Shown piece after piece: positions 1 to 64,000 of a stretch of DNA of 64,000 nucleotides; the first letter of the stretch is position 1; the number at the start of each line of letters is the position of its first letter. Source of the DNA: Pseudomonas sp. MM223 (GTDB taxonomy: Bacteria > Pseudomonadota > Gammaproteobacteria > Pseudomonadales > Pseudomonadaceae); contig OX352322.1 of the NCBI GenBank assembly GCA_947090765.1, positions 1,755,501 to 1,819,500 of the forward strand. The letters run 5' to 3'. The notes under the pieces were generated by a model that was not told where the DNA came from, did not search any database, and saw nothing but the letters and a program-made list of their open reading frames with translations. The translations under genes were made by a program, and so were the position numbers.

Positions 1-39
1 TGACGGGGTGACAAGGGCCGCATGTGCAGCCCTTGTTAC

Positions 40-1197
40 TCAAACCGTGGGCGGTTTCTCGGGATCCAGTGCAACGACAAAATCAGCCAGCGCCTGCACA
101 ATTCGGCCACACGCCTGCCCATCACCATACGGGTTATGCGCCACGCTCATCGCCCGGTACGCCTCCTCATCGGTCAGCAGCTTGCCCAGGTTCCCGACAA
201 TGGAGCCAACCTCCGTACCCACCAGCTTTACCGTGCCCGCTGCCACGGCTTCTGGCCGCTCGGTGGTATCACGCATCACCAGCACCGGCTTGCCCAGCGC
301 CGGTGCTTCCTCCTGAATCCCCCCGGAGTCGGTGAGGATCACGTACGCACGGCTCATCAGGTAAACAAACGGCAGGTAGTCCAGCGGCTCGATCAGGTAG
401 ATGTTGCTTACATCCGCCAGCAGCCGGTTGACCGGCTCGCGCACATTGGGGTTGAGGTGAACCGGGTACACCACATCCACCTCCGGGAACTGGCGTGCGG
501 TCTGCACCAGGGCCTGGCAGATACGTTCAAAGCCACCACCAAAGTTTTCGCGGCGGTGGCCGGTTACCAGCACCATGCGGCGGTCGCTTGCCAGGTAGTG
601 ATACTCGCGTTCGAACTGGGCCCTTGATGCGGGGCTCTCCAGCTTGCGCACCACTTCCAGCAAGGCGTCGATCACTGTGTTACCGGTGGTGAAAATGCTC
701 GCGGGGTCGATGCCTTCGCGCAGCAGGTTGTCCCGTGCGGTGGTGGTGGGTGCAAAGTGCAGTGCCGCCAGGGTGCCGGTCAGGCGGCGGTTGCCTTCTT
801 CTGGCCAGGGCGAATACAGGTTGTTGGTGCGCAGGCCGGCTTCTACATGGGCAATAGGGATTTGCTGATAGTAGGCCGCAAGGCTGGTGGCAAAGGTGGT
901 CGCGGTGTCGCCATGCACCAGCACGATGTCAGGTTTGAACTCGGCCAGCACGGGCTTGATACCTTGCAGTATCGCGGTGGTCACGCCGGTCAGGTCCTGG
1001 CCGGGTTTCATGATGTTCAGGTCGTGTTCGGGGGTAATGCCGAACAGTTCCAGTACCTGGTCGAGCATTTGCCGGTGCTGGCCAGTCACGCACACACGGG
1101 CCTCGAAACGGGCGTCTTGAGCAAGCTGGAGCGCCAAAGGGGCCATCTTGATGGCTTCTGGGCGGGTACCGAAAACGGTCAGGGTCTTGAGGGGCAC
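40..1197 (-). CDS. wecB: UDP-N-acetylglucosamine 2-epimerase (non-hydrolysing)
   Basis: Interconverts UDP-GlcNAc and UDP-ManNAc in the cytoplasm, supplying ManNAc-type sugars for surface polysaccharide. From the chosen GTG start the protein has 385 residues, usual for WecB. Family motifs in order: [13 protein letters not shown] at about 9-21, HVEAGLRT at 117-124, GHRRENFG at 213-220 and [11 protein letters not shown] at 289-299. The frame stays open 18 codons further upstream to a TTG at 1251, but no ribosome site is seen there, whereas GAGGA precedes the GTG; homology also begins at the GTG. In Pseudomonas an epimerase next to comEA usually belongs to the edge of the O-antigen locus (known context). 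Function is secure; the exact start is less so. Confidence 0.93.
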
Positions 1198-1627
1198 GGC
1201 GGTGATCCTCTTGCTTGGGTCCTTGAAGCAATCGGGTTGTGCATTGCTCAAAAAATCTAGCAGTTGGCCGGTGGGGCGCCAGTTTGCAGGGTAAGGTCTG
1301 CGGGCCGCGGCAGCTTGATTTACTGGGCAGGCCTTGTTCGGCGGGGGGTGTAGGAGAACGGCTTGGCATGGGTGGGCAGGACGTATCGGACCAACGGGGA
1401 TGTGGCTACAGGCACATGGCCGTGGCAGGGAATACGTTGGGCCGGGTCAGATAGGGGCGCAATGGCTGTTGCTTGAGGGTAGGCAAAGTTGAGCGGCTTC
1501 ATGACTAATCCGGTAACCATTCGCCGCTGATGATGGCTGTTTTGACGAAGGGTTGAGCGCTAGGGTTGATTGCGCAGCCGAAGGAAAACGGCTGCTGGAA
1601 AATGACCAACCCAAGGAGTGTTCACCC
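1198..1627. other. Intergenic region upstream of wecB and comEA-like gene
   Basis: About 430 bases with no convincing coding frame on either strand. It should hold the divergent promoters of wecB and the ComEA-like gene. The only structured element I see is a hairpin at 1574-1595 just before the ComEA-like ribosome site, listed separately. Confidence 0.5.
1574..1595 (+). promoter_or_regulatory. Leader hairpin with AAGGA in its loop, before the comEA-like gene
   Basis: A 7-bp perfect stem (GCAGCCG 1574-1580 / CGGCTGC 1589-1595) exposes an 8-nt purine loop AAGGAAAA. The ribosome site AAGGAG of the next gene lies at 1613-1618. Two GGA motifs, one in a hairpin loop and one at the ribosome site, is the arrangement recognised by RsmA/CsrA proteins (known); that it is used here is inference. 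Confidence 0.35.
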
Positions 1628-1963
1628 ATGCGTAACAACGTTCTGTCGTACCTGCTGCTGCCCCTGTTCACCAGCCTGTCGTTCTCCCTTAGCGCGGCGC
1701 CTGCCAGCACCACGGCGGCGTCCGAGCCGGTGCCGGTTGTGGCCCAGGTGCAGGCCCAGGAGGCGCCGCGGCTGGACATTAACAAGGCCGATGCCCTTAC
1801 CTTGCAGAAGGAGCTGAACGGTATCGGCAAGGCTAAAGCCGAGGCCATCGTGGCCTACCGGGAGGCCAATGGGCCGTTTGCTTCGGTGGATGAATTGCTG
1901 GAAATCAAGGGGATCGGGAATGCGTTGCTGGAGCGCAACCGGGACAAGGTGATGGTGGAGTAA
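1628..1963 (+). CDS. ComEA-family helix-hairpin-helix protein, secreted
   Basis: A 111-residue protein with an N-terminal signal peptide (MRNNV, then a leucine-rich core, cleavage probably near AAPAS) and a C-terminal helix-hairpin-helix domain. The domain begins at LDINKADA and contains the paired turns LNGIGKAKAEAIVAYR and LLEIKGIGNALLERN. Such domains bind the DNA backbone; ComEA proteins bind incoming DNA in the periplasm of competent bacteria. The start is set by AAGGAG at 1613-1618, nine bases upstream; the longer frame from 1553 would bury the signal peptide. No other competence gene is nearby, so a role in DNA uptake is only inferred. Confidence 0.85.
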   Translation: MRNNVLSYLLLPLFTSLSFSLSAAPASTTAASEPVPVVAQVQAQEAPRLDINKADALTLQKELNGIGKAKAEAIVAYREANGPFASVDELLEIKGIGNALLERNRDKVMVE

Positions 1964-2029
1964 GCGAGGGGCGGGGCTGACAGGCGCAATACGTCTCAAG
2001 GCATGCACCTCTCAGCCCCTCCGCGTACC

Positions 2030-2197
2030 CTAGCGGTCCTGCGCATCCTTGGCATCCGCCTCGGCATTGCGCTCATGCACCTTGCGCAACTGCTCTTCGG
2101 TCAATGGCAGTTTTTTTGCCGTGTCGCGCAGCATCATCAGCCCACCGACGATGGAGCCGAGGGCTATGATGAGGATCAGCCAGGCATACCAGGGCAT
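2030..2197 (-). CDS. DUF2897 family small membrane protein
   Basis: A 55-residue protein with one N-terminal membrane helix (WYAWLILIIALGSIVGGLMML) followed by a charged cytoplasmic tail rich in K, E and D. This matches the small DUF2897 family common in Pseudomonas; function unknown. The start MPWYAW is chosen because AAGGAG lies at 2205-2210, eight bases before it. It faces the ComEA-like gene tail to tail and is divergent from pyrF. Confidence 0.8.
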   Translation of the reverse strand: MPWYAWLILIIALGSIVGGLMMLRDTAKKLPLTEEQLRKVHERNAEADAKDAQDR

Positions 2198-2378
2198 TGT
2201 CGTTCTCCTTAAACAGGTGGGGGCAGTGCTTGTATGAAATTTGAGCGGTTGCCCGTTCCGATGGTTCAATTATAGAAGCCCGCCACCGCCGGGCCAATTC
2301 CATGGCCCTCAAGCCCCAAAGCCTGCGTCACTTCATTTATACTGCGCGCCGTTTTCGACTTGCCAAGAGACCCTGCCC

Positions 2379-3080
2379 ATGTCCGCCTGCCAGACGCCCC
2401 TGATCGTCGCCCTGGATTTCCCTACCCGTGAGGCCGCCCTGAAGCTGGCTGACCAGCTTGACCCTGCGCTGTGCCGGGTGAAGGTTGGCAAGGAGCTGTT
2501 CACCAGCAGCGCTTCGGGCATTGTCGAAACCTTGTGCGACAAGGGCTTCGAAGTGTTCCTGGACCTCAAGTTCCACGACATCCCCAACACCACGGCCATG
2601 GCGGTTAAAGCCGCTGCCGAGATGGGCGTGTGGATGGTGAACGTGCATTGCTCCGGTGGCCTGCGCATGATGGCCGCCTGCCGTGAAGAGCTGGCCAAGC
2701 GCAGCGGTCCGCAGCCGTTGCTGATTGGCGTGACTGTGCTGACCAGCATGGAGCGTGAAGACCTGGCTGGCATTGGCCTGGATGTCGACCCGCAAGAGCA
2801 GGTGCTGCGCCTGGCGGCGCTGGCCCAGAAGGCGGGCATGGACGGCTTGGTGTGCTCGGCGCTGGAAGCCCCGGCGCTGAAGGCCGCGCACCCGTCGCTG
2901 CAGCTGGTTACCCCAGGCATTCGCCCAGCAGGCAGTGCGCAGGATGATCAGCGCCGTATTCTGACGCCTCGTCAGGCACTGGATGCGGGGTCCGATTACC
3001 TGGTGATTGGCCGCCCGATCAGCCAGGCGGCAGACCCGGCGCAAGCGCTGGCAGCAGTAGTCGCCGAAATACGTGGCTGA
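2379..3080 (+). CDS. pyrF: Orotidine 5'-phosphate decarboxylase
   Basis: Last step of UMP synthesis: decarboxylates OMP to UMP in the cytoplasm. The 233-residue protein is full length for PyrF. The catalytic signature [10 protein letters not shown] lies at about 62-71, with D62, K64 and D67 in the proton-transfer network, and the phosphate-binding end carries GIRPAG and YLVIGRPI. The start MSACQTP is chosen over an upstream in-frame extension, which has no homology. A strong terminator follows directly, so it is probably transcribed alone. Confidence 0.97.
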
Positions 3081-3091
3081 ACCTGGCCAAC

Positions 3092-3127
3092 AACAAAGGG
3101 CTGCGATGCAGCCCTTTGTTGTTTTTG
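3092..3127 (+). terminator. Rho-independent terminator of pyrF
   Basis: A 13-bp stem AACAAAGGGCTGC / GCAGCCCTTTGTT (3092-3104 and 3108-3120) with a 3-nt loop, followed by GTTTTTG. It lies 11 bases after the pyrF stop. The opposite strand lacks a clear T-run, so it serves mainly pyrF. Confidence 0.85.
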
Positions 3128-3137
3128 TGTGGCTCAA

Positions 3138-3968
3138 TCAACCTTGAGCGGTTGACCAGTCGATCCAGCCGAATTGCCAGGTGGCCAGAATCAGCAGGCC
3201 AAAGGCGATGCGATACCAGGCGAACGCCGCGTAGCTGTGGTTGGCAATGAACTTGAGCAGCGCTCGCACAGCGATCATGGCGAAGATGAACGAGGTGACG
3301 AAACCGATCGCGAATACCGGCAGGTCGCTCGGCTGGAACAGGTCGCGGTACTTGTAGCCTGAATACACGGCCGCCCCGACCATGGTCGGCATCGCCAGGA
3401 AGAACGAGAACTCGGTGGCCGCTTTGCGCGAAAGGCCGAACAGCAGGCCGCCGATGATGGTGGACCCTGAGCGTGAAGTGCCCGGGATCATCGCCAGGCA
3501 CTGCACAAAACCGATTTTCAGGGCATGGGACCAGTGCATGTCATCGACATGGTCGACTGCCACGCGGTGGTTGCGGCGTTCGGCCCAGAGCATGATCACG
3601 CCGCCGATTACCAGGGCCGTTGCCACGGTGATCGGGTTGAACAGGTAGGCGTGAATCAGATCGGCGAACAGCACGCCCAGCACCACTGCCGGCAGGAATG
3701 CCAGCAACAGGTTGCCGGTAAAGCGCCGCGCTGTGGGCTGATTGGCCAGGCCGAACACCACTTCAAGGATCTTGCCGCGAAACTCCCACACTACCGCGAG
3801 AATTGCCGCCAGCTGAATGATGATGTTGAACGCTATTGCGCGTTCACCGCTGAAATCGATCAAATCGGCAACGATGATCTGGTGCCCGGTACTGGAGATT
3901 GGCAAAAACTCCGTGATCCCTTCAACTACTCCCAGGATGATTGCCTGGAAGGCCGTCCATAAATCCAT
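3138..3968 (-). CDS. uppP: Undecaprenyl-diphosphate phosphatase (BacA family)
   Basis: Integral inner-membrane enzyme that dephosphorylates undecaprenyl pyrophosphate to regenerate the lipid carrier for peptidoglycan and O-antigen; extra copies give bacitracin tolerance. The 276-residue protein has about eight hydrophobic segments and both signature loops: [14 protein letters not shown] at 16-29 and PGTSRSGST at roughly 161-169. Starting at MDLWTAF removes a 12-residue extension not found in the family. It converges on pyrF. Confidence 0.95.
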
Positions 3969-4156
3969 TAATCCCCCAATTGGATCCTTGCTTACAAGGT
4001 CCATGTTATTGATCTGTCTGTAATTGCCGGCTGTGGCGGCGAAGATGTTGAAACCGGCGGGATGCTACCAGAGCAATGGTTCGAAGACTTGTATGGTGTT
4101 GTAACGGAATGGGAGCGTCAGTTGCGCTGGTCGCTCCCACAAGGGCGTGTGGTGTG

Positions 4157-4432
4157 TTAGTGCAGCCTGTTCTTGGCCAGCTCGATGTCGTTCATCAGGG
4201 CCTTGGCCATGGCCAGCAGGTAATCGGCTGAGCCCAGGAGTTTGTGGTCATCTTCCAGGTCGCCTTCGCGCACCAGGTGCTTGATGTAGCCCAGCAGCAC
4301 CGAGACGTGTTCGTAGGCATCATCGATCGGGACGCCGGGTTGCACGCGCAGCAGGTCGAGGGTGGGGTTGCCGGCTTCGAGGAAGGTTTCAAGGCCTGCG
4401 GTGAGGATGGGGGTGTTGTCGGTTTTTTTCAT
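4157..4432 (-). CDS. DUF3077 family protein
   Basis: A 91-residue, mostly helical cytoplasmic protein of unknown function. The segment LLRVQPGVPIDDAYEHVSVLL and the later MAKALMNDIE resemble the DUF3077 family, which occurs in several copies in many Pseudomonas genomes. The start MKKTDNT is preceded by GGAG about 11 bases upstream. The frame stays open far upstream, but that stretch is a folded leader (4433-4620) and not protein-like. Expression is probably controlled through that leader. Confidence 0.75.
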   Translation of the reverse strand: MKKTDNTPILTAGLETFLEAGNPTLDLLRVQPGVPIDDAYEHVSVLLGYIKHLVREGDLEDDHKLLGSADYLLAMAKALMNDIELAKNRLH

Positions 4433-4620
4433 GGTAGTAGCTCCGAGTAAGTGGAACTGCCACGCAAATCTTCTCACGGACCAGGCGGCAGTCGTACACG
4501 GGGTGAGAAACCGAGGGAGCTGCAAAGCTCGGCCAGACCGAAGTCTGCCCGCGTACGACTGCCATGACAGGCAAGCCAGGCAACTCACGACAGGTTCTCA
4601 CACCCGGTCACCAACATGGC
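4433..4620 (-). ncRNA. Conserved-looking structured leader or small RNA upstream of the DUF3077 gene
   Basis: Read on the minus strand, a 16-bp helix forms between GGCAGTCGTACGCGGG (4563-4548) and CCCGTGTACGACTGCC (4502-4487), with one G-U pair. It encloses a UUCG-capped hairpin (CAGAC-TTCG-GTCTG, about 4547-4534) and a CCGAG...CTCGG hairpin. Copies of the motif GTGAGAA flank the structure, and its complement TTCTCACCC lies inside, so alternative pairings are possible. The structure ends before the ribosome site of the DUF3077 gene. The design recalls the c4 antisense RNA family of phages and Proteobacteria; that assignment is a guess to be tested with a covariance model. Confidence 0.55.
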
Positions 4621-4770
4621 GACCCGGTGAAATTATCCCTGGGGCATTTCCCCGACAATTCAGCCGCTTCTGACCGCTGTGTAGGATAGTTCGCTTACTG
4701 CCTCAAACTGAAGTGCTGGGAGCAAGGTTCAGGAAAGTCTGACGTGTAGATTACTGCCACGCGGTCTGTG

Positions 4771-4887
4771 TGTAGGAGCGGCCTTGCGCCGCGAAAGGGC
4801 CGCAAAGCGGCCCCTCGGTTTGTGCGTCGACGCAGATATTGCCGGGGCTGCTACGCAGCCCTTTCGCGGCGCAAGGCCGCTCCTACA
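4771..4887. repeat. REP pair, class B2 (CGCGGCGCAAGGCCGCTCCTACA)
   Basis: Two inverted REP copies beginning TGTAGGAGCGG and ending CCGCTCCTACA, each followed inward by a GGGCCGC/GCGGCCC or GGGCTGC/GCAGCCC hairpin. It lies at the 3' end of the CurA-type reductase gene. Confidence 0.9.
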
Positions 4888-4901
4888 GGCTTTCGAGTCG
4901 G

Positions 4902-5903
4902 TTACACCTTCAACACCAACTTGCCAAAATTCTCCCCATTGAACAGCTTCAGCAGGGTCTCGGGGAACGTTTCCAGTCCCTCCACCACATCCTCCTTGCT
5001 CTTCACCTGCCCACTGGCCAGCCAGCCGGCAATCTCCAGTGCAGCCTTGCCGTAGTCCTTGGCATGGTCCATCACCACAAACCCTTCCATGCGCGCACGG
5101 TTCACCAGCAGCGACAGGTAGTTGGCCGGGCCTTTCACCGCTTCCTTGTTGTTGTACTGGCTGATGGCGCCGCAAATCACGATGCGGGCCTTGAAGTTGA
5201 TACGCGTCAGCACGGCATCGAGGATGTCGCCGCCGACGTTGTCGAAGTACACGTCCACGCCTTTGGGGCATTCGCGCTTCAGGCCGGCCAGCACGTCTTC
5301 GGCCTTGTAGTCGATCACCCCGTCAAAGCCCAGTTCGTCTTTCAGGTACTGGCACTTTTCGGCGCCGCCGGCAATACCGACTACGCGGCAACCTTTGACC
5401 TTGGCAATTTGCCCGACAATGCTGCCCACCGCACCGGCCGCCCCAGAGATGACCACGGTTTCGCCGGCCTTGGGCTGGCCAACTTCCAGCAGGGCGAAGT
5501 AGGCGGTCATGCCGGTCATGCCCAGTGCCGACAGGTAGCGGGGCAGGGGCGCCAGGTTGGGGTCGATCTTGTGCAGGCCCTGGGCCTCGCCGGTGAAATA
5601 GTCCTGTACGCCAAGCGCGCCGCTGACGTGGTCGCCCGGCTTGAAGGCCGGGTGGTTGGACGCAGCCACTTCGCCCACGCCGAGTGCACGCATTACCTGG
5701 CCCAGGGCCACAGGTGGGATGTAGGACTTGCCTTCGTTCATCCAGCCGCGCATGGCAGGGTCCAGCGACAGATACAGGTTGCGCACCAGCACCTGGCCTT
5801 CGCCGGGTTGTTCGGCAGGCACGCTTTCGAAAGTAAAGTCGTCACGGCGCACGGCGCCGACCGGGCGTTTGGCGAGCAGGAAGCGGCGGTTGGTCTGGGT
5901 CAT
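4902..5903 (-). CDS. NADP-dependent oxidoreductase, zinc-free MDR (CurA/leukotriene B4 dehydrogenase type)
   Basis: A 333-residue medium-chain dehydrogenase/reductase that lacks the zinc-binding cysteines of alcohol dehydrogenases. The family typically reduces the alpha,beta double bond of enones with NADPH. The N-terminal GroES-like part contains LYLSLDPAMRGWM and GDHVSGALGVQDY; the Rossmann part carries the glycine-rich loop GAAGAVGS at 154-161 and YFDNVGG further on. Upstream, CTAC and GTAG half-sites around 5944-5960 could be an operator. The substrate cannot be read from sequence. Confidence 0.88.
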   Translation of the reverse strand: MTQTNRRFLLAKRPVGAVRRDDFTFESVPAEQPGEGQVLVRNLYLSLDPAMRGWMNEGKSYIPPVALGQVMRALGVGEVAASNHPAFKPGDHVSGALGVQDYFTGEAQGLHKIDPNLAPLPRYLSALGMTGMTAYFALLEVGQPKAGETVVISGAAGAVGSIVGQIAKVKGCRVVGIAGGAEKCQYLKDELGFDGVIDYKAEDVLAGLKRECPKGVDVYFDNVGGDILDAVLTRINFKARIVICGAISQYNNKEAVKGPANYLSLLVNRARMEGFVVMDHAKDYGKAALEIAGWLASGQVKSKEDVVEGLETFPETLLKLFNGENFGKLVLKV

Positions 5904-6079
5904 GGCGGGTCCTTGTAGGCAGTGGAAGATGACAGGCGTTCAATCTACCTTGTTGATGTAGGCAGGTCCTTAACATCACTGACAAGCATGGTAGCCCAAC
6001 CGGAGGGCTGATGATGCTGCCCGGCCAAGCGGTGCCTGACTATGCTCTGAACCCCACCAGACTTTCACAGGAGCACGCG

Positions 6080-6841
6080 ATGAGCATGACCTTTTCTGGC
6101 CAGGTAGCCCTGGTAACCGGCGCCGCTGCCGGCATTGGCCGCGCAACCGCCTTGGCGTTCGCCCGTGAGGGCCTGAAAGTGGTGGTGGCCGACCTTGACC
6201 CGGTCGGTGGTGAAGCCACGGTGGCGCTGATTCACGCGGCGGGCGGCGACGCGCTTTTCATTGCCTGCGACGTTACCCGGGACGCCGAGGTGCGCCAGCT
6301 GCACGAGCGCCTGATCGCTGCTTACGGGCGGCTGGATTACGCCTACAACAACGCTGGCATCGAGATAGAGCAGAACCGCCTGGCTGAAGGGAGTGAGGCG
6401 GAGTTCGATGCCATCATGGGCGTGAACGTGAAGGGCGTGTGGCTGTGCATGAAGTACCAGTTGCCTTTGCTGCTGGCCCAGGGCGGCGGGGCGATTGTGA
6501 ATACAGCCTCTGTGGCGGGGCTGGGGGCGGCGCCGAAGATGAGTATCTACAGCGCCAGCAAGCACGCGGTGATCGGCCTGACCAAGTCGGCGGCCATCGA
6601 ATACGCCAAGAAGGGCATCCGTGTGAATGCGGTGTGCCCGGCAGTGATCGACACTGACATGTTCCGCCGCGCCTACGAGGCTGACCCACGCAAGGCCGAG
6701 TTTGCCGCCGCCATGCACCCGGTGGGGCGCATTGGCAAGGTGGAGGAAATTGCCAGTGCGGTGCTGTACCTGTGCAGCGACGGCGCGGCATTCACCACCG
6801 GGCATTGCCTGACGGTGGACGGTGGTGCTACAGCGATCTGA
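6080..6841 (+). CDS. SDR family oxidoreductase (classical, 253 residues)
   Basis: NAD(P)-dependent short-chain dehydrogenase. Diagnostic residues are in place: the cofactor loop TGAAAGIG at 13-20, NNAG at 90-93, catalytic S144 in NTASVAG, and Y157/K161 in YSASK. The C-terminus GHCLTVDGGATAI is typical of classical SDRs. The start is set by CAGGAG at 6068-6073. The substrate is unknown. It is transcribed divergently from the CurA-type reductase; a REP hairpin follows the stop. Confidence 0.92.
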   Translation: MSMTFSGQVALVTGAAAGIGRATALAFAREGLKVVVADLDPVGGEATVALIHAAGGDALFIACDVTRDAEVRQLHERLIAAYGRLDYAYNNAGIEIEQNRLAEGSEAEFDAIMGVNVKGVWLCMKYQLPLLLAQGGGAIVNTASVAGLGAAPKMSIYSASKHAVIGLTKSAAIEYAKKGIRVNAVCPAVIDTDMFRRAYEADPRKAEFAAAMHPVGRIGKVEEIASAVLYLCSDGAAFTTGHCLTVDGGATAI

Positions 6842-6854
6842 GCTGATGCCGCGT

Positions 6855-6887
6855 GGCCTTCTTCGCGGGCACGCCCGCGAAGAGGCC
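6855..6887. repeat. REP, class C simple palindrome
   Basis: A single palindrome GGCCTTCTTCGCGGGC / GCCCGCGAAGAGGCC just after the SDR stop. It could also act as a transcript-end stabiliser; no T-run follows. Confidence 0.8.
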
Positions 6888-7009
6888 GGGCCTGGCAGCA
6901 CTGATATCAGCCCATACCGTCTACCCACACACAGGGCGACCTCTGCCAACCTGTTAGCGACATGCACATAGCTATTTGACACTATTCTGACGCCAGGCCC
7001 TTGTCCACC

Positions 7010-7029
7010 GGTTGGCAACGTTGCCAACC
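7010..7029. promoter_or_regulatory. Perfect 20-bp palindrome upstream of the chemoreceptor gene
   Basis: GGTTGGCAAC at 7010-7019 is followed without spacer by its exact reverse complement GTTGCCAACC at 7020-7029, 40 bases before the start codon. The zero-loop symmetry with a central CG resembles LacI/GalR-family operators (known style). No such regulator is encoded nearby. Confidence 0.6.
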
Positions 7030-7069
7030 TTGGCCTTCGGGAAAACCTGGCACACAGAAGGGGATGGGC

Positions 7070-9010
7070 ATGGGCGCGAGCAAACACGGTGTGCTGGCCA
7101 ACCTGGGCATGGCCCGCAAACTCGGCTTTGGCTTTGCCCTGGTGCTGGTGCTGACCCTGGCGGTGGCGGCCATCGGTATCGCCGCGCTGCACAGTGTTGG
7201 CCAGCGCTTCGACAGCTTGCGCCAACTGGCCCAGTTCAATACCGACCTGCTGCGCTTGCGCCAGCATGAGCAGGCGTTTGCCCTGCGCTCCGACATCCAG
7301 CAGGCCGAAGCCTTGCGCAGCGGGCTGCAGGGCTTGGCCGAGCGCGCCCGTGGCCTGCCGGCACTGACAGCAGCCGAAGCCGACCTGGCAGCCTACGGTC
7401 AGGCGTTCGAGGCCTTTGTGGCGGCGGTGCAGGCCAAGGAGCTGGCGTTGGATATGGCCAGTTGGTCGGTGTCCAGCGTGGCCAATAACCTGGATGTGTT
7501 GCAGGCCGGCCTGGCCGACGACGGTGTGTATACCCTCAAGCAGTCCCAGGGCCAGCAGGGGGGCGAGTTTCTGGAGCAGGCCGCGCAGGTGTCGCAGGTG
7601 TCGCGGCTGATGTTGCAAGCCATGGACGAAGCGCGTGTGCGGCTGGAAAAAAGTCGCAAGGGTGAAGAGGGCGTAAGCCAGGAACGCATTGCCCAGACGG
7701 TGGAGGCCGCCAGCCTGGTTGGCCAGTTGCAGGGCGCGGTCAGTGATGCCGGTTACCAGAGCGTGCTGGGCGAGGTGGCGGGGCACATTGGCAGCTTCTC
7801 GGAAAAACTCAATGAGTACACCGACCAGCTGGCCCGCGAGCAGGGGCTGAAGGCCCAGTTGCAGGCCAGCGCCGAGCAGGTTACGGGCCGGGTCGATCAG
7901 GCCTACCTGGGGCAGGAGCAGGCCTTGCAGGGCGAACTGCGGCGCAATGCCGTGGCCATCGCGCTGGCCACCGGCCTGGCACTTTTGGTGGGTGTGCTGG
8001 CGGCCTGGCTGATTACCCGTGCGGTGGTCGGCCCACTCAAGCATGTGATCGCCCGAGCCCAGCGCATTGCCGCAGGCGAACTGGGGTTCGACGCCCAGGC
8101 GCCACGTCGCGACGAAGTAGGGCAATTGATGCAGGCCATGCAGCAAATGGCCGCTGGCCTTTCGGGCATTGTCAGTGGCTTGCAGCAAGGCATCGAGCAG
8201 TTGGCAGGGAATGCCCAGGCGCTGTCGGCAGTGACCGAGCAGACCAACCGTGAGGTGGGCAGCCAGAAGGAGGAAACCGAGCAGGTGGCCACCGCCATGC
8301 AGCAGATGACGGCCACCGTGCATGATGTGGCGCGCAATGCCGAGGAAGCCGCGCAGGCGGCTCAGGCGGCGGACGACAAGGTCGAGTCGGGGCAGCAGGT
8401 GGTGCGCCAGAGTATGCAGCGCATCGAGCAGTTGGCGGCGGCAGCGGAAACGGCCAGCGCCGGCATCGACAGCCTCAGTGCCGAAATCCACACCATTGGC
8501 GATGTGCTGGGGGTGATCAAGAGCGTGGCTGAACAGACCAACTTGCTGGCGTTGAACGCCGCCATCGAGGCCGCCCGCGCTGGTGAGCAGGGGCGTGGTT
8601 TTGCCGTGGTGGCCGACGAGGTGCGTGCGTTGGCGCGGCGTACCCGGCAGTCTACCGAGCAGATCGAGATGCTGGTCGCCAGCCTGCGTGGCAATGCCCA
8701 GCAGTCGGTGGCGCAAATTCGTGGCAGTACCGAGCTGGTGCGGCTGGCGGTGGCCGATGCGCTGCAGACCGAAAGCGCGCTGGGTAGCATTGCGGCTGCG
8801 GTTTCATTGATCCAGCAGATGAACCAGCAAATTGCGGCGGCGGCCGAGCAGCAGAGCTCGGTGGCGGAAGAGATCAACCGCAGTGTCACGCAGATTCGCG
8901 GCAGTGCGGACCAGGCGGCGCTGGCAATGCAGGACAATGCCCGGTCGAGTGTGGAACTGGCGCAGTTGGGCACCGACCTGAAGGGGATGGTGGGGCATTT
9001 CAGGTTGTGA
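7070..9010 (+). CDS. Methyl-accepting chemotaxis protein with HBM-like periplasmic sensor
   Basis: A 646-residue inner-membrane chemoreceptor. A first membrane helix (about 18-40) is followed by a periplasmic region of about 250 helical residues, a second helix (293-316), a HAMP domain and the cytoplasmic signalling hairpin. The hairpin tip carries [19 protein letters not shown] and [16 protein letters not shown]. The sensor size and all-helical character fit the helical bimodular (HBM) class, which in P. putida McpS senses TCA-cycle acids; the ligand here is unknown. The start at 7070 has AAGGGG at good spacing; ATG 7064 is the alternative. It carries no C-terminal CheR-docking pentapeptide and ends GHFRL. 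Confidence 0.93.
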
Positions 9011-9040
9011 GCCTGGTCCGGAATATCTGTTGCCTGTACC

Positions 9041-9136
9041 GGCCTCTTCGCAGCACAAGGCTGCTCCTACAAGGGCACCGCAGCCCTCAGGCCCAATGAT
9101 ATTCCTGTAGGAGCAGCCTTGTGCTGCGAAGAGGCC
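9041..9136. repeat. REP pair, class B1 (CTTCGCAGCACAAGGCTGCTCCTACA)
   Basis: Two inverted REP copies, GGCCTCTTCGCAGCACAAGG and its complement, separated by about 36 bases, between the convergent chemoreceptor and benE genes. Confidence 0.9.
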
Positions 9137-9156
9137 AGTTCAGGCAATAATAAATT

Positions 9157-10347
9157 TCAGGCCCTGCGCGGGTTGAGGATCAGCAAGGCCAGCACCCCCG
9201 CCACAATCCCCCAGAACGCCGAGCCAATCGAGAACAAGGTCAGCCCCGAGGCAGTCACCATGAAGGTAATCACTGCCGCCTCGCGCTCGCGCGCTTCGCT
9301 CATGGCCACCGTCAGCCCGTTCATGATCGAACCAAACAGTGCCAGGGCCGCAATCGACAGCACCAGTTCTTTCGGCAAGGCTGCAAACAGCGCCGCCAAG
9401 GTCGCCCCGAACACCCCGGCAATGCCGTAGAAAATCCCGCACCACACCGCGGCGGTGTAGCGTTTGCTTGGGTCTTCATGGGCGTGCGGCCCGGTGCAGA
9501 TCGCTGCGCTGATCGCCGCCAGGTTGACCCCGTGCGAACCGAAAGGCGCCAGCAGCAGTGAGGCAAAGCCGGTGGCCGAAATCAGCGGCGAGGCCGGCAC
9601 CTGGTAGCCGTCGGCACGCAGCACGGCCACGCCGGGCATGTTCTGCGAGGTCATGGCCACCACAAACAGCGGAATGCCAATGCTGATGGTGGCCGCCAGC
9701 GAGAAGCTCGGTGTGGTCCACACCGGCTTGGCCACTTCCAGGTGGAAGCCGCTGAAGTCCAGCAGGCCCAGCGCGCCAGACAGCGCCGTGCCCACCAGCA
9801 GCGCAGCCAGTACGCAGTAACGCGGCGACAGCCGCTTGACCAGCAGGTAGCTGAAGAACATGCCCAGCACCAGCAACGTGCGATGCTGCGCCGCAACAAA
9901 GATTTCGCTGCCGATCTTGAACAGGATGCCCGCCAGCAGCGCCGAGGCCAGTGAGGCCGGGATGCGCTTGACCAGGCGCTCGAAGCTGCCGGTCAGGCCG
10001 CAGATGAGCACCAGTACGGCGCAGGTGATGTAGGCACCAATGGCCTCGCCATAACTCACCCCGCCCAGGCTGGTGATCAGCAAGGCGGCGCCGGGGGTAG
10101 ACCAGGCGATGGTAATCGGGGTGCGGTAGCGCAGCGACAGGCCGATGCTGCATACCGCCATGCCGATCGACAATGCCCAGATCCATGACGAGATCTGCGC
10201 AGTGGTTAGCCCGGCTGCCTGCCCGGCCTGGAACATCAGCACCAGCGAGCTGGTATAGCCGGTGAGCATGGCGATGAAGCCGGCGACCACCGCCGACGGG
10301 GAAGTGTCTGCCAGGGGCCGCAGGCGTGCGGAAGTGGCATCGGTCAT
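9157..10347 (-). CDS. benE: BenE family benzoate/H+ symporter
   Basis: A 396-residue inner-membrane transporter with about 12 hydrophobic segments. The N-terminal SAVVAGFIAMLTGYTSSLVLMFQAG and the internal FGSHGVNLAAISAAICTGPHA match BenE-type permeases, which import benzoate with protons in Acinetobacter. The gene is not next to any benzoate-degradation operon, so the natural substrate may be another aromatic or weak acid. The ATG at 10347 has AAGGA seven to eight bases upstream; a TTG two codons further out is less likely. Confidence 0.87.
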   Translation of the reverse strand: MTDATSARLRPLADTSPSAVVAGFIAMLTGYTSSLVLMFQAGQAAGLTTAQISSWIWALSIGMAVCSIGLSLRYRTPITIAWSTPGAALLITSLGGVSYGEAIGAYITCAVLVLICGLTGSFERLVKRIPASLASALLAGILFKIGSEIFVAAQHRTLLVLGMFFSYLLVKRLSPRYCVLAALLVGTALSGALGLLDFSGFHLEVAKPVWTTPSFSLAATISIGIPLFVVAMTSQNMPGVAVLRADGYQVPASPLISATGFASLLLAPFGSHGVNLAAISAAICTGPHAHEDPSKRYTAAVWCGIFYGIAGVFGATLAALFAALPKELVLSIAALALFGSIMNGLTVAMSEAREREAAVITFMVTASGLTLFSIGSAFWGIVAGVLALLILNPRRA

Positions 10348-10385
10348 GAACAAAGTCCTTGTAAAGGTGTAAGCAGTTTTTTCAG

Positions 10386-10449
10386 ACTACAGCGAGCAAG
10401 ATTGATCCTTGCCATACAGCGGCCATTGCTTTTAGCCGTACAGTCGCCA
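10386..10449. promoter_or_regulatory. Direct repeats TACAG in the benE/GST intergenic region
   Basis: Two imperfect 16-bp direct repeats (10410-10425 and 10434-10449, matching at 12 positions with a shared core TACAG) start 24 bases apart. A weaker third TACAGCG copy begins at 10388. Spaced direct repeats are typical of MocR/GntR-type operators (known); the protein that would bind here is not identified. Confidence 0.35.
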
Positions 10450-10491
10450 ACTATTGGGCGCAAATGCAAAACTGCTTGGAGGGGAGGGGCG

Positions 10492-11094
10492 ATGTACAAA
10501 GTCTATGGCGACTACCAGTCGGGCAACTGCTACAAGGTCAAGCTGATGTTGAGCCTGCTGGGCCGGCCGTATGAATGGCACCCGGTGGACATCCTCAAGG
10601 GCGAGACTGAAACGCCCGAGTTTCTGGCGATGAACCCCAACGGCAAGGTGCCTGTGCTGGCGCTGGAAGACGGCAGTTACCTGTGGGAGTCCAACGCCAT
10701 TCTCAACTTCCTGGCCGATGGCAGCGAGTTCCTGCCCAGCGAGCCGCGCCTGCGCACGCAGGTGTTGCAGTGGCAGTTCTTCGAGCAGTACAGCCATGAG
10801 CCGTACATTGCCGTGGCGCGCTTCATCCAGTTTTACCTGGGGCTGCCGGACGAGCGCCTGGAGGAATACCGCAAGCTGCACAAGGGCGGCTACAAGGCGC
10901 TGAGGGTAATGGAGCGGCAGTTGCAGATGACGCCGTACCTGGTGGGTGAGCAGTATTCGATTGCCGATGTGGCGTTGTATGCCTACACCCATGTGGCGCA
11001 GCAGGGGGGCTTTGACTTGACCGAGTACCCAGCGGTAAGGGCCTGGCTGGAGCGGGTCAGCAGCCACCCGCGGCATGTGCCGATGGTGGGTTAG
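10492..11094 (+). CDS. Glutathione S-transferase family protein
   Basis: A 200-residue soluble protein with the two-domain GST fold. The N-terminal thioredoxin-like domain begins MYKVYGDYQSGNCYKVKLML, with S10 in the position of the catalytic serine of beta/theta-type bacterial enzymes; the glutathione-binding NPNGKVPVL and the SNAIL box WESNAILNFLA follow. The C-terminal helical domain has YSIADVALYAYTHVA. The start follows a GGAGGGGAGG ribosome site. It is divergent from benE. The substrate is not predictable. Confidence 0.9.
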   Translation: MYKVYGDYQSGNCYKVKLMLSLLGRPYEWHPVDILKGETETPEFLAMNPNGKVPVLALEDGSYLWESNAILNFLADGSEFLPSEPRLRTQVLQWQFFEQYSHEPYIAVARFIQFYLGLPDERLEEYRKLHKGGYKALRVMERQLQMTPYLVGEQYSIADVALYAYTHVAQQGGFDLTEYPAVRAWLERVSSHPRHVPMVG

Positions 11095-11101
11095 GTTTTA
11101 G

Positions 11102-11210
11102 CCTGTACTGGCCCTATCGCCGGCAAGCCAGCTCCCACAGGTTCACCACAGGGCCGGACACTGTGGGGAACTTGTGGGAGCTGGCTTGCCGGCGATAGGG
11201 CCAGTACAGG
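11102..11210. repeat. REP pair, class A (GCCGGCAAGCCAGCTCCCACAGG)
   Basis: Inverted copies of CCTGTACTGGCCCTATCGCC and the complementary arm, about 37 bases apart, between the convergent GST and glutaredoxin-like genes. Confidence 0.9.
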
Positions 11211-11224
11211 AAAACTACAAATGA

Positions 11225-11596
11225 TCAGGCCGACGCGAATCGCTCATCCAGGTAGGCAATGATGGCCTTGGATTCATACATCCAGGTCACCTTGCCACCT
11301 TCTTCGATGCGCAGGCACGGCACTTTTACCCGGCCGCCACCTTCCTGCAGGGCCTGGCGGTGCACCGGGTCATTCTTGGCATCACGCAGCGCCACCGGCA
11401 CGTTCAGCCGGTGCAGGGTGCGGCGGGTCTTGACGCAGAACGGGCAGGCATGGAACTGGTACAGCGCCAGGCCCTTGGCCGCTTGCTCGACGCGGGCCTG
11501 GGCAGCGGCGTCGCGCTTGCGCTTGGCCGGGCGGCTGATCCAGTCAGCGAACACGATGAGCTGGCCGAGGCCAACCCGCAGGGCTTTGACGATCAT
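11225..11596 (-). CDS. Glutaredoxin-like protein with N-terminal hydrophobic segment
   Basis: A 123-residue protein with an N-terminal hydrophobic stretch (MIVKALRVGLGQLIVFADW), a basic linker, then a glutaredoxin/GST-N thioredoxin fold with the redox motif CPFC in FHACPFCVKTRRTL. The later RVKVPCLRIEE and YESKAIIAYLDERF form the glutathione-binding part. It probably acts as a membrane-anchored thiol-disulfide exchanger; partners are unknown. The start is set by AGGAG just upstream; the frame further out overlaps the folE terminator. Confidence 0.87.
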   Translation of the reverse strand: MIVKALRVGLGQLIVFADWISRPAKRKRDAAAQARVEQAAKGLALYQFHACPFCVKTRRTLHRLNVPVALRDAKNDPVHRQALQEGGGRVKVPCLRIEEGGKVTWMYESKAIIAYLDERFASA

Positions 11597-11614
11597 GGGC
11601 AACTCCTGAAATGC

Positions 11615-11640
11615 AAAAGCCGACCCGGCGGGGGTCGGCT
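11615..11640 (-). terminator. Terminator of folE
   Basis: On the minus strand the stem GCCGACC / GGTCGGC (11639-11631 pairing with 11626-11619) is followed by TTTTGC. It separates folE from the downstream glutaredoxin-like gene. Confidence 0.75.
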
Positions 11641-11656
11641 TGGGGTCAGCAGCCAA

Positions 11657-12202
11657 TCACTTGATCAGGCTGAGGAACTCGCTGCGGGTGGCGGCGTTTT
11701 CGCGGAACTCGCCCAGCATCACCGAGGTGATCATGGTCGAGTTCTGCTTCTCGACACCGCGCATCATCATGCACATGTGCTTGGCCTCGACCACCACGGC
11801 TACACCGGCGGCACCGGTTACCTGCTGCACGGCTTCGGCGATCTGGCGGCTGAGGTTTTCCTGGATCTGCAGGCGGCGGGCATACATGTCGACAATGCGC
11901 GCTACCTTCGACAGGCCCAGTACCTTGCCCTTGGGCAGGTAGGCCACGTGTGCCTTGCCGATGAACGGCAGCATGTGGTGTTCGCACATCGAATACAGCT
12001 CGATGTCCCGGACCAGCACCATTTCGCTGTTGTCGAAGCTGAACAAAGCGTTGTTGGTGACTTCTTCCAGTGTTTGCTCATAACCGCGGCAAAGGTACTT
12101 CATCGCCTTTGCAGCCCGCTTGGGCGTGTCGAGCAGGCCCTCACGGGAGACGTCCTCGCCAATCTGGCTGAGGATCTCGGTGTAGTTCTGTTCCAGGGAC
12201 AT
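11657..12202 (-). CDS. folE: GTP cyclohydrolase I, type IA (zinc)
   Basis: First step of tetrahydrofolate synthesis: GTP to 7,8-dihydroneopterin triphosphate; forms a toroidal homodecamer. The 181-residue protein carries the zinc ligands C73 and H76 in [10 protein letters not shown] and C144 in MCMMMRG, plus [20 protein letters not shown] at 96-115. Since Pseudomonas genomes often carry more than one folE, this is one zinc-dependent paralog. The start MSLEQN removes a nine-residue extension. The Smr-domain gene lies upstream on the same strand, 70 bases away. Confidence 0.95.
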
Positions 12203-12272
12203 GGATCTACCTGTGGGAAAAAATCGCAAAAACGAAGGTTACGGCGGTGAGGGCGGCGCTGCAAGCGCGGCG

Positions 12273-12833
12273 TTACTCGTCGCGGCCTTCGAGCATGGTT
12301 CGTTTGAGCATCACGTACACCGCGCCGGTGCCGCCGTGGCGGGCGCTGCACGAGGCAAAACCGAGCACCTGCGGGTGCTGGCGCAGCCAGGTGTTGACGT
12401 GGCTCTTGATCATCGGGCGCTTGCCATCCAGGCGTGCGGCCTTGCCGTGGGTAACCCGCACGCAGCGTACTTCCAGCTTGGTGGCTTCGGCAATGAAGTC
12501 CCACAGGGTTTCGCGGGCCTTTTCCACGGTCATGCCGTGCAGGTCGAGGCTGCCCTCAAACGGGATCTGGCCCAGCTTCAGCTTGCGCAGCTGGCCTTCC
12601 TGCACGCCGTCGCGGCGCCACATGAGCTCGTCTTCGGCGCCTACGTCGATGACAAACAGGTCGGACATGCCATCGATGACCAAGGCCTTGTCACTGCGCA
12701 CGGTCGCTGCCTGGCGCAGGCCGGCCAGCTTCTGGCGGTCGGCCTTGGGCTTGCCGACTTCGGCGCGGTCGTGGCGGATTTGCTTTACGCCGCGCACTTC
12801 GGCCTTGAACAGGGAAAAATCGTCGTCTTGCAT
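12273..12833 (-). CDS. Smr domain protein
   Basis: A 186-residue cytoplasmic protein. The C-terminal half is an Smr (small MutS-related) domain with LDLHGMTVEKAR, the catalytic-type THGKA and the glycine loop GGTGAVYVML. Stand-alone Smr proteins such as YfcN/SmrB act as nucleases; SmrB cuts mRNA at collided ribosomes in E. coli (known). Whether this protein is the SmrB counterpart cannot be settled by eye. The start MQDDDF removes a basic 15-residue extension. Confidence 0.9.
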   Translation of the reverse strand: MQDDDFSLFKAEVRGVKQIRHDRAEVGKPKADRQKLAGLRQAATVRSDKALVIDGMSDLFVIDVGAEDELMWRRDGVQEGQLRKLKLGQIPFEGSLDLHGMTVEKARETLWDFIAEATKLEVRCVRVTHGKAARLDGKRPMIKSHVNTWLRQHPQVLGFASCSARHGGTGAVYVMLKRTMLEGRDE

Positions 12834-12884
12834 GATGCCTCCACGTAGGCGGCGTAGTTTACGCGACTGTGGGGCCATGTGCAG

Positions 12885-13193
12885 CCTGTGCCGGCCCTAT
12901 CGCCGGCAAGCCAGCTCCCACAGGTACTGCACAACACTCAGGCCTGTGGTAATTGGCAAGCCAGCTCCCACAGGTACTGCACAACACTTAGGCCTGTGGT
13001 AATTGGCAAGCCAGCTCCCACAGGTACTGCACAACACTTAGGCCTGTGGTAATTGGCAAGCCAGCTCCTACAGGTACTGCACAACACTTAGGCCTGTGGT
13101 AATTGGCAAGCCAGCTCCCACAGGTACTGCACAACACTTAGGCCTGTGGTAATCCTGTGGGAGCTGGCTTGCCGGCGATAGGGCCCGCACAGG
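12885..13193. repeat. Expanded REP element: five 50-bp tandem units inside a class A REP pair
   Basis: Between two outer inverted REP arms (CCTGTGCCGGCCCTATCGCC and its complement) lie five head-to-tail 50-bp units starting at 12905, 12955, 13005, 13055 and 13105. Each unit is half a REP arm (GGCAAGCCAGCTCCCACAGG) plus the usual spacer. Unit 1 has C where the others have T (ACACTCAGG against ACACTTAGG); unit 4 has CTCCTA for CTCCCA. The near identity points to recent slippage or unequal recombination. Confidence 0.95.
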
Positions 13194-13195
13194 AT

Positions 13196-13516
13196 TCAGT
13201 CATGCTTCTTCATCAGGTGCGGCGACAGGTTCAGTTCCCGCCCGCGACGCAAGCGGATGCGGCTGCGCCGCCAGAATCGCACGCCCAGCCAAAGCAGCAG
13301 CAAGCCGGCCCCGGTGAGGATGCTGGACAACGGCTTGTTGGTGTTGAGTTCTTGCAGGGCAGGGTAGTTGCCCAGCAGGCCGGCGATGCCGGCCATGGCC
13401 AGCAGCACGCCCAGTGTCGCCAGCAGCGCCGACAGGCCGGCCGCCAGGCGGGCGCCCCAGTTACGCGGCTGGCGCGGGCGCAGGCGCTTGGCGTCGAAAC
13501 TGCCTTTAAGCTTCAT
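13196..13516 (-). CDS. Hypothetical inner-membrane protein, two helices
   Basis: A 106-residue protein with a basic N-terminus (MKLKGSFDAKRLRPRQPRNW), two hydrophobic helices (about 27-48 and 66-82) and a very basic C-terminal tail ending HLMKKHD. I do not recognise a named domain. The start is set by GAGGAG about four bases before the ATG. It is in line with the isochorismatase-family gene 86 bases upstream and ends inside the edge of the expanded REP element. Confidence 0.7.
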   Translation of the reverse strand: MKLKGSFDAKRLRPRQPRNWGARLAAGLSALLATLGVLLAMAGIAGLLGNYPALQELNTNKPLSSILTGAGLLLLWLGVRFWRRSRIRLRRGRELNLSPHLMKKHD

Positions 13517-13602
13517 TCCGCTCTCCTCTGTGGATATCCGGAATTCGACCTGCTGCCGCCCATCGGGTTCCGCCCGGCTGCCGGGCGGTAGTGCCCAGCT
13601 GC

Positions 13603-14193
13603 TTAGATCAGGCTGGCGGTGGGTGCCACGCAAGCGAAGTTGTCGGCCATCACGGCCATTTCGCACTGGTGAATCTGCGCGGCCGGGATGACGCTGTCCT
13701 TGAAGGCCAGGTCGCGGGTTGCCGAGGCGTCTTCCACCAGGGTGCACCGGTAACCATAGTCCTTGGCGCGGCGCACGGTGGTGCTGACGCTGGAGTGGCT
13801 CATGAAACCGCACACAATCAGGTCAAGATGGCCAAGCGCCTGCAGCGTTTCGTGCAGCTGGGTGTTCTTGAAGGCGTTGGGCATGCGCTTTTCAATGACG
13901 ATTTCACCTTCCAGCGGCTCCAGCCCCGGAATGAACTGGCCGGCAGGGCCCTGTGGGTCAAAGCGGCCACCGACAGTGCCCAGGTGGCGAACATGGATGA
14001 TCGGACGGCCGCTTTTACGGGCGGCGTCGAGCAACCTGGCGATGTTGGCCACAGCCTCGTCCATGCCCGACAGCTGCAGGGGCCCACTGAGGTACTCCTT
14101 TTGCGCATCGATGATGATCAGGCTGGCGTTGCTCAGCTTGGCCGGCGGGTAGTCGCGGCCAGTGAGGCGGAACATCGTGGTTGGAACGGACAT
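13603..14193 (-). CDS. Isochorismatase-family cysteine hydrolase
   Basis: A 196-residue cytoplasmic hydrolase. The catalytic triad is visible: D29 in LIIIDAQKEY, K102 in EKRMPNAF and C128 in LIVCGFMSHSSVSTTVRRA. The family cleaves isochorismate, nicotinamide or related amides; the substrate here is unknown. AAGGAG six bases before the ATG at 14193 fixes the start; a TTG one codon earlier is unlikely. It is divergent from prmB. Confidence 0.9.
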   Translation of the reverse strand: MSVPTTMFRLTGRDYPPAKLSNASLIIIDAQKEYLSGPLQLSGMDEAVANIARLLDAARKSGRPIIHVRHLGTVGGRFDPQGPAGQFIPGLEPLEGEIVIEKRMPNAFKNTQLHETLQALGHLDLIVCGFMSHSSVSTTVRRAKDYGYRCTLVEDASATRDLAFKDSVIPAAQIHQCEMAVMADNFACVAPTASLI

Positions 14194-14372
14194 CAAGGGC
14201 TCCTTGGAAGGGCTTTTGTATACCTATTGTCCCCTGCCTTGACGCCAATGGGAATGGTTGACAACGCAAGCGGCATGGTTACTGGCCTGTGGCTAGCCAT
14301 TGGGCGAGGCAAACGAACAAATGTGCGGGTGGGGCTGTTAGACTTTTGTCCGGTCTGAAATAGGAGTACCCC

Positions 14373-15281
14373 GTGATCACATCCCGTCTGCGCACGTTGC
14401 GCGACTACATCCGCTGGGCGGTCAGCCGCTTCCACGAGCACGACCTGTTCTTCGGCCACGGTGCCGACAACGCCTGGGACGAGGCCCGCCTGCTGGTGCT
14501 GGGCGCCGTGCACCTGCCATGGGAGGTGGCCGACAGCTACCTGGACTGCATGCTTGAGGATGACGAACGGGTACGCCTGCAGCATTTGCTCAAGCGCCGT
14601 ATCGAAGAGCGGGTGCCGGCCGCCTACCTGTTGGGCGAAGCGTGGTTCTGCGGCATGGCGTTCATCGTCGATGAGCGTGTGCTGGTGCCGCGCTCGCCCA
14701 TTGGCGAGCTGATCGAAAAACGCTTCGAGCCGTGGCTGGCCAGCGAACCGGCGCGCATTCTTGACCTGTGCACGGGTTCGGGCTGCATCGGTATCGTTGC
14801 GGCCGATGTGTTCCCCGAGGCCGAGGTGGTGCTGGCCGACCTGTCGTTTGAGGCCCTGGAAGTAGCCAACCAGAATATCGAGCGCCACGGCCTGGACGGG
14901 CGCGTGTACACCGTGCAGGGCGATGGTTTTGGCGGTTTGCCGGGGCAGCGTTTCGACCTGATCCTGTCCAACCCACCGTATGTCGATGCCGAAGACTTCG
15001 ACGACATGCCAGCCGAGTACCACCACGAGCCCGAACTGGGCCTGGCCTGCGGCAACGACGGCCTCGACCTGGTGCGGCGCATGCTGGCAGAAGCGGCCGA
15101 CCACCTGACCGACAAGGGCTTGCTGATTGTTGAAGTGGGCAACAGCCAGGTGCATGTCGAGGCGTTGTACCCCGAAGTGGACTTTGCCTGGCTGGAGTTC
15201 GAGCGGGGTGGGCATGGGGTGTTCATGCTGACTGCCGAGCAGTGCCGGCAGCATCAGGAACTGTTCAAAGCCCGGGTCTGA
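14373..15281 (+). CDS. prmB: Ribosomal protein uL3 glutamine N5-methyltransferase
   Basis: SAM-dependent enzyme that methylates a glutamine of ribosomal protein L3 during 50S assembly. The 302-residue protein has the SAM loop [11 protein letters not shown] at 131-141 and the amide-methylase motif NPPY at 200-203. [16 protein letters not shown] distinguishes PrmB from the release-factor enzyme PrmC. GTG is the start codon, with TAGGAG six to seven bases upstream. Confidence 0.95.
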
Positions 15282-15288
15282 CGCTGAA

Positions 15289-15410
15289 AGGGGCTGCGTT
15301 GCAGCCCCTTCGCGGCACAAGGCCGCTCCTACAGGAAGGCGCGTTCCCCCTGGGTGAAGCGGTCTCCTGTAGGAGCGGCCTTGTGCCGCGAAGGGCCGCA
15401 AAGCGGCCCC
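15289..15410. repeat. REP pair, class B2
   Basis: Inverted GGGGCTGCGTTGCAGCCCC and GGCCGCAAAGCGGCCCC hairpins enclose two REP arms (CGCGGCACAAGGCCGCTCCTACAGG). It lies between the convergent prmB and the 260-residue hypothetical gene. Confidence 0.9.
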
Positions 15411-15414
15411 GCTT

Positions 15415-16197
15415 TCAACGGGTGGCAATCCAGATCAGCAACCCCGCCTGAAACACCGCAAACGCCACCAGGCAGGTAATGGTAAAGCGCAAACCGCTGT
15501 CTTCACGGTGGTACTTGGCCACCCGCTCATCACGCTCGCGCAATTGCCCTTCTTTCTCCTGCAACTGCTGGTCCGCCTGCTGCAGCAGGTTGGCGGCATC
15601 CAGAATCTCCACCCGTTGCAGGCGCTCGTTGCTCCAGGCGGCTTTCAGCTGGCCGACGGCCATGTCCACGGTACGGCCCTTCAGGTGCTGACCGTCTTCG
15701 TACTCCACTTCGATACCCACCCCGCGCAAGCAGTGGTCGCGGCGAAGGCGTGAGTCCTCGTTCAGCGAATCCTTGCTCGGCAGCGCCATACCGACCACCC
15801 GGTAGTGCGGCCACTTGCGTTGCAGCCACTGCGCGGCCTGGGCCAGCATGTAGCGGCCGATGCCACGGTTGACCGGCTCCAGTTGCAGGCCCTGTTCACT
15901 GCCAATGCGTACCAGGCGCTCGGCATGGTCGACGCGGATATCCAGGCGGTTCTGCTCTTTGTGCACCTTTTGCCCCGGCAGCTGGATTTCCATGCGCAGC
16001 AGGCTATGGGCCTTGTCGTGGCGCTCGGCATAGCCGAACTGCACAAAGCGCAGCGGCCGCGCGCCGGTGCTGCGGTCCGTGGGCAGGGCGGCCAGGCGCA
16101 GTAACTGGAAGTGTTCGGGGGCCAACTCGGCCCAAGGCAGGGCAGGGCTTTCCTGGGGTTCTTCAGCCGGCTCTACGGCGGCGGGGGCGGTGGTCAT
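15415..16197 (-). CDS. Hypothetical protein, coiled coil and C-terminal membrane anchor
   Basis: A 260-residue protein of unknown function. The acidic, proline-rich N-terminus (1-30) leads into a globular region, then a predicted coiled coil around 200-232 (LLQQADQQLQEKEGQLRERDERVAKY), and a single C-terminal helix (FTITCLVAFAVFQAGLLIWIATR). The layout suggests a tail-anchored cytoplasmic protein. It lies 64 bases downstream of the alpha/beta-hydrolase gene on the same strand and may be cotranscribed. Confidence 0.78.
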   Translation of the reverse strand: MTTAPAAVEPAEEPQESPALPWAELAPEHFQLLRLAALPTDRSTGARPLRFVQFGYAERHDKAHSLLRMEIQLPGQKVHKEQNRLDIRVDHAERLVRIGSEQGLQLEPVNRGIGRYMLAQAAQWLQRKWPHYRVVGMALPSKDSLNEDSRLRRDHCLRGVGIEVEYEDGQHLKGRTVDMAVGQLKAAWSNERLQRVEILDAANLLQQADQQLQEKEGQLRERDERVAKYHREDSGLRFTITCLVAFAVFQAGLLIWIATR

Positions 16198-16261
16198 CAG
16201 GCTTGTCCTCGGCTATGCCTGCTGTATCGGCAGGCTTGCCGCAGACCTGAGCCCGTTAACT

Positions 16262-17224
16262 TCACGCCGAAGGCAAATGCTGGATGAACGTCACAATTCG
16301 CTCACCCAGCTCGCGTGCCAGCGGCAACTCGGGGTTGAGGTAGCTGTCGCGCTGCTGGCTCATGCCCCTGGGGCTGATGCGCAGCATGTGGTTCATGCCA
16401 TCAATCAGTACAAGCTGCGCATCCGGCTTGGCCGCTTTCAGCCGTTCGGCGTCGGTCACGTCCACCTGCACGTCGTTGCGCCCCTGCACGATCAATGCGG
16501 GCATGGGCAGGCGGGCAAAGGCGGCTGCCGGGTTTTGCTGGAACAGCGAGATCAGGTACGGCTGCACGCTGGGGCGGAATACCTGGCGCAGCGGCGCGGG
16601 TACTTCCAGGCTGGTTTGCCCGGCCTGCAGGCGGTCGAGCAGGGCGCTGCCACCGGCCAGTTGCGCTGGTGGCAGGCGCTGGGCCAGTTGCTCACGCAGC
16701 ACGTCGGCCAGCGGCCTGCCGCTGCCGGCCAGGGTGATCACCGCGCTGGCGCCGGCTTGTTCGGCGGCCAGGCTGGCGATCAGCGCGCCTTCGCTATGGC
16801 CGACCAGAATCAGCGGGCCGAAGCGCGGGTCGGCCTTGAGCTTGTGGCTCCAGGCGACCACATCGGCCACGTAGCGCTCCACGCTGAGGTCGCGCTCGTC
16901 GGGCGTGGCCGGCTGGCTGGCAGCCACCCCCCGCTTGTCGTAGCGCACGCTGGCGATGTGCTCGTTGGCCAGTAGCAGGGCCAGCCGTTTGAGGTTGTCG
17001 ACCCGGCCCGATGCCGGGTTGTTGCCGTCGCGGTCGGTGGGGCCGGAGCCGGCGATGATCAGCACCACCGGCGGCGGGGTGGCTTGTTGCGGCAGCAGCA
17101 GGCTGCCGTGCAGCACGCCTTGGCCGGTATCGAGGTCGATCGGGCGTTGCAGCACGGTGGGGGCCGCGGCCTGGGCCAGGCCGGTGCACAGCAGGAAGAA
17201 GAAGGCGACGAGGCGCGACATCAT
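16262..17224 (-). CDS. Secreted alpha/beta hydrolase
   Basis: A 320-residue protein with a signal peptide (MMSRLVAFFFLLCTGLAQAAA). The mature part has the oxyanion segment LIIAGSGPTDRDGNN, the nucleophile elbow GHSEG (serine in ILVGHSEGALIA), an acid in VQGRNDVQVDV and the catalytic histidine in DGMNHMLR. This resembles periplasmic serine hydrolases/esterases; the substrate is unknown. The ribosome site is weak. REP repeats separate it from aroC. Confidence 0.87.
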   Translation of the reverse strand: MMSRLVAFFFLLCTGLAQAAAPTVLQRPIDLDTGQGVLHGSLLLPQQATPPPVVLIIAGSGPTDRDGNNPASGRVDNLKRLALLLANEHIASVRYDKRGVAASQPATPDERDLSVERYVADVVAWSHKLKADPRFGPLILVGHSEGALIASLAAEQAGASAVITLAGSGRPLADVLREQLAQRLPPAQLAGGSALLDRLQAGQTSLEVPAPLRQVFRPSVQPYLISLFQQNPAAAFARLPMPALIVQGRNDVQVDVTDAERLKAAKPDAQLVLIDGMNHMLRISPRGMSQQRDSYLNPELPLARELGERIVTFIQHLPSA

Positions 17225-17297
17225 GCGGTACTACATAGGGAGATGGTGGTTTGACCCAATGTTTTCGGGAAGGTTCTCGGGCTGTGTACGGCAGGTT

Positions 17298-17399
17298 CGG
17301 CCTTATCGCCGGCAAGCCAGCTCCCACAGAATTATCACAGGCTCGGGCATTGAAGATTACCTGTGGGAGCTGGCTTGCCGGCGATAGGGCCAGTACAGA
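17298..17399. repeat. REP pair, class A
   Basis: Inverted CGGCCTTATCGCCGGCAAGC arms about 32 bases apart. It sits between two divergent genes and ends about 60 bases before aroC, an unusual place because most copies here lie at gene 3' ends. Confidence 0.88.
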
Positions 17400-17461
17400 C
17401 AACCAATCCATCTGTATACTGCCTGCTTTCGATCACCTCAGGCAGAACTCGCGGAGCGTCC

Positions 17462-18553
17462 ATGTCCGGCAATACCTACGGCAAGCTGTTCACTGTCACC
17501 ACCGCTGGCGAAAGCCATGGCCCGGCGTTGGTCGCCATTGTCGATGGATGCCCACCGGGCCTGGAAATTTCCCTGGCCGACCTGCAGCACGACCTCGACC
17601 GGCGCAAGCCCGGCACCAGCCGGCATACCACCCAGCGCCAGGAAGCCGACGAGGTAGAAATCCTCTCCGGCGTGTTCGAAGGCCGTACCACCGGCTGCTC
17701 GATCGGCCTGCTGATCCGCAACACCGACCAGAAGTCCAAGGACTACTCGGCCATCAAGGACCTGTTCCGCCCGGCCCACGCCGACTACACCTACCACCAC
17801 AAGTACGGTATCCGCGACTACCGCGGTGGTGGCCGCAGCTCGGCCCGCGAAACCGCCATGCGCGTAGCCGCCGGTGCCATCGCCAAGAAGTACCTGGCCA
17901 GCCAGGGCATCACCGTGCGTGGCTACATGAGCCAGCTGGGCCCGATCGAAATCCCGTTCAAGACCTGGGAATCGGTGGAACAGAACGCCTTCTTCAGCCC
18001 CGACCCGGACAAAGTGCCGGAGCTGGAGGCGTACATGGACCAGTTGCGCCGTGACCAGGACTCGGTAGGCGCCAAGATCACCGTGGTGGCCGAGGGCGTG
18101 ATGCCGGGCCTGGGCGAGCCGATCTTCGACCGCCTGGATGCCGAACTGGCCCACGCGCTGATGAGCATCAACGCGGTCAAGGGCGTGGAAATCGGCGCCG
18201 GCTTCGCCAGCGTGGCCCAGCGCGGTACCGAGCACCGTGACGAGCTCACCCCGGAAGGCTTCCTCAGCAACAACGCTGGCGGCATCCTGGGTGGCATTTC
18301 CTCGGGCCAGCCGATCGTTGCCCACCTGGCGCTGAAGCCGACTTCCAGCATCACCACCCCGGGCCGCTCGATCGACATCGACGGCAACCCGGTGGATGTC
18401 ATCACCAAAGGCCGCCACGACCCGTGCGTGGGCATCCGCGCCACGCCGATCGCCGAGGCGATGATGGCCATCGCACTGATGGACCACCTGCTGCGCCACC
18501 GCGCACAGAATGCCGATGTGAAGGTGAACACCCCGGTGCTGGGCCAGCTCTGA
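17462..18553 (+). CDS. aroC: Chorismate synthase
   Basis: Seventh step of the shikimate pathway: removes phosphate from EPSP to give chorismate, with reduced FMN as cofactor. The 363-residue protein is full length. Signatures are [18 protein letters not shown] near the N-terminus, [20 protein letters not shown] in the middle and [17 protein letters not shown] near the C-terminus. The start MSGNTYGK is the family start. The frameshifted MFS gene and the ARD-like gene lie downstream on the same strand across a REP. Confidence 0.97.
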
Positions 18554-18580
18554 CCTTGTTGCTTGCGCCGGCCCGCTTTT

Positions 18581-18677
18581 TGTAGGAGCAGCCTTGTGCT
18601 GCGAAAGGGCCGGTGCAGCCAGCACACATCTCCATGGCTACACCGGCCCTTTCGCAGCACAAGGCTGCTCCTACAGG
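18581..18677. repeat. REP pair, class B1
   Basis: TGTAGGAGCAGCCTTGTGCT and its inverted partner, about 36 bases apart, between aroC and the MFS gene. Confidence 0.9.
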
Positions 18678-18705
18678 GTGGGGTGCCGGTTCAGACGGTA
18701 ATTCC

Positions 18706-19861
18706 ATGCCCGCAATTCCCTACTGGCGCCTGTCCAGCTTCTACCTGTTCTACTTCGCCCTCCTAGGCTCGACCGCCCCTTTCCTGGCGCTGTACTTCGA
18801 CCACCTGGGCTTCTCCCCGGCGCGTATCGGCGAGCTGGTGGCCATCCCCATGCTGATGCGCTGCGTCGCCCCCAACCTGTGGGGCTGGCTGGGCGACCGC
18901 ACCGGCCAGCGCTTGCTGATCGTGCGCTTGGGTGCCTTATCTACCCTGGCCACCTTCGCCTTGATCTTCTTCGGCAAAAGCTATGCCTGGCTGGCGCTGG
19001 TGATGGCCCTGCACGCGTTCTTCTGGCATGCAGTGCTGCCGCAGTTCGAGGTCATCACCCTGGCCCACCTGCACGGGCAAACGTCGCGCTACAGCCAGGT
19101 GCGCCTGTGGGGTTCGATCGGCTTCATCCTGACAGTGGTCGGCCTGGGCCGCCTGTTCGAATGGCTGAGCCTGGACATCTACCCGGTGGCCCTGGTCACG
19201 ATCATGGCCGGCATCGTCGCCGCCAGCCTGTGGGTGCCCAACGCCCAACCGGTGGAGCAGGGCGAGCGTAGCGGTGCAGGTGGCTTTTTGCAGCAGTTGC
19301 GTGCCCCGGGGGTGATCGCGTTCTATGCCTGCGTGGCGCTGATGCAGGCTCAGCCACGGGCCGTATTACACCTTCCTTACCCTGCACCTGGAGCACCTGG
19401 GCTACAGCCGCAGTGCCATCGGCCTGCTGTGGGCGTTGGGGGTGGTGGCCGAAGTGCTGATGTTCATGGTCATGAGCCGCCTGTTCGCGCGCTTCAGTGT
19501 GCAGCGCGTATTGCTGGTCAGCTTCCTGCTGGCGGCATTGCGCTGGCTGCTGCTGGGCAACCTCGCCCAGGAGCCTGCCGTGCTGATCTTCGCCCAGCTG
19601 CTGCATGCGGCCACCTTCGGCTGCTTCCACGCCGCCAGTATCGCGTTCGTGCAGGCCAGTTTTGGCGCCCGCCAACAGGGCCAGGGCCAGGCGCTGTACG
19701 CGGCGCTGTCGGGCACCGGCGGTGCGCTGGGGGCATTGTATTCGGGCTACAGCTGGAAACTGCTGGGGCCTACCTTCACCTTTGGTATGGCCAGTGCCGC
19801 AGCGTTGGCTGCAGCCGTTATCATTGCCCTTTGTTCGCAACCGACCAGGACCCGCCCCTGA
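18706..19861 (+). pseudogene. MFS transporter (HcaT-like, MFS_1-like family) with a +1 frameshift
   Basis: Encodes a 12-helix major-facilitator protein of about 384 residues, but the frame breaks near 19350. The first part runs MPAIPYWRLSSFYLFYFALL to CVALMQA; homology resumes in another frame as SHGPYYTFLTLHLEHLGYSR and continues to a TGA at 19859-19861. The total length, 1156 bases, is a multiple of three plus one, which fits a single inserted base in GCTCAGCC at about 19349-19354. No slippery heptamer is present. The cause is either true inactivation or a sequencing error. The stop overlaps the next start as ATGA, so loss of translation here could lower expression of the ARD-like gene. Confidence 0.85.
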
Positions 19862-20397
19862 TGAGCATTCTTAGCGTTTTCCACCCCGCCAGCCCGGAAC
19901 TGCCGAACAAGGTGCTGACCCACCACGACGATATCGCCGCCACCCTGGCCGAGCAGGGCGTGCGTTTTGCCCACCACGAGCATGGCCTACGGGTGCGGCC
20001 TGGCACGGCCGAAGGCGAGGTACTGGACGCCTGCCGTGCGCATATTGACCAGTTGATGACGGCACACGGCAGCAAGGCGTTCGTGTTGTTGAGCCGTGAC
20101 GGTGAAGCCCCGGTGCAGGCCGATGTGCGTGATGAGCATGTGCATGACGCCGAAGAGGTGTTTGCCGTGGTCAGTGGGCGGGCTCAGGTGGGCCTGCGGT
20201 TGGGCGACTGGGTGTATTCGGTGCTATGCGAGAAGGGTGACCAACTGGTGGTGCCGGCGGGGACACGGCGCTGGGTAGAGCTGGGTGCTACGCCGTTTTG
20301 CCTGGCGTTGCGCCTGTATGGCAGCGAGCAGGGCGTGCAGGCGCGGTTTACCGGGGATGTGACTGCGCGGGCGTTTCTTGGGATCGACGAGTTCTGA
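19861..20397 (+). CDS. Acireductone dioxygenase-like cupin lacking one metal ligand
   Basis: A 178-residue protein resembling acireductone dioxygenase (MtnD) of the methionine salvage pathway. The N-terminus FHPASPELPNKVLTHHDDIAATLAEQG and the core VYSVLCEKGDQLVVPAGT are family-like. Of the four metal ligands, the HxH and Glu of EHVHDAEEV are kept, but the His of PAGTRHW is Arg here (PAGTRRWVELG). The region between is also divergent. It may have altered chemistry or be inactive. The start overlaps the MFS stop. No other methionine salvage gene is nearby. Confidence 0.8.
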   Translation: MSILSVFHPASPELPNKVLTHHDDIAATLAEQGVRFAHHEHGLRVRPGTAEGEVLDACRAHIDQLMTAHGSKAFVLLSRDGEAPVQADVRDEHVHDAEEVFAVVSGRAQVGLRLGDWVYSVLCEKGDQLVVPAGTRRWVELGATPFCLALRLYGSEQGVQARFTGDVTARAFLGIDEF

Positions 20398-20407
20398 TGG
20401 CCTTGCC

Positions 20408-20502
20408 GGCCTCTTCGCAGCGCAAGGCTGCTCCTACATTGGATCGCGTCCGGTCGGCGATCGCGTTCCCTTGTAGGAGCAGCCTTGTGCTGCGAAGAGG
20501 CC
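20408..20502. repeat. REP pair, class B1
   Basis: GGCCTCTTCGCAGCGCAAGG and the inverted copy, between the convergent ARD-like and DUF3509 genes. One arm has GCAGCG where the other has GCAGCA. Confidence 0.9.
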
Positions 20503-20521
20503 AGATCAGGCAACAAAAAAC

Positions 20522-20794
20522 TCAGCGATAGGTCGGCAAGGCAAACCGCTGCTGGCTTTGCAGCATGGTAATCACTGGCAGTTCACTGGCCTGTTCAGCC
20601 AGGTCACGGCGGATGGCGCTGATCGCCCAGGACAGCTGCTCGGCGTTGTGCAGTTGCGCATAGGTCAGCACCCGGCGGGTAACCTTGTTGTCAGCGGCGC
20701 GCAGGGTCAACAGCACGCCGCCATCGGGGCGCGCCTGGGTGCTCACCTGATAGGCCGAAAATACCGAGACGAACTTTTGCTGAATGAGGTCCAT
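20522..20794 (-). CDS. DUF3509 family protein
   Basis: A 90-residue protein of unknown function, matching in character the Pseudomonas-specific DUF3509 family (MDLIQQKFVSVFSAYQV start, hydrophilic, no signal peptide). CAGGAG upstream fixes the start; the open frame continues 53 codons upstream without protein-like sequence. It is divergent from the ankyrin gene. Confidence 0.75.
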   Translation of the reverse strand: MDLIQQKFVSVFSAYQVSTQARPDGGVLLTLRAADNKVTRRVLTYAQLHNAEQLSWAISAIRRDLAEQASELPVITMLQSQQRFALPTYR

Positions 20795-20933
20795 ATCAAC
20801 TCCTGGCTGTTGTGTGGCAGACATGAGTTGATGGTTGCAGCGACCGTGCCAGAACGTGATTTTAAGAAAACCCCAGTAAATACAGGCTGTTAAGGGGTGT
20901 TTTTGCAGGCGCTGTCGTGCAGGTTGCATGGTC

Positions 20934-20960
20934 GTGCATTTTGCACAGTGCATTTTGCAC
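20934..20960. promoter_or_regulatory. Two tandem GTGCATTTTGCAC dyads
   Basis: The 13-bp dyad GTGCA-TTT-TGCAC occurs twice, at 20934-20946 and 20948-20960, one base apart, in the 266-base gap between the divergent DUF3509 and ankyrin genes. Tandem dyads of this kind suggest cooperative binding of a dimeric repressor or activator. No candidate protein is known to me. Confidence 0.5.
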
Positions 20961-21060
20961 GGGTCCGGCTTTGCCTATCGGCCCAATAGAATCTGAACCT
21001 TTGACCGCAAGGGCTTGCCTGACAAAAACTTGGGCAATCATTTATGCCAGGAGGTTCCCG

Positions 21061-21585
21061 ATGTCCAGCCAAACCGCGCCCGCCACCATGACCGACGACG
21101 AAACCGCCGCTTTCGCCGAGCAGGTGTTCGAACGTGCCCGCCAGGGTGATGCCGAAATGCTTGGGCGCTTGCTCGCCAGTGGCCTGCCGGCCAACCTGCG
21201 CAACCACAAGGGCGACACCCTGCTGATGCTGGCCAGCTACCACGGCCACCACGATGCGGTGCGGGTACTGCTGGCGCAGGGCGCCGACCCGCTGATTGCC
21301 AACGACAATGGCCAACTGCCCATTGCCGGTGCCGCGTTCAAGGGGGACCTGGCGATGATCCGCCTGCTGCTGGAGCACGGCGTGCCAGTGGACGCCGCTG
21401 CGCAGGACGGGCGTACCGCGTTGATGCTGGCGGCCATGTTCAACCGCAGCGAAATCCTTGATTACCTGTTGGCCGAGGGGGCCGACCCGGCACACCAGGA
21501 TGCCCGTGGTACCACCGCGCTGATGGCGGCACAAACCATGGGGGCGGTGGACGCCGTCGCACGCCTGCAGGCGCTGGCCGGCTAA
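21061..21585 (+). CDS. Ankyrin repeat protein
   Basis: A 174-residue protein with four or five ankyrin repeats from about residue 35 (GDTLLMLASYHGHHDAVRVLL, NGQLPIAGAAFKGDLAMIRLLL, GRTALMLAAMFNRSEILDYLL, GTTALMAAQTMGAVDAV). It lacks a signal peptide, so it is cytoplasmic. It probably mediates protein contacts. In other Pseudomonas a small ankyrin protein supports catalase KatB, but no catalase gene lies here. CAGGAGG sets the start. Confidence 0.92.
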   Translation: MSSQTAPATMTDDETAAFAEQVFERARQGDAEMLGRLLASGLPANLRNHKGDTLLMLASYHGHHDAVRVLLAQGADPLIANDNGQLPIAGAAFKGDLAMIRLLLEHGVPVDAAAQDGRTALMLAAMFNRSEILDYLLAEGADPAHQDARGTTALMAAQTMGAVDAVARLQALAG

Positions 21586-21645
21586 CCGCCAGAGGGCATT
21601 TGCGGCTATCCTTGGCGACTTTTCACCCGTCGCAGGCCCCCTTTC

Positions 21646-22176
21646 ATGAAAACTCAGTTGCTCGAATTCATCAGCCTCATTGGCGCCGGCTGCATGCGTG
21701 AGGCCGATATCGAGCGTGTCGCCGACGAGGCCGCCCAGGCCTACGCCGACCCGGCCGCGTTCCTGGCCGCCAACCCCGACATCAACTATGACGACAGCTT
21801 CCCCATCCCGCTGGGCGAATGGGTGGTGCTGGGCAGCCTGCCGGACACTGTGGTGTTCCAGGCCGACAGTTACCAGGACCTGTTCCAGCAGATCAGCGAC
21901 TCGTTCGACAGCAGCGTGCCGTTCACCCTCAAGCCCAAGCAACTGGCCCGCACCGAGCCCCTGACGGCGCTCAACCGCATTCAGGTGCAGATGGGCGCGT
22001 TGAACAAAGAGGCCGGTGGTTATGTGCTGCTGAACTTCAGCCAGTTGCTGGATGACGAGTTGCAGGTGGTGATGGTGGGCCAGAACGACCTGGCGCGGGT
22101 GCTGGAGCTGGGTGCCGAGGTGGGCATCAAGGTCGAGCCGGCCCTGGAAGCCCTGAAAGTCGCCGTCCACATCTAA
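21646..22176 (+). CDS. Hypothetical protein
   Basis: A 176-residue acidic, soluble protein that I do not recognise. It has no signal peptide or membrane helix. Notable segments are YADPAAFLAANPDINYDDSFPIPLGEWVVLGSLPDTVVFQAD and the C-terminal ALEALKVAVHI. It lies 60 bases after the ankyrin gene on the same strand and may be cotranscribed. Confidence 0.75.
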   Translation: MKTQLLEFISLIGAGCMREADIERVADEAAQAYADPAAFLAANPDINYDDSFPIPLGEWVVLGSLPDTVVFQADSYQDLFQQISDSFDSSVPFTLKPKQLARTEPLTALNRIQVQMGALNKEAGGYVLLNFSQLLDDELQVVMVGQNDLARVLELGAEVGIKVEPALEALKVAVHI

Positions 22177-22184
22177 AGGCTGAT

Positions 22185-22278
22185 GGCCCTATCGCCGGCA
22201 AGCCAGCTCCCACAGGTACAGCACAGGTTTCGAACCCTGTGGTGGTCCTGTGGGAGCGGCTTGCCGGCGATAGGGCCT
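22185..22278. repeat. REP pair, class A
   Basis: GGCCCTATCGCCGGCAAGCC and the inverted copy, between the convergent hypothetical gene and the ZIP transporter gene. One arm reads GGGAGCGGCTTGCC, having lost a base pair of the usual GGGAGCTGGCTTGCC. Confidence 0.9.
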
Positions 22279-22297
22279 GCACAGCCAACCCAAAACT

Positions 22298-23236
22298 TCA
22301 GCCCAGCGCCGTATCCAGAAACATCATCACCGCAAACCCACCCATCAACCCCAGGGTCGCCGCTGTCTGGTGCCCGTTGCGGTGGGTTTCGGGGATCACC
22401 TCGTGGCTGACCACAAAGATCATCGCCCCCGCCGCCAGCCCCATGCTGATCGGGTAGGCGAGGGCAAAGCCGGTCGAAATCCCCAGCCCGATCACCGCAC
22501 CCAGCGGCTCCATCAGCCCCGACCCGACCGCCACCAGCGCAGCCTTCAAGCTCGACAGGCCGGTGGCGCGCAAGGCCAGCGCCACGGCCAGCCCCTCGGG
22601 GATGTCCTGAATGGCGATGGCGCTGGTCAGCGGCAGGCCAATGTTCATGTCGCCATTGGCGAAGCTCACGCCAATCGCCATGCCTTCGGGCAGGTTGTGC
22701 AGGGTGATCGCCAGCACGAACAGCCACACCCGGCTGATACGCTCGGCCTCGGGGCCGCACGGGCCGGTGCTTTCGTGCTCATGCGGGGTAAAACGGTCCA
22801 GGCCCAGCATCAGCAGCACGCCCAGGCCCATGCCCAGCACCACGGTAAAGGCCGCAGCGGGGCCGTTGCCGGTAATCTCGCGGGCGGCGTCCAGGCCCGG
22901 CAGAATCAGCGAAAACGAACTGGCGGCCAGCATCATGCCGGCGGCAAAGCCCAGCATCACGTCCTGGGTGCGGGCGCTGACATCGCGCAGCACTACTGCC
23001 AGCACCGCACCCAGCGCAGTAGCGCCAAAACCGGACAACCCGCCCAGCACGGCCAGGTGCAGGTTGTCGGCGTGGTCGCCGTTTACCGCGTTCCACAGGC
23101 TAGCGCCCAGCAGCGCGATCACCGCCAGCAGGCTCAGCCCCAGGCCGGCACTGAGCCAAGGGGTGTTGGCGACCTGCTGGCGCCAGGCGTGCAGCAGTGA
23201 GGGTGGGGCGGCGCTTTGGCTGTGGGCGGGTGGCAT
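22298..23236 (-). CDS. ZIP family divalent metal transporter
   Basis: A 312-residue inner-membrane protein with about eight helices. The metal-site helices are clear: HNLPEGMAIGVSFANGD and AIQDIPEGLAVAL, with a third histidine-rich segment SHEVIPETHRNGHQ. It matches ZupT/GufA-type ZIP importers of zinc, iron or manganese; the direction and metal are not certain. A cytoplasmic loop HEHESTGPCGPE could also bind metal. No Zur or Fur site is evident upstream. Confidence 0.9.
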   Translation of the reverse strand: MPPAHSQSAAPPSLLHAWRQQVANTPWLSAGLGLSLLAVIALLGASLWNAVNGDHADNLHLAVLGGLSGFGATALGAVLAVVLRDVSARTQDVMLGFAAGMMLAASSFSLILPGLDAAREITGNGPAAAFTVVLGMGLGVLLMLGLDRFTPHEHESTGPCGPEAERISRVWLFVLAITLHNLPEGMAIGVSFANGDMNIGLPLTSAIAIQDIPEGLAVALALRATGLSSLKAALVAVGSGLMEPLGAVIGLGISTGFALAYPISMGLAAGAMIFVVSHEVIPETHRNGHQTAATLGLMGGFAVMMFLDTALG

Positions 23237-23362
23237 GCGAACCTCGAATCAATGAATACAGGCAGTCTACTCAGGGACCTTCGCCAATCGCCAAGGATTC
23301 CCTTCTATTGGCGCGATAGCTGACTATGCTGTGCAGCAAAGCCTCTGGACAGGAGTTTAGGC

Positions 23363-23554
23363 ATGGGGTCTACATTCAACAGCCTGGTCGGGCTGATCAT
23401 TCTGGCGCTGGACATCTGGGCCATCCTCAATGTGATCAAGAGTGGCAGCGAGGTGGGCGTCAAGGTGTTGTGGATACTGCTGATCGCCTTGCTGCCGGTG
23501 GTGGGGCTGGTGATCTGGGCGATTGCCGGGCCGCGGGGGAATGTGCGCATCTGA
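23363..23554 (+). CDS. PLDc_N domain small membrane protein
   Basis: A 63-residue protein with two membrane helices (about 9-27 and 35-56) and the end GLVIWAIAGPRG, typical of the phospholipase-D-nuclease N-terminal membrane domain found alone in many small proteins. It has no catalytic HKD motif. Function unknown. CAGGAG precedes the ATG. Confidence 0.85.
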   Translation: MGSTFNSLVGLIILALDIWAILNVIKSGSEVGVKVLWILLIALLPVVGLVIWAIAGPRGNVRI

Positions 23555-23571
23555 ATCTTTCGCGACCCCAC

Positions 23572-23684
23572 TGTAGGAGCGGCCTTGTGTCGCGATGGGC
23601 TGCGCAGCAGCCCCAAAAATGGGTGCCATGGCTGAGATTCTGGGGCCGCTGGGCGCCCCGTCGCGACACAAGGCCGCTCCTACA
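23572..23684. repeat. REP pair, class B3 (TCGCGACACAAGGCCGCTCCTACA)
   Basis: TGTAGGAGCGGCCTTGTGTC and the inverted copy, about 65 bases apart, enclosing GGGCTGCGCAGCAGCCCC. It lies after the PLDc_N gene. Confidence 0.88.
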
Positions 23685-23828
23685 GAGAATCGTGGTACTG
23701 ACATAGTCAGCAATGGGCCCGTGACAAAATTTTCACATTGGTTTAAACAGAATCCGCTCCCGCACAATGCTGCGTTGGTCTAGCGCCACCGCCTCTCCGC
23801 AAACCGCAATCCTAGGACCTTCCCATTC

Positions 23829-25886
23829 ATGGCTAACACGGACGCCTTGAAGCAACAGGGCGCGCGAACGTCGTTTTCGCCGACCCTGAAATCCCACCTG
23901 GCCTACACGCTGCTCAGCGGCCTGGTGATCATGCTGATGCTCAGCCTGGTGCGCCTGGCGCTGCTGGTCTACAACAGCGACATGATCGGCGATACCCCGT
24001 ATTCGACCGTTGCCGAAGGCTTCCTCAACGGCTTGCGCTTCGATTTGCGGGTGGTGGTGTACCTCAGCATTCCGCTGCTGCTGGCTATCCTCAGCCCCTG
24101 GGCCATGGCCCGGCGTGGCGTGTTCCGCTTCTGGCTGACCCTCACCTCGAGCGTGGTGATGTTCCTTGGCCTGATGGAAATGGACTTCTACCGTGAGTTC
24201 CACCAGCGCCTCAACGGCCTGGTGTTCCAGTACATCAAGGAAGACCCGAAAACCGTCATGAGCATGCTCTGGTACGGTTTCCCGGTAGTGCGCTACCTGC
24301 TGGCCTGGGCCCTTGGCACCTGGCTGCTGAGCCTGCTGTTCAAAGGTATCGACCGCGCTACCCGTGGCAATGGCCAGCACCGCGTTGCCCCTTGGTACAA
24401 CCGCCTGGCAGTGTTCATGGTGATTTTGCTGGTGGCCGTGGTCGCTGCCCGTGGCACCCTGCGCCAAGGCCCGCCAATGCGCTGGGGTGATGCGTTCACC
24501 ACCGACTCCAACTTCGTCAACCAGCTGGGCCTGAACGGCACCCTGACCCTGATCGACGCCGCCAAGAGCCGCTTCGGTGAAGACCGCGCCAACATCTGGA
24601 AGCCGGTGCTGGAGCAGACTGTGGCCACGCAAAGCGTGCGCGAACAGCTGCTGACCGCCAACGACACCCTGGTCGATGCCGACGAGGCTGCCATCCGCCG
24701 CGACTTCGTACCGCCGGCCGAGCGCACCCTGCCGATCAAGAACGTGGTGGTGATCCTGATGGAAAGCTTCGCCGGCCACTCGGTGGGCGCGCTGGGCAGC
24801 CCCAACAACATCACCCCGTACTTCGACAAGCTGGCCAAAGAAGGCCTGCTGTTCGACCGCTTCTTCTCCAACGGTACCCATACCCACCAAGGTATGTTCG
24901 CCACCATGGCCTGCTTCCCCAACCTGCCAGGCTTCGAATACCTGATGCAGACCCCGGAAGGCGGCCACAAGCTGTCTGGGCTGCCGGCACTGCTCAGCGC
25001 GCGTCATTACGACGATGTGTACGTCTACAACGGTGATTTTGCCTGGGACAACCAGTCCGGGTTCTTCGGCAACCAGGGCATGACCACCTTCATCGGCCGT
25101 AACGACTTCGTCAACCCGGTGTTCTCCGACCCGACCTGGGGCGTGTCCGACCAGGACATGTTCGACCGTGGTAACGAGGAACTGGCCAAGCACGATGGCA
25201 AAAAGCCGATCTACGCGCTGCTGCAGACCCTGTCCAACCACACCCCGTACGCGTTGCCCAAAGACCTGCCGGTCGAGAAGGTCACCGGTCAAGGCCGCCT
25301 GGACGAGCACCTCACTGCCATGCGCTATTCGGACTGGGCGCTGGGCCAGTTCTTCGAGAAGGCGCGTAAAGAGCCTTACTTCAAGGAAACCCTGTTCGTC
25401 ATCGTTGGCGACCATGGCTTTGGCAACCACCAGCAAGTCACCGAGCTGGACCTGGGGCGCTTCAACGTGCCGCTGCTGCTGATTGCCCCGGGCATTCAGG
25501 AGAAGTTTGGTGCGGTGAACCACACCGTGGGTACCCAGGTCGACATCGTGCCGACCATCATGGGCCGCCTGGGTGGCGAGACGCGTCACCAGTGCTGGGG
25601 CCGCGACCTGCTGAACCTGCCTGAGGGCGACCAGGGCGTGGGCATGATCAAGCCGTCGGGCAGCGAGCAGATCGTTGGCCTGGTGCAGGGCGACCGTATC
25701 TTGATCGAGTCCAAGGACATGAGCCCGCGCATGTACCGCTACCAACTGGGCAGCGAGTTCAAGGCCGAGCTGATCGAAAGCCCGGACCAGCCGGAAATGC
25801 TGAAAAAGCTGGAAGCGTATATCCAGACGGCGACCAAGAGCCTGCTGGATAACACCGCCGGTGTAGTGCACGGCACACCGAAGTAA
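23829..25886 (+). CDS. LtaS-type membrane sulfatase/phosphoglycerol transferase
   Basis: A 685-residue inner-membrane protein. Five N-terminal helices (about 20-210) are followed by a periplasmic alkaline-phosphatase-like domain. Visible motifs are LMESFAGHSVGALGS at about 308-322 (metal site), NGTHTHQGMFATMACFPNLPGF with the likely nucleophile threonine near 350, and IVGDHGFGNH with metal ligands near the end. Family members move phosphoglycerol or phosphoethanolamine from lipids to surface glycans. In Gram-negatives the acceptor may be periplasmic glucan or lipid A; I cannot tell. It stands alone between REP elements. Confidence 0.9.
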   Translation: MANTDALKQQGARTSFSPTLKSHLAYTLLSGLVIMLMLSLVRLALLVYNSDMIGDTPYSTVAEGFLNGLRFDLRVVVYLSIPLLLAILSPWAMARRGVFRFWLTLTSSVVMFLGLMEMDFYREFHQRLNGLVFQYIKEDPKTVMSMLWYGFPVVRYLLAWALGTWLLSLLFKGIDRATRGNGQHRVAPWYNRLAVFMVILLVAVVAARGTLRQGPPMRWGDAFTTDSNFVNQLGLNGTLTLIDAAKSRFGEDRANIWKPVLEQTVATQSVREQLLTANDTLVDADEAAIRRDFVPPAERTLPIKNVVVILMESFAGHSVGALGSPNNITPYFDKLAKEGLLFDRFFSNGTHTHQGMFATMACFPNLPGFEYLMQTPEGGHKLSGLPALLSARHYDDVYVYNGDFAWDNQSGFFGNQGMTTFIGRNDFVNPVFSDPTWGVSDQDMFDRGNEELAKHDGKKPIYALLQTLSNHTPYALPKDLPVEKVTGQGRLDEHLTAMRYSDWALGQFFEKARKEPYFKETLFVIVGDHGFGNHQQVTELDLGRFNVPLLLIAPGIQEKFGAVNHTVGTQVDIVPTIMGRLGGETRHQCWGRDLLNLPEGDQGVGMIKPSGSEQIVGLVQGDRILIESKDMSPRMYRYQLGSEFKAELIESPDQPEMLKKLEAYIQTATKSLLDNTAGVVHGTPK

Positions 25887-25915
25887 ACACCGTATTGCCG
25901 GGCGTACCTGGGCCG

Positions 25916-26032
25916 TGTAGGAGCGGCCCTGTGCCGCGAAAGGGCTGCGTAGCAGCCCCCGGGCCTCAGCTTATGCGCAACTATCACTGGGGCCGCTTTG
26001 CGGCCCTTTCGCGGCACAAGGCCGCTCCTACA
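25916..26032. repeat. REP pair, class B2
   Basis: TGTAGGAGCGGCCCTGTGCC and the inverted copy, enclosing GGGCTGCGTAGCAGCCC and GGCCGCTTTGCGGCC hairpins, downstream of the LtaS-like gene. Confidence 0.9.
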
Positions 26033-26125
26033 AACTGCTATCACCTGACTGAACATTCTCCCACCCCGAAGGTCAGTTGATCAGGCATCACACCTTGGTG
26101 TCTCTGGATTGGGAGGACTCGTTCA

Positions 26126-26362
26126 ATGAAAGAGTGGGAAGTCATCTTTGCCGATCAAAAAGGCGAACCGTCCACCATGACGCTGCGGGCTGAGCACTGT
26201 CCCAGCGAAGAGGACGCCGCTCGGGCCATCCGTTCGCACCTGTTCCCGGTGATGGACGAACTGGACCTCAACGACTTCCAGGACCGCACCATCTCCCCGA
26301 CCGCCCGCTGGCTCAAGGAGCACAGTGGGGTGACCATCACCAGTATTCACGAAGCGCCCTGA
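26126..26362 (+). CDS. Hypothetical protein, 78 residues
   Basis: A small acidic soluble protein starting MKEWEVIFADQKGEP; I do not recognise its family. GGGAGGA is about ten bases upstream of the ATG. It could form a small operon with the RraB-like gene 181 bases downstream. Confidence 0.72.
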   Translation: MKEWEVIFADQKGEPSTMTLRAEHCPSEEDAARAIRSHLFPVMDELDLNDFQDRTISPTARWLKEHSGVTITSIHEAP

Positions 26363-26543
26363 CCCACACGTTTGCGTGGCGCCTTTTCTGGCGCTACGAT
26401 GAGGGAAGGTGCCTGCCTATTCTGCGGGTTGGCACCGCTTCAATTCGCGTCTTGCATCAGACTCGAACTGTTCGGCCACTGATTGCCGGCAGGTGCGTAG
26501 TGCACGGAAAGTCTATCCATTGCTTTATTCAGGAGGACGTTTC

Positions 26544-26876
26544 ATGAGCAGCCAGAACGACGATATCAGCAGCAACGTCCTGCGCCAGATGAAAGCAGGC
26601 GGTTTCGACTTCACCCAAATCCACCCCATCGAGTTCTATGCGGTATTCCCCGACGAAGCAGGCGCCCGCCGCGCTGCCGGGCAGTTCCGTGGCGAATCGC
26701 TCAATGCCCAGGTGAAGGAGCTGGGTGACGGTGCCTGGCACCTTGAATTGAGCAAAGTGATGTATGCCACCTATGGCGGCATTGGCGACTTCGAAGAGAC
26801 TTTTGAGCAGTTGGTGACACCTTACGGGGGGGAGGTGGAAGGGTGGGGCGTCAAGCACGAACGGCCGACTGCCTGA
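26544..26876 (+). CDS. RraB-like (ribonuclease E inhibitor B family) protein
   Basis: A 110-residue protein with the RraB fold pattern: HPIEFYAVFPDEAGARRAAGQF, then WHLELSKVMYATYGGIGDFEETFEQLV and GGEVEGWGVK at the end. RraB proteins bind RNase E and change mRNA decay in E. coli; binding here is inferred only. AGGAGG at 26531-26536 fixes the start. Confidence 0.82.
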   Translation: MSSQNDDISSNVLRQMKAGGFDFTQIHPIEFYAVFPDEAGARRAAGQFRGESLNAQVKELGDGAWHLELSKVMYATYGGIGDFEETFEQLVTPYGGEVEGWGVKHERPTA

Positions 26877-26888
26877 CAGTATTGTGTC

Positions 26889-26964
26889 GCCTTCTTCGCG
26901 GGTATCTCATCGTCTTCGAGGCCAGTGATATCCCTGTGGGAACGGGTTTACCCGCGAAGAGGCC
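26889..26964. repeat. REP pair, class C
   Basis: GCCTTCTTCGCGGGTAT and the inverted ACGGGTTTACCCGCGAAGAGGCC, between the convergent RraB-like and cytochrome genes. Confidence 0.8.
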
Positions 26965-26965
26965 C

Positions 26966-27766
26966 TCAAGGCTTACGCGATTTCATATGGCTTAGATAAG
27001 CCAGCAACGCATCCAGCTCCTGCTCACTCAGCACACTTTCATCAAACCCCGGCATCTTCGCCTGTGGCCACTGCCGCAGGCTCTGCGGGTTGCGAATCAA
27101 CGTGCGCAAATAACCCGGTTGAAAATACTCGGTCGGGTTGTGCGGTACATTCAAGTCCGGCCCCATCTGCGCATCCCCGGCACCGTTCAGGCGGTGGCAC
27201 GCCATGCAGTTCTGCTGGAACAAGGCAAAGCCTTGGCGCACAGGGCTGTCTGTTGGCAGCTTCGGGTCGGGTTGCAATGCGGGGAACCGCGTCTCGACAG
27301 TGGCCAGTTTACGCAAGGTGGAAATCTGGAATGGCCACTGCTCCGGGCGAATGCCGCTGGCCTGCGGCTGAGTCCACACCAGGTAGAACGGCCCTGCGCT
27401 GGGTTTACCCTTGCCCAGTGCCGGCCATGGCTTTTCGGGGTCTTCCACAGCCAGCCAGGCCTGTGCCGGCCCTTGCTGCAGCAGCGGTGCGGCGGGCATT
27501 TCGGCGGCAAAGCCATCCAGTGCCACGGCCTGCAGGTGATCGTCGGGGCTCACGCCTTCCAGCAGCATGGCCAACGGCACCGCCCGATAGTGCATGGGGC
27601 GCTTGTACGAAACATCCTGTTCGACGCTGATATCCCGGGCCTGCGGGTGGCCGAGCAGTTCGGCGCTGCTCCACTGGCGCGCGCTGGCGCCCAGTTCAAG
27701 GTGCAGTTGCGCCGCCGACAGTGGCAGGCTCAGGAACAACGCAAACAAGGTAAGGCAGTGGCGCAT
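26966..27766 (-). CDS. Periplasmic cytochrome c protein
   Basis: A 266-residue exported protein with a signal peptide (MRHCLTLFALFLSLPLSAAQ). Residues about 22-150 form a domain I do not name with certainty, though it resembles the molybdopterin-oxidoreductase-like partners of cytochromes. The C-terminal part is a single class I haem c domain: CMACH haem site, then MGPDLN and axial methionine in KMPGFDESVLSEQELDALLAYL. It probably transfers electrons in the periplasm. The ATG at 27766 has better ribosome-site spacing than the one at 27772. Confidence 0.85.
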   Translation of the reverse strand: MRHCLTLFALFLSLPLSAAQLHLELGASARQWSSAELLGHPQARDISVEQDVSYKRPMHYRAVPLAMLLEGVSPDDHLQAVALDGFAAEMPAAPLLQQGPAQAWLAVEDPEKPWPALGKGKPSAGPFYLVWTQPQASGIRPEQWPFQISTLRKLATVETRFPALQPDPKLPTDSPVRQGFALFQQNCMACHRLNGAGDAQMGPDLNVPHNPTEYFQPGYLRTLIRNPQSLRQWPQAKMPGFDESVLSEQELDALLAYLSHMKSRKP

Positions 27767-27832
27767 GGGCATTCTCCGACCATCATGGCCGGCAGGTTAC
27801 CTGTGCGCTGCCCGTTGGCGCCACCGCCACCG

Positions 27833-27928
27833 TCAGCCGAATAAACGTGTCAGGTTCGGCAAGATCAACAGCAAAGTCGTGGCAAAGAGAATGAGCCCTG
27901 CTTGGCGAATTTTTGATTGTCTGAACAT
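27833..27928 (-). CDS. Candidate 31-residue membrane peptide
   Basis: A short frame encoding MFRQSKIRQAGLILFATTLLLILPNLTRLFG (given in two parts: MFRQSKIRQAG, then LILFATTLLLILPNLTRLFG). A basic head precedes one strong hydrophobic helix, the pattern of real small membrane proteins. A purine stretch AAGGCGG lies about seven bases upstream. The longer frame reaching 28075 does not look like protein. It lies 66 bases after the start of the cytochrome gene, on the same strand and upstream of it. Coding status needs conservation or ribosome data. Confidence 0.5.
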   Translation of the reverse strand: MFRQSKIRQAGLILFATTLLLILPNLTRLFG

Positions 27929-28294
27929 GGCGGACCGCCTTTTTGTTGTTATTCCTGAATACCCGTTGGCTTCCTTGTCGCGCTTCGGGTCGATCACAGT
28001 GGCACCGCGTGGTGCCGGAACTGCCTGCCTCTTGAAAGTGGATATACAACCAACAGTAGGGTGTGTGTCATCCATGTTTGAGAACCCTTTGTTCTAATTG
28101 CCTTGCTCGGTGATTGCCATTTGCTATGAGGCCATGTGCCATCTGGCTGGCATGCTCTGGCTAGACAGTGGCGCAAGTACCGGTCGGGTACCGACGAAAT
28201 GTGACCGTTCGTCAGTGCAGCCTACTTGCTTGTACGTGCCTTTCGCGTCAGTCTCTACAGCAGATTCCCACCCATGTCGTTCAGGACTACCCCT
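27929..28294. other. Intergenic region before the amidotransferase gene
   Basis: About 366 bases between the candidate small peptide and the amidotransferase gene, read divergently. I see no coding frame with protein character and no strong hairpin. It presumably holds two divergent promoters. Confidence 0.4.
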
Positions 28295-29026
28295 ATGTCG
28301 TTACGCATCTGCATCCTTGAAACCGATGTCCTGCGACCGGAGTTGACGGCGCAGTACCAGGGCTACGGCAGGATGTTCGAGCAGCTCTTCTCGCGTCAGC
28401 CGATCGCCGCCGAATTTCGTGTCTACAACGTGATGCACGGCGACTACCCCGCCGACAATGAAGTGTTCGATGCCTACCTTGTGACAGGCAGCAAGGCTGA
28501 TTCGTTTGGCACCGATGCCTGGATCCAGACGCTCAAGGCCTACTTGTTGAAGCTGTACGAGCGAGGCGAAAAGCTGCTGGGCGTGTGTTTTGGCCATCAG
28601 TTGCTGGCGTTGACCCTGGGTGGCAAGGCCGAGCGGGCCGACAAGGGCTGGGGCGTGGGTATCCATCGCTACTCGCTGGCGGCCCATGCGCCGTGGATGG
28701 ACCCGGAGGTGTCGGAGCTGACCTTGCTGATCAGCCACCAGGACCAGGTGACCGAATTGCCGGAAGGCGCCACGGTAATTGCCTCAAGCGATTTCTGCCC
28801 GAATGCGGCGTACCACATTCGTGACCAGGTGCTGTGCTTCCAGGGCCACCCGGAGTTTGTGCACGACTACTCCCGTGCGCTGCTGGACGCTCGCCAGGCG
28901 TATCTGGGGGATGAGGTGTACCACAAGGCCGTGGCCAGCCTGGCTACCGAACACCAGGGCGACCTGGTGGGCGAGTGGATGATGCGCTTTATCCAGCAAT
29001 CGGCAAGCAAGCATAACGTGGCGTAG
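28295..29026 (+). CDS. Class I glutamine amidotransferase
   Basis: A 243-residue stand-alone GATase domain. The nucleophile Cys is in LLGVCFGHQLLALTLGG, and the His-Glu pair is in FQGHPEFVHDY. It resembles the GuaA-N-like or gamma-glutamyl hydrolase proteins found alone in many bacteria; the acceptor of the released ammonia is unknown. ATG 28295 has TCAGGA upstream; ATG 28274 is the alternative and would add seven residues. Confidence 0.87.
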   Translation: MSLRICILETDVLRPELTAQYQGYGRMFEQLFSRQPIAAEFRVYNVMHGDYPADNEVFDAYLVTGSKADSFGTDAWIQTLKAYLLKLYERGEKLLGVCFGHQLLALTLGGKAERADKGWGVGIHRYSLAAHAPWMDPEVSELTLLISHQDQVTELPEGATVIASSDFCPNAAYHIRDQVLCFQGHPEFVHDYSRALLDARQAYLGDEVYHKAVASLATEHQGDLVGEWMMRFIQQSASKHNVA

Positions 29027-29030
29027 TGGC

Positions 29031-29149
29031 GGGGCTGCCTTGCAGCCCAATCGCCGGCAAGCCAGCTCCCACAGGATTGCGCTGCCTTCGAGGCCTGTGG
29101 AAACCTTGTGGGAGCTGGCTTGCCGGCGATTGGGCCGCAAAGCGGCCCC
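29031..29149. repeat. REP pair, class A
   Basis: GGGGCTGCCTTGCAGCCC hairpin plus ATCGCCGGCAAGCCAGCTCC arm, then the inverted arm and GGCCGCAAAGCGGCCCC, between the convergent amidotransferase and corA genes. Confidence 0.9.
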
Positions 29150-29156
29150 GGCTCTC

Positions 29157-30128
29157 TCAAAGCCAGCCCGACTTCTTGAAACTGGCAAACAACCCCGTAC
29201 ACCCCAGCACAATCACCCCCAGTACCCCGAAGTACCCATAGTGCCAGCCCAGCTCCGGCATGTTCTGGAAGTTCATCCCGTAAATCCCGGCAATGGCCGT
29301 AGGAAACGCCAGGATCGCCGCCCAGGCCGCGAACTTGCGTTGCACGATGCTTTGCCTTGACGACTCCAGCAGCATGCCGATCTCGATGGTTTGGCTGGCG
29401 ATGTCGCGGATGCCGGCCAGGTCTTCCATCTGCCGTGTCACGTGGATTTGCACATCCCGAAAGTACGGGCGCATGTTCTTGTCGATAAACGGGAAGCTCA
29501 GGCGCTGCAACTCCTCGCTCACTTCCACCATCGGCGCCACATAGCGGCGCAGGCGAAGGATGTCGCGGCGCAGGCTGTGCAGGCGGCGGATGTCATCTTC
29601 CTGCAACGAGCCGCCGAGCACGCTTTGCTCCAGCTCTTCGATCTCGCCATGAATGGCCTCGCTGACCGGCTGGTAGTTCTCGGTGACGAAGTCGAGCAGG
29701 GCGTACAGCACAAAGTCTTCACCGTGCTCCAGCAGCAGCGGCCGTGCCTCGCAGCGCTGGCGCACCAGAGCGTAGGACTTGGAGTGGCCGTTGCGGCAGG
29801 TGATGATGTAGCCGTTGCCGGCGAAGATGTGCGTTTCGATGAACTCCAGCTTGCCTTCGTGGCGCACTGGCGAGTAGGTGACGATGAACAGCGCGTCGCC
29901 GAAGGTTTCCAGCTTGGGCCGGCTGTGTTTTTCCAGGGCGTCTTCGATGGCCAGTTCGTGCAGGTTGAACTGGCATTGCAGGTTGGCCAGCTCCTCGGCG
30001 TTGGGCTCTTCCAGGCCGATCCACACAAAGTGCCCCGGCTTGCGTGCCCACTCGCTGCCCTCGTCGATGCTGATGTTGGTGACCTTTCTGCCGGCGCTGT
30101 ACACCGCCGATGCCACGACTCGCCCCAT
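29157..30128 (-). CDS. corA: CorA family magnesium/cobalt transporter
   Basis: A 323-residue pentameric inner-membrane channel. A long cytoplasmic domain rich in charged helices (about 1-260) is followed by two membrane helices; the first ends in the selectivity motif GMN (YGMNFQNMPE near residue 285) and the protein ends FASFKKSGWL with the basic tail. The start MGRVVAS matches the family; the ribosome site is modest. The acyltransferase gene lies 69 bases upstream on the same strand. CorA-like proteins may also carry zinc, so the ion is inferred. Confidence 0.92.
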   Translation of the reverse strand: MGRVVASAVYSAGRKVTNISIDEGSEWARKPGHFVWIGLEEPNAEELANLQCQFNLHELAIEDALEKHSRPKLETFGDALFIVTYSPVRHEGKLEFIETHIFAGNGYIITCRNGHSKSYALVRQRCEARPLLLEHGEDFVLYALLDFVTENYQPVSEAIHGEIEELEQSVLGGSLQEDDIRRLHSLRRDILRLRRYVAPMVEVSEELQRLSFPFIDKNMRPYFRDVQIHVTRQMEDLAGIRDIASQTIEIGMLLESSRQSIVQRKFAAWAAILAFPTAIAGIYGMNFQNMPELGWHYGYFGVLGVIVLGCTGLFASFKKSGWL

Positions 30129-30197
30129 GGTTGCCCGCTTATTCCGGTTGAACACGGGGTACAGCTTGGGCCGTACCTGGCCCAAGAGCAACCCGCT

Positions 30198-30911
30198 TCA
30201 GGCCAGTTCGTGTTCCATGCGGTCGATGCATTGCTGCATCTGCACCCGGCACTGCTCGATCAGCGCCGGCAGGTCCTGCTGGGTCATGCCGGTTGTGGCA
30301 ATTGGCGGCAGCGAGCGGACGATCACCGTGCGCTGGCGCCAGCTGTTGAGGCTCATGCGTTTGGCATAGCGGCTGACGCACACCGGCACGATCGGCACGC
30401 CGGCCTCGATGGCCATGTGGAATGCACCTTTCTTGAAAGCCAGCAGGTGTTCGCCTGGGTTGCGCGTGCCTTCAGGGAAAATCCAGATGGAGGTGTCATC
30501 CTGCAATACCCGGGTGGTCTCTTGCAGTGCCTTGCGCGCCTGGTAGGCATTCTTGCGGTCGATCAGCACATTGCCGCCCAGCCAGAACAGCTGGCCGAAC
30601 AGCGGGATCCAGCCCAGGCTTTTCTTGCCGATGGCCACGGTGCGTCGCGGCACCACCTGGCCGATCACGAACAGGTCGAAGTTGGACTGGTGGTTGGCAA
30701 TGATCACGCAACCGGGCGGCTGGTCCCACAGCGGGCCGACTTCGGCCTTGACCTTGATACGCATCAGCCAGGTGGCCGGCAGGCTATACAGGTGGGCGAA
30801 CAGGCGGCTGTTGTCGGGGTTGAAGGGGCGGCACAGGCCAATGATCAAGCCCACGGCGCCAACCACCAAAAAGTGCAGCGCCAACAGAAGCATGCGCAAA
30901 GAATAAAGCAT
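30198..30911 (-). CDS. 1-acyl-sn-glycerol-3-phosphate acyltransferase (PlsC family)
   Basis: A 237-residue membrane-bound enzyme that acylates lysophosphatidic acid or a related lysophospholipid. The N-terminal helix (1-28) is followed by the catalytic NHQSNFD (NHX4D) at 73-79, the glycerophosphate site FPEGTR at 145-150 and VPIVPVCVSR. Pseudomonas genomes carry several PlsC paralogs, so the specific lipid is uncertain. It is in line with corA. Confidence 0.9.
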   Translation of the reverse strand: MLYSLRMLLLALHFLVVGAVGLIIGLCRPFNPDNSRLFAHLYSLPATWLMRIKVKAEVGPLWDQPPGCVIIANHQSNFDLFVIGQVVPRRTVAIGKKSLGWIPLFGQLFWLGGNVLIDRKNAYQARKALQETTRVLQDDTSIWIFPEGTRNPGEHLLAFKKGAFHMAIEAGVPIVPVCVSRYAKRMSLNSWRQRTVIVRSLPPIATTGMTQQDLPALIEQCRVQMQQCIDRMEHELA

Positions 30912-31010
30912 GGTACGACTCACACCAGACAGTCGCGGGGGAGTGTACGGGTGTGCACTGGTTGGGGCAAACCTTCGGCGCACGGTTGTTGATGATGAGT
31001 TGCCTGTAAT

Positions 31011-31101
31011 GGCCCTATCGCCGGCAAGCCAGCGCCCACAGGTGCCGCACAAATTTAAACCCTGTGCTGTGCTGTGGGGCTGGCTTGCCGGCGATAGGGC
31101 C
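31011..31101. repeat. REP pair, class A
   Basis: GGCCCTATCGCCGGCAAGCC and a slightly degraded inverted arm (GGGGCTGGCTTGCC), between the acyltransferase and crotonase genes. Confidence 0.88.
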
Positions 31102-31108
31102 AGTGCGG

Positions 31109-31798
31109 CTAGCCCATATGGTGCTGGTCCAGCTCGATCGCCTTGTCCAGCGCCTCCAGCAGCCCTTTGCGCACTTTCAGTTTGGTGTTCTTGTGCGCCA
31201 GCATGTTCAGCTTCTTCAACTCGCGCGCCGCCGTCAGGGCCGCTTCCTGGAGCTGCTCGGCCGGCACCACCTTGTCGAGGAAGCCGGCATCAACCGCCGC
31301 GTGCGGGTCGAACACTTCGGCATTGATCACCGAGCGGTGGAAGGCGGCGCGGCGCAGGCGGTCGCGGGCCAGTTCAATGCCGGCATGGTGCATGGTCATG
31401 CCGATCTGCACTTCGTTCAGGCACACCTTGAACGGCCCCTCGACGCCGATGCGGTAATCGGCCGACAGCAGCAGGAAGGCGCCCTTGGCCACGGCATTGC
31501 CCGGGCAGGCGACCACCACCGGAAATGGGTGCGACAGCAGGCGGCGGGCGAGGGTGGAGCCGGCGGTGACCAGGCTGATGGCTTCTTTCGGGCCGCTGGT
31601 CATCACCTTGAGGTCGTAACCGCCCGACAGGATGCCTGGCTGCCCGGTGATGATCACCACGGCACGTTCTTCGGTGGCGCGGTCGAGCGCGGCGTTGAAG
31701 GCAGTGATGACGTCTGGCGAGATGGCGTTGACCTTGCCGTTGTTCAGGGTCAGGGTGGCGATGCCGTCTTCGGCGTGGTAGGTAATCAGCTCGCTCAT
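31109..31798 (-). CDS. Crotonase/enoyl-CoA hydratase family protein
   Basis: A 229-residue protein, short for the family. The oxyanion-hole segments are GILSGGYDLKVM and CPGNAVAKGAFLLLSADYRIG; the two glutamates of true hydratases are not obvious (NEVQIGMTM follows). It may be a hydratase, isomerase or thioesterase-like enzyme. AAGGAC precedes the start MSELIT. It is divergent from tRNA-Ser. Confidence 0.88.
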   Translation of the reverse strand: MSELITYHAEDGIATLTLNNGKVNAISPDVITAFNAALDRATEERAVVIITGQPGILSGGYDLKVMTSGPKEAISLVTAGSTLARRLLSHPFPVVVACPGNAVAKGAFLLLSADYRIGVEGPFKVCLNEVQIGMTMHHAGIELARDRLRRAAFHRSVINAEVFDPHAAVDAGFLDKVVPAEQLQEAALTAARELKKLNMLAHKNTKLKVRKGLLEALDKAIELDQHHMG

Positions 31799-31930
31799 GG
31801 CAGAGTCCTTTTGTTGGCGTGGCGACGACGTTACCCAGCGCCAGAGGCCAGGTAAAGCAGCAAGGCTGACTGGTCGGTCAGCGTTCACCGCGGCCCAAAT
31901 GCAAATACATGAAAAATTTGAAAAAAGTGC

Positions 31931-31959
31931 TTGCCAAAGGGAATGTCTTTCACTAAATT
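31931..31959 (+). promoter_or_regulatory. Sigma-70 promoter of tRNA-Ser
   Basis: -35 TTGCCA (31931-31936), 17-base spacer, -10 TAAATT (31954-31959), followed by GCGC. Mature tRNA begins 38 bases after the -10 box. Confidence 0.7.
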
Positions 31960-31996
31960 AGCGCACCTCGACGGGCCGCACGGCTTGAAGAGAAAC

Positions 31997-32086
31997 GGTG
32001 AAGTGTCCGAGTGGTCGAAGGAGCACGCCTGGAAAGTGTGTATACGAGAAATCGTATCAAGGGTTCAAATCCCTTCTTCACCGCCA
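31997..32086 (+). tRNA. tRNA-Ser (anticodon GGA)
   Basis: A 90-nt class II tRNA with long variable arm (GTATACGAGAAATCGTATC). The acceptor stem GGTGAAG / CTTCACC, discriminator G and CCA are encoded. The anticodon stem CACGC / GTGTG with loop CTGGAAA gives GGA, reading UCC/UCU. The T loop is GGGTTCAAATCCC. Confidence 0.97.
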
Positions 32087-32098
32087 CATTCTACGAAG

Positions 32099-32136
32099 AG
32101 CCCCCGCGCTGAAAAGCCCGGGGGCTTTTTGTTTTT
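32099..32136 (+). terminator. Terminator of tRNA-Ser
   Basis: Stem AGCCCCCG / CGGGGGCT (32099-32106 and 32119-32126) followed by TTTTTGTTTTT. Confidence 0.88.
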
Positions 32137-32143
32137 GGGCCTT

Positions 32144-32264
32144 TGGGGCTGCTGCGCAGCCCATCGCGACGCAAGGCCGCTCCTACAGGGGACCGCGTCA
32201 ATTTCAGGTGAACGCGGTCCCTGTAGGAGCGGCCTTGTGTCGCGATGGGCCGCAAAGCGGCCCC
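32144..32264. repeat. REP pair, class B3
   Basis: GGGGCTGCTGCGCAGCCC, CATCGCGACGCAAGGCCGCTCC, and the inverted copy ending GGCCGCAAAGCGGCCCC, between tRNA-Ser and the TonB receptor gene. Confidence 0.9.
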
Positions 32265-32270
32265 AAAATC

Positions 32271-34403
32271 TCAGAAGCTGACCGAGGCCGACAGCCGAGC
32301 GGTACGTGGCGCCCCCTGGAACAGGTAGTTATCCCCCAGGTAATCCCCCACATCGCGCCAGTAGCGTTTGTCGAACACGTTATCCACGGTCAGGCGCAGC
32401 ACCGTGTCATACCCGCCAATGCGCGTACGGTACCGGCTCCCCACATCGAACACGGCATACCCGCCGACCTCTACGTTCCCGGCCTGGCTCGCATACTTGC
32501 TGGCGCTGTACCGCGCCCCGCCCAACAGTGCCAGCCCCGGCACCGGTAACGTGTACTCCGCGTGCAGCGCTGCCCGGAACCTGGGCACGTTGATCGCCTG
32601 GTGCCCTTCATAGGTATCGGTACCGCTGTTGTTCACCCGCGCACGGATGGCTGCAGCGCTGGCTTGAACTTGCAGGTTCTGGCTTACCCAGCCGCTGGCG
32701 CCCAGCTCCAGGCCGGTGTTTTTCTGCTGGCCTTGCTGCACGTAGGTGAAATTGCCAGCACCGTCCGGGCGTGCGTATTGGTAGGCCTGGCGGATCTGGA
32801 ACAGCGCGGCGCTGAAGCTCAGGCCTTGCCAGTCATGCTTGAGGCCCAGTTCCAATTGGTGTGAGGTCGTGGGCGCGAGGATTTCGGCGGCATTGCTGGC
32901 AAACCAGGGGGCGGTGCCGCCGGCAGACAGGCCCTTGGCGTAGCTGGCGTATACCGTGGTGTCCGGCTGCGGCTTGTAGATAAGCGCAGCATTGGGCAGC
33001 AACTCATACTGGCGGGTATGGCGCCCGGCTACACCGTTCTCGTCCCAGGTCTTTTCATCCAGGCGCACTTCGCGGGCGCCCAATACGGTTTGCCATTGCT
33101 CGCTGAAGCTGATGCGGTCGCTGACGAACAGGCCGTATTGGCGGCTGTCCAGCCGGCGTTCACTGGCGCCGATGGGTTTGTCGGATGGGTCGAAGGCTGG
33201 TGCGCCGGTGTAGATGTTGCCGGTACCAAGCCACTCGTTGTAGTACGGCCGCTGATCCAGCGTGCGCCGCTGCGCACTGGTGCCCACGGTCAGTTCATGC
33301 CCCACGCCCAGCGCATCGAAGTGCCCGTTGAGCACGGCCTGGGCCTCATCGGTGCGGCGGGTGTCGTCGGGGCTGCGGAAGTCGTAGATGTCATAGTCAC
33401 CGTTGCTGCCAAAGAACGCACCTTCGCTCGAACCCCAGGCAAACGCGCTGTAATCGTCGATCACCACCTTGCTGCGCGAGGCACTCAAGGTGCCGGTCCA
33501 GGCCTCGTTGAAGCGGTACTCGAAGCGCCCGCCCAGGTTCAGCGAGTCGTTTTGCACCGGCTTTGCCCAGTGCTGGTAGGCCAGGCGGTCGTCCGGGTTG
33601 ATGCCGTGGGGCACTTCGGTGCCGCCCAGCAGCTGATAACCCGGCACCGAGCGCTGTTCACGGTGCTGGTATTCGACATCCAGTTGCAGGGTGGCATCCG
33701 GGCTGAGCTGCCAGTCAAAGGCCAGCGAGGCGAAGTCGCGCTTGCCATCCGCGTGGTCGACGTACGAGCGGATGTCTTCGTGGGCCAGGTTGGCGCGCAG
33801 GCCGAACTGTTTTTCGCTGCCGAACCAGCCACCCAGGTCGGTGGCCAGGTAGCGTTCGCCTTGTTCGTTGGTCGACACCGTTATGCTGCGCACATCCTCG
33901 GCGCGCTTGGTCACGTAGTTGATCAGGCCGCCCGGCTCCGACACACCGCTTTGCAGCCCCGACAGGCCCTTGAGCAGCTCTACCTGCTGCTTGTTCTCCA
34001 GGGCTACGTTCTGTTCGCCGGCAATGGTCTGGCCATTGATACGGTAGCTGCTGGCGGCATTCAGCTCGAAGCCCCGCACGTTGAAGTTTTCGTAGTAGCC
34101 GATGGGGGCATAGCTTTCGCCGACCGAAGCGTCGCTTTGCAGCACTTCGCTGAGCAGGCGCACCTGGCGGTCTTCCAGCAGTTGCTGGCTGAACACGCTG
34201 ACCGAGGCGGGGGTATCGAGCAAGGGCGCGGGCTGGAAGCCGGCCACCGCAGCCTGGCGTGCCTGGTAACCGTCGTTGGCGTAGGTGTCGGACACCTGCA
34301 GCGGGGCCAGCACCACGCTGCCTTCGGCGAGCACATGAGGGCAATGCAAGGCCAGGCCCAGGCTGAGCAGGCTCAGGGGCAGGCGGGGGTGACACGGGGG
34401 CAT
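32271..34403 (-). CDS. TonB-dependent siderophore receptor
   Basis: A 710-residue outer-membrane receptor. Signal peptide (about 1-26, LALHCPHVLA), TonB-box-like LAPLQVS, plug domain from about 60 (LLDTPASVSVFSQQLL, then ENFNVRGFELNAASSYRING) and a 22-strand barrel that ends with the outer-membrane signature phenylalanine (ARLSASVSF). It lacks the N-terminal STN signalling domain, so it does not act as a transducer. The size and plug fit ferrioxamine/hydroxamate-type receptors, but the siderophore is unknown. A REP sits 28 bases upstream and no Fur box is seen, which is odd for such a gene. Confidence 0.92.
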   Translation of the reverse strand: MPPCHPRLPLSLLSLGLALHCPHVLAEGSVVLAPLQVSDTYANDGYQARQAAVAGFQPAPLLDTPASVSVFSQQLLEDRQVRLLSEVLQSDASVGESYAPIGYYENFNVRGFELNAASSYRINGQTIAGEQNVALENKQQVELLKGLSGLQSGVSEPGGLINYVTKRAEDVRSITVSTNEQGERYLATDLGGWFGSEKQFGLRANLAHEDIRSYVDHADGKRDFASLAFDWQLSPDATLQLDVEYQHREQRSVPGYQLLGGTEVPHGINPDDRLAYQHWAKPVQNDSLNLGGRFEYRFNEAWTGTLSASRSKVVIDDYSAFAWGSSEGAFFGSNGDYDIYDFRSPDDTRRTDEAQAVLNGHFDALGVGHELTVGTSAQRRTLDQRPYYNEWLGTGNIYTGAPAFDPSDKPIGASERRLDSRQYGLFVSDRISFSEQWQTVLGAREVRLDEKTWDENGVAGRHTRQYELLPNAALIYKPQPDTTVYASYAKGLSAGGTAPWFASNAAEILAPTTSHQLELGLKHDWQGLSFSAALFQIRQAYQYARPDGAGNFTYVQQGQQKNTGLELGASGWVSQNLQVQASAAAIRARVNNSGTDTYEGHQAINVPRFRAALHAEYTLPVPGLALLGGARYSASKYASQAGNVEVGGYAVFDVGSRYRTRIGGYDTVLRLTVDNVFDKRYWRDVGDYLGDNYLFQGAPRTARLSASVSF

Positions 34404-34431
34404 GCGTTGGGGCTCCTGGATGCACGCACCT

Positions 34432-34538
34432 GTACTGGCCCTATCGCCGGCAAGCCAGCTCCCACAGGATTACAACAGCTCTGAATGCTGTGCGGTCACT
34501 GTGGGAGCTGGCTTGCCGGCGATAGGGCTGGCACAGGC
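34432..34538. repeat. REP pair, class A, immediately upstream of the TonB receptor
   Basis: GGCCCTATCGCCGGCAAGCC and its inverted copy. It fills almost all the space between the terminator at 34543-34570 and the receptor start at 34403. Confidence 0.9.
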
Positions 34539-34542
34539 CATG

Positions 34543-34570
34543 AAAAAGGCGGCATCTTAGCAGCCGCCTT
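34543..34570 (-). terminator. Terminator after the 126-residue hypothetical gene
   Basis: On the minus strand AAGGCGGC / GCCGCCTT with a 9-nt loop, followed by TTTTTC. It would stop read-through from 34601-34981 into the TonB receptor. Confidence 0.75.
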
Positions 34571-34600
34571 CAGCATAAAACGATCCAGGCCCCGCGATAT

Positions 34601-34981
34601 TCAGCCCTGGTTGGCGGGGCGCTTGTGCTGCCGCCAGCTGTCATCGATTTTTGACCAGGTCTTGCCGTCGGTAATGGCCATGAGCTTGCGCCCATCCTTG
34701 AAGGTGGCCAGGAAGGTGGCTTCTTCCTCCTTGCCGCCTAGCCACAGCCCGGCAAGCAACCCTACCGGCCCTGCCACAAGGGCCCCGGCCACGCCCCAAC
34801 CCAGGGCGCTGCCCAGGCTGCGGCTAGGTTCCAGACTTGCCAGCCTGAGGTCGCTGATACGTGCCAGGGAAATGCGCTCGCCCGGGGAGGGGCTGCGCGG
34901 GGTCTTGAGTGTGAGCGATCCATTGCGATACTCGCCTTCACCTTGCAAGAAATCGCCGGATTGCACCGTGAGTCTTGTCAT
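34601..34981 (-). CDS. Hypothetical protein with glycine-rich hydrophobic segment
   Basis: A 126-residue protein of unknown function. The N-terminal half looks beta-rich (FLQGEGEYRNGSLTLKTPRS), the middle has a Gly/Ala/Leu hydrophobic hairpin (LGWGVAGALVAGPVGLLAGLWLGG, about 59-82), then FLATFKDGRKLMAITDGKTW. The layout is like small proteins with a membrane hairpin and an SH3- or PH-like flank, but I cannot name it. Confidence 0.72.
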   Translation of the reverse strand: MTRLTVQSGDFLQGEGEYRNGSLTLKTPRSPSPGERISLARISDLRLASLEPSRSLGSALGWGVAGALVAGPVGLLAGLWLGGKEEEATFLATFKDGRKLMAITDGKTWSKIDDSWRQHKRPANQG

Positions 34982-35095
34982 AAAGTCGTCCTGTCAGGGA
35001 AAGGGCATTTTCCAGCGCCTACTGAGCGCTGCCCGGGCAGGCAAGTCAACGGCAATACGACAGAGGGTAGTGCGTTACATTGTCGCCCACAGGGG

Positions 35096-36268
35096 TTACA
35101 CGGTGGTTTTGCGGGCAGATACAAGCCACACCAGCAACGCTAGCCCGCCAATCACCAAACCCGCCACCACAATGCCCATCCAGCCCTGGTGCTGGAACAA
35201 CTGCGTGCCCAGCAACGACCCCAACGCCCCGCCAATGAAGTAGCAGGTGATGTACCCGGCGTTAAGCCGCGTGCGTGCTTCGGGGCGCAGGGCAATTACC
35301 GCGTTCTGGTTGCTCACGTGGACCAGTTGCACCGCCAGGTCGAGCATCAGCACGCCCAGCAGCAGGGCCAGCAACGACTGCTCGGCAAACCCCAGCGGCA
35401 CCCACGACAGCAGCAACACCACCAGCCCCACGGTGGTACCCAACGCGCCCTTGCCACGGTCGGCCAGGCGCCCGGCCCAGTTGGCCGACAGTGCACCGGC
35501 TGCACCGGCCAGGCCGAACAGGCCGATCACCGCATCCGAATAGTGGTAAGGGCCCTTGGTCAGCAGAAATGCCAGGGGCGTCCAGAACAGCGCAAACAGG
35601 CTGAACGACAGCAGGCCGAGCAGCGAGCGCAGGCGCAGTACCGGTTCTTCGAGGAACAGGCGGAACACCGAACCGATCAGGGCCGGGTACTTCAGCCCGG
35701 CATGGCTGTGGTGCTGCGGCAGGCTGCGGTACAGCGCCACGGCAGTGATCGCCATCAGCGCAGCGGCCAGCACATAGATGCTGCGCCAGCCGCCCAGTTC
35801 GGCCATGAAACCGGCAGCAGTGCGTGCCAGCAGGATGCCCAGCAGCAGGCCGCTCATCAACGTGCCGACTGCACGCCCACGCTGATGCGGCTCGCTGAGG
35901 GCCGCGGCCATGGGCACGAGGATCTGCGCCACCACCGAGAACAGCCCGGTCAGCGCCGTGCCCAGTATCAGCCAGGGCAAGCTCGGCGCGCAGGCACTGA
36001 TGACCAGGCCCAGGGTGGCAATGGCGGTCATCACGGTAATCAGCCGGCGTTGCTCGAACAGGTCGCCCAGCGGTGCCAGCAGCAGCAGGCCGGCGCCATA
36101 GCTGAGCTGCGCGGCGATGACGATGCTGCCGGCGCTGGCAGTGCTCAGGCCGAACTGCTGGGCGATGCTGTGCAGTAGCGGTTGGGCGTAATAGTTGCTG
36201 GCCACGGCCAGGCCGGTGGCGGTGGCCATCAGCAGGATCAGGGCGCGGCTGAGAGTGGGGGCGTTCAT
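35096..36268 (-). CDS. MFS transporter
   Basis: A 390-residue, 12-helix major-facilitator protein of the drug/arabinose-efflux type. Motif A is visible as APLGDLFEQRR after helix 2; YYAQPLLHSIAQQFGLS follows helix 1. Charged helix ends and a C-terminal SARKTTV mark the cytoplasmic face. It is divergent from a LysR gene with a dyad operator between them, so it is probably an efflux pump under that regulator. The substrate is unknown. Confidence 0.9.
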   Translation of the reverse strand: MNAPTLSRALILLMATATGLAVASNYYAQPLLHSIAQQFGLSTASAGSIVIAAQLSYGAGLLLLAPLGDLFEQRRLITVMTAIATLGLVISACAPSLPWLILGTALTGLFSVVAQILVPMAAALSEPHQRGRAVGTLMSGLLLGILLARTAAGFMAELGGWRSIYVLAAALMAITAVALYRSLPQHHSHAGLKYPALIGSVFRLFLEEPVLRLRSLLGLLSFSLFALFWTPLAFLLTKGPYHYSDAVIGLFGLAGAAGALSANWAGRLADRGKGALGTTVGLVVLLLSWVPLGFAEQSLLALLLGVLMLDLAVQLVHVSNQNAVIALRPEARTRLNAGYITCYFIGGALGSLLGTQLFQHQGWMGIVVAGLVIGGLALLVWLVSARKTTV

Positions 36269-36313
36269 GCGGTTCTCGTGGCGGGCAGTAGTAAGTGGGG
36301 GGATTATCAAGAA

Positions 36314-36329
36314 GTGTCAGGCATGACAC
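36314..36329. promoter_or_regulatory. Operator dyad GTGTCA-GGCA-TGACAC between MFS and lysR
   Basis: A perfect 6-bp inverted repeat with a 4-base spacer, in the gap between the divergent MFS and LysR genes. It contains the T...A symmetry that LysR proteins favour, and lies 45 bases from each start codon. Confidence 0.65.
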
Positions 36330-36374
36330 CAATGTATAGTTTTCAGCTTATCCATCTTGAAAGCAGATAGATCG

Positions 36375-37259
36375 ATGAACCTCAAGCAGCTCGAATACGC
36401 CCTTGCCGTGGCCGACACTGGCAGTTTTACCCGTGCGGCCGAGCGTTGCCACGTAGTGCAGTCGGCGCTCAGCCACCAGGTGGCGCGGCTGGAGGCGCAA
36501 TTGGGCGTAAGCCTGTTCGAGCGTAGTTCGCGGCGGGTGCGGCTGACACCTGCGGGCGAGGCCTTTGTGCTGAGTGCCCGGCCGGCGGTGGAAGCGGCGC
36601 GGCGCATTGCCGATGACGTGGCGGCGGCCTGCGGGCAGGTGCGCGGGCGGCTGGCAATTGGTGAAATCGGCTCGCTGACGGCGCTGGACCTGGTCGACCT
36701 GTTGGCGGTGTTCCACGGTCGTTTTCCGGAGGTGGATGTGCGCTGGATCACGGCCAAGAGCGAATGGCTGATCGCAGATGTGATCGAGCGGCGGCTGGAC
36801 GTTGGCTTCATTGGCCTGTGGCAAGGCGAGGTGGTGCAGGGCGTGCAGCATCGCTTGCTGGCCCGGGAGGCGCTGGTGGCGTTGTTGCCGGTTGGTCATC
36901 GGCTGGTCGGCCGCGGGCAGTTGGCGCTGGCCGACCTGGCGGATGAAGTGCTGGTGGACTTCCCCGAAGGCACCGGGGCGCGGCGGCAGACGGATGAGGC
37001 GTTTCAGGCCGCGGGGTTGCAGCATCGGGTGCAGTTCGAGATCGGGCATGTGCGCCTGGTGGAAAAGTTCGTGCAACGGGGCATGGCGGTGGGCCTGGTG
37101 CCGGAGCGGGTGGCCCAGGGCTTCGAAGGTGTGGCGCTGGCGCGGTTGGTGGATGCGCCAGTGCGGCACCTGTATGCCGTGTGGTCCTCCAGCCCGACGC
37201 CGGCTGCCCGGGCGTTTCTGGAGGTGATGGAACAGCGACTTGGGTCTGGGACTGGATAA
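36375..37259 (+). CDS. LysR family transcriptional regulator
   Basis: A 294-residue regulator with N-terminal winged helix (MNLKQLEYALAVADTGSFTRAAERCHVVQSALSHQVARLEAQLG, residues 1-44) and a LysR substrate-binding domain from about 88. It probably controls the divergent MFS gene through the dyad at 36314-36329. The inducer is unknown. Confidence 0.93.
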   Translation: MNLKQLEYALAVADTGSFTRAAERCHVVQSALSHQVARLEAQLGVSLFERSSRRVRLTPAGEAFVLSARPAVEAARRIADDVAAACGQVRGRLAIGEIGSLTALDLVDLLAVFHGRFPEVDVRWITAKSEWLIADVIERRLDVGFIGLWQGEVVQGVQHRLLAREALVALLPVGHRLVGRGQLALADLADEVLVDFPEGTGARRQTDEAFQAAGLQHRVQFEIGHVRLVEKFVQRGMAVGLVPERVAQGFEGVALARLVDAPVRHLYAVWSSSPTPAARAFLEVMEQRLGSGTG

Positions 37260-37260
37260 G

Positions 37261-37369
37261 CCTGTACCGGCCCTATCGCCGGCAAGCCAGCTCCCACAGG
37301 ATCACCTCAGTCTTCGAGCCTGTGGGGTTCCTGTGGGAGCTGGCTTGCCGGCGATAGGGCCGAAACAGG
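37261..37369. repeat. REP pair, class A
   Basis: CCTGTACCGGCCCTATCGCC and the inverted copy, about 37 bases apart, between the convergent LysR and SDR genes. Confidence 0.9.
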
Positions 37370-37381
37370 CAACCCATCAAC

Positions 37382-38130
37382 TCAAGCTGCAAACCCACCA
37401 TCAATGGTCAAACTGGCCCCGGTGATATAGCCCGCCTCCGGCCCCGCCAGGTAAGCCACAAAGCTGGCAATCTCCTCTGGCTCGCCGTAGCGTCCGATCG
37501 CCATCAACGGGATCAGGCTCTCGGCAAACTCGCCACTGGCGGGGTTCATGTCGGTGTCCACCGGCCCTGGCTGTACGTTGTTCACGGTAATGCCCTGTGG
37601 CCCCAGGTCACGCGCCATGCCGCGGGTCAAGCCAACCAGCGCGGACTTGCTCATGGCATAAGGTGCACCACCGGCAAAAGGCATGCGCTCGGCGTTGGTA
37701 CTGCCAATGTTGATGATGCGCCCGCCCTGGCCCATGTAGCGTGCCGCTGCCTGGCTGGCGACAAACACGCTGCGCACGTTCACCGCCAGCATGCGGTCAA
37801 AGTCGGCCAGGTCAAATTCGGTTACCGGTGCCACTGCCAGCACACCGGCGTTGTTGACCAGGATATCCAGCCTGCCGAAGGCCTTCACGGCGTCATCCAC
37901 GGCCAGCTGCACGGCGGCTGCATCGGCGCTGTCGGCGCGCAGGGCCAGGGCTTTGCCACCGTTTTCGGTTATTTCGCGGGCCAGTGCTTCTGCCGGGCCT
38001 GCGGAGCGACATAGGTGAAGGCCACCTGTGCACCTTCGCGGGCCAGGCGCCGCACGATGGCTGCGCCTATGCCGCGGGAACCGCCCTGAACCAGGGCCAC
38101 TTTGCCTTCGAGTGAAAGTTGCTTGGACAT
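37382..38130 (-). pseudogene. SDR family oxidoreductase with a -1 frameshift
   Basis: Would encode a 249-residue short-chain dehydrogenase. The 5' part runs MSKQLSLEGKVALVQGGSRGIG to QVAFTYV; homology then resumes in another frame as SAGPAEALAREITENGG and continues through NNAG, the catalytic serine in NIGSTN, YAMSK and GASLTIDGG. The length, 749 bases, is one short of a multiple of three, so a single base has been lost near 38005-38010 (GTCGCTCC, perhaps from GTCCGCTCC). The usual T of TGGSRGIG is Q here. AGGAG precedes the start. Either inactive or a sequencing error. It is divergent from a LysR gene. Confidence 0.85.
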
Positions 38131-38195
38131 GCTGATCTCCTGCTGGAAGCCAGGCCGAAATGCCTTGGATGGGCACAGTATCGGCGCTTGATTAC

Positions 38196-38226
38196 CTGCT
38201 GATAAGATGGCAATCACTATCAGCAG
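38196..38226. promoter_or_regulatory. Operator dyad CTGCTGATA-N13-TATCAGCAG between SDR and lysR
   Basis: A perfect 9-bp inverted repeat (38196-38204 and 38218-38226) in the gap between the divergent SDR pseudogene and the LysR gene, a typical LysR operator position. Confidence 0.65.
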
Positions 38227-38248
38227 AGTAAACTCTGGGTTGCTAATC

Positions 38249-39187
38249 ATGGCCGTGGAATCGTTCAACGCGTTGGAATGCTTCATCCGCAGTGCCGAGG
38301 TCGGCAGTTTTGCCGAAGCTGCCAGGCGCCTGAGCATTACCCCTGCCGCCGTGGGCAAGCACGTGGCCCAGCTGGAGGCGCGCCTGGGCGTGCGGTTGTT
38401 CCAGCGTAGTACCCGCAAGCTGACCCTGACGGAGGCGGGGCAGCGTTTTCTTGGCGAGGTCAGCGACAGCTTTCGCACTATCCAGTACGCCGTGGCCAAC
38501 CTGGCCAGCGCCGAAGGCCAGCCGGCCGGGTTGTTGCGGGTAAGCATGGGCACGGTGTTCGGGCGTTTGTATGTACTGCCCTTGCTGGGCGAATTTTTAC
38601 GTCGCTACCCGGCCATTACCCCGGATTGGCATTTCGACAACCGCCAGGTCGACCTGATCGGCCAAGGCTTCGATGCAGCGATTGGCGGTGGTTTTGATCT
38701 GCCGCCTGGGGTGGTGGCACGCAAGCTGACCCCGGCGCACCGGGTGCTGGTAGCCGCGCCGGCCTACCTGGGGCGGCACGCGCCGATTGACGACCCGCAG
38801 GTGCTGCAGCGGCACGACGGCATCCTGATCCGCTCGCCCCAGACCGGGCGGGTGCGTTCATGGCCGCTAACCAGTCGCTGGCAGGCGCAGCAGCCGCTGC
38901 AACTGCGTCAGGCGATGACCATGAGCGATTCGGACGCGGCTTGCGCGGTGGCCGAGCAGGGGCTGGGCATTGCCCTGGTGAGCCTGCCGTTTGCCGTCCC
39001 GTACCTGCAGGCCGGGCGGCTGCGGCGGGTGTTGCCGGACTGGTACGTGGATGACGGGCATATCAGCCTGTATTTTGCCGAGCACAAGCTGATGCCGGGT
39101 AAGACCCGGGCGTTTATCGATTTTGTGGTGGAGCAGTTTGCCGAACAGGGGTTGGCGGGGCGGTTCGATGCCTTGCAAACACTGTAG
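38249..39187 (+). CDS. LysR family transcriptional regulator
   Basis: A 312-residue regulator: winged helix at 1-60 (FNALECFIRSAEVGSFAEAARRLSITPAAVGKHVAQLEARLG) and LysR effector domain after 90. It belongs to the DsdC/TrpI-like subgroup by length and style. The start MAVESF has a weak ribosome site. It probably regulates the divergent SDR, which is frameshifted in this strain. Confidence 0.93.
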   Translation: MAVESFNALECFIRSAEVGSFAEAARRLSITPAAVGKHVAQLEARLGVRLFQRSTRKLTLTEAGQRFLGEVSDSFRTIQYAVANLASAEGQPAGLLRVSMGTVFGRLYVLPLLGEFLRRYPAITPDWHFDNRQVDLIGQGFDAAIGGGFDLPPGVVARKLTPAHRVLVAAPAYLGRHAPIDDPQVLQRHDGILIRSPQTGRVRSWPLTSRWQAQQPLQLRQAMTMSDSDAACAVAEQGLGIALVSLPFAVPYLQAGRLRRVLPDWYVDDGHISLYFAEHKLMPGKTRAFIDFVVEQFAEQGLAGRFDALQTL

Positions 39188-39273
39188 GAGCAGCCTTGTG
39201 CTGCGAAGAGGCCGGTAAGACATAAAATTTCTTTGGTGCTTACGGCCCCTTCGCAGCACAAGGCTGCTCCTAC
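39183..39273. repeat. REP pair, class B1
   Basis: TGTAGGAGCAGCCTTGTGCT and inverted GCAGCACAAGGCTGCTCCTACA. The first arm overlaps the stop region of the LysR gene, so the 3' end of that gene merges with the repeat. Confidence 0.9.
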
Positions 39274-39310
39274 AGGGATGTCGCTGGGCCGAGGACAGTG
39301 TTCACCCGCC

Positions 39311-39781
39311 TCAGGCAACTTCGACAATCAGCAATACCTGCGCCCCCAGGCTCACCTCGTCATCAATCCTCTTACCCAGCAACTGCTGCCCCAGCGGCGA
39401 GCGCGGGGTAATCACGGTGACCAAATCATCCCCCTCGCCAATCTTCAATCCCGCCGCCTCGGGCCCGAGGAACAACCGGCGCTGACTACCACCCTCATCT
39501 TCCAGGGTCACCAGGTTGCTGATCTGCACCCCGCGCGCCGGGTCATGGTCGCGCAGCAGCAATTGCTGGTAGATCAGCAGCGCCTGGCGGATTTCGGCGC
39601 TGCGGCGGGCCTGGCCAGTGGCCAGGTACGAAGCCTCCAGGCCCAAGGTGTCGTACTTGTTCTCGGCGATGTTCTCTTCGGCGGTAGCGGCCTCATAGGC
39701 GCTTTGCGCCGCGCGGGTCAGCACGTCCAGGTCATGTTCGAGGGTGGCGACGATCTGCGCCAGCAGGCGGGTCTTGTCCAT
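39311..39781 (-). CDS. GreA/GreB-like protein
   Basis: A 156-residue protein. The N-terminal helical half (MDKTRLLAQIVATLEHDLDVLTRAAQSAYEAATAEENIAENKYDTLGLEASYLATG) resembles the coiled coil of Gre factors, and the C-terminal half (LVTLEDEGGSQRRLFLGPEAAG to TPRSPLGQQLLGKRIDDEV) is the Gre/Rnk FKBP-like domain. It is likely an RNA-polymerase secondary-channel protein distinct from GreA and GreB. Two bases separate it from the upstream membrane-protein gene, so they are probably cotranslated. Confidence 0.85.
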   Translation of the reverse strand: MDKTRLLAQIVATLEHDLDVLTRAAQSAYEAATAEENIAENKYDTLGLEASYLATGQARRSAEIRQALLIYQQLLLRDHDPARGVQISNLVTLEDEGGSQRRLFLGPEAAGLKIGEGDDLVTVITPRSPLGQQLLGKRIDDEVSLGAQVLLIVEVA

Positions 39782-39783
39782 GG

Positions 39784-40182
39784 TCAGTAGCAGAACTCCA
39801 GCACGTTGGCCTGGCTTTTGTCGGTGGGAGCGGTGCGGTTCTGCTGCAACCAGAACTGGCACTTGGGGCTGTTGAGGTTGCGCGGGTTGCCTTGGGCGGC
39901 TTCGGCGGCCTGTTGCAGTTCCTGCTTGTGCAGAATGTCTTTGTAGTGTTCGAACATCTGGGCCTGGGCATCTTGGGCCGGGGCTGGGGCCGAAGGTGCG
40001 GCAGGCCGGTACACGCTGGGGGCCACGGCCTGGGCCAGCGGCTGCACTTGGTGCGGCCACAGTTGCAACGCCAGCCACAGGGTCGCGGCAATGGCCACGG
40101 CGCCCAGCCACAGACCAAAGGCAACGCATACAATCAACGGCAGCGGCTTGAGGGTGATTTTCAGTTCACGGTGGCGGGCCAT
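39784..40182 (-). CDS. Hypothetical membrane-anchored protein
   Basis: A 132-residue protein with a basic N-terminus, one membrane helix (about 13-36, LPLIVCVAFGLWLGAVAIAATLWLAL) and an Ala/Pro-rich then hydrophilic periplasmic part with two cysteines (SPKCQFW, LEFCY) that could form a disulfide. No named domain is recognised. CAGGAGG gives a strong ribosome site. Confidence 0.75.
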   Translation of the reverse strand: MARHRELKITLKPLPLIVCVAFGLWLGAVAIAATLWLALQLWPHQVQPLAQAVAPSVYRPAAPSAPAPAQDAQAQMFEHYKDILHKQELQQAAEAAQGNPRNLNSPKCQFWLQQNRTAPTDKSQANVLEFCY

Positions 40183-40311
40183 GGCAGCCTCCTGGCAGGG
40201 TAGGACGGGTGCATTGTCGCATGCGCTTGGGCATTTTTCCGTGTGGGTGCTTTTGTCGGCGACAATTTATCCGCAGAATTCGCGGTTTTTGCACCAGAAC
40301 GGGAGGGGCGC

Positions 40312-41445
40312 ATGAACGCCACCTGGGACATCTTCTGCAGTGTCGTCGACAATTACGGCGATATAGGCGTGACCTGGCGACTGGCCCGGCAACTGGTGGA
40401 CGAGCATGGCCTGGCAGTGCGCCTGTGGGTGGACGACCTCAACGCGTTTACGCCCATGTGCCCCGGGGCTGATGCCAGCGCCGCGCAGCAGTGGCAGCAG
40501 GGTGTGGATGTGCGTCAGTGGCCGTCGGCCTGGTTGCCGGTGGCGCCGGCCGATGTGGTGATTGGTGCCTTCGCGTGCCAGTTGCCGGCTGCCTATGTCG
40601 AGGCAATGCGTGCCCGCGCCATGCCGCCGCTCTGGCTGAACCTTGAATACCTCAGTGCCGAGGACTGGGTAGAGGGCTGCCATGGCTTGCCTTCGCCGCA
40701 GCCCAACGGCCTGCGCAAGGTGTTTTTCTTCCCTGGCTTTACCGAGCAAACCGGCGGCCTGCTGCGCGAGGGCTCGCTGCTGGCGCGGCGTGATGCGTTC
40801 CAGCAGTCGGCCGAGGCGCGCCAGGCGTTTTTGCAAGGGCTTGGCGTACACCCCGAGCACGGGGCGTTGCTGGTTTCGCTGTTCGCCTACGAAAACCCGC
40901 AACTGGCCAGTTGGCTCGATGCCCTGGCCACAGGCGCACAACCGTGCCACCTGCTGGTGCCGCAAGGGCGCATCGTCGCGGGGCTGAGCCAGTGGCTTGG
41001 CGAGGCGCCGCTGCACGTGGGCAGCGTACGAAAGCGCGGGGCGCTGACCGTGCAGGTGCTGCCTTTTGTGAGTCAGGACGATTTTGACCGGCTGCTGTGG
41101 AGTTGTGACTTCAACGCGGTACGTGGTGAAGACTCGTTCGTGCGTGCGCAGTGGGCCGGGCAGCCGATGCTGTGGCATATCTATGTGCAGGACGAGAACG
41201 CCCACTGGGAAAAGCTCGACGCGTTCCTGGCGCATTATCGACGCGGCCTGTCAGGTGAAGCCGATGCCGCCCTGCTTGGCCTGTGGCGTGCCTGGAACAT
41301 GGACCGCGACATGGGGCAGGCGTGGCAAGGAGCCCGCCAGCACTGGCCAGAACTGCAACAGCATGCCCGGCTTTGGGCGTTGCGACAGGCCGCTCAGCCG
41401 GACCTTGCCACAGCGCTAGTACACTTTTACCAAAATTCGCTATGA
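40312..41445 (+). CDS. earP: Elongation factor P arginine rhamnosyltransferase
   Basis: Transfers rhamnose from TDP-rhamnose to Arg32 of EF-P. The 377-residue GT-B protein has both catalytic aspartates, D13 and D17, in DNYGDIGVTWRLA, and E273 in RGEDSFVRAQW, as in characterised EarP. It is directly upstream of efp, 48 bases apart. The start MNATWD follows GGGAGGGG. The efp -10 box overlaps its stop. Confidence 0.97.
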   Translation: MNATWDIFCSVVDNYGDIGVTWRLARQLVDEHGLAVRLWVDDLNAFTPMCPGADASAAQQWQQGVDVRQWPSAWLPVAPADVVIGAFACQLPAAYVEAMRARAMPPLWLNLEYLSAEDWVEGCHGLPSPQPNGLRKVFFFPGFTEQTGGLLREGSLLARRDAFQQSAEARQAFLQGLGVHPEHGALLVSLFAYENPQLASWLDALATGAQPCHLLVPQGRIVAGLSQWLGEAPLHVGSVRKRGALTVQVLPFVSQDDFDRLLWSCDFNAVRGEDSFVRAQWAGQPMLWHIYVQDENAHWEKLDAFLAHYRRGLSGEADAALLGLWRAWNMDRDMGQAWQGARQHWPELQQHARLWALRQAAQPDLATALVHFYQNSL

Positions 41446-41446
41446 T
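41441..41446 (+). promoter_or_regulatory. Possible -10 box of efp
   Basis: TATGAT overlaps the earP stop codon and lies 47 bases before the efp start. No good -35 box is seen at 17 bases, so the promoter is tentative. Confidence 0.4.
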
Positions 41447-41493
41447 ATGCGGCCTCGATTTTTATAAATCCATCCAGATTCGGATACTTCGTA

Positions 41494-42066
41494 ATGAAAA
41501 CTGGTAAAGAACTGAAACCCGGTACCGTCCTGCGCATCGACAACGACCCGTGGCTGGTTCAAAAAGCTGAGTTCACCAAGTCGGGCCGTAACAGCGCGAT
41601 CATGAAGACCAAGCTGAAGAACCTGCTGACCGGCTACAAGACCGAAACCGTATACGGTGCGGACGACAAGCTGGACGACGTGATCCTGGATCGCAAAGAA
41701 GCGACCCTGTCGTTCATCAGCGGTGACTCGTACACCTTCATGGACACCACCGACTACACCATGTACGAGCTGAACGCCGAAGACATCGAAGCCGTTCTGC
41801 CGTTCATCGAAGAAGGCATGGAAGACGTCTGCGAAGCCGTGTTCTTCGAAGGCCGTCTGGTATCGGTTGAACTGCCGACCACCATCAGCCGTCAGGTTGT
41901 CTACACCGAGAACGCTGCTCGCGGCGACACCTCGGGCAAGGTCATGAAGCCTGCCAAGCTGAAGAACGGCACCGAACTGCAGGTTGCCGACTTCATCAAC
42001 ATCGACGAGTGGATCGACATCGACACTCGCGAAGGTGGCGTGTACAAGGGCCGTTCCAAGAAGTAA
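41494..42066 (+). CDS. efp: Translation elongation factor P, rhamnosylated type
   Basis: Relieves ribosome stalling at consecutive prolines. The 190-residue protein has the three beta-barrel domains, and the tip loop SGRNSA places Arg at residue 32, the site modified by EarP (instead of the Lys34 of the EpmA type). A bidirectional terminator follows. Codon use is strongly biased, as expected for a highly expressed gene. Confidence 0.98.
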
Positions 42067-42084
42067 TTCTTCTTGCGATGAGCA

Positions 42085-42115
42085 CAAAAAACCCGGCCTT
42101 GGCCGGGTTTTTTTA
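42085..42115. terminator. Bidirectional terminator between efp and ohr
   Basis: AAACCCGGCC-TT-GGCCGGGTTT (42089-42110) flanked by A6 on the left and T7 on the right, so both efp and ohr end here. Confidence 0.9.
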
Positions 42116-42125
42116 TGCCTGTGGC

Positions 42126-42554
42126 TTAGACGGACACATGCAACCGCACATCCACATTGCCGCGGGTGGCATTGGAGTAAGGGCAGACCTTGTGCGCTTT
42201 TTCCACCAGCCCTTCGGCATCGGCCTGGGCCAGGCCCGGCAGGTTGATGTGCAGGTCGATGTCCAGGCCGAAACCGCCCGGAATCTGGCCAATGCCCACC
42301 TTGGCGGTGATCGAGGCATCTGCCGGCAGGGCTTTTTTCTCTTGCCCGGCTACAAATTTGAGGGCGCCGATGAAACACGCCGAGTAACCGGCAGCGAACA
42401 TTTGCTCGGGGTTGGTGCCATCACCGCCAGCGCCGCCCAGTTCCTTGGGGGTACTGAGGCTGACGACCAGCTTGCCGTCGCTGGACTTGGATTTGCCGTC
42501 GCGCCCACCGGTGGAGGTAGCTTCTGCGATGTACAGCGGAGTGACCTTTTGCAT
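42126..42554 (-). CDS. ohr: Organic hydroperoxide resistance protein (Ohr)
   Basis: Thiol peroxidase that reduces organic hydroperoxides using lipoylated proteins. The 142-residue OsmC-fold protein has reactive C60 (GYSACFIGALK), resolving C124 (KVCPYSNATRGNVDV), R18 and E50. The upstream gene ohrR encodes its likely repressor. The start MQKVTPLY is preceded by a purine-rich site. Confidence 0.95.
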   Translation of the reverse strand: MQKVTPLYIAEATSTGGRDGKSKSSDGKLVVSLSTPKELGGAGGDGTNPEQMFAAGYSACFIGALKFVAGQEKKALPADASITAKVGIGQIPGGFGLDIDLHINLPGLAQADAEGLVEKAHKVCPYSNATRGNVDVRLHVSV

Positions 42555-42618
42555 CTTGAGCCTCGCTAATGTGCTGTGCGCTCCCGGTTGAAGGAGGGCG
42601 CGGGTTGGTGTGGGATTT

Positions 42619-42650
42619 AAATTAGCGCGCAATTAGTTTGTGCGCAAGAT
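42619..42650 (-). promoter_or_regulatory. Candidate OhrR-binding region upstream of ohr
   Basis: On the minus strand the region reads TTGCGCACAAACTAATTGCGCGCTAATTTA, with direct TAATT elements around GCGCGC and two TTGCGC elements. It lies 65-95 bases upstream of the ohr start, in the 140-base gap after ohrR. OhrR binds AT-rich repeats near the ohr promoter (known). The exact site is inferred. Confidence 0.4.
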
Positions 42651-42694
42651 AAATAATCACCGTTCGTCCGAACGGCCATTGCACAGCATAGCGG

Positions 42695-43150
42695 TCAGAG
42701 GTTTTTCTGCAGGTTCTCGCGCAGGTTCAGTAGGTCGGCCTGCAGTTGTTGCAACTGTTCCAGGCTGCGCCCGCTGGCCTTGAGGATGCACTGCGGCACC
42801 TCTTTGGCCTGCTGTTGCAGGGCACGGCCCTTGTCGGTCAGTTGCACCATTACCACCCGTTCGTCTTCCCGGCTGCGGTTGCGCTGTAGCAGGCCTTCGC
42901 TTTCCAGGCGCTTTAGTAGCGGTGTGAGCGAGCCGGGGTCGGTCAGCAGGTGCTGGCTGATTTCGCCCACGGTCAGGTCGTCACGCTCCCACAGTACGAG
43001 CATGGCCAAGTACTGCGGGTAGGTCAGGCCCAAGGCTTGCAGCAGCGGTTTGTAGACTTTGGTCATCAGCAACGAGGTGGAGTGCAGGGCGAAGCAGACC
43101 TGGTTGTCCAGCAGCAGCTCGTCACAGGAGGCTTGGGTGTCGGCGTTCAT
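42695..43150 (-). CDS. ohrR: MarR-family organic peroxide sensor OhrR
   Basis: A 151-residue winged-helix repressor. The peroxide-sensing Cys is C19 in DNQVCFALHSTS; the DNA-reading helices are LTVGEISQHLLTDPGSLTPLLKRLESEGLLQR, with the wing RSREDERVVMVQLT. It is followed by ohr on the same strand across a 140-base gap that probably carries the ohr promoter. Confidence 0.94.
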   Translation of the reverse strand: MNADTQASCDELLLDNQVCFALHSTSLLMTKVYKPLLQALGLTYPQYLAMLVLWERDDLTVGEISQHLLTDPGSLTPLLKRLESEGLLQRNRSREDERVVMVQLTDKGRALQQQAKEVPQCILKASGRSLEQLQQLQADLLNLRENLQKNL

Positions 43151-43208
43151 GCAGGTCCTTGAAAGTAATCAATGGGAAATTCTGGCACGCTGATCATTAG
43201 TGCGCACA

Positions 43209-44162
43209 CTACTCGCGCAGTTCACTGCGCAGGGCCAGATCCCAGGGTGGAATCGGGCTGAAGCGGCTCTTGAGGAATTCGAGCAGCAAACGGCTGCGAG
43301 AGTTCGTTTCATGTTCAAGGCGCAGCGCATAAATGCCGCTGGTCTCGGCTTCGGGCAGGCCGCCGTCGCAAAACAGCGGCACCAGCTCGCCCCGCAGCAG
43401 GTATTCACTGATCAGCCAAGTGGGCAGGTGGGCAACACCCAAGCCGGCGAGGGCGCCGAACAGCAAGGTTTCGGCATTGTTGGCGGCCATGCGCATGCGC
43501 GCGGGGCGGTACAGGCGGGTTTGCCCGGCCACGTTGAAGCGCCAGGCGAAGGGCGGTGCCAGGCCGTCCCAGTCCAGGCCGTCGTGCCCGGGCAGTTCGC
43601 TGGGGCAGGTGGGCACGCCGCGGCTGGCCAGGTAGGCGGGGCTGGCGCAGGCGATGCGCACCATGTAGGCCAGTGGCGTGGCGACCAGCCGGGTGTCGGC
43701 CAGAGGGCCGGCGCGCAGCACCAGGTCGACCTCGCCCAGGTGGCTGCCATGCAGGTCGACGAAGCTGTCGATAAGGCGCAGTTGCACGTCCAGGCCTGGG
43801 TAGGCCACCAGGAAGTCGGCGATGGCCGGGGCCAGGTGGCGGCGGCCGAACGCGGCGGGGGCGTCGATGCGGATCAGGCCTTCGGGGGCATTGCTCAGCG
43901 ATACCGCCTCGGCCCGGGCCAGGCGCAGCTCCTCGATGATGCGCCTGGCCCGTTCGGCAAAGGCATTGCCGGCGGGTGTGGCGCGCACGGCGTGGGTGCT
44001 GCGGGTGAACAGGCGGCTACCGACGGCGTTTTCCAGGTTGTCGATGCGCCGGGCCACTGCGGACGGTGTCAATGGATGGCGGCGGGCGGCGGCGGAAAAA
44101 CTGCCGGTCTCCAGCACATCAAGAAACAGGCTCAACTGGTCGGTGAGGGTATCGGGGCTCAT
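43209..44162 (-). CDS. LysR family transcriptional regulator
   Basis: A 317-residue regulator with winged helix (1-62, LSLFLDVLETGSFSAAARRHPLTPSAVARRIDNLENAVG) and LysR effector domain of the CrgA-like type. It is divergent from a TauE/SafE gene, with an inverted repeat in the gap, so it likely controls that transporter. Confidence 0.93.
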   Translation of the reverse strand: MSPDTLTDQLSLFLDVLETGSFSAAARRHPLTPSAVARRIDNLENAVGSRLFTRSTHAVRATPAGNAFAERARRIIEELRLARAEAVSLSNAPEGLIRIDAPAAFGRRHLAPAIADFLVAYPGLDVQLRLIDSFVDLHGSHLGEVDLVLRAGPLADTRLVATPLAYMVRIACASPAYLASRGVPTCPSELPGHDGLDWDGLAPPFAWRFNVAGQTRLYRPARMRMAANNAETLLFGALAGLGVAHLPTWLISEYLLRGELVPLFCDGGLPEAETSGIYALRLEHETNSRSRLLLEFLKSRFSPIPPWDLALRSELRE

Positions 44163-44184
44163 GGTTGCCTTGCTTTTGCGAAAA

Positions 44185-44203
44185 GCGCACAGCCATTGTG
44201 CGC
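44185..44203. promoter_or_regulatory. Operator dyad GCGCAC-N7-GTGCGC
   Basis: A perfect 6-bp inverted repeat between the divergent LysR and TauE/SafE genes; a further partial copy CTGTGCG follows at about 44206-44212. Confidence 0.65.
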
Positions 44204-44275
44204 TGCTGTGCGTTTCCCCGCCAGCCCACAGTCGTTAGCATGCTCGCATTATGTGTACAGGCGGATGAGGCCCTG

Positions 44276-45025
44276 ATGATCGAGTGGTTGTTGTATATCG
44301 TGCTGGGCGCTGCCCTGGGCACCATGGGGGGCTTGTTCGGCATTGGTGGCGGGCTGATTGCCATTCCGGCACTCGGCGTGCTGTTTGGTCTGGACCAGCA
44401 GTTGGCGCAGGGGACGGCGTTGGTGATGGTGGTGCCGAACGTGTTGCTGGCGTTATGGCGCTATCACCAGCGCAACCGCATCGAGTTGCGCCATGCCTTG
44501 CCGTTGTCGGCGTGCAGCTTTCTGTTCGCCTGGCTGGGGTCGATCTGGGCCGTGGGGCTGGATGCGCACTCCATGCGCCTGGGCTTTGTCGGCTTTCTGG
44601 TGGCCCTGGCGGTGTGGAACGTGGCGCGGATGTTCATGAAGGTGTCGCCGCCCAGCGCCGAACTGCGTTATGCCTGGCCATGGCTGGGCGTGCTGGGCAG
44701 CTTTGCCGGCACCATGGGCGGCTTGTTCGGCGTGGGCGGGGCGGTGGTGGCCACGCCGATTCTGACCAGTGTGTTCGGCACCACCCAGGTAGTGGCGCAG
44801 GGGTTGTCGCTGGCGCTGGCTGCGCCGAGCACCTTGGTGACGTTGGTGACCTATGGCGTGCACCACAGCGTTGATTGGGGGGTGGGGATCCCGTTGGCGG
44901 TGGGGGGCTTGCTCAGCATCAGTTGGGGGGTGAAGTTGGCCCATGCGTTGCCGGAGAAAGTCTTGCGGGCGATGTTCTGTGTGTTTTTGGTGGTGTGTGC
45001 GGTGATGTTGGGGTTTGAGCTTTGA
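44276..45025 (+). CDS. TauE/SafE family transporter
   Basis: A 249-residue inner-membrane protein with about eight helices and the two family half-repeats, GTMGGLFGIGGGLIAIPALG near the N-terminus and GTMGGLFGVGGAVVATPILT in the middle. Family members export sulfite, sulfoacetate or other organic anions; the substrate is unknown. It is probably controlled by the divergent LysR protein. Confidence 0.92.
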   Translation: MIEWLLYIVLGAALGTMGGLFGIGGGLIAIPALGVLFGLDQQLAQGTALVMVVPNVLLALWRYHQRNRIELRHALPLSACSFLFAWLGSIWAVGLDAHSMRLGFVGFLVALAVWNVARMFMKVSPPSAELRYAWPWLGVLGSFAGTMGGLFGVGGAVVATPILTSVFGTTQVVAQGLSLALAAPSTLVTLVTYGVHHSVDWGVGIPLAVGGLLSISWGVKLAHALPEKVLRAMFCVFLVVCAVMLGFEL

Positions 45026-45031
45026 TATTGT

Positions 45032-45148
45032 GGGGCCGCTTTGCGGCCATCGCCGGCAAGCCAGCTCCCACAGGGACAGTGCAAATCTGAAGGCTGGCAC
45101 TGTCCCTGTGGGAGCTGGCTTGCCGGCGATGGGCTGCACAGCAGCCCC
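45032..45148. repeat. REP pair, class A
   Basis: GGGGCCGCTTTGCGGCC plus ATCGCCGGCAAGCCAGCTCC and the inverted copy with GGGCTGCACAGCAGCCCC, between convergent TauE and LysR genes. Confidence 0.9.
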
Positions 45149-45151
45149 AAA

Positions 45152-46003
45152 TTACTTGAACCCTTCAACGATGTAATCGGCCATGCAGTCGGTGATGGGT
45201 GACTGGGTCTGGGTGTTACGCAACAGCATCACATTGGCCATTGGCAACTGCGGCAACCCGTCCTGCTCACCCAGAATGCGAATGTTCCCGCCAATCAAAC
45301 TCTGCAATTGCGCTGTCACCGCCAAGCCTGCCGTGACAATCGCAAAAATCGCCGCCAGGCTGGGGCTGGTATAGGCAATGCGGTAGTCGATGCCCTGTGC
45401 TTCCAGGGCATTGCAGGTCCAGGCCCGGCAGAAGCAGTCGGTGTTGAACAGCGCCACGGGCATTGGCCGCTGTTCTTGCGGGCAAAAGCCTTCGGCGGCG
45501 GCCCACACCAGCCGCTCTTGGCGCAGCAACTGGCCAACCTCGTTGCCCGGCTCACGGGTGACAATGGTCAGGTCCAGGTCCTGGCGCAGCATCAGCTGCT
45601 TGGACGAATCGCAATGCACCTCCACCTGCACCAGCGGGTAGGCCTGGGCAAAGCTTGACAGGATGGTTGGCAGGAAGCGCATGGCGTAGTCGTCCGGCGT
45701 GCCAATGCGCACCAGCCCGACCATGTGCGGCATGCGCAGGGTGTTGAACACCTCGCCATGCAGCTTGAGGATGCGCCGGGCATAACCCAGCAGCACCTGG
45801 CCCTCGGCTGTAAGGCGTACCTGGCGGCCGTCGCGCTCGAACAGCTGGCGCTGCAGGATGTCCTCTTCCAGGCGTTTCATCTGCATGCTTACCGCTGACT
45901 GAGTGCGGTTGACCACTTCACCGGCGCGGGTGAAGCCGCCTTGCTCGGCAATGGCAACGAAGGTGCGCAAAACGTCCGCATCGAGGCTTTGGTACTGGGA
46001 CAT
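45152..46003 (-). CDS. LysR family transcriptional regulator (LrhA/HexA-like)
   Basis: A 283-residue regulator: winged helix 1-65 (DADVLRTFVAIAEQGGFTRAGEVVNRTQSAVSMQMKRLEEDI) and an effector domain with GLVRIGTPDDYAMRFLP near 90-105, typical of the LrhA group. It is divergent from a DUF1127 gene; the gap holds ATAAG and CTTAAT half-sites (46030-46059) that may be its operator. Confidence 0.92.
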   Translation of the reverse strand: MSQYQSLDADVLRTFVAIAEQGGFTRAGEVVNRTQSAVSMQMKRLEEDILQRQLFERDGRQVRLTAEGQVLLGYARRILKLHGEVFNTLRMPHMVGLVRIGTPDDYAMRFLPTILSSFAQAYPLVQVEVHCDSSKQLMLRQDLDLTIVTREPGNEVGQLLRQERLVWAAAEGFCPQEQRPMPVALFNTDCFCRAWTCNALEAQGIDYRIAYTSPSLAAIFAIVTAGLAVTAQLQSLIGGNIRILGEQDGLPQLPMANVMLLRNTQTQSPITDCMADYIVEGFK

Positions 46004-46100
46004 TGCATCAATCTCCGAGATGCATGGCATAAGAAACATTCGTTGGATTGATCTTAATCCCGGCGTGAAACTGAGGCCATCCAACACGGAGGGCTTCACG

Positions 46101-46319
46101 ATGAAAGGTCATGTCAGCAGCATCCAGCAACCTGCCTTTTCCCTGAACCACCTGTGGCATGCGGCCCTGCAGCGCCCGGCGCGCTGGCTGCAGCTGTACC
46201 GCCAGCGGCAGGAGCTGGCCAGCCTCAGTGATGCAACCTTGCACGACCTGGGGTTGAGCCGGGCGGATATCCAGCAAGAGGCCGAGCGGCATTTTTGGGA
46301 TGATCCCCTGCGTAAATAG
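46101..46319 (+). CDS. DUF1127 family small protein
   Basis: A 72-residue protein ending in the DUF1127 (YjiS-like) domain: QRQELASLSDATLHDLGLSRADIQQEAERHFW. Such short basic proteins bind RNA or regulate phosphate and carbon metabolism in alphaproteobacteria (known); here the role is unknown. GGAGGG precedes the start. It is divergent from LysR, a common pairing in Pseudomonas. Confidence 0.85.
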   Translation: MKGHVSSIQQPAFSLNHLWHAALQRPARWLQLYRQRQELASLSDATLHDLGLSRADIQQEAERHFWDDPLRK

Positions 46320-46342
46320 GCTAAGTTTGTCCGTGAACTTAC

Positions 46343-46375
46343 TGGCCTCTTCGCGGGTTTACCCGCGAAGAGGCC
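46343..46375. repeat. REP, class C simple palindrome
   Basis: TGGCCTCTTCGCGGGTTTA followed by CCCGCGAAGAGGCCA, between the DUF1127 and YcaQ genes. Confidence 0.85.
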
Positions 46376-46402
46376 AGAGCAGGCAACACAAGGAGACCAG
46401 GC

Positions 46403-47623
46403 TTGCCCCTCAAGCTGTCCACCCACCAGGCCCGCCGCCTGGCACTGTCTGCCCAAGGCTTCGGCAAACACCCGGAAGCACCGCCAACCCTGCCCGCAGT
46501 GAAGCGCATGCTGCAACGCCTGGGCGTGCTGCAGATCGACTCGGTCAACGCTCTGGTTCGTTCCCACTACCTGCCGCTTTTCTCCCGGCTGGGCGACTAT
46601 TCGCCTGCCATCCTCGACCAGCTTGCCTGGGGCCGGGGCCGTCAGCGCCAGTTGTTCGAATACTGGGGGCACGAAGCCTCGCTGCTGCCATTGAGCCTGT
46701 ACCCGTTGCTGCGCTGGCGCATGGCCCATGCTGCCGAGGGTCGCGGTATCTACCGTCAGCTCGCGCAGTTTGGCCGCGAGCGCCAGGACGTGATCGCGCG
46801 GGTACTGGCTGCCGTTCGTGAACAGGGCGCACTGGGGGCGGGCAGCCTGTCCACCCGCGAGGAACGTGCCGGCCCCTGGTGGGACTGGAGCGAGGAAAAG
46901 CACGCGCTGGAATGGTTGTTCGCCGCAGGGGAAGTGACGGTGGCGGGCCGGCGCGGTTTCGAGCGGCTCTATGACGTGCCGGACAAGGTTTTGCCAAAGT
47001 CTATCCTCGACCAGGCACTGCCCGGCGAGGCTGAGGCGCATCAGGGTTTGATGCTGCACGCCGCCACCGCCTTGGGTGTCGGCACCGAGCGCGATTTGCG
47101 TGACTACTTCCGCCTGGAGCCTGCTCAGGCCAAGGCAGCGCTGGCCGAACTGTTGGCAGGCGGCCGGTTGCAAGCGGTCGAGGTGCAGGGTTGGAAGCAA
47201 TTGGCTTACTGCGTCGGCACGCCGCGCATCCCTCGGCGCATAGAGGCCAGTGCGCTGCTGTCGCCATTCGATTCACTGGTCTGGGAGCGCAACCGCACCG
47301 AGCGTTTGTTCGGCTTTCGCTACCGCCTGGAAATCTACACCCCGGCGCACAAGCGGGTGTACGGCTACTACGTGCTGCCGTTCCTGTACCGGGAGCGCAT
47401 CGCTGCGCGGGTCGACCTGCGTGCCGAACGCGCCCAAGGGCAATTGGCGGTGCACGCCGTGCATGCTGAAGCGCCAGGCCTGGACGAGGAGGGCTACCAC
47501 ACCCTGGCTGGCAACCTGTTGCGTCTGGCCGGCTGGCTGGGGCTGGAGCGGGTGCAACTGAACTGCCCAAGCAGGGAGGGCAGCCAGTTGCGCCAGGCGT
47601 TGCTCAGCGCCGCACCTGCTTGA
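46403..47623 (+). CDS. YcaQ/AlkX-type winged-helix DNA glycosylase
   Basis: A 406-residue protein of the HTH_42 family. E. coli YcaQ (AlkX) excises bulky alkylated bases and unhooks crosslinks (known). The catalytic-site signature is QID at 44-46 ([14 protein letters not shown]), the Q-hydrophobic-D form of the AlkX branch rather than the QxQ of AlkZ. The central and C-terminal winged helices include [19 protein letters not shown]. The start is a TTG with AAGGAG seven bases upstream. Its last 20 bases overlap the end of the convergent DAHP synthase gene. Confidence 0.88.
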
Positions 47624-48950
47624 GGGTTTCGGCAATCAGAAACGCCAGCTCCAGCGACTGATCGGCATTCATCCGCGGATCACAATGGGTGTGATAACGG
47701 TCAGACAACGCATCCTCGGTAATCGGCCGCGCACCGCCGATGCACTCGGTGACGTTCTGCCCGGTCATCTCGATATGAATGCCACCGGCATGGCTGCCCT
47801 CGGCCTGGTGCACCTGGAAGAACTGCTTTACCTCGTCCAGAATCTGCGCAAAGTCGCGGGTCTTGTAGCCGCTGCTGGCCTTGATGGTGTTGCCGTGCAT
47901 CGGGTCGGAGCTCCACAGCACCTTGCGCCCCTCGCGCTCGACGGTGCGGATCAGCCCCGGCAGGTGGTCGCCGACCTTGCTCGCGCCCATGCGCACGATC
48001 AGGTTCAGGCGCCCAGGGTCGTTGGCCGGGTTCAGCGTGTCGATCAGGCGGATCAGTTCTTCGGGGTTCATGCTGGGGCCAACCTTGACCCCGATCGGGT
48101 TGTGCACGCCGCGCAAAAACTCCACATGGGCGCCATCCAGCTGGCGGGTACGGTCGCCGATCCACAGCATGTGCGCCGAGCAGTCGTAGTAGTCGCCGGT
48201 CAGGCTGTCCTGGCGCACGAAGGCTTCTTCATAGTTCAGCAGCAGCGCTTCGTGGGCCGTGAAGAAGCTGGTTTCGCGCAGTTGTGGCGCGCTATCCAGC
48301 CCGCAGGCGCGCATGAACGCCAGGGTTTCGTCGATGCGGTTGGCCAACTGGTGGTACTTGTCGGCCAGCGCCGAGTTGGCGATGAAGTCCAGGTTCCACT
48401 TGTGCACCTGGTGCAGGTCGGCAAACCCGCCCTGGGCGAAAGCGCGCAGCAGGTTGAGGCTGGCGGTAGCCTGGTGATAGGCCTGCAGCAGGCGCTCCGG
48501 GTCGGGGATGCGGCTTTTGGCGTCGAAGCCGATGCCGTTGACGATGTCGCCGCGGTAGGCGGGCAGGGTGATGTCGCCGATGGTTTCATCGCCCGATGAA
48601 CGAGGCTTGGCGAACTGCCCGGCCATGCGCCCGACCTTGACCACCGGGCAACCGGCAGCAAAGGTCATGACAATGGCCATCTGCAGCAGCACCTTGAAGG
48701 TGTCGCGGATTTTGGCCGCCGAGAACTCGGCGAAGCTTTCGGCGCAATCGCCGCCCTGCAGCAGGAAGGCACGGCCTTCGGTGACCTCGGCAAACTGCCT
48801 GCGCAGCTCGCGTGCCTCGCCCGCGAACACCAGCGGTGGGTAGCTGGCCAGGGTCTGTTCAACCTTCAGCAGGTGCGCGGCATCGGGGTAGGTCGGTTGC
48901 TGCTGGATCGGCAGGGCGCGCCAGCTGTCAGGGCTCCACGGTTGGTTCAT
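47604..48950 (-). CDS. 3-deoxy-7-phosphoheptulonate synthase, class II
   Basis: Condenses phosphoenolpyruvate and erythrose 4-phosphate, the first step of the shikimate pathway. The 448-residue protein is a type II enzyme: [14 protein letters not shown] near 63-76, [16 protein letters not shown] near 103-118 and [11 protein letters not shown] in the C-terminal half. Besides the usual AroG/AroF-type paralogs, Pseudomonas has this plant-like form. Chorismate synthase aroC lies 29 kb away in the same window. The 3' end overlaps the YcaQ gene by 20 bases, convergently. Confidence 0.95.
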
Positions 48951-49066
48951 CTCGGGCTCGGTCTTGTAGGTTATAGGCTATAGGCCATGGTAACAGTTGG
49001 CGCTGCGCTTGTTGCATCAAGGGTGTTGGCGGACAATGCGCGTTTTTGCGCGGGTGGGTGGTGAGC

Positions 49067-49822
49067 ATGACGGCGGAACGGGAAGAGCGGCTGCTGGCAC
49101 GGGTAGAAGACGCTTTTGGCGTCATCAGCGTGTATGAAGTAGACGACTACCGCTTTCTGGAATTCGGCGATGCCATCGAGCAGAGCTGCGTGTTTACGGC
49201 CGACCCCAGCTGGCTGGAGTACGACTACACCCGCGCCATGCTGGTGGGGGCGTTGTGCCATGAACAGCCGGAGAGCGCGCTGTTTCTCGGCCTGGGTGCC
49301 GGCACGCTGACCCAGGCCTGCATGAAGTTTCTGCCGCTTGATGATATCGAGGCCATCGAGCTGCGCGCAGATGTACCGCGCCTGGCCATGGAGTACATGG
49401 GGCTGGATGACGACCCTCGGTTGTACGTGCGCATCGGTGATGCCATCGAGCTGCTGCCCACGGCAGAAAAGGCCGATCTGTTGTTCGTCGACCTGTACAC
49501 CGACCACGGGCCGGGCGTGGGGCACCTGGCGTGGAACTTCCTGGAAAACTGCCAGCAACAGCTGAACCCGGGCGGCTGGCTGGTGATCAACCAGTGGGCC
49601 ACCGACGACGGCAAGCCGCTGGGCGCGGCGTTGCTGCGCGGCTTGTACCACCGGCATTACTGGGAGTTGCCGGTGAAGGAGGGCAATGTGATCTTGCTGG
49701 TGCCGGCAGACCTTGAGCAGGCGCTGGATATTGAAGGGCTGAGGGCGCGGGCCGAGGCGCTGGCGCCGCAGTTGGGGTATAGCCTGGAAGGGTTGATCCG
49801 CGAGATTCGCCCGGCTACCTGA
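49067..49822 (+). CDS. Spermidine synthase-like (SpeE family) protein
   Basis: A 251-residue Rossmann-fold protein of the polyamine aminopropyltransferase family. The cofactor loop GLGAGT lies at 75-80, the acidic EAIEL follows and ADLLFVDLYTDHG holds the active-site D. The family transfers aminopropyl groups, but many short bacterial members act on other substrates; the specific role is uncertain. An alternative GTG lies two codons upstream. Confidence 0.85.
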   Translation: MTAEREERLLARVEDAFGVISVYEVDDYRFLEFGDAIEQSCVFTADPSWLEYDYTRAMLVGALCHEQPESALFLGLGAGTLTQACMKFLPLDDIEAIELRADVPRLAMEYMGLDDDPRLYVRIGDAIELLPTAEKADLLFVDLYTDHGPGVGHLAWNFLENCQQQLNPGGWLVINQWATDDGKPLGAALLRGLYHRHYWELPVKEGNVILLVPADLEQALDIEGLRARAEALAPQLGYSLEGLIREIRPAT

Positions 49823-49843
49823 TGAATGTGTGGTGAGGCTGCA

Positions 49844-49973
49844 GGCCCAATCGCCGGCAAGCCAGCCTCCCACAGGGTCCTCACTGGCTGCGGGCCTTTT
49901 GCAGGCCTGCAGGAATACATTGATCTCAAGCCTGAGGGTATCCCTGTGGGGCTGGCTTGCCGGCGATTGGGCC
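49844..49973. repeat. REP pair, class A
   Basis: GGCCCAATCGCCGGCAAGCC and the inverted copy, about 67 bases apart, after the spermidine-synthase-like gene. Confidence 0.88.
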
Positions 49974-50052
49974 ACTAAAGGCACTAAAGAATTATCGATT
50001 CAGCCCCATTTGATTGATGGCCCGATAATGGCCTTGCACCCTGAAAAAATTC

Positions 50053-50081
50053 CTCACGCCCCCCACTATTTCAGGTATAGT
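50053..50081 (+). promoter_or_regulatory. Candidate promoter of deaD
   Basis: -10 TATAGT at 50076-50081 and a weak -35 CTCACG at 50053-50058, spacer 17. This gives an untranslated leader of about 210 nt before the ATG at 50298. Confidence 0.5.
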
Positions 50082-50297
50082 ACGCGCCGGTCTTTTAGCG
50101 GGCCGCAAAATCAGGTGGTGCAAATCCTCCGAGTCCAGCTTCGGCTGCACGTCCGCTAGGCGGACCTTCCCACGTTTTCTTTTTCAATCGTTTTCGCAAA
50201 TCCCCGCCGCCAAAGCTGCCTGGGTGACCTGACGGTCTTTCAAGGCATGTGCAGCTTTGGAGCATGGGTCTTTGCGGATGCACCTAGAGGCAGACCC
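50082..50297 (+). promoter_or_regulatory. Long structured 5' leader of deaD
   Basis: Hairpins in order: CAGC-TTCG-GCTG (about 50137-50148), GTCCGC-TAG-GCGGAC (50151-50165), an 8-bp stem AAAGCTGC (50212-50219) / GCAGCTTT (50251-50258) enclosing GACC-TGAC-GGTC (50226-50237), and ATGGGTCT (50264-50271) / AGACCCAT (50292-50299). The last stem pairs with the first two bases of the start codon and loops out the ribosome site. Long leaders are usual for cold-shock helicases. Switching is inferred. Confidence 0.6.
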
Positions 50298-51980
50298 ATG
50301 ACCCAGGAAACCGGCGGCTTCGCCGCTCTCGATCTTAATCCGAACATTGTTGCTGCTGTTGTGGCTACCGGCTACGAAGAGCCGTCCGCCATTCAGCAAC
50401 AATCGATCCCGATCATCCTCGCCGGTCACGACATGATCGGCCAGGCGCAGACTGGCACCGGCAAGACCGCTGCCTTCGCCCTGCCGATCCTCAACAAGAT
50501 CGATGTGAGCAAGCGCGAACCGCAAGCCCTGATCCTGGCGCCAACCCGTGAGTTGGCGCTGCAAGTTGCTACCGCTTTCGAAACCTACGCCAAGCAGATG
50601 CCGGGCGTGAACGTGGTTGCCGTATACGGCGGTGCCCCGATGGGCCCACAGCTGCGCGCAATCCGCAATGGCGCGCAAATCGTCGTCGCCACCCCGGGCC
50701 GCCTGTGCGACCACCTGCGTCGTGACGAAAAAGTCCTGTCCACCGTGCAGTACCTGGTACTGGACGAAGCCGACGAGATGCTGAAGCTGGGCTTCATGGA
50801 TGACCTCGAAGTGATCTTCGACGCAATCCCGGCTACCCGTCAGACCGTACTGTTCTCCGCTACCCTGCCGTCGTCGATCCGCTCGATCGCCGAACGCCAC
50901 CTGCGCGAGCCCAAGCACGTCAAGATCCAGACCAAGACCCAGACCGTTACCGCGATCGACCAGGCTCACCTGATGGTCCACGCCGACCAGAAGATCCCGG
51001 CTGTGCTGCGTCTGCTGGAAGTGGAAGAGTTCGACGCGCTGATCGCCTTCGTGCGTACCAAGCAAGCCACCCTGGACCTGGCCGCCGCGCTGGAAGCCAA
51101 AGGCTACAAGGCTGCTGCGCTGAACGGCGACATCGCCCAGAACCAGCGTGAGCGCGTGATTGACTCGCTCAAGGATGGCCGCCTGGACATCGTCGTCGCC
51201 ACCGACGTCGCCGCCCGTGGTCTGGACGTACCGCGCATCACTCACGTGTTCAACGTTGACATGCCGTACGACCCGGAATCCTACGTACACCGTATCGGCC
51301 GTACTGGCCGTGCCGGTCGCGAAGGCCGTGCGCTGCTGCTGGTCACCCCGCGTGAGCGCCGCATGCTGCAGGTGATCGAGCGTGTAACCGGGCAGAAAGT
51401 TGCCGAAGCCCGCCTGCCGAATGCCCAGGCCGTGCTGGATGCCCGCATCAAGAAGCTGACCTCGAGCCTGGCGCCGCTGGTAGCTGAAGCAGAAGCCACC
51501 CACGGTGAGCTGTTCGACCGCCTGACTACCGATCTGGGTTGCAGCGCGCGTGCTCTGGCTTCGGCCTTGCTGCGCAAAGCCACCAATGGCCAGGCGCTGG
51601 ACCTGGCTGCGGTAGAGCGTGAGCAGCCGCTGGTGCCGGGCGTTGGTGCCCCGCGTGGTGAGCGTAGCGAGCGTCCTGATCGTGGCGAGCGCCCTGACCG
51701 TGGTGACCGCGAGCGCCGTGCGCCGCTGCCGCTGGCCGAAGGCCGTGTGCGTTGCCGTACCGCCCTGGGTGCCCGTGACGGTATCGCTGCCAAGAACTTG
51801 CTGGGCGCGATCCTCAACGAGGGTGGCCTGGCGCGTGACGCCATCGGCCGTATCCAGGTACGCGACAGCTTCAGCCTGGTCGAGCTGCCGGAAGATGGCC
51901 TGGAGAAGCTGCTGTCCAAGCTCAAGGACACCCGCGTGGCTGGCAAGCAGCTGAAGCTGCGTCGCTACCGCGAGGATTGA
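50298..51980 (+). CDS. deaD: DEAD-box RNA helicase (CsdA/DeaD)
   Basis: ATP-dependent RNA helicase for ribosome assembly and mRNA unwinding in the cold. The 560-residue protein has the Q motif (GFAALDLNPNI...GYEEPSAIQ), Walker A AQTGTGKT, DEAD box VLDEADEML, SAT, and HRIGRTGRAGREG, then an Arg/Asp/Glu-rich linker (GERSERPDRGERPDRGDRERR, about 450-475) and a DbpA-like RNA-binding C-terminal region. It has a long structured leader and a bidirectional terminator. Confidence 0.96.
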   Translation: MTQETGGFAALDLNPNIVAAVVATGYEEPSAIQQQSIPIILAGHDMIGQAQTGTGKTAAFALPILNKIDVSKREPQALILAPTRELALQVATAFETYAKQMPGVNVVAVYGGAPMGPQLRAIRNGAQIVVATPGRLCDHLRRDEKVLSTVQYLVLDEADEMLKLGFMDDLEVIFDAIPATRQTVLFSATLPSSIRSIAERHLREPKHVKIQTKTQTVTAIDQAHLMVHADQKIPAVLRLLEVEEFDALIAFVRTKQATLDLAAALEAKGYKAAALNGDIAQNQRERVIDSLKDGRLDIVVATDVAARGLDVPRITHVFNVDMPYDPESYVHRIGRTGRAGREGRALLLVTPRERRMLQVIERVTGQKVAEARLPNAQAVLDARIKKLTSSLAPLVAEAEATHGELFDRLTTDLGCSARALASALLRKATNGQALDLAAVEREQPLVPGVGAPRGERSERPDRGERPDRGDRERRAPLPLAEGRVRCRTALGARDGIAAKNLLGAILNEGGLARDAIGRIQVRDSFSLVELPEDGLEKLLSKLKDTRVAGKQLKLRRYRED

Positions 51981-51992
51981 TCCTGGCGCAAT

Positions 51993-52026
51993 AAAAAAAT
52001 CCCCGGCCTAGGCTGGGGATTTTTTT
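51993..52026. terminator. Bidirectional terminator between deaD and the DODA dioxygenase gene
   Basis: AAAAAAATCCCCGGCC-TA-GGCTGGGGATTTTTTT, with A-run and T-run on opposite sides (stem 51996-52023). Confidence 0.9.
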
Positions 52027-52034
52027 GCCTGTGA

Positions 52035-52068
52035 GGGCCCTTTCGCTGGCAAGCCCGCGAAGAGGCCC
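52035..52068. repeat. Degenerate REP, class C
   Basis: GGGCCCTTTCGCTGGCAAG followed by CCCGCGAAGAGGCCC, one arm mutated, just after the deaD terminator. Confidence 0.6.
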
Positions 52069-52069
52069 G

Positions 52070-52837
52070 TCAGTCGAACCGATAAATGTCCATCCCCAGT
52101 GCCCCCAAGGTAAAGCCTTGGTGTACCACCCCAAACTTGCCCCCGGCCCCCAGGGCAAAGAACAGCGGCAGCAAATGCTCATCACTGGGGTGGTTTCGCA
52201 TGGCATGCGGCGCCTGCTTCCGGTAATCCAGCAATGCCGGCTGGTCATCCTCTTGCAGTCGCTCCACCACCCAATCCCTGAACGCCAGCGCCCACGGCTC
52301 GATCACATCCGGCCCGGCATGCCAGTCCAGCTCGCCAAGGTTATGGGTGATGCTGCCCGATCCGATCAGCAGCACACCTTCATCACGCAGCCCGGCCAGC
52401 GCCTGGCCCACCTTCACCTGCAGCGCTGGCCCCATGTGGCTGGGCAGCGAAACCTGCACCACCGGAATACCCGCATCCGGGTACATCAGCGAAAGCGGCA
52501 CCCAGGCACCGTGGTCGAACGGTCGTTGAGCGTCCAGCCGGGCTGGCAGGCCGGCAGCCTTCAACAAGTCACTGACTTGGCCTGCCAGTGCAGGCTCGCC
52601 CGGCGCCGGGTACTGCACCGCATACAACGCCGGTGGAAAACCGTAGAAGTCGTGCCAGGTTTCTGGTTGTGCGCTGCTGGTCACCAGCAGTTCACGGCTC
52701 TCCCAGTGCGCCGACACCACCACGATGGCCTTGGGCCGTGGCAGGCTGTTGGCCAGCCCGGCCAAGGCCGGCCCGCTGGCGCCCGGGTGCAAGGCGAGCA
52801 TGGGGGAACCATGGGAAATGAACAGGCTGGGCAGCAT
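52070..52837 (-). CDS. DODA-type extradiol dioxygenase (LigB superfamily, YgiD-like)
   Basis: A 255-residue cytoplasmic enzyme that cleaves an aromatic vicinal diol, such as 4,5-cleavage of DOPA. Likely metal ligands are H9 (ISHGSPM), H44 (SAHWES) and H221 (NHPSDEHLLPL), with H165 (SGSITHNLGE) catalytic. The start MLPSLF matches the family. It is divergent from tpm; two dyads lie in the gap. The physiological substrate is unknown. Confidence 0.92.
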   Translation of the reverse strand: MLPSLFISHGSPMLALHPGASGPALAGLANSLPRPKAIVVVSAHWESRELLVTSSAQPETWHDFYGFPPALYAVQYPAPGEPALAGQVSDLLKAAGLPARLDAQRPFDHGAWVPLSLMYPDAGIPVVQVSLPSHMGPALQVKVGQALAGLRDEGVLLIGSGSITHNLGELDWHAGPDVIEPWALAFRDWVVERLQEDDQPALLDYRKQAPHAMRNHPSDEHLLPLFFALGAGGKFGVVHQGFTLGALGMDIYRFD

Positions 52838-52870
52838 GGCAAGGTCCTGAAGGTTAAGATGCCTCATCTT

Positions 52871-52932
52871 CGATCAGAAACTGATCGATATCCATCGCAA
52901 GTTTTACGCGTTTTCTATCGGTTTACTCGATA
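52871..52932. promoter_or_regulatory. Two dyads between the DODA dioxygenase gene and tpm
   Basis: A perfect 7-bp inverted repeat CGATCAG-AAA-CTGATCG (52871-52887) and a second one TATCG-N7-CGATA (52916-52932), 15 bases before the tpm start. They suggest a dimeric regulator that binds in the divergent promoter. No regulator gene is adjacent. Confidence 0.55.
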
Positions 52933-52946
52933 AACAAGGAGCAACC

Positions 52947-53597
52947 ATGGAGCCAGCGTTCTGGCACAAGCGGTGGGCCGACAACCAGATCGGCTTTCAC
53001 CAGGGGCAGGTTAATCCGTACCTGCAGGCGCACTGGCCGGCACTGGGCCTGGCGCCTGGCAGCCGCGTGCTGGTGCCACTGTGCGGCAAAAGCCTGGACC
53101 TGGCCTGGCTGGCCGGGCAGGGGCACAGCGTGTTGGGGGTAGAGCTGTCGCGGCGGGCGGTGGAGGATTTCTTCCGCGAGCATGGGCTTGAAGCCGAGGT
53201 TTCGCAGCGGGGTGCTTTTGAGGTGTGGCGCAGTGGTGAGGTTGAGCTGTGGTGCGGCGATTTCTTTGCATTGCGGGCAGCAGATATCGGCGCCTGCACG
53301 GGGCTTTATGACCGGGCGGCACTGATTGCGCTTCCGCCGCCGATGCGCGCGGATTACAGGCGGCTGATGTCGACGGTGCTGCCTGCGAAGTGCCGGGGGC
53401 TGTTGGTGACGCTGGAATATGACCAGTCGCTGCTGGATGGTCCGCCTTTTTCGGTAGGGGATGAAGAGGTACGGCAGGGGTTGGCCGGGTGGCAGGTGGA
53501 TGAGCTTGAGGTTGCAGAGCTTATTCAGGAAAGCCCGAAGTTTTTGCAGGCCGGAGCCTCCAGCCTGTTGGAGCGGGTGTACCGGGTTAGCCGGTGA
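52947..53597 (+). CDS. tpm: Thiopurine/tellurite S-methyltransferase
   Basis: SAM-dependent methyltransferase that in Pseudomonas methylates selenium and tellurium oxyanions (Tpm). The 216-residue protein has the N-terminal WHKRWADNQIGFHQGQVNPYL, the SAM loop VLVPLCGKSLDLAWLAGQGHSVLGVELS and the later DRAALIALPPPMRADY. AAGGAG precedes the ATG at 52947. It is divergent from the DODA gene. Confidence 0.95.
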   Translation: MEPAFWHKRWADNQIGFHQGQVNPYLQAHWPALGLAPGSRVLVPLCGKSLDLAWLAGQGHSVLGVELSRRAVEDFFREHGLEAEVSQRGAFEVWRSGEVELWCGDFFALRAADIGACTGLYDRAALIALPPPMRADYRRLMSTVLPAKCRGLLVTLEYDQSLLDGPPFSVGDEEVRQGLAGWQVDELEVAELIQESPKFLQAGASSLLERVYRVSR

Positions 53598-53616
53598 TTG
53601 ATGGGTTGTTTGTACT

Positions 53617-53710
53617 GGCCCTATCGTCGGCAAGCCAGGCTCCCACAGGAATACCACAGGCTCAAATACTGTTGAGGACCTGTGGGAGCTGGCTTGCCGG
53701 CGATAGGGCC
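53617..53710. repeat. REP pair, class A
   Basis: GGCCCTATCGTCGGCAAGCC and the inverted copy, about 30 bases apart, after tpm; one arm has a C-to-T change and one added G. Confidence 0.9.
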
Positions 53711-53724
53711 GGTGAAGGCATGCA

Positions 53725-53754
53725 CAAAAAAGGGCGACCGAAGTCGCCCTTTTT
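53725..53754. terminator. Bidirectional terminator between tpm and htpX
   Basis: AAAGGGCGAC-CGAA-GTCGCCCTTT with A6 on the left and T5 on the right, so both genes end here. Confidence 0.9.
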
Positions 53755-53768
53755 GAATTGCCAGTGGA

Positions 53769-54656
53769 TCAACCGCGGCGGCGCAGGGCCTCGATACGGT
53801 CTTCCAGCGGCGGGTGGCTCATCAACAGCCCGGCCAGGCCGTGCTTGAGCCCGCCGTTGATGCCGAAGGCTTTCATGGTATCAGGCATGTGCACCGGCAG
53901 GCCTTGCTCCACACGCAGGCGCTGCAGGGCGCCGATCATGGCCGAAGTACCGGCCAGTTGCGCACCGGCTTCGTCGGCGCGGTATTCGCGGCGGCGCGAG
54001 AACCACATCACGATCATGCTGGCCAGGATGCCCAGGATCAGCTCGGCAACGATGGTCGCCACGTAGTAGGCAATGCCCTGGCCCTCTTCGTTCTTGAAGA
54101 TGACCTTGTCGACGAAGTTGCCGATGATACGTGCGAAGAACATCACGAAGGTGTTCACCACGCCTTGTACCAGCGCCAAGGTGACCATGTCGCCGTTGGC
54201 CACGTGGCCGATTTCGTGGGCCAGCACCGCCCGCACTTCATCGGGCGAGAAACGCTCCAGCAGGCCCTGGGACACGGCTACCAGTGCGTCGTTGCGGTTC
54301 CAGCCGGTGGCGAAAGCGTTGGCCTCGTAGGCCGGGAAAATACCCACCTCGGGCATTTTGATGCCCGCTTCACGGGACAGCTCTTCGACCGTTTGCAGCA
54401 GCCACTGCTCGTGGCGGGTGCGCGGCTGGCTGATGATCTGGGTGCCGGTGGTCATCTTCGCCATCCACTTGGAGATGAACAGCGAGACAAGGGAGCCGGC
54501 AAAGCCGAACACGGCGCAGAACACCAGCAGGCTGCTGAGGTTCAGGTCGACCCCGTTGGCGGCCATGAACCCGTTGAAACCGAACAGGCTCAGGGTAATG
54601 CTTGCAACCAGCACCACCGCAAGGTTGGTGGCCACAAACAACAGAATGCGCATCAT
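53769..54656 (-). CDS. htpX: Membrane zinc metalloprotease HtpX
   Basis: Inner-membrane M48 protease that removes damaged membrane proteins together with FtsH. The 295-residue protein has four hydrophobic segments, zinc-site HEIGH at 147-151 in [12 protein letters not shown], and a third ligand glutamate in [14 protein letters not shown] heat-shock-type promoter lies upstream. ATG 54656 and 54653 are adjacent; ribosome site GGAG. Confidence 0.95.
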
Positions 54657-54702
54657 GGTTGTTACGTTCTCCTGACGGATGAATTGTCGCTTACTGCGGG
54701 GT

Positions 54703-54730
54703 ATATAAGGGGCCTGTCGCGCGGATTCAA
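54703..54730 (-). promoter_or_regulatory. Sigma-32 type heat-shock promoter of htpX
   Basis: Read on the minus strand: -35 TTGAA (54729-54725), 12 to 13 bases, then -10 CCCCTTATAT (54712-54703). This matches the RpoH consensus TTGAA...CCCCAT-T closely. It lies about 45 bases upstream of the htpX start. Confidence 0.7.
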
Positions 54731-54836
54731 TCGGGCGACTATTTCAAACTGTGTACGGCGGAGTATGGCAGAGGATGGCGCGGGGGCTGTGGGATAGAGC
54801 ATTGCAGGATGTAAGAAACATCATGTGGGGATTGTC

Positions 54837-54927
54837 GGGGCTGCTCTGCAGCCCATTCGCAGCACAAGGCTGCTCCTACAGGAGAACGCGTATGCCTGTA
54901 GGAGCAGCCTTGTGCTGCGAAGAGGCC
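54837..54927. repeat. REP pair, class B1
   Basis: GGGGCTGCTCTGCAGCCC, CATTCGCAGCACAAGGCTGC and the inverted copy, about 20 bases apart, between htpX and alaA. Confidence 0.9.
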
Positions 54928-54932
54928 GTCAT

Positions 54933-56144
54933 TTACTGCGAATAAGTCCGCAGGAAATTGCCGATCCGGCCAATCGCCGCTTCCAGGTCGTCCACCCGCG
55001 GCAAGGTCACCACGCGGAAGTGGTCCGGCCACGGCCAGTTGAACGCCGTACCCTGCACGATCAGCAGCTTTTCCGACAGCAGCAGGTCAAGGGCGAACTT
55101 CTCGTCGTTGAGGATCGGGCACACCTTCGGGTCGATGCGCGGAAACGCATACAGCGCACCCATCGGCTTCACGCAGCTTACGCCCGGGATGTCGTTGAGC
55201 AGCTCATAGGTGCGGTTGCGCTGCTCCAGCAGGCGGCCCGGTGGCAGCACCAGGTCGTTGATGCTCTGGTAGCCGCCCAATGCGGTCTGGATGGCATGCT
55301 GGGCCGGCACGTTGGCGCACAGGCGCATGTTGGCCAGCATGTCGATGCCTTCGATGTAGCTCTGTGCGTGGTGCTTGGGCCCGGAGATGATCAGCCAGCC
55401 GGAACGGAAGCCTGCCACCCGGTACGACTTGGACAGGCCGTTGAAGGTCAGGCACAGCAGGTCGGGCGCCAGCGAGGCGGTGCTGATGTGCACGGCTTCG
55501 TCGTACAGGATCTTGTCGTAGATCTCGTCGGAGAACACCACCAGGTTGTGCTGGCGGGCCAGTTCCAGCATGCCCAGCAGCAGCTCCTTGGAGTACACCG
55601 CGCCGGTCGGGTTGTTCGGGTTGATGATCACCAAAGCCTTGGTGTTCGGGGTGATCTTGGCCTTGATGTCTTCAAGGTCGGGGAACCAGTCGGCCTGCTC
55701 GTCGCACAGGTAGTGCACCGGCTTGCCGCCGGCCAGGCTCACGGCGGCAGTCCACAGCGGGTAGTCGGGGGCCGGGATCAGCACTTCGTCGCCGTTGTTC
55801 AGCAGCGCCTGCATCGACATGACGATCAGTTCGGAAACGCCGTTGCCGAGGTAGATGTCCTCGATGGTGACGCCTTCGATTTCCTTTTGCTGGCAGTACT
55901 GCATCACGGCCTTGCGTGCGCTGAACAGGCCTTTGGAATCGCTGTAGCCCTGCGCGGTGGGCAGGTTGCGGATCACATCCTGAAGGATTTCATCGGGCGC
56001 CTCGAAGCCAAACGGCGCCGGGTTGCCGATGTTCAGCTTGAGGATGCGGTGGCCTTCCTCTTCCAGGCGCTTGGCGTGCTTGAGCACTGGGCCGCGAATG
56101 TCGTAGCAGACATTGGCGAGCTTGTTCGATTTGCTGAACTGCAT
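54933..56144 (-). CDS. alaA: Alanine aminotransferase (AlaA type, class I/II PLP)
   Basis: Interconverts pyruvate/glutamate and alanine/2-oxoglutarate. The 403-residue protein is full length. Landmarks are LNIGNPAPFGFEAPDEILQD near 37-56, the PLP lysine (about 239) in FNGLSKSYRVAGFRSGW, NNPTG and the C-terminal FRVVTLPRVDDL. Divergent from msrB. Confidence 0.93.
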   Translation of the reverse strand: MQFSKSNKLANVCYDIRGPVLKHAKRLEEEGHRILKLNIGNPAPFGFEAPDEILQDVIRNLPTAQGYSDSKGLFSARKAVMQYCQQKEIEGVTIEDIYLGNGVSELIVMSMQALLNNGDEVLIPAPDYPLWTAAVSLAGGKPVHYLCDEQADWFPDLEDIKAKITPNTKALVIINPNNPTGAVYSKELLLGMLELARQHNLVVFSDEIYDKILYDEAVHISTASLAPDLLCLTFNGLSKSYRVAGFRSGWLIISGPKHHAQSYIEGIDMLANMRLCANVPAQHAIQTALGGYQSINDLVLPPGRLLEQRNRTYELLNDIPGVSCVKPMGALYAFPRIDPKVCPILNDEKFALDLLLSEKLLIVQGTAFNWPWPDHFRVVTLPRVDDLEAAIGRIGNFLRTYSQ

Positions 56145-56312
56145 GATGGGATCCCGATATGAGAAAACGCGCTACGCCCCGCCGAAAGGTTTGAAACGGC
56201 AGGAAGCGGGTGCCAGACTGAACGCCTGGCACACGAAGCCAACTAATATACGTGCCACCCGCGCCCCGGAAAAGACGGTGCGGGGTGAAATTAAGCCTGC
56301 CGAGGTTCCTAC

Positions 56313-56708
56313 ATGAAAAAGATCGAAAAAACCCTGGATGAATGGCGGTCGATGCTCGACCCCGAGCAGTACCAGGTTTGCCGCCTCAAGGGCACTGAGC
56401 GGCCGTTCAGCGGCAAGTACAACAGCGAGCGGCGTGACGGCATCTACCATTGCATCTGCTGTGGCCTGGCGTTGTTCGATGCGCAGACCAAGTTCGATTC
56501 CGGCTGCGGCTGGCCGAGCTTCTACGCGCCGATCGAAGACAGCGCGATGATCGAGATCCGTGACACCTCCCACGGCATGATCCGCACCGAAGTCACCTGC
56601 GCCCGCTGCGATGCGCACCTGGGCCACGTATTCCCCGATGGCCCGCCACCGACTGGCCTGCGCTACTGTATCAACTCGGTGTGCATCGACTTGCGCCCGC
56701 GCGACTGA
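56313..56708 (+). CDS. msrB: Peptide methionine-(R)-S-oxide reductase
   Basis: Reduces methionine-R-sulfoxide in proteins. The 131-residue protein binds zinc through C47/C50 and C96/C99; the catalytic cysteine is C119 in [12 protein letters not shown], and C65 in GCGWPSF can act as resolving cysteine. The gene is followed by gpx, with 13 bases between them, probably one operon. It is divergent from alaA. Confidence 0.96.
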
Positions 56709-56721
56709 CCGGAGCCCGACC

Positions 56722-57199
56722 ATGGCTGGATCGATGCTGGACATTCCCTGCGTGACCCTGGGCGGCGAGCATAAAAAGCTCGGCGATTTCCCGGGCAAGG
56801 CGTTGCTGGTGGTCAACACCGCCAGCCAGTGCGGTTTTACCCCGCAGTACAAGGGCCTGGAGCAGCTGTGGCAGGCCTACCATGAGCGTGGCCTGGTGGT
56901 GCTGGGCTTCCCGTGCAACCAGTTCGGCAAGCAGGAGCCGGGCGATGCGCGGGACATTGCGCAGTTCTGCGAGCGCAACTTTGGCGTGAGCTTCCCGCTG
57001 TTTCGCAAGGTCGAGGTCAACGGCCCGGGTGCCCACCCGCTGTTCGTCGAGCTCAAGCAGCGTGCACCGGGCATTCTGGGCAGCCAGAAGATCAAGTGGA
57101 ACTTCACCAAGTTCCTGGTCGACCCGGCCAGCGGCCAGGTGACGCGTTATGCCCCCACTACCAAACCGCAGGCCCTGGAAGCAGACATCGAGCGCCTGC

Positions 57200-57210
<11 letters not shown>
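56722..57210 (+). CDS. Glutathione peroxidase (Gpx/BtuE family)
   Basis: A 162-residue thiol peroxidase, probably thioredoxin-dependent. The peroxidatic Cys is C37 in NTASQCGFTPQYKGLE; FPCNQFG (Q67) and KWNFTKF (W126, N127) complete the tetrad. It follows msrB closely. The last 11 bases overlap the end of the convergent hybrid kinase gene. ACCGGAGC precedes the start. Confidence 0.93.
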
Positions 57211-59515
<2,305 letters not shown>

Positions 59516-59661
59516 GAGTCCCGAGCCGGTTTCACGTCCCTTGCGCTGCGCAAGCATAGCCGAATAGCCCCGGCTGCTGGCGGGTCTGTCTGTTCATTTC
59601 AGTTGATCGCCAAGCGGGGGCGCGTAGCGGCCCCAAAAAACTGAAATTGTTAGGAGTCGTC

Positions 59662-60549
59662 ATGGACGCTCGCTTGATTGCTTTCCTGGACCGCGCCGAA
59701 TCGGTATTGGCGCGCCTTGAACCCCTGTTGCCGGCTCATCGTCCGAACATCGACTGGGGCACCACCCTGGCCGCCCGCTGGCAGCGCGATGGCCGCAGCG
59801 GCTACTTGCTGCCGCTGGAAGTCAGCCTGGACATCCGCCTGAGCGACCTGATCGGCGTCGACCAGCAGCGCAACCAGCTGGGCCGCAATACCCATCAATT
59901 CATCAATGGCTTGCCGGCCAACCACGCGCTGCTGTGGGGCTCGCGCGGAACAGGCAAATCGTCGCTGGTGCGCGCCCTGCTGGCTGAACATGCCGGCGCC
60001 GGCCTGCGCCTGATCGAAATCGAACGCGACCACTTGGCCGACCTGCCGCGTGTGGTCGAGCAACTGCAAAAGTTGCCACAACGCTTCATTCTGTTCTGCG
60101 ACGACCTGTCGTTCGAAGCCGGGGAGGGCGACTACCGGGTGCTCAAGAGCGTGCTCGATGGCTCGTTGGAGCAGGCGCCGGACAACGTGCTGCTGTACGC
60201 CACCTCCAACCGCCGCCACCTGGTGCCGGAGAAGGAAAGTGACAATGAAAACTGGAAGCGTGTCGACGGCGAGCTGCACCCTAGCGAAGCAGTAGAAGAC
60301 AAAATCGCCCTGTCTGACCGCTTCGGCCTCTGGCTGTCGTTCTACCCGTTTACCCAGGACCACTTCCTGAATGTGGTCGAGCACTGGATCGGCCAGCTGG
60401 CGCGCCCTGCGGGCCTGGCCTGGCAGCGTACAGAAGAACTCGACATCCTCGCCGTGCGCTGGGCTACCGGCCGCGGTAACCGTAATGGCCGTTGTGCCTA
60501 TCAGTTCGCCCGCTACTGGGTCGGGCTGCAATTGCTGGAGCAAAAGTAA
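59662..60549 (+). CDS. DUF815 family AAA+ ATPase
   Basis: A 295-residue ATPase with Walker A GSRGTGKS at 93-100, Walker B FILFCDDLSFE at about 144-154 and arginine-rich C-terminal lid (SNRRHLVPEKESDNENWKR). The DUF815 family resembles DnaC/IstB-like ATPases, but its role is unknown. TAGGAG precedes the start. Its stop touches the start of msrC, so the two are translationally coupled. Confidence 0.9.
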   Translation: MDARLIAFLDRAESVLARLEPLLPAHRPNIDWGTTLAARWQRDGRSGYLLPLEVSLDIRLSDLIGVDQQRNQLGRNTHQFINGLPANHALLWGSRGTGKSSLVRALLAEHAGAGLRLIEIERDHLADLPRVVEQLQKLPQRFILFCDDLSFEAGEGDYRVLKSVLDGSLEQAPDNVLLYATSNRRHLVPEKESDNENWKRVDGELHPSEAVEDKIALSDRFGLWLSFYPFTQDHFLNVVEHWIGQLARPAGLAWQRTEELDILAVRWATGRGNRNGRCAYQFARYWVGLQLLEQK

Positions 60550-61032
60550 ATGATCGACCTTAATGCCAGTGGCGCCGGCCTCGACGGCTACAACCTGCTG
60601 GCGGCGCAAGTGCAGGCGTTGTTTGCCGACGAGCGTGATTTCATCGCCAATGCCGCGCAGTTTTCGGCGTTTCTGTACAACCAGGTGGACGACCTGAACT
60701 GGGCGGGGTTTTACCTCAACCGCAACGAAGAACTGGTGCTGGGCCCGTTCCAGGGCCAGGTGGCGTGTGTGCGCATTCCGTTCAGCAAGGGCGTTTGCGG
60801 TGCCGCGGCGGCAACGCGGCAGACCCAGCGGGTGGAGGATGTGCATGCGTTCCCGGGGCACATTGCCTGTGACAGCGCGTCCAACAGCGAGTTGGTGATC
60901 CCGTTGGTAAAGGAAGGCAGGCTAATTGGTGTGCTGGACCTGGATAGCCCGAAGGTTGGGCGGTTCAGCGAGGCGGACCAGGTGGGGCTGGAGCGGTTGG
61001 CGGCGATCTTTCTTGAGCTGACTGACTGCTGA
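60550..61032 (+). CDS. msrC: Free methionine-(R)-sulfoxide reductase (GAF)
   Basis: A 160-residue GAF-fold enzyme that reduces free methionine-R-sulfoxide. The three reactive cysteines C73, C83 and C107 (VACVRIPFSKGVCGAA and HIACDSASNSE) have the 10- and 24-residue spacing of YebR. The start ATG follows the DUF815 stop directly. With msrB and gpx 4 kb upstream it makes a second methionine-repair site. Confidence 0.94.
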   Translation: MIDLNASGAGLDGYNLLAAQVQALFADERDFIANAAQFSAFLYNQVDDLNWAGFYLNRNEELVLGPFQGQVACVRIPFSKGVCGAAAATRQTQRVEDVHAFPGHIACDSASNSELVIPLVKEGRLIGVLDLDSPKVGRFSEADQVGLERLAAIFLELTDC

Positions 61033-61049
61033 TTGTTGTGGCCTGTGCC

Positions 61050-61145
61050 GGCCTCTTCGCAGCACAAGGCTGCGCCTACAGGCATTGCACCGCTCTCAGG
61101 CTTGGTGCAATCCCTGTAGGAGCAGCCTTGTGCTGCGAAGAGGCC
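61050..61145. repeat. REP pair, class B1
   Basis: GGCCTCTTCGCAGCACAAGG and its inverted copy, between the convergent msrC and 255-residue hypothetical genes. Confidence 0.9.
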
Positions 61146-61161
61146 GGCACAGGCTAAAGCA

Positions 61162-61929
61162 TCAGTCGTAGATCACCTTTTTCTTCCAGGTCTCTTCCAC
61201 ATCGGTCTTGAGCCCGTCGGTCAGTTCGTTGTGCTCGTCCTCCGCCGGTGCCATGCGGTCCAGTACTTGGGCATTGGCCCGGGCCAGCAACTTCTCAAGA
61301 TACGTCAGCTGCTCTTCATACACCTTTGGCTCCGGCTGCTTGCGCAGGTACTGCACGCCGCGCTCGAATGCCAGGCGTGCCTGGCCAGGCTGGTTCTTCT
61401 GCAGGGCCTGCTGGCCGAGGTTGTTGAAGAACTCGATATGCAGCAACACCAGAATGTGGCGGATTTCCTTGATCCAGTGCTTGGCCTCTGGCGCGGTCAG
61501 GAAGCCTTCCTGGGCTGCGCGGGTTACCTGGTTATGCATGGCCTCCAGCAAGAAACGCACATCCTTGGCCTTGATCTCGGTGTGGATCGGGTTGGGCGGG
61601 TTGTTCACCGGAATCTTGTCACCCAGGGCAATCAGCCCTTCCAGCTCGGCGATGCGCGCCTTGAGTTCGCCATTGTGTTTGTCTACCGCCAACTGGCGCT
61701 GATTAAGGTTCAGCTCCAGGCGGGTTAGCAGCAGTTTCAGGGCAGGGGACATGAACTGCCCGGGGAAGGTTTCGGTGATTTCGCCACAGCGGCGCAGGCG
61801 GTCGGCCAGCTCGGTCTTTGTCCGGACGCGTTCGATCTTGCCGTTCTCGACCACATTGTTGAGGTAGCCGATCACGATCAGCAACGCGATGCCCGCCACG
61901 ATGAGCAGGGTGATCAGAAGTGGTGTCAC
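61162..61929 (-). CDS. Hypothetical membrane-anchored helical protein
   Basis: A 255-residue protein with an N-terminal membrane helix (about 2-23, LLITLLIVAGIALLIVIGYL) and a long soluble helical region. Residues 70-100 look coiled-coil (RLELNLNQRQLAVDKHNGELKARIAELEGLI) and LGQQALQKNQPGQARLAFERGVQYLRK looks like a TPR-type helical pair. The protein is likely an inner-membrane anchored scaffold; no family is recognised. GTG is the start codon. Transcribed away from the tRNA operon. Confidence 0.75.
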   Translation of the reverse strand: MTPLLITLLIVAGIALLIVIGYLNNVVENGKIERVRTKTELADRLRRCGEITETFPGQFMSPALKLLLTRLELNLNQRQLAVDKHNGELKARIAELEGLIALGDKIPVNNPPNPIHTEIKAKDVRFLLEAMHNQVTRAAQEGFLTAPEAKHWIKEIRHILVLLHIEFFNNLGQQALQKNQPGQARLAFERGVQYLRKQPEPKVYEEQLTYLEKLLARANAQVLDRMAPAEDEHNELTDGLKTDVEETWKKKVIYD

Positions 61930-62125
61930 CGTTAATGCCTCATTGAAGAAGAATTACAGCTTTGAGTGTAGTGAGTTTGCCAAGGGGCGAACAGCTGCTA
62001 TATGTCTGTGCCGGTCCGCGAAGAGGCCGCCACAGGATTGCTTCTTTCTATATCGACACCCCGGCCCGCATCTGCACCTCAACCTACCCGGAAGTCATTG
62101 ATTTAAATAAATTTCTACAAAGGGG

Positions 62126-62154
62126 TTGACGCACCTTCGAACCATCCATAGAAT
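62126..62154 (+). promoter_or_regulatory. Sigma-70 promoter of the tRNA operon
   Basis: -35 TTGACG (62126-62131), 17-base spacer, -10 TAGAAT (62149-62154), then a GC-rich discriminator GCGCGCC. A GC-rich discriminator is a hallmark of stable-RNA promoters under stringent control (known). Confidence 0.85.
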
Positions 62155-62228
62155 GCGCGCCACTTGCAGCGTAAAGCACACAGCGAAACGCGGCAGGGAG
62201 TGAAAGCAGGCAGTAATGCCAGCAGCGT

Positions 62229-62304
62229 GTCCCCTTCGTCTAGTGGCCTAGGACACCGCCCTTTCACGGCGGTAACAGGGGTTCGAGTCCCCTAGGGGAC
62301 GCCA
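62229..62304 (+). tRNA. tRNA-Glu (anticodon TTC), copy 1
   Basis: 76 nt with encoded CCA: acceptor GTCCCCT / AGGGGAC, anticodon stem CCGCC / GGCGG with loop CTTTCAC. Confidence 0.98.
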
Positions 62305-62308
62305 AATT

Positions 62309-62384
<76 letters not shown>

Positions 62385-62475
62385 GTTTCTCCGGCAACGC
62401 TTAACGGCGGGGCAGGAAAAGAAAATCCAGGGTGAATCGTGAGGTTCAAGTCTGGTGCACTGAAAAGTGTTGTGT

Positions 62476-62551
62476 GTCCCCTTCGTCTAGTGGCCTAGGA
62501 CACCGCCCTTTCACGGCGGTAACAGGGGTTCGAGTCCCCTAGGGGACGCCA
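62476..62551 (+). tRNA. tRNA-Glu (anticodon TTC), copy 2
   Basis: Identical in sequence to copy 1 over 76 nt as far as I can read; 91 bases after tRNA-Gly copy 1. Confidence 0.98.
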
Positions 62552-62554
62552 TTT

Positions 62555-62630
<76 letters not shown>

Positions 62631-62716
62631 GTTTAAATACTGTGGCGTCTATGCGGTACAGTGGTGGTGAAGGTCTTAATGGCGCTTCACGCCGAAAGCG
62701 GTAAAAGCTTCACAAT

Positions 62717-62792
<76 letters not shown>

Positions 62793-62800
62793 AATATGTA

Positions 62801-62834
62801 ACGCAAAAAGGAACCTTCGGGTTCCTTTTTGCGT
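62801..62834. terminator. Bidirectional terminator of the tRNA operon
   Basis: ACGCAAAAAGGAAC / GTTCCTTTTTGCGT, a 14-bp stem with CTTCGG loop; A- and T-runs lie in the stem. It can also end transcripts from the PA2817-like gene. Confidence 0.88.
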
Positions 62835-62955
62835 TTCTGCGTCCATGGTTAATGCGTTGCGCGGCTAGGCCAAGGCGGTACAGCGTGTACTGAAAAGGCC
62901 GGGCGAGGTGCAGTTCAACACCCCGCCGCCATGACTGTGGTGGTGCTTCGCAAGC

Positions 62956-63366
62956 TTAGTGGCGGGTATCGGCTGCGGTCGAAGCCAGCAGCTGCTTTTG
63001 CTCGAACCAGTCGAAGGCCTCACCACGTTGTTCGCATTCGTAGCGGCGTTCTTCCAGCGCCTCGTAAAGGTTCAGCTCTTCATCCGGCATGAAGTGCAGG
63101 CAGTCGCCGCCAAAGAACCACAGCAGGTCGCGTGGTACCAGGTGGGCAATTTGCGGGTAACGCTGGATCACCTGGCAGATCAGGTCCTGGCCCAGGTATT
63201 GGCTTTCCAGTGGGTCTTGCGGCAGCAGGGTCAACAGCTCGTCAAAGCGTTCGAGGAACAGGGTGTGGCTTTCCTCCGGTACCTGCTCGGCTTCACCCAG
63301 GGCCACCAGGATGGTACGCAGGTGGTGTAGCAGTTGCAGGTGGTATTCCAGGTGGGGGTTGGCCAT
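62956..63366 (-). CDS. PA2817 family protein
   Basis: A 136-residue acidic helical protein of unknown function, with the character of the PA2817 family (LEYHLQLLHHLRTILVALGEAEQVPEE, then FFGGDCLHFMPDEELNLYEALEERRYE). The start MANPHL removes a 21-residue non-conserved extension. It lies just downstream of fadE on the same strand. Confidence 0.82.
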   Translation of the reverse strand: MANPHLEYHLQLLHHLRTILVALGEAEQVPEESHTLFLERFDELLTLLPQDPLESQYLGQDLICQVIQRYPQIAHLVPRDLLWFFGGDCLHFMPDEELNLYEALEERRYECEQRGEAFDWFEQKQLLASTAADTRH

Positions 63367-63418
63367 GGGGCGGTCCTCGGGCTGATTGAAACGGGGGCGG
63401 AGTATACGCTGGTAGGGA

Positions 63419-63440
63419 AGGGGCCGCAAAACGGCCCCCT
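63419..63440 (-). terminator. Hairpin after fadE
   Basis: GGGGCC-N7-GGCCCC (63420-63438) between the fadE stop and the PA2817-like gene. The following T-run is poor, so a weak terminator or processing hairpin. Confidence 0.4.
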
Positions 63441-63444
63441 TTAC

Positions 63445-64000
63445 TCATCGCACCTTGCCTTGCTCAGGCAGCAACTGCGCCTTGTCGAATGCATCCACAT
63501 CGATCACGGCCCGTCGTGCCTGTTCCGCTGCATGTAACCGTTGCCCCTCGTCAGCTTGTAGTACACCGCTCTCGACGGCTGCATCGATGGCTGGCTGCCC
63601 GGGTGTTGGCTGTACCTTGCCCTCCTTTATCGCCTGATGCAGCACTTTGTGCAGTGGCGCAGCCTCGTCCAAGAGATCACAGGCCCGTTGCAGTGCTGCC
63701 ACCGGATCGCCTACGGCTTGTGGCCTGAAGCATCCGGCAAGCAATTCTTCGAGAGCCGGGTCGCCCTTGCTGCGGCCGATCAGCGCCGCCACCTCGGCAT
63801 CCAGTTCATCGCTCGGCCCGGTGTGACGGCGGCCGAAGGGGAACACAAGCACACGCAATGCACAGCCGACGAAGCGGTTGGGGAAGTTGTCGAGCAGCTT
63901 GTCCAGCGCCTTTTCCGCCTGGCCCAGGCTTTCTTCCATGGCCCAGCGCAGCAGTGGCTGCATGTGCTCGGGGGAGCCCAGGTCGTGATAGCGCTTGAGT
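63445..64000 (-). CDS. fadE: Acyl-CoA dehydrogenase, C-terminal end (partial)
   Basis: Only the last 184 residues lie in the window; the frame runs off the right edge. The sequence CALRVLVFPFGRRHTGPSDELDAEVAALIGRSKGDPALEELLAGCF is the C-terminal extension of the long FadE-type acyl-CoA dehydrogenases (about 815 residues), which start beta-oxidation by introducing the first double bond. The upstream frame LKRYHDLGSPEHM continues without a break at the edge. Confidence 0.85.
   Translation of the reverse strand, partial: LKRYHDLGSPEHMQPLLRWAMEESLGQAEKALDKLLDNFPNRFVGCALRVLVFPFGRRHTGPSDELDAEVAALIGRSKGDPALEELLAGCFRPQAVGDPVAALQRACDLLDEAAPLHKVLHQAIKEGKVQPTPGQPAIDAAVESGVLQADEGQRLHAAEQARRAVIDVDAFDKAQLLPEQGKVR

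Follow-up and report, generated by a model that had tools for sequence, protein, structure and literature searches.

The leader at 4433-4620 on the minus strand of the window (the whole 64,000-nucleotide stretch of Pseudomonas sp. MM223 DNA analysed here) is a true C4 antisense RNA, and its sequence makes it likely that this RNA is released from the leader and silences the leader's own DUF3077 gene at the Shine-Dalgarno sequence. A search with the Rfam C4 model RF01695 returned 65.5 bits against a cut-off of 45, so the suspicion of a c4-like antisense regulator voiced in the original prediction was borne out. The 16-bp helix with one G-U pair, the UUCG hairpin and the second hairpin that had been described there are present as the three helices of the C4 fold. 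The proposal that the leader would define a new cis-regulated family fell, since the RNA belongs to a known one. The open frame seen to run through the leader is real (a GTG-initiated ORF, 4157-4588), and is merely an upstream extension of the DUF3077 frame. The gene and the parts of the RNA are as follows.

4157-4432, minus strand: DUF3077 gene of 91 amino acids with an ATG start (PF11275, 53.8 bits, cut-off 21)
4481-4569, minus strand: C4 antisense RNA, with RF01695 matched over its full length
4548-4563, minus strand: 5' arm of C4 helix P1, opening with GG
4487-4502, minus strand: 3' arm of C4 helix P1, partner of the 4548-4563 arm
4534-4547, minus strand: C4 hairpin P2 with a UUCG loop, from the Rfam match and the fold
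4510-4533, minus strand: C4 hairpin P3, from the Rfam match and the fold

The 89-nt C4 core folds at -45.5 kcal/mol (z -5.19) and none of 200 shuffled sequences was equally stable; for the 188-nt stretch as a whole z was -3.24, a value equalled by 1 of 200 shuffles. The best fold leaves the C4 body intact, and in the centroid fold part of the b' segment (see below) is paired inside the P3 loop. Covariation was assessed on a MAFFT alignment, not structure-fitted, of the 18 C4 copies found in this genome, and the structure tested was the RNAalifold consensus of that same alignment, which agrees with the Rfam C4 consensus. The results showed that 96.8% of the cells were paired and that 15 of the 28 pairs changed on both sides, as would be expected of the conserved covarying helices looked for since the original prediction. 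None of 500 shuffles matched the alignment on any of five measures, and in slid versions of it pairing went down to 33-43%. This pattern of substitutions indicates that the C4 structure is under selection.

The antisense sites were named after those of phage P1, a' being the strand between P3 and helix P1 and b' the P3 loop. The motif GTGAGAA had been noted on both sides of the RNA with its complement TTCTCAC inside and had been taken to mean mutually exclusive folds; the repeats are there, and the three elements are better read as a1, a2 and a' as in phage P1 than as a switch between two folds. These sites and the predicted promoter region are listed here.

4503-4509, minus strand: a' segment TTCTCAC, between P3 and helix P1, complementary to a1 and a2
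4516-4521, minus strand: b' segment AGCTCC, in the P3 loop, complementary to b2
4595-4601, minus strand: a1 site GTGAGAA, a 7-nt exact complement of a'
4471-4477, minus strand: a2 site GTGAGAA, a 7-nt exact complement of a'
4580-4586, minus strand: putative b1 site GAGTTGC, giving 7 bp with b' including one G-U, the longest Watson-Crick run being just 3
4439-4444, minus strand: b2 site GGAGCT, in the Shine-Dalgarno region (-12 to -7), with six Watson-Crick pairs to b'
4587-4636, minus strand: c4-a1b1 element (RF03163) below the family cut-off (26.9 bits against 46.7; E 0.00021 in one search and 0.0096 in another)
4653-4658, minus strand: predicted -35 element TTGTCG, matching the consensus, separated from the -10 element by 17 nt and aligned among relatives
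4630-4635, minus strand: predicted -10 element TAATTT, from sequence
4681-4692, minus strand: conserved box GAACTATCCTAC, 22 nt ahead of the -35 element, defined post hoc on these sequences

Across the 18 C4 loci of the genome, RF03163 was over its cut-off at nine, matched seven at E ≤0.01 and gave no match at two. The first eight DUF3077 codons, which lie by b2, show an identity of 0.62-0.79 among relatives, against 0.87-0.94 in the remaining frame. As a control we used the annotated phage P1 record, where a1, b1, C4, a2 and b2 stand in this order and are followed by icd; a2 and b2 are exact complements of C4 segments there, a1 and a2 are both TTGACAG, and the annotated b1, too, is not an exact complement. 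The window locus thus resembles the immI region of P1/P7 (c4-icd-ant; RF01695) in fold, in the order a1-b1-C4-a2-b2, in having b2 just before the start codon and in having a small first target gene. It differs in being chromosomal, in having no antirepressor after its DUF3077 gene and in belonging to a system of many copies with different addresses; moreover, no similarity between DUF3077 and P1 Icd was detectable (hhalign probability 0.1).

We propose that a promoter upstream of 4630 would produce a single transcript carrying a1, b1, C4, a2, b2 and the DUF3077 frame. C4 would fold into the known three-helix RNA, as its covariation indicates, and would be excised from the leader by cleavage at the GG that opens helix P1, with RNase P as the probable enzyme, by analogy with P1/P7 and Acinetobacter. 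A GG dinucleotide is indeed found at the start of helix P1 at this locus, and GG is the dinucleotide at the published C4 cleavage sites in the available text of PMC5320573, which for RNase P cutting cites work on P1/P7. Once free, C4 would pair through a' with a2 and through b' with b2, a complementarity seen in the sequence and in the permutations below, and by covering the Shine-Dalgarno sequence would block DUF3077 translation. As the transcript itself gives rise to C4, the system would be off at steady state; protein would appear as a pulse when transcription outpaces C4 accumulation, and also when the locus enters a cell lacking that C4.

The same leader might instead work purely in cis, with alternative a1/b1, a'/b' and a2/b2 hairpins serving as an attenuator or sensor and no RNA being released. 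In favour of this, the sites all share a strand and probably a transcript, there is competition between a1 and a2 for a', and the leader fold is stable. We nevertheless regard a purely cis-acting leader as unlikely, given the conservation of the compact C4 body together with a covarying helix that closes it, and its retention in the best fold. In addition, the available parts of a review and of a P1 paper state that C4 of phage P1 represses ant in trans by an antisense mechanism, and those of PMC5320573 report that C4-derived RNAs are an abundant class in Acinetobacter baumannii and seem to be processed out of longer transcripts. Release of C4 and repression at the Shine-Dalgarno sequence is the reading we favour.

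The genome holds 18 C4 matches (L001-L018), all above the RF01695 cut-off, and a complete small gene, read from the frames, follows 15 of them. The first gene is above the DUF3077 cut-off at L009, L013 and L014, matches DUF6124 and DUF3077 below their cut-offs at L001, L011, L015 and L017, and has a K-x-V-P-D-P-P-like start at L003, L005, L006, L007, L008, L010, L012 and L016; a Pfam scan of four of these eight PDPP-type genes found no family above cut-off. At L018 the frame after C4 has 36 residues, looks by eye like the beginning of a DUF3077 protein and has no Pfam match; at L002 and L004 C4 is followed by other small frames. Counted from the gene side, a same-strand C4 lies within 700 nt upstream of 11 of 17 DUF3077-like matches and is absent for the other 6. 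At L003, L005, L010 and L012 the order is C4, PDPP gene, DUF3077 gene, a layout resembling P1 c4-icd-ant; at L007 the DUF3077 gene is 1.7 kb downstream, with an integrase-core transposase frame intervening. First genes often start K-x-V-P-D-P-P or K-x-T-P-N-P-P (for example L003:1636-1878, L015:1632-1949 and L218:481-849), and such a proline-rich start near the initiation site may affect translation itself.

If C4 acts on the leader it comes from, its segments should fit that leader's sites, and we compared each C4 with its own and all other leaders by the longest Watson-Crick run between segment and site, using 10,000 permutations without a phylogenetic null. In the 18 loci the cognate mean was 7.83 against a non-cognate mean of 4.62 for b'/b2, 6.94 against 4.05 for a'/a2, 7.06 against 4.91 for a'/a1 and 6.39 against 5.06 for b' with the upstream region, each reached by none of the permutations. 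With duplex energies in place of runs, three of the four tests gave 0/10,000 and one gave 1/10,000. When the two runs were summed, the cognate leader was top or tied in all 18 rows and strictly top in 16, and both runs were at least 7 in 14/18 cognate pairs against 1/306 non-cognate ones. These comparisons indicate that C4 copies fit the leaders they come from better than they fit other leaders. The window locus, with runs of 7 and 6, is outside the 14 pairs: two other loci also give 6 bp with its b', equal to its own b2, and three give 8 bp with its a', where its own a2 gives 7. Specificity here would thus rest on a and b jointly. The fit is looser at some further points as well: the b'/b2 run is never above 4 at L003 and L008, a' does not match its own a2 at L018, and by duplex energy of the C4 3' part with the 90 nt downstream the cognate was first in just 10 of 18 rows, with the window locus eighth. 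Across 72 distinct loops (from 101 C4 rows) every test gave 0/10,000, and for b'/b2 the cognate ranked first, alone or jointly, in only 37 of the 72 rows because addresses recur among relatives; within the GTGAGAA class of 30 distinct loops the means were 7.5 and 4.97 (0/10,000), with the cognate first or joint first in 14 of the 30 rows. Loop sequences are particular to each of the 18 loci, which for this reason are probably regulated largely independently.

The pattern was then examined in genomes that had no part in finding it, with 14 C4 loci of G152 and 17 of G157 taken among the matches listed. Cognate pairing at each site was reached in 0/10,000 permutations in both genomes, the a'/a2 run was at least 7 in all 31 loci, and the b'/b2 run was 5 or less in 7 of them. 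Both runs were at least 7 in 9/14 cognate against 0/182 non-cognate pairs of G152 and in 12/17 against 0/272 of G157, and by the two-run sum the cognate was top or tied in 14/14 rows (strictly top in 12) and in 16/17 rows (strictly top in 15), respectively. A first frame of at least 35 residues followed 29 of the 31 C4, and at E 0.001 these frames comprised 15 DUF6124, 3 DUF3077 and 1 Bro-N. Of the 29 DUF6124 genes of G157, 27 lie within 500 nt downstream of a C4 on the same strand, and these account for 27 of the 35 C4 of that genome; 1,000 random placements gave no more than 1.

C4 matches numbered 41 in G152, 41 in G153, 38 in G156 and 35 in G157. In a survey of 148 genomes of the family, C4 was found in at least 97 and in 17 of 19 genera, per-genome counts being lower bounds because at most 27 candidates were scored in each; DUF3077 occurred in 24 of 148 family genomes drawn likewise, all 24 of them C4-positive. 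The tie between leader and DUF3077 genes that had been suspected from the one locus recurs elsewhere: of 57 named loci with a gene for a relative of the window DUF3077 protein, 52 have a sense C4, as do 6 of 7 further DUF3077 loci. The five without C4 were L094 and L097, with little upstream sequence before a contig end, and L077, L100 and L104, where the first gene is by eye decayed or absent.

The DUF3077 gene of the window lies between a BacA family gene, which we take to be uppP, and an ADH_N_2 oxidoreductase gene. DUF3077 and C4 were present in only 2 of 30 bacA/uppP loci examined, the window's own (L123) and L125, so the window locus is confined to close relatives. At L126 the oxidoreductase neighbour is present without DUF3077 or C4, and the locus reads as a deletion because the apparent last DUF3077 codons remain, as judged by eye; at L124 neither DUF3077 nor C4 was seen in the 646 nt upstream of the gene, up to the contig end, and the other 26 loci gave no oxidoreductase, DUF3077 or C4 hit within 1.5 kb. 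L125 has the same neighbours as the window locus. Its identity to that locus is 93% from the box as far as a1 and 94% over the main part of the reading frame, but drops to 39% for the b1 region, to 66% for C4 and to 60% from C4 to the ATG. It carries CAGTGC in b' and GCACTG in both b1 and b2, with a' and a2 as in the window, so that b', b1 and b2 all differ from those of the window yet match one another. The same alternative address is shared by L066 and L068. Either recombination or divergence with compensation could have replaced the address at L125, and the sharp block favours recombination.

A wider reading, which we put forward tentatively and would not yet back against its negation, is that these loci form an orthogonal system: dozens of Pseudomonas C4 modules would each silence only their own DUF3077- or DUF6124-type gene, with addresses that diversify and are exchanged as blocks, and with protein production restricted to pulses and to entry into a naive cell, in a chromosomal counterpart of zygotic induction. 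Since a shared address would mean mutual silencing, new copies would have to change address, and this forced change would lead to diversification and block exchange. If these readings are right, C4 is a highly copied regulatory module of Pseudomonas chromosomes with up to 41 matches per genome, DUF3077 and DUF6124, both domains of unknown function, gain a concrete regulation, and nature offers an array of antisense switches insulated from one another, which would allow their rules of specificity to be tested directly.

C4 belongs to the textbook biology of phages, where a single target has been studied well, and we weighed the relation of the window module to phages. The window protein had no match among 50,697 phage records at E 0.01, no phage DNA resembling window 4420-4640 was found at E 0.1, and plasmids gave one distant protein match with 40% identity. 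Two IMG/VR contigs carry a relative of the window protein with C4 and contain a terminase or integrase gene; their modules adjoin tRNA-Thr, like own-genome L009, and for that reason are probably the host flank of a prophage. phrog_36471, a PHROG family of virus-linked proteins, matches the window protein with 67.1 bits, which keeps a phage link possible.

That match, the first description of C4 in phages and the occurrence in the same bacterial family of phage-type C4 loci whose first frames are short or Bro-N-like (a Bro-N gene in one case) would fit a relic of a lost P1-like prophage with no present function. Such a relic seems quite improbable, more so than a purely cis-acting leader, in view of the missing phage matches, the host-flank look of both viral contigs, the bacA/uppP and oxidoreductase neighbours and the pairing preserved despite sequence change at the same locus (L125). 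The dN/dS of the DUF3077 gene, 0.17-0.32 against five relatives (0.05-0.32 over all 15 pairs among the six sequences), likewise speaks against decay and indicates that the gene is under purifying selection. The window module is chromosomal and probably not phage. The protein itself was modelled with two strands and two helices, and no informative match for the model was found.

An anti-phage role, one of the options suggested for C4 in Acinetobacter (PMC5320573, available text), would have the chromosomal copies act mainly against incoming phages with C4-regulated genes. The a-site TTGACAG of L005, L006, L007, L010 and L012 is identical to that of phage P1, as such a role would have it; the loops, however, fit the Shine-Dalgarno region of the adjacent gene, and phage DNA like the window leader was not found at the threshold given above. 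We give this role very little credence, and silencing of the adjacent gene is the function we favour.

Among known systems outside P1/P7, the Group 1 C4-derived sRNAs of A. baumannii share with this system the presence of many C4 copies in one genome. In the available text of PMC5320573, variability relative to P1/P7 is placed in a' (in the discussion, in a' and b') and targets are discussed and left unassigned, whereas here both segments vary and most copies match an adjacent small gene. In Burkholderia cenocepacia one C4 is in a transcription unit with isrK, according to the accessible part of PMC4603805; C4 shares a transcription unit with an upstream RNA there as it would here, and differs in that isrK-like hits occur, below cut-off, only at L001 and L004 of the 18 loci and not at the window locus. 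The hits at L001:1397-1485 and L004:1394-1485 are just under cut-off, lie between a1b1 and C4 and have a T run. Weinberg et al. (2010), as far as its text was available, lists C4 for Proteobacteria and phages, and in the part seen of a furfural-tolerance paper a P. putida DUF3077 gene is annotated as a pseudogene. A link of C4 with DUF3077 or DUF6124 was not found in the literature searched, with most subscription papers outside it, and in that same literature DUF3077 was named in a single paper and DUF6124 in none. Against this literature three things appear new: the gene family, the private addresses and the size of the system, which reaches 41 copies in a genome. The RNA itself is a known kind, and the new element, as far as searched, is its combination of dozens of chromosomal copies, a dedicated small-protein family and private addresses.

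The TAYCCTAC box precedes the C4 promoters at 4681-4692 and at own-genome L008, L009, L011, L013 and L015-L017, and where a promoter was recognised the distance from the start of GRAN-TAYCCTAC to that of the -35 element is 34-35 nt. It was found upstream of 52 of 53 sense C4 at the named DUF3077 loci, at a comparable position in 8 of the 18 own-genome C4, and in 1 of 30 C4 loci from the wider family. In the own genome the GRANTAYCCTAC box had 11 matches against 1 for the reversed pattern; ten of them are within 650 nt upstream of a C4 (eight at about 110-130 nt), and the remaining one is within a LysR-type coding sequence. A general C4 operator was considered for the GRANTAYCCTAC box and rejected, since the box was not enriched in 18 other genomes of the genus, where it matched 26 times and the control pattern 25 times, even though several of them contain 30-41 C4 apiece; at least one of these 26 matches, in G150, does precede a C4. 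The box is associated mainly with DUF3077-type loci. At L018 (around 6484123-6484868), where a short frame follows C4 and no a1b1 match was obtained, two copies of the box lie upstream at a distance of 338 nt from each other, and mir-2545-like hits repeat with a spacing of 336-338 nt. Finally, a long inverted repeat at 4764-4890, presumably of the REP type, lies between the oxidoreductase gene and the C4 promoter and gives sub-threshold hits to microRNA families.
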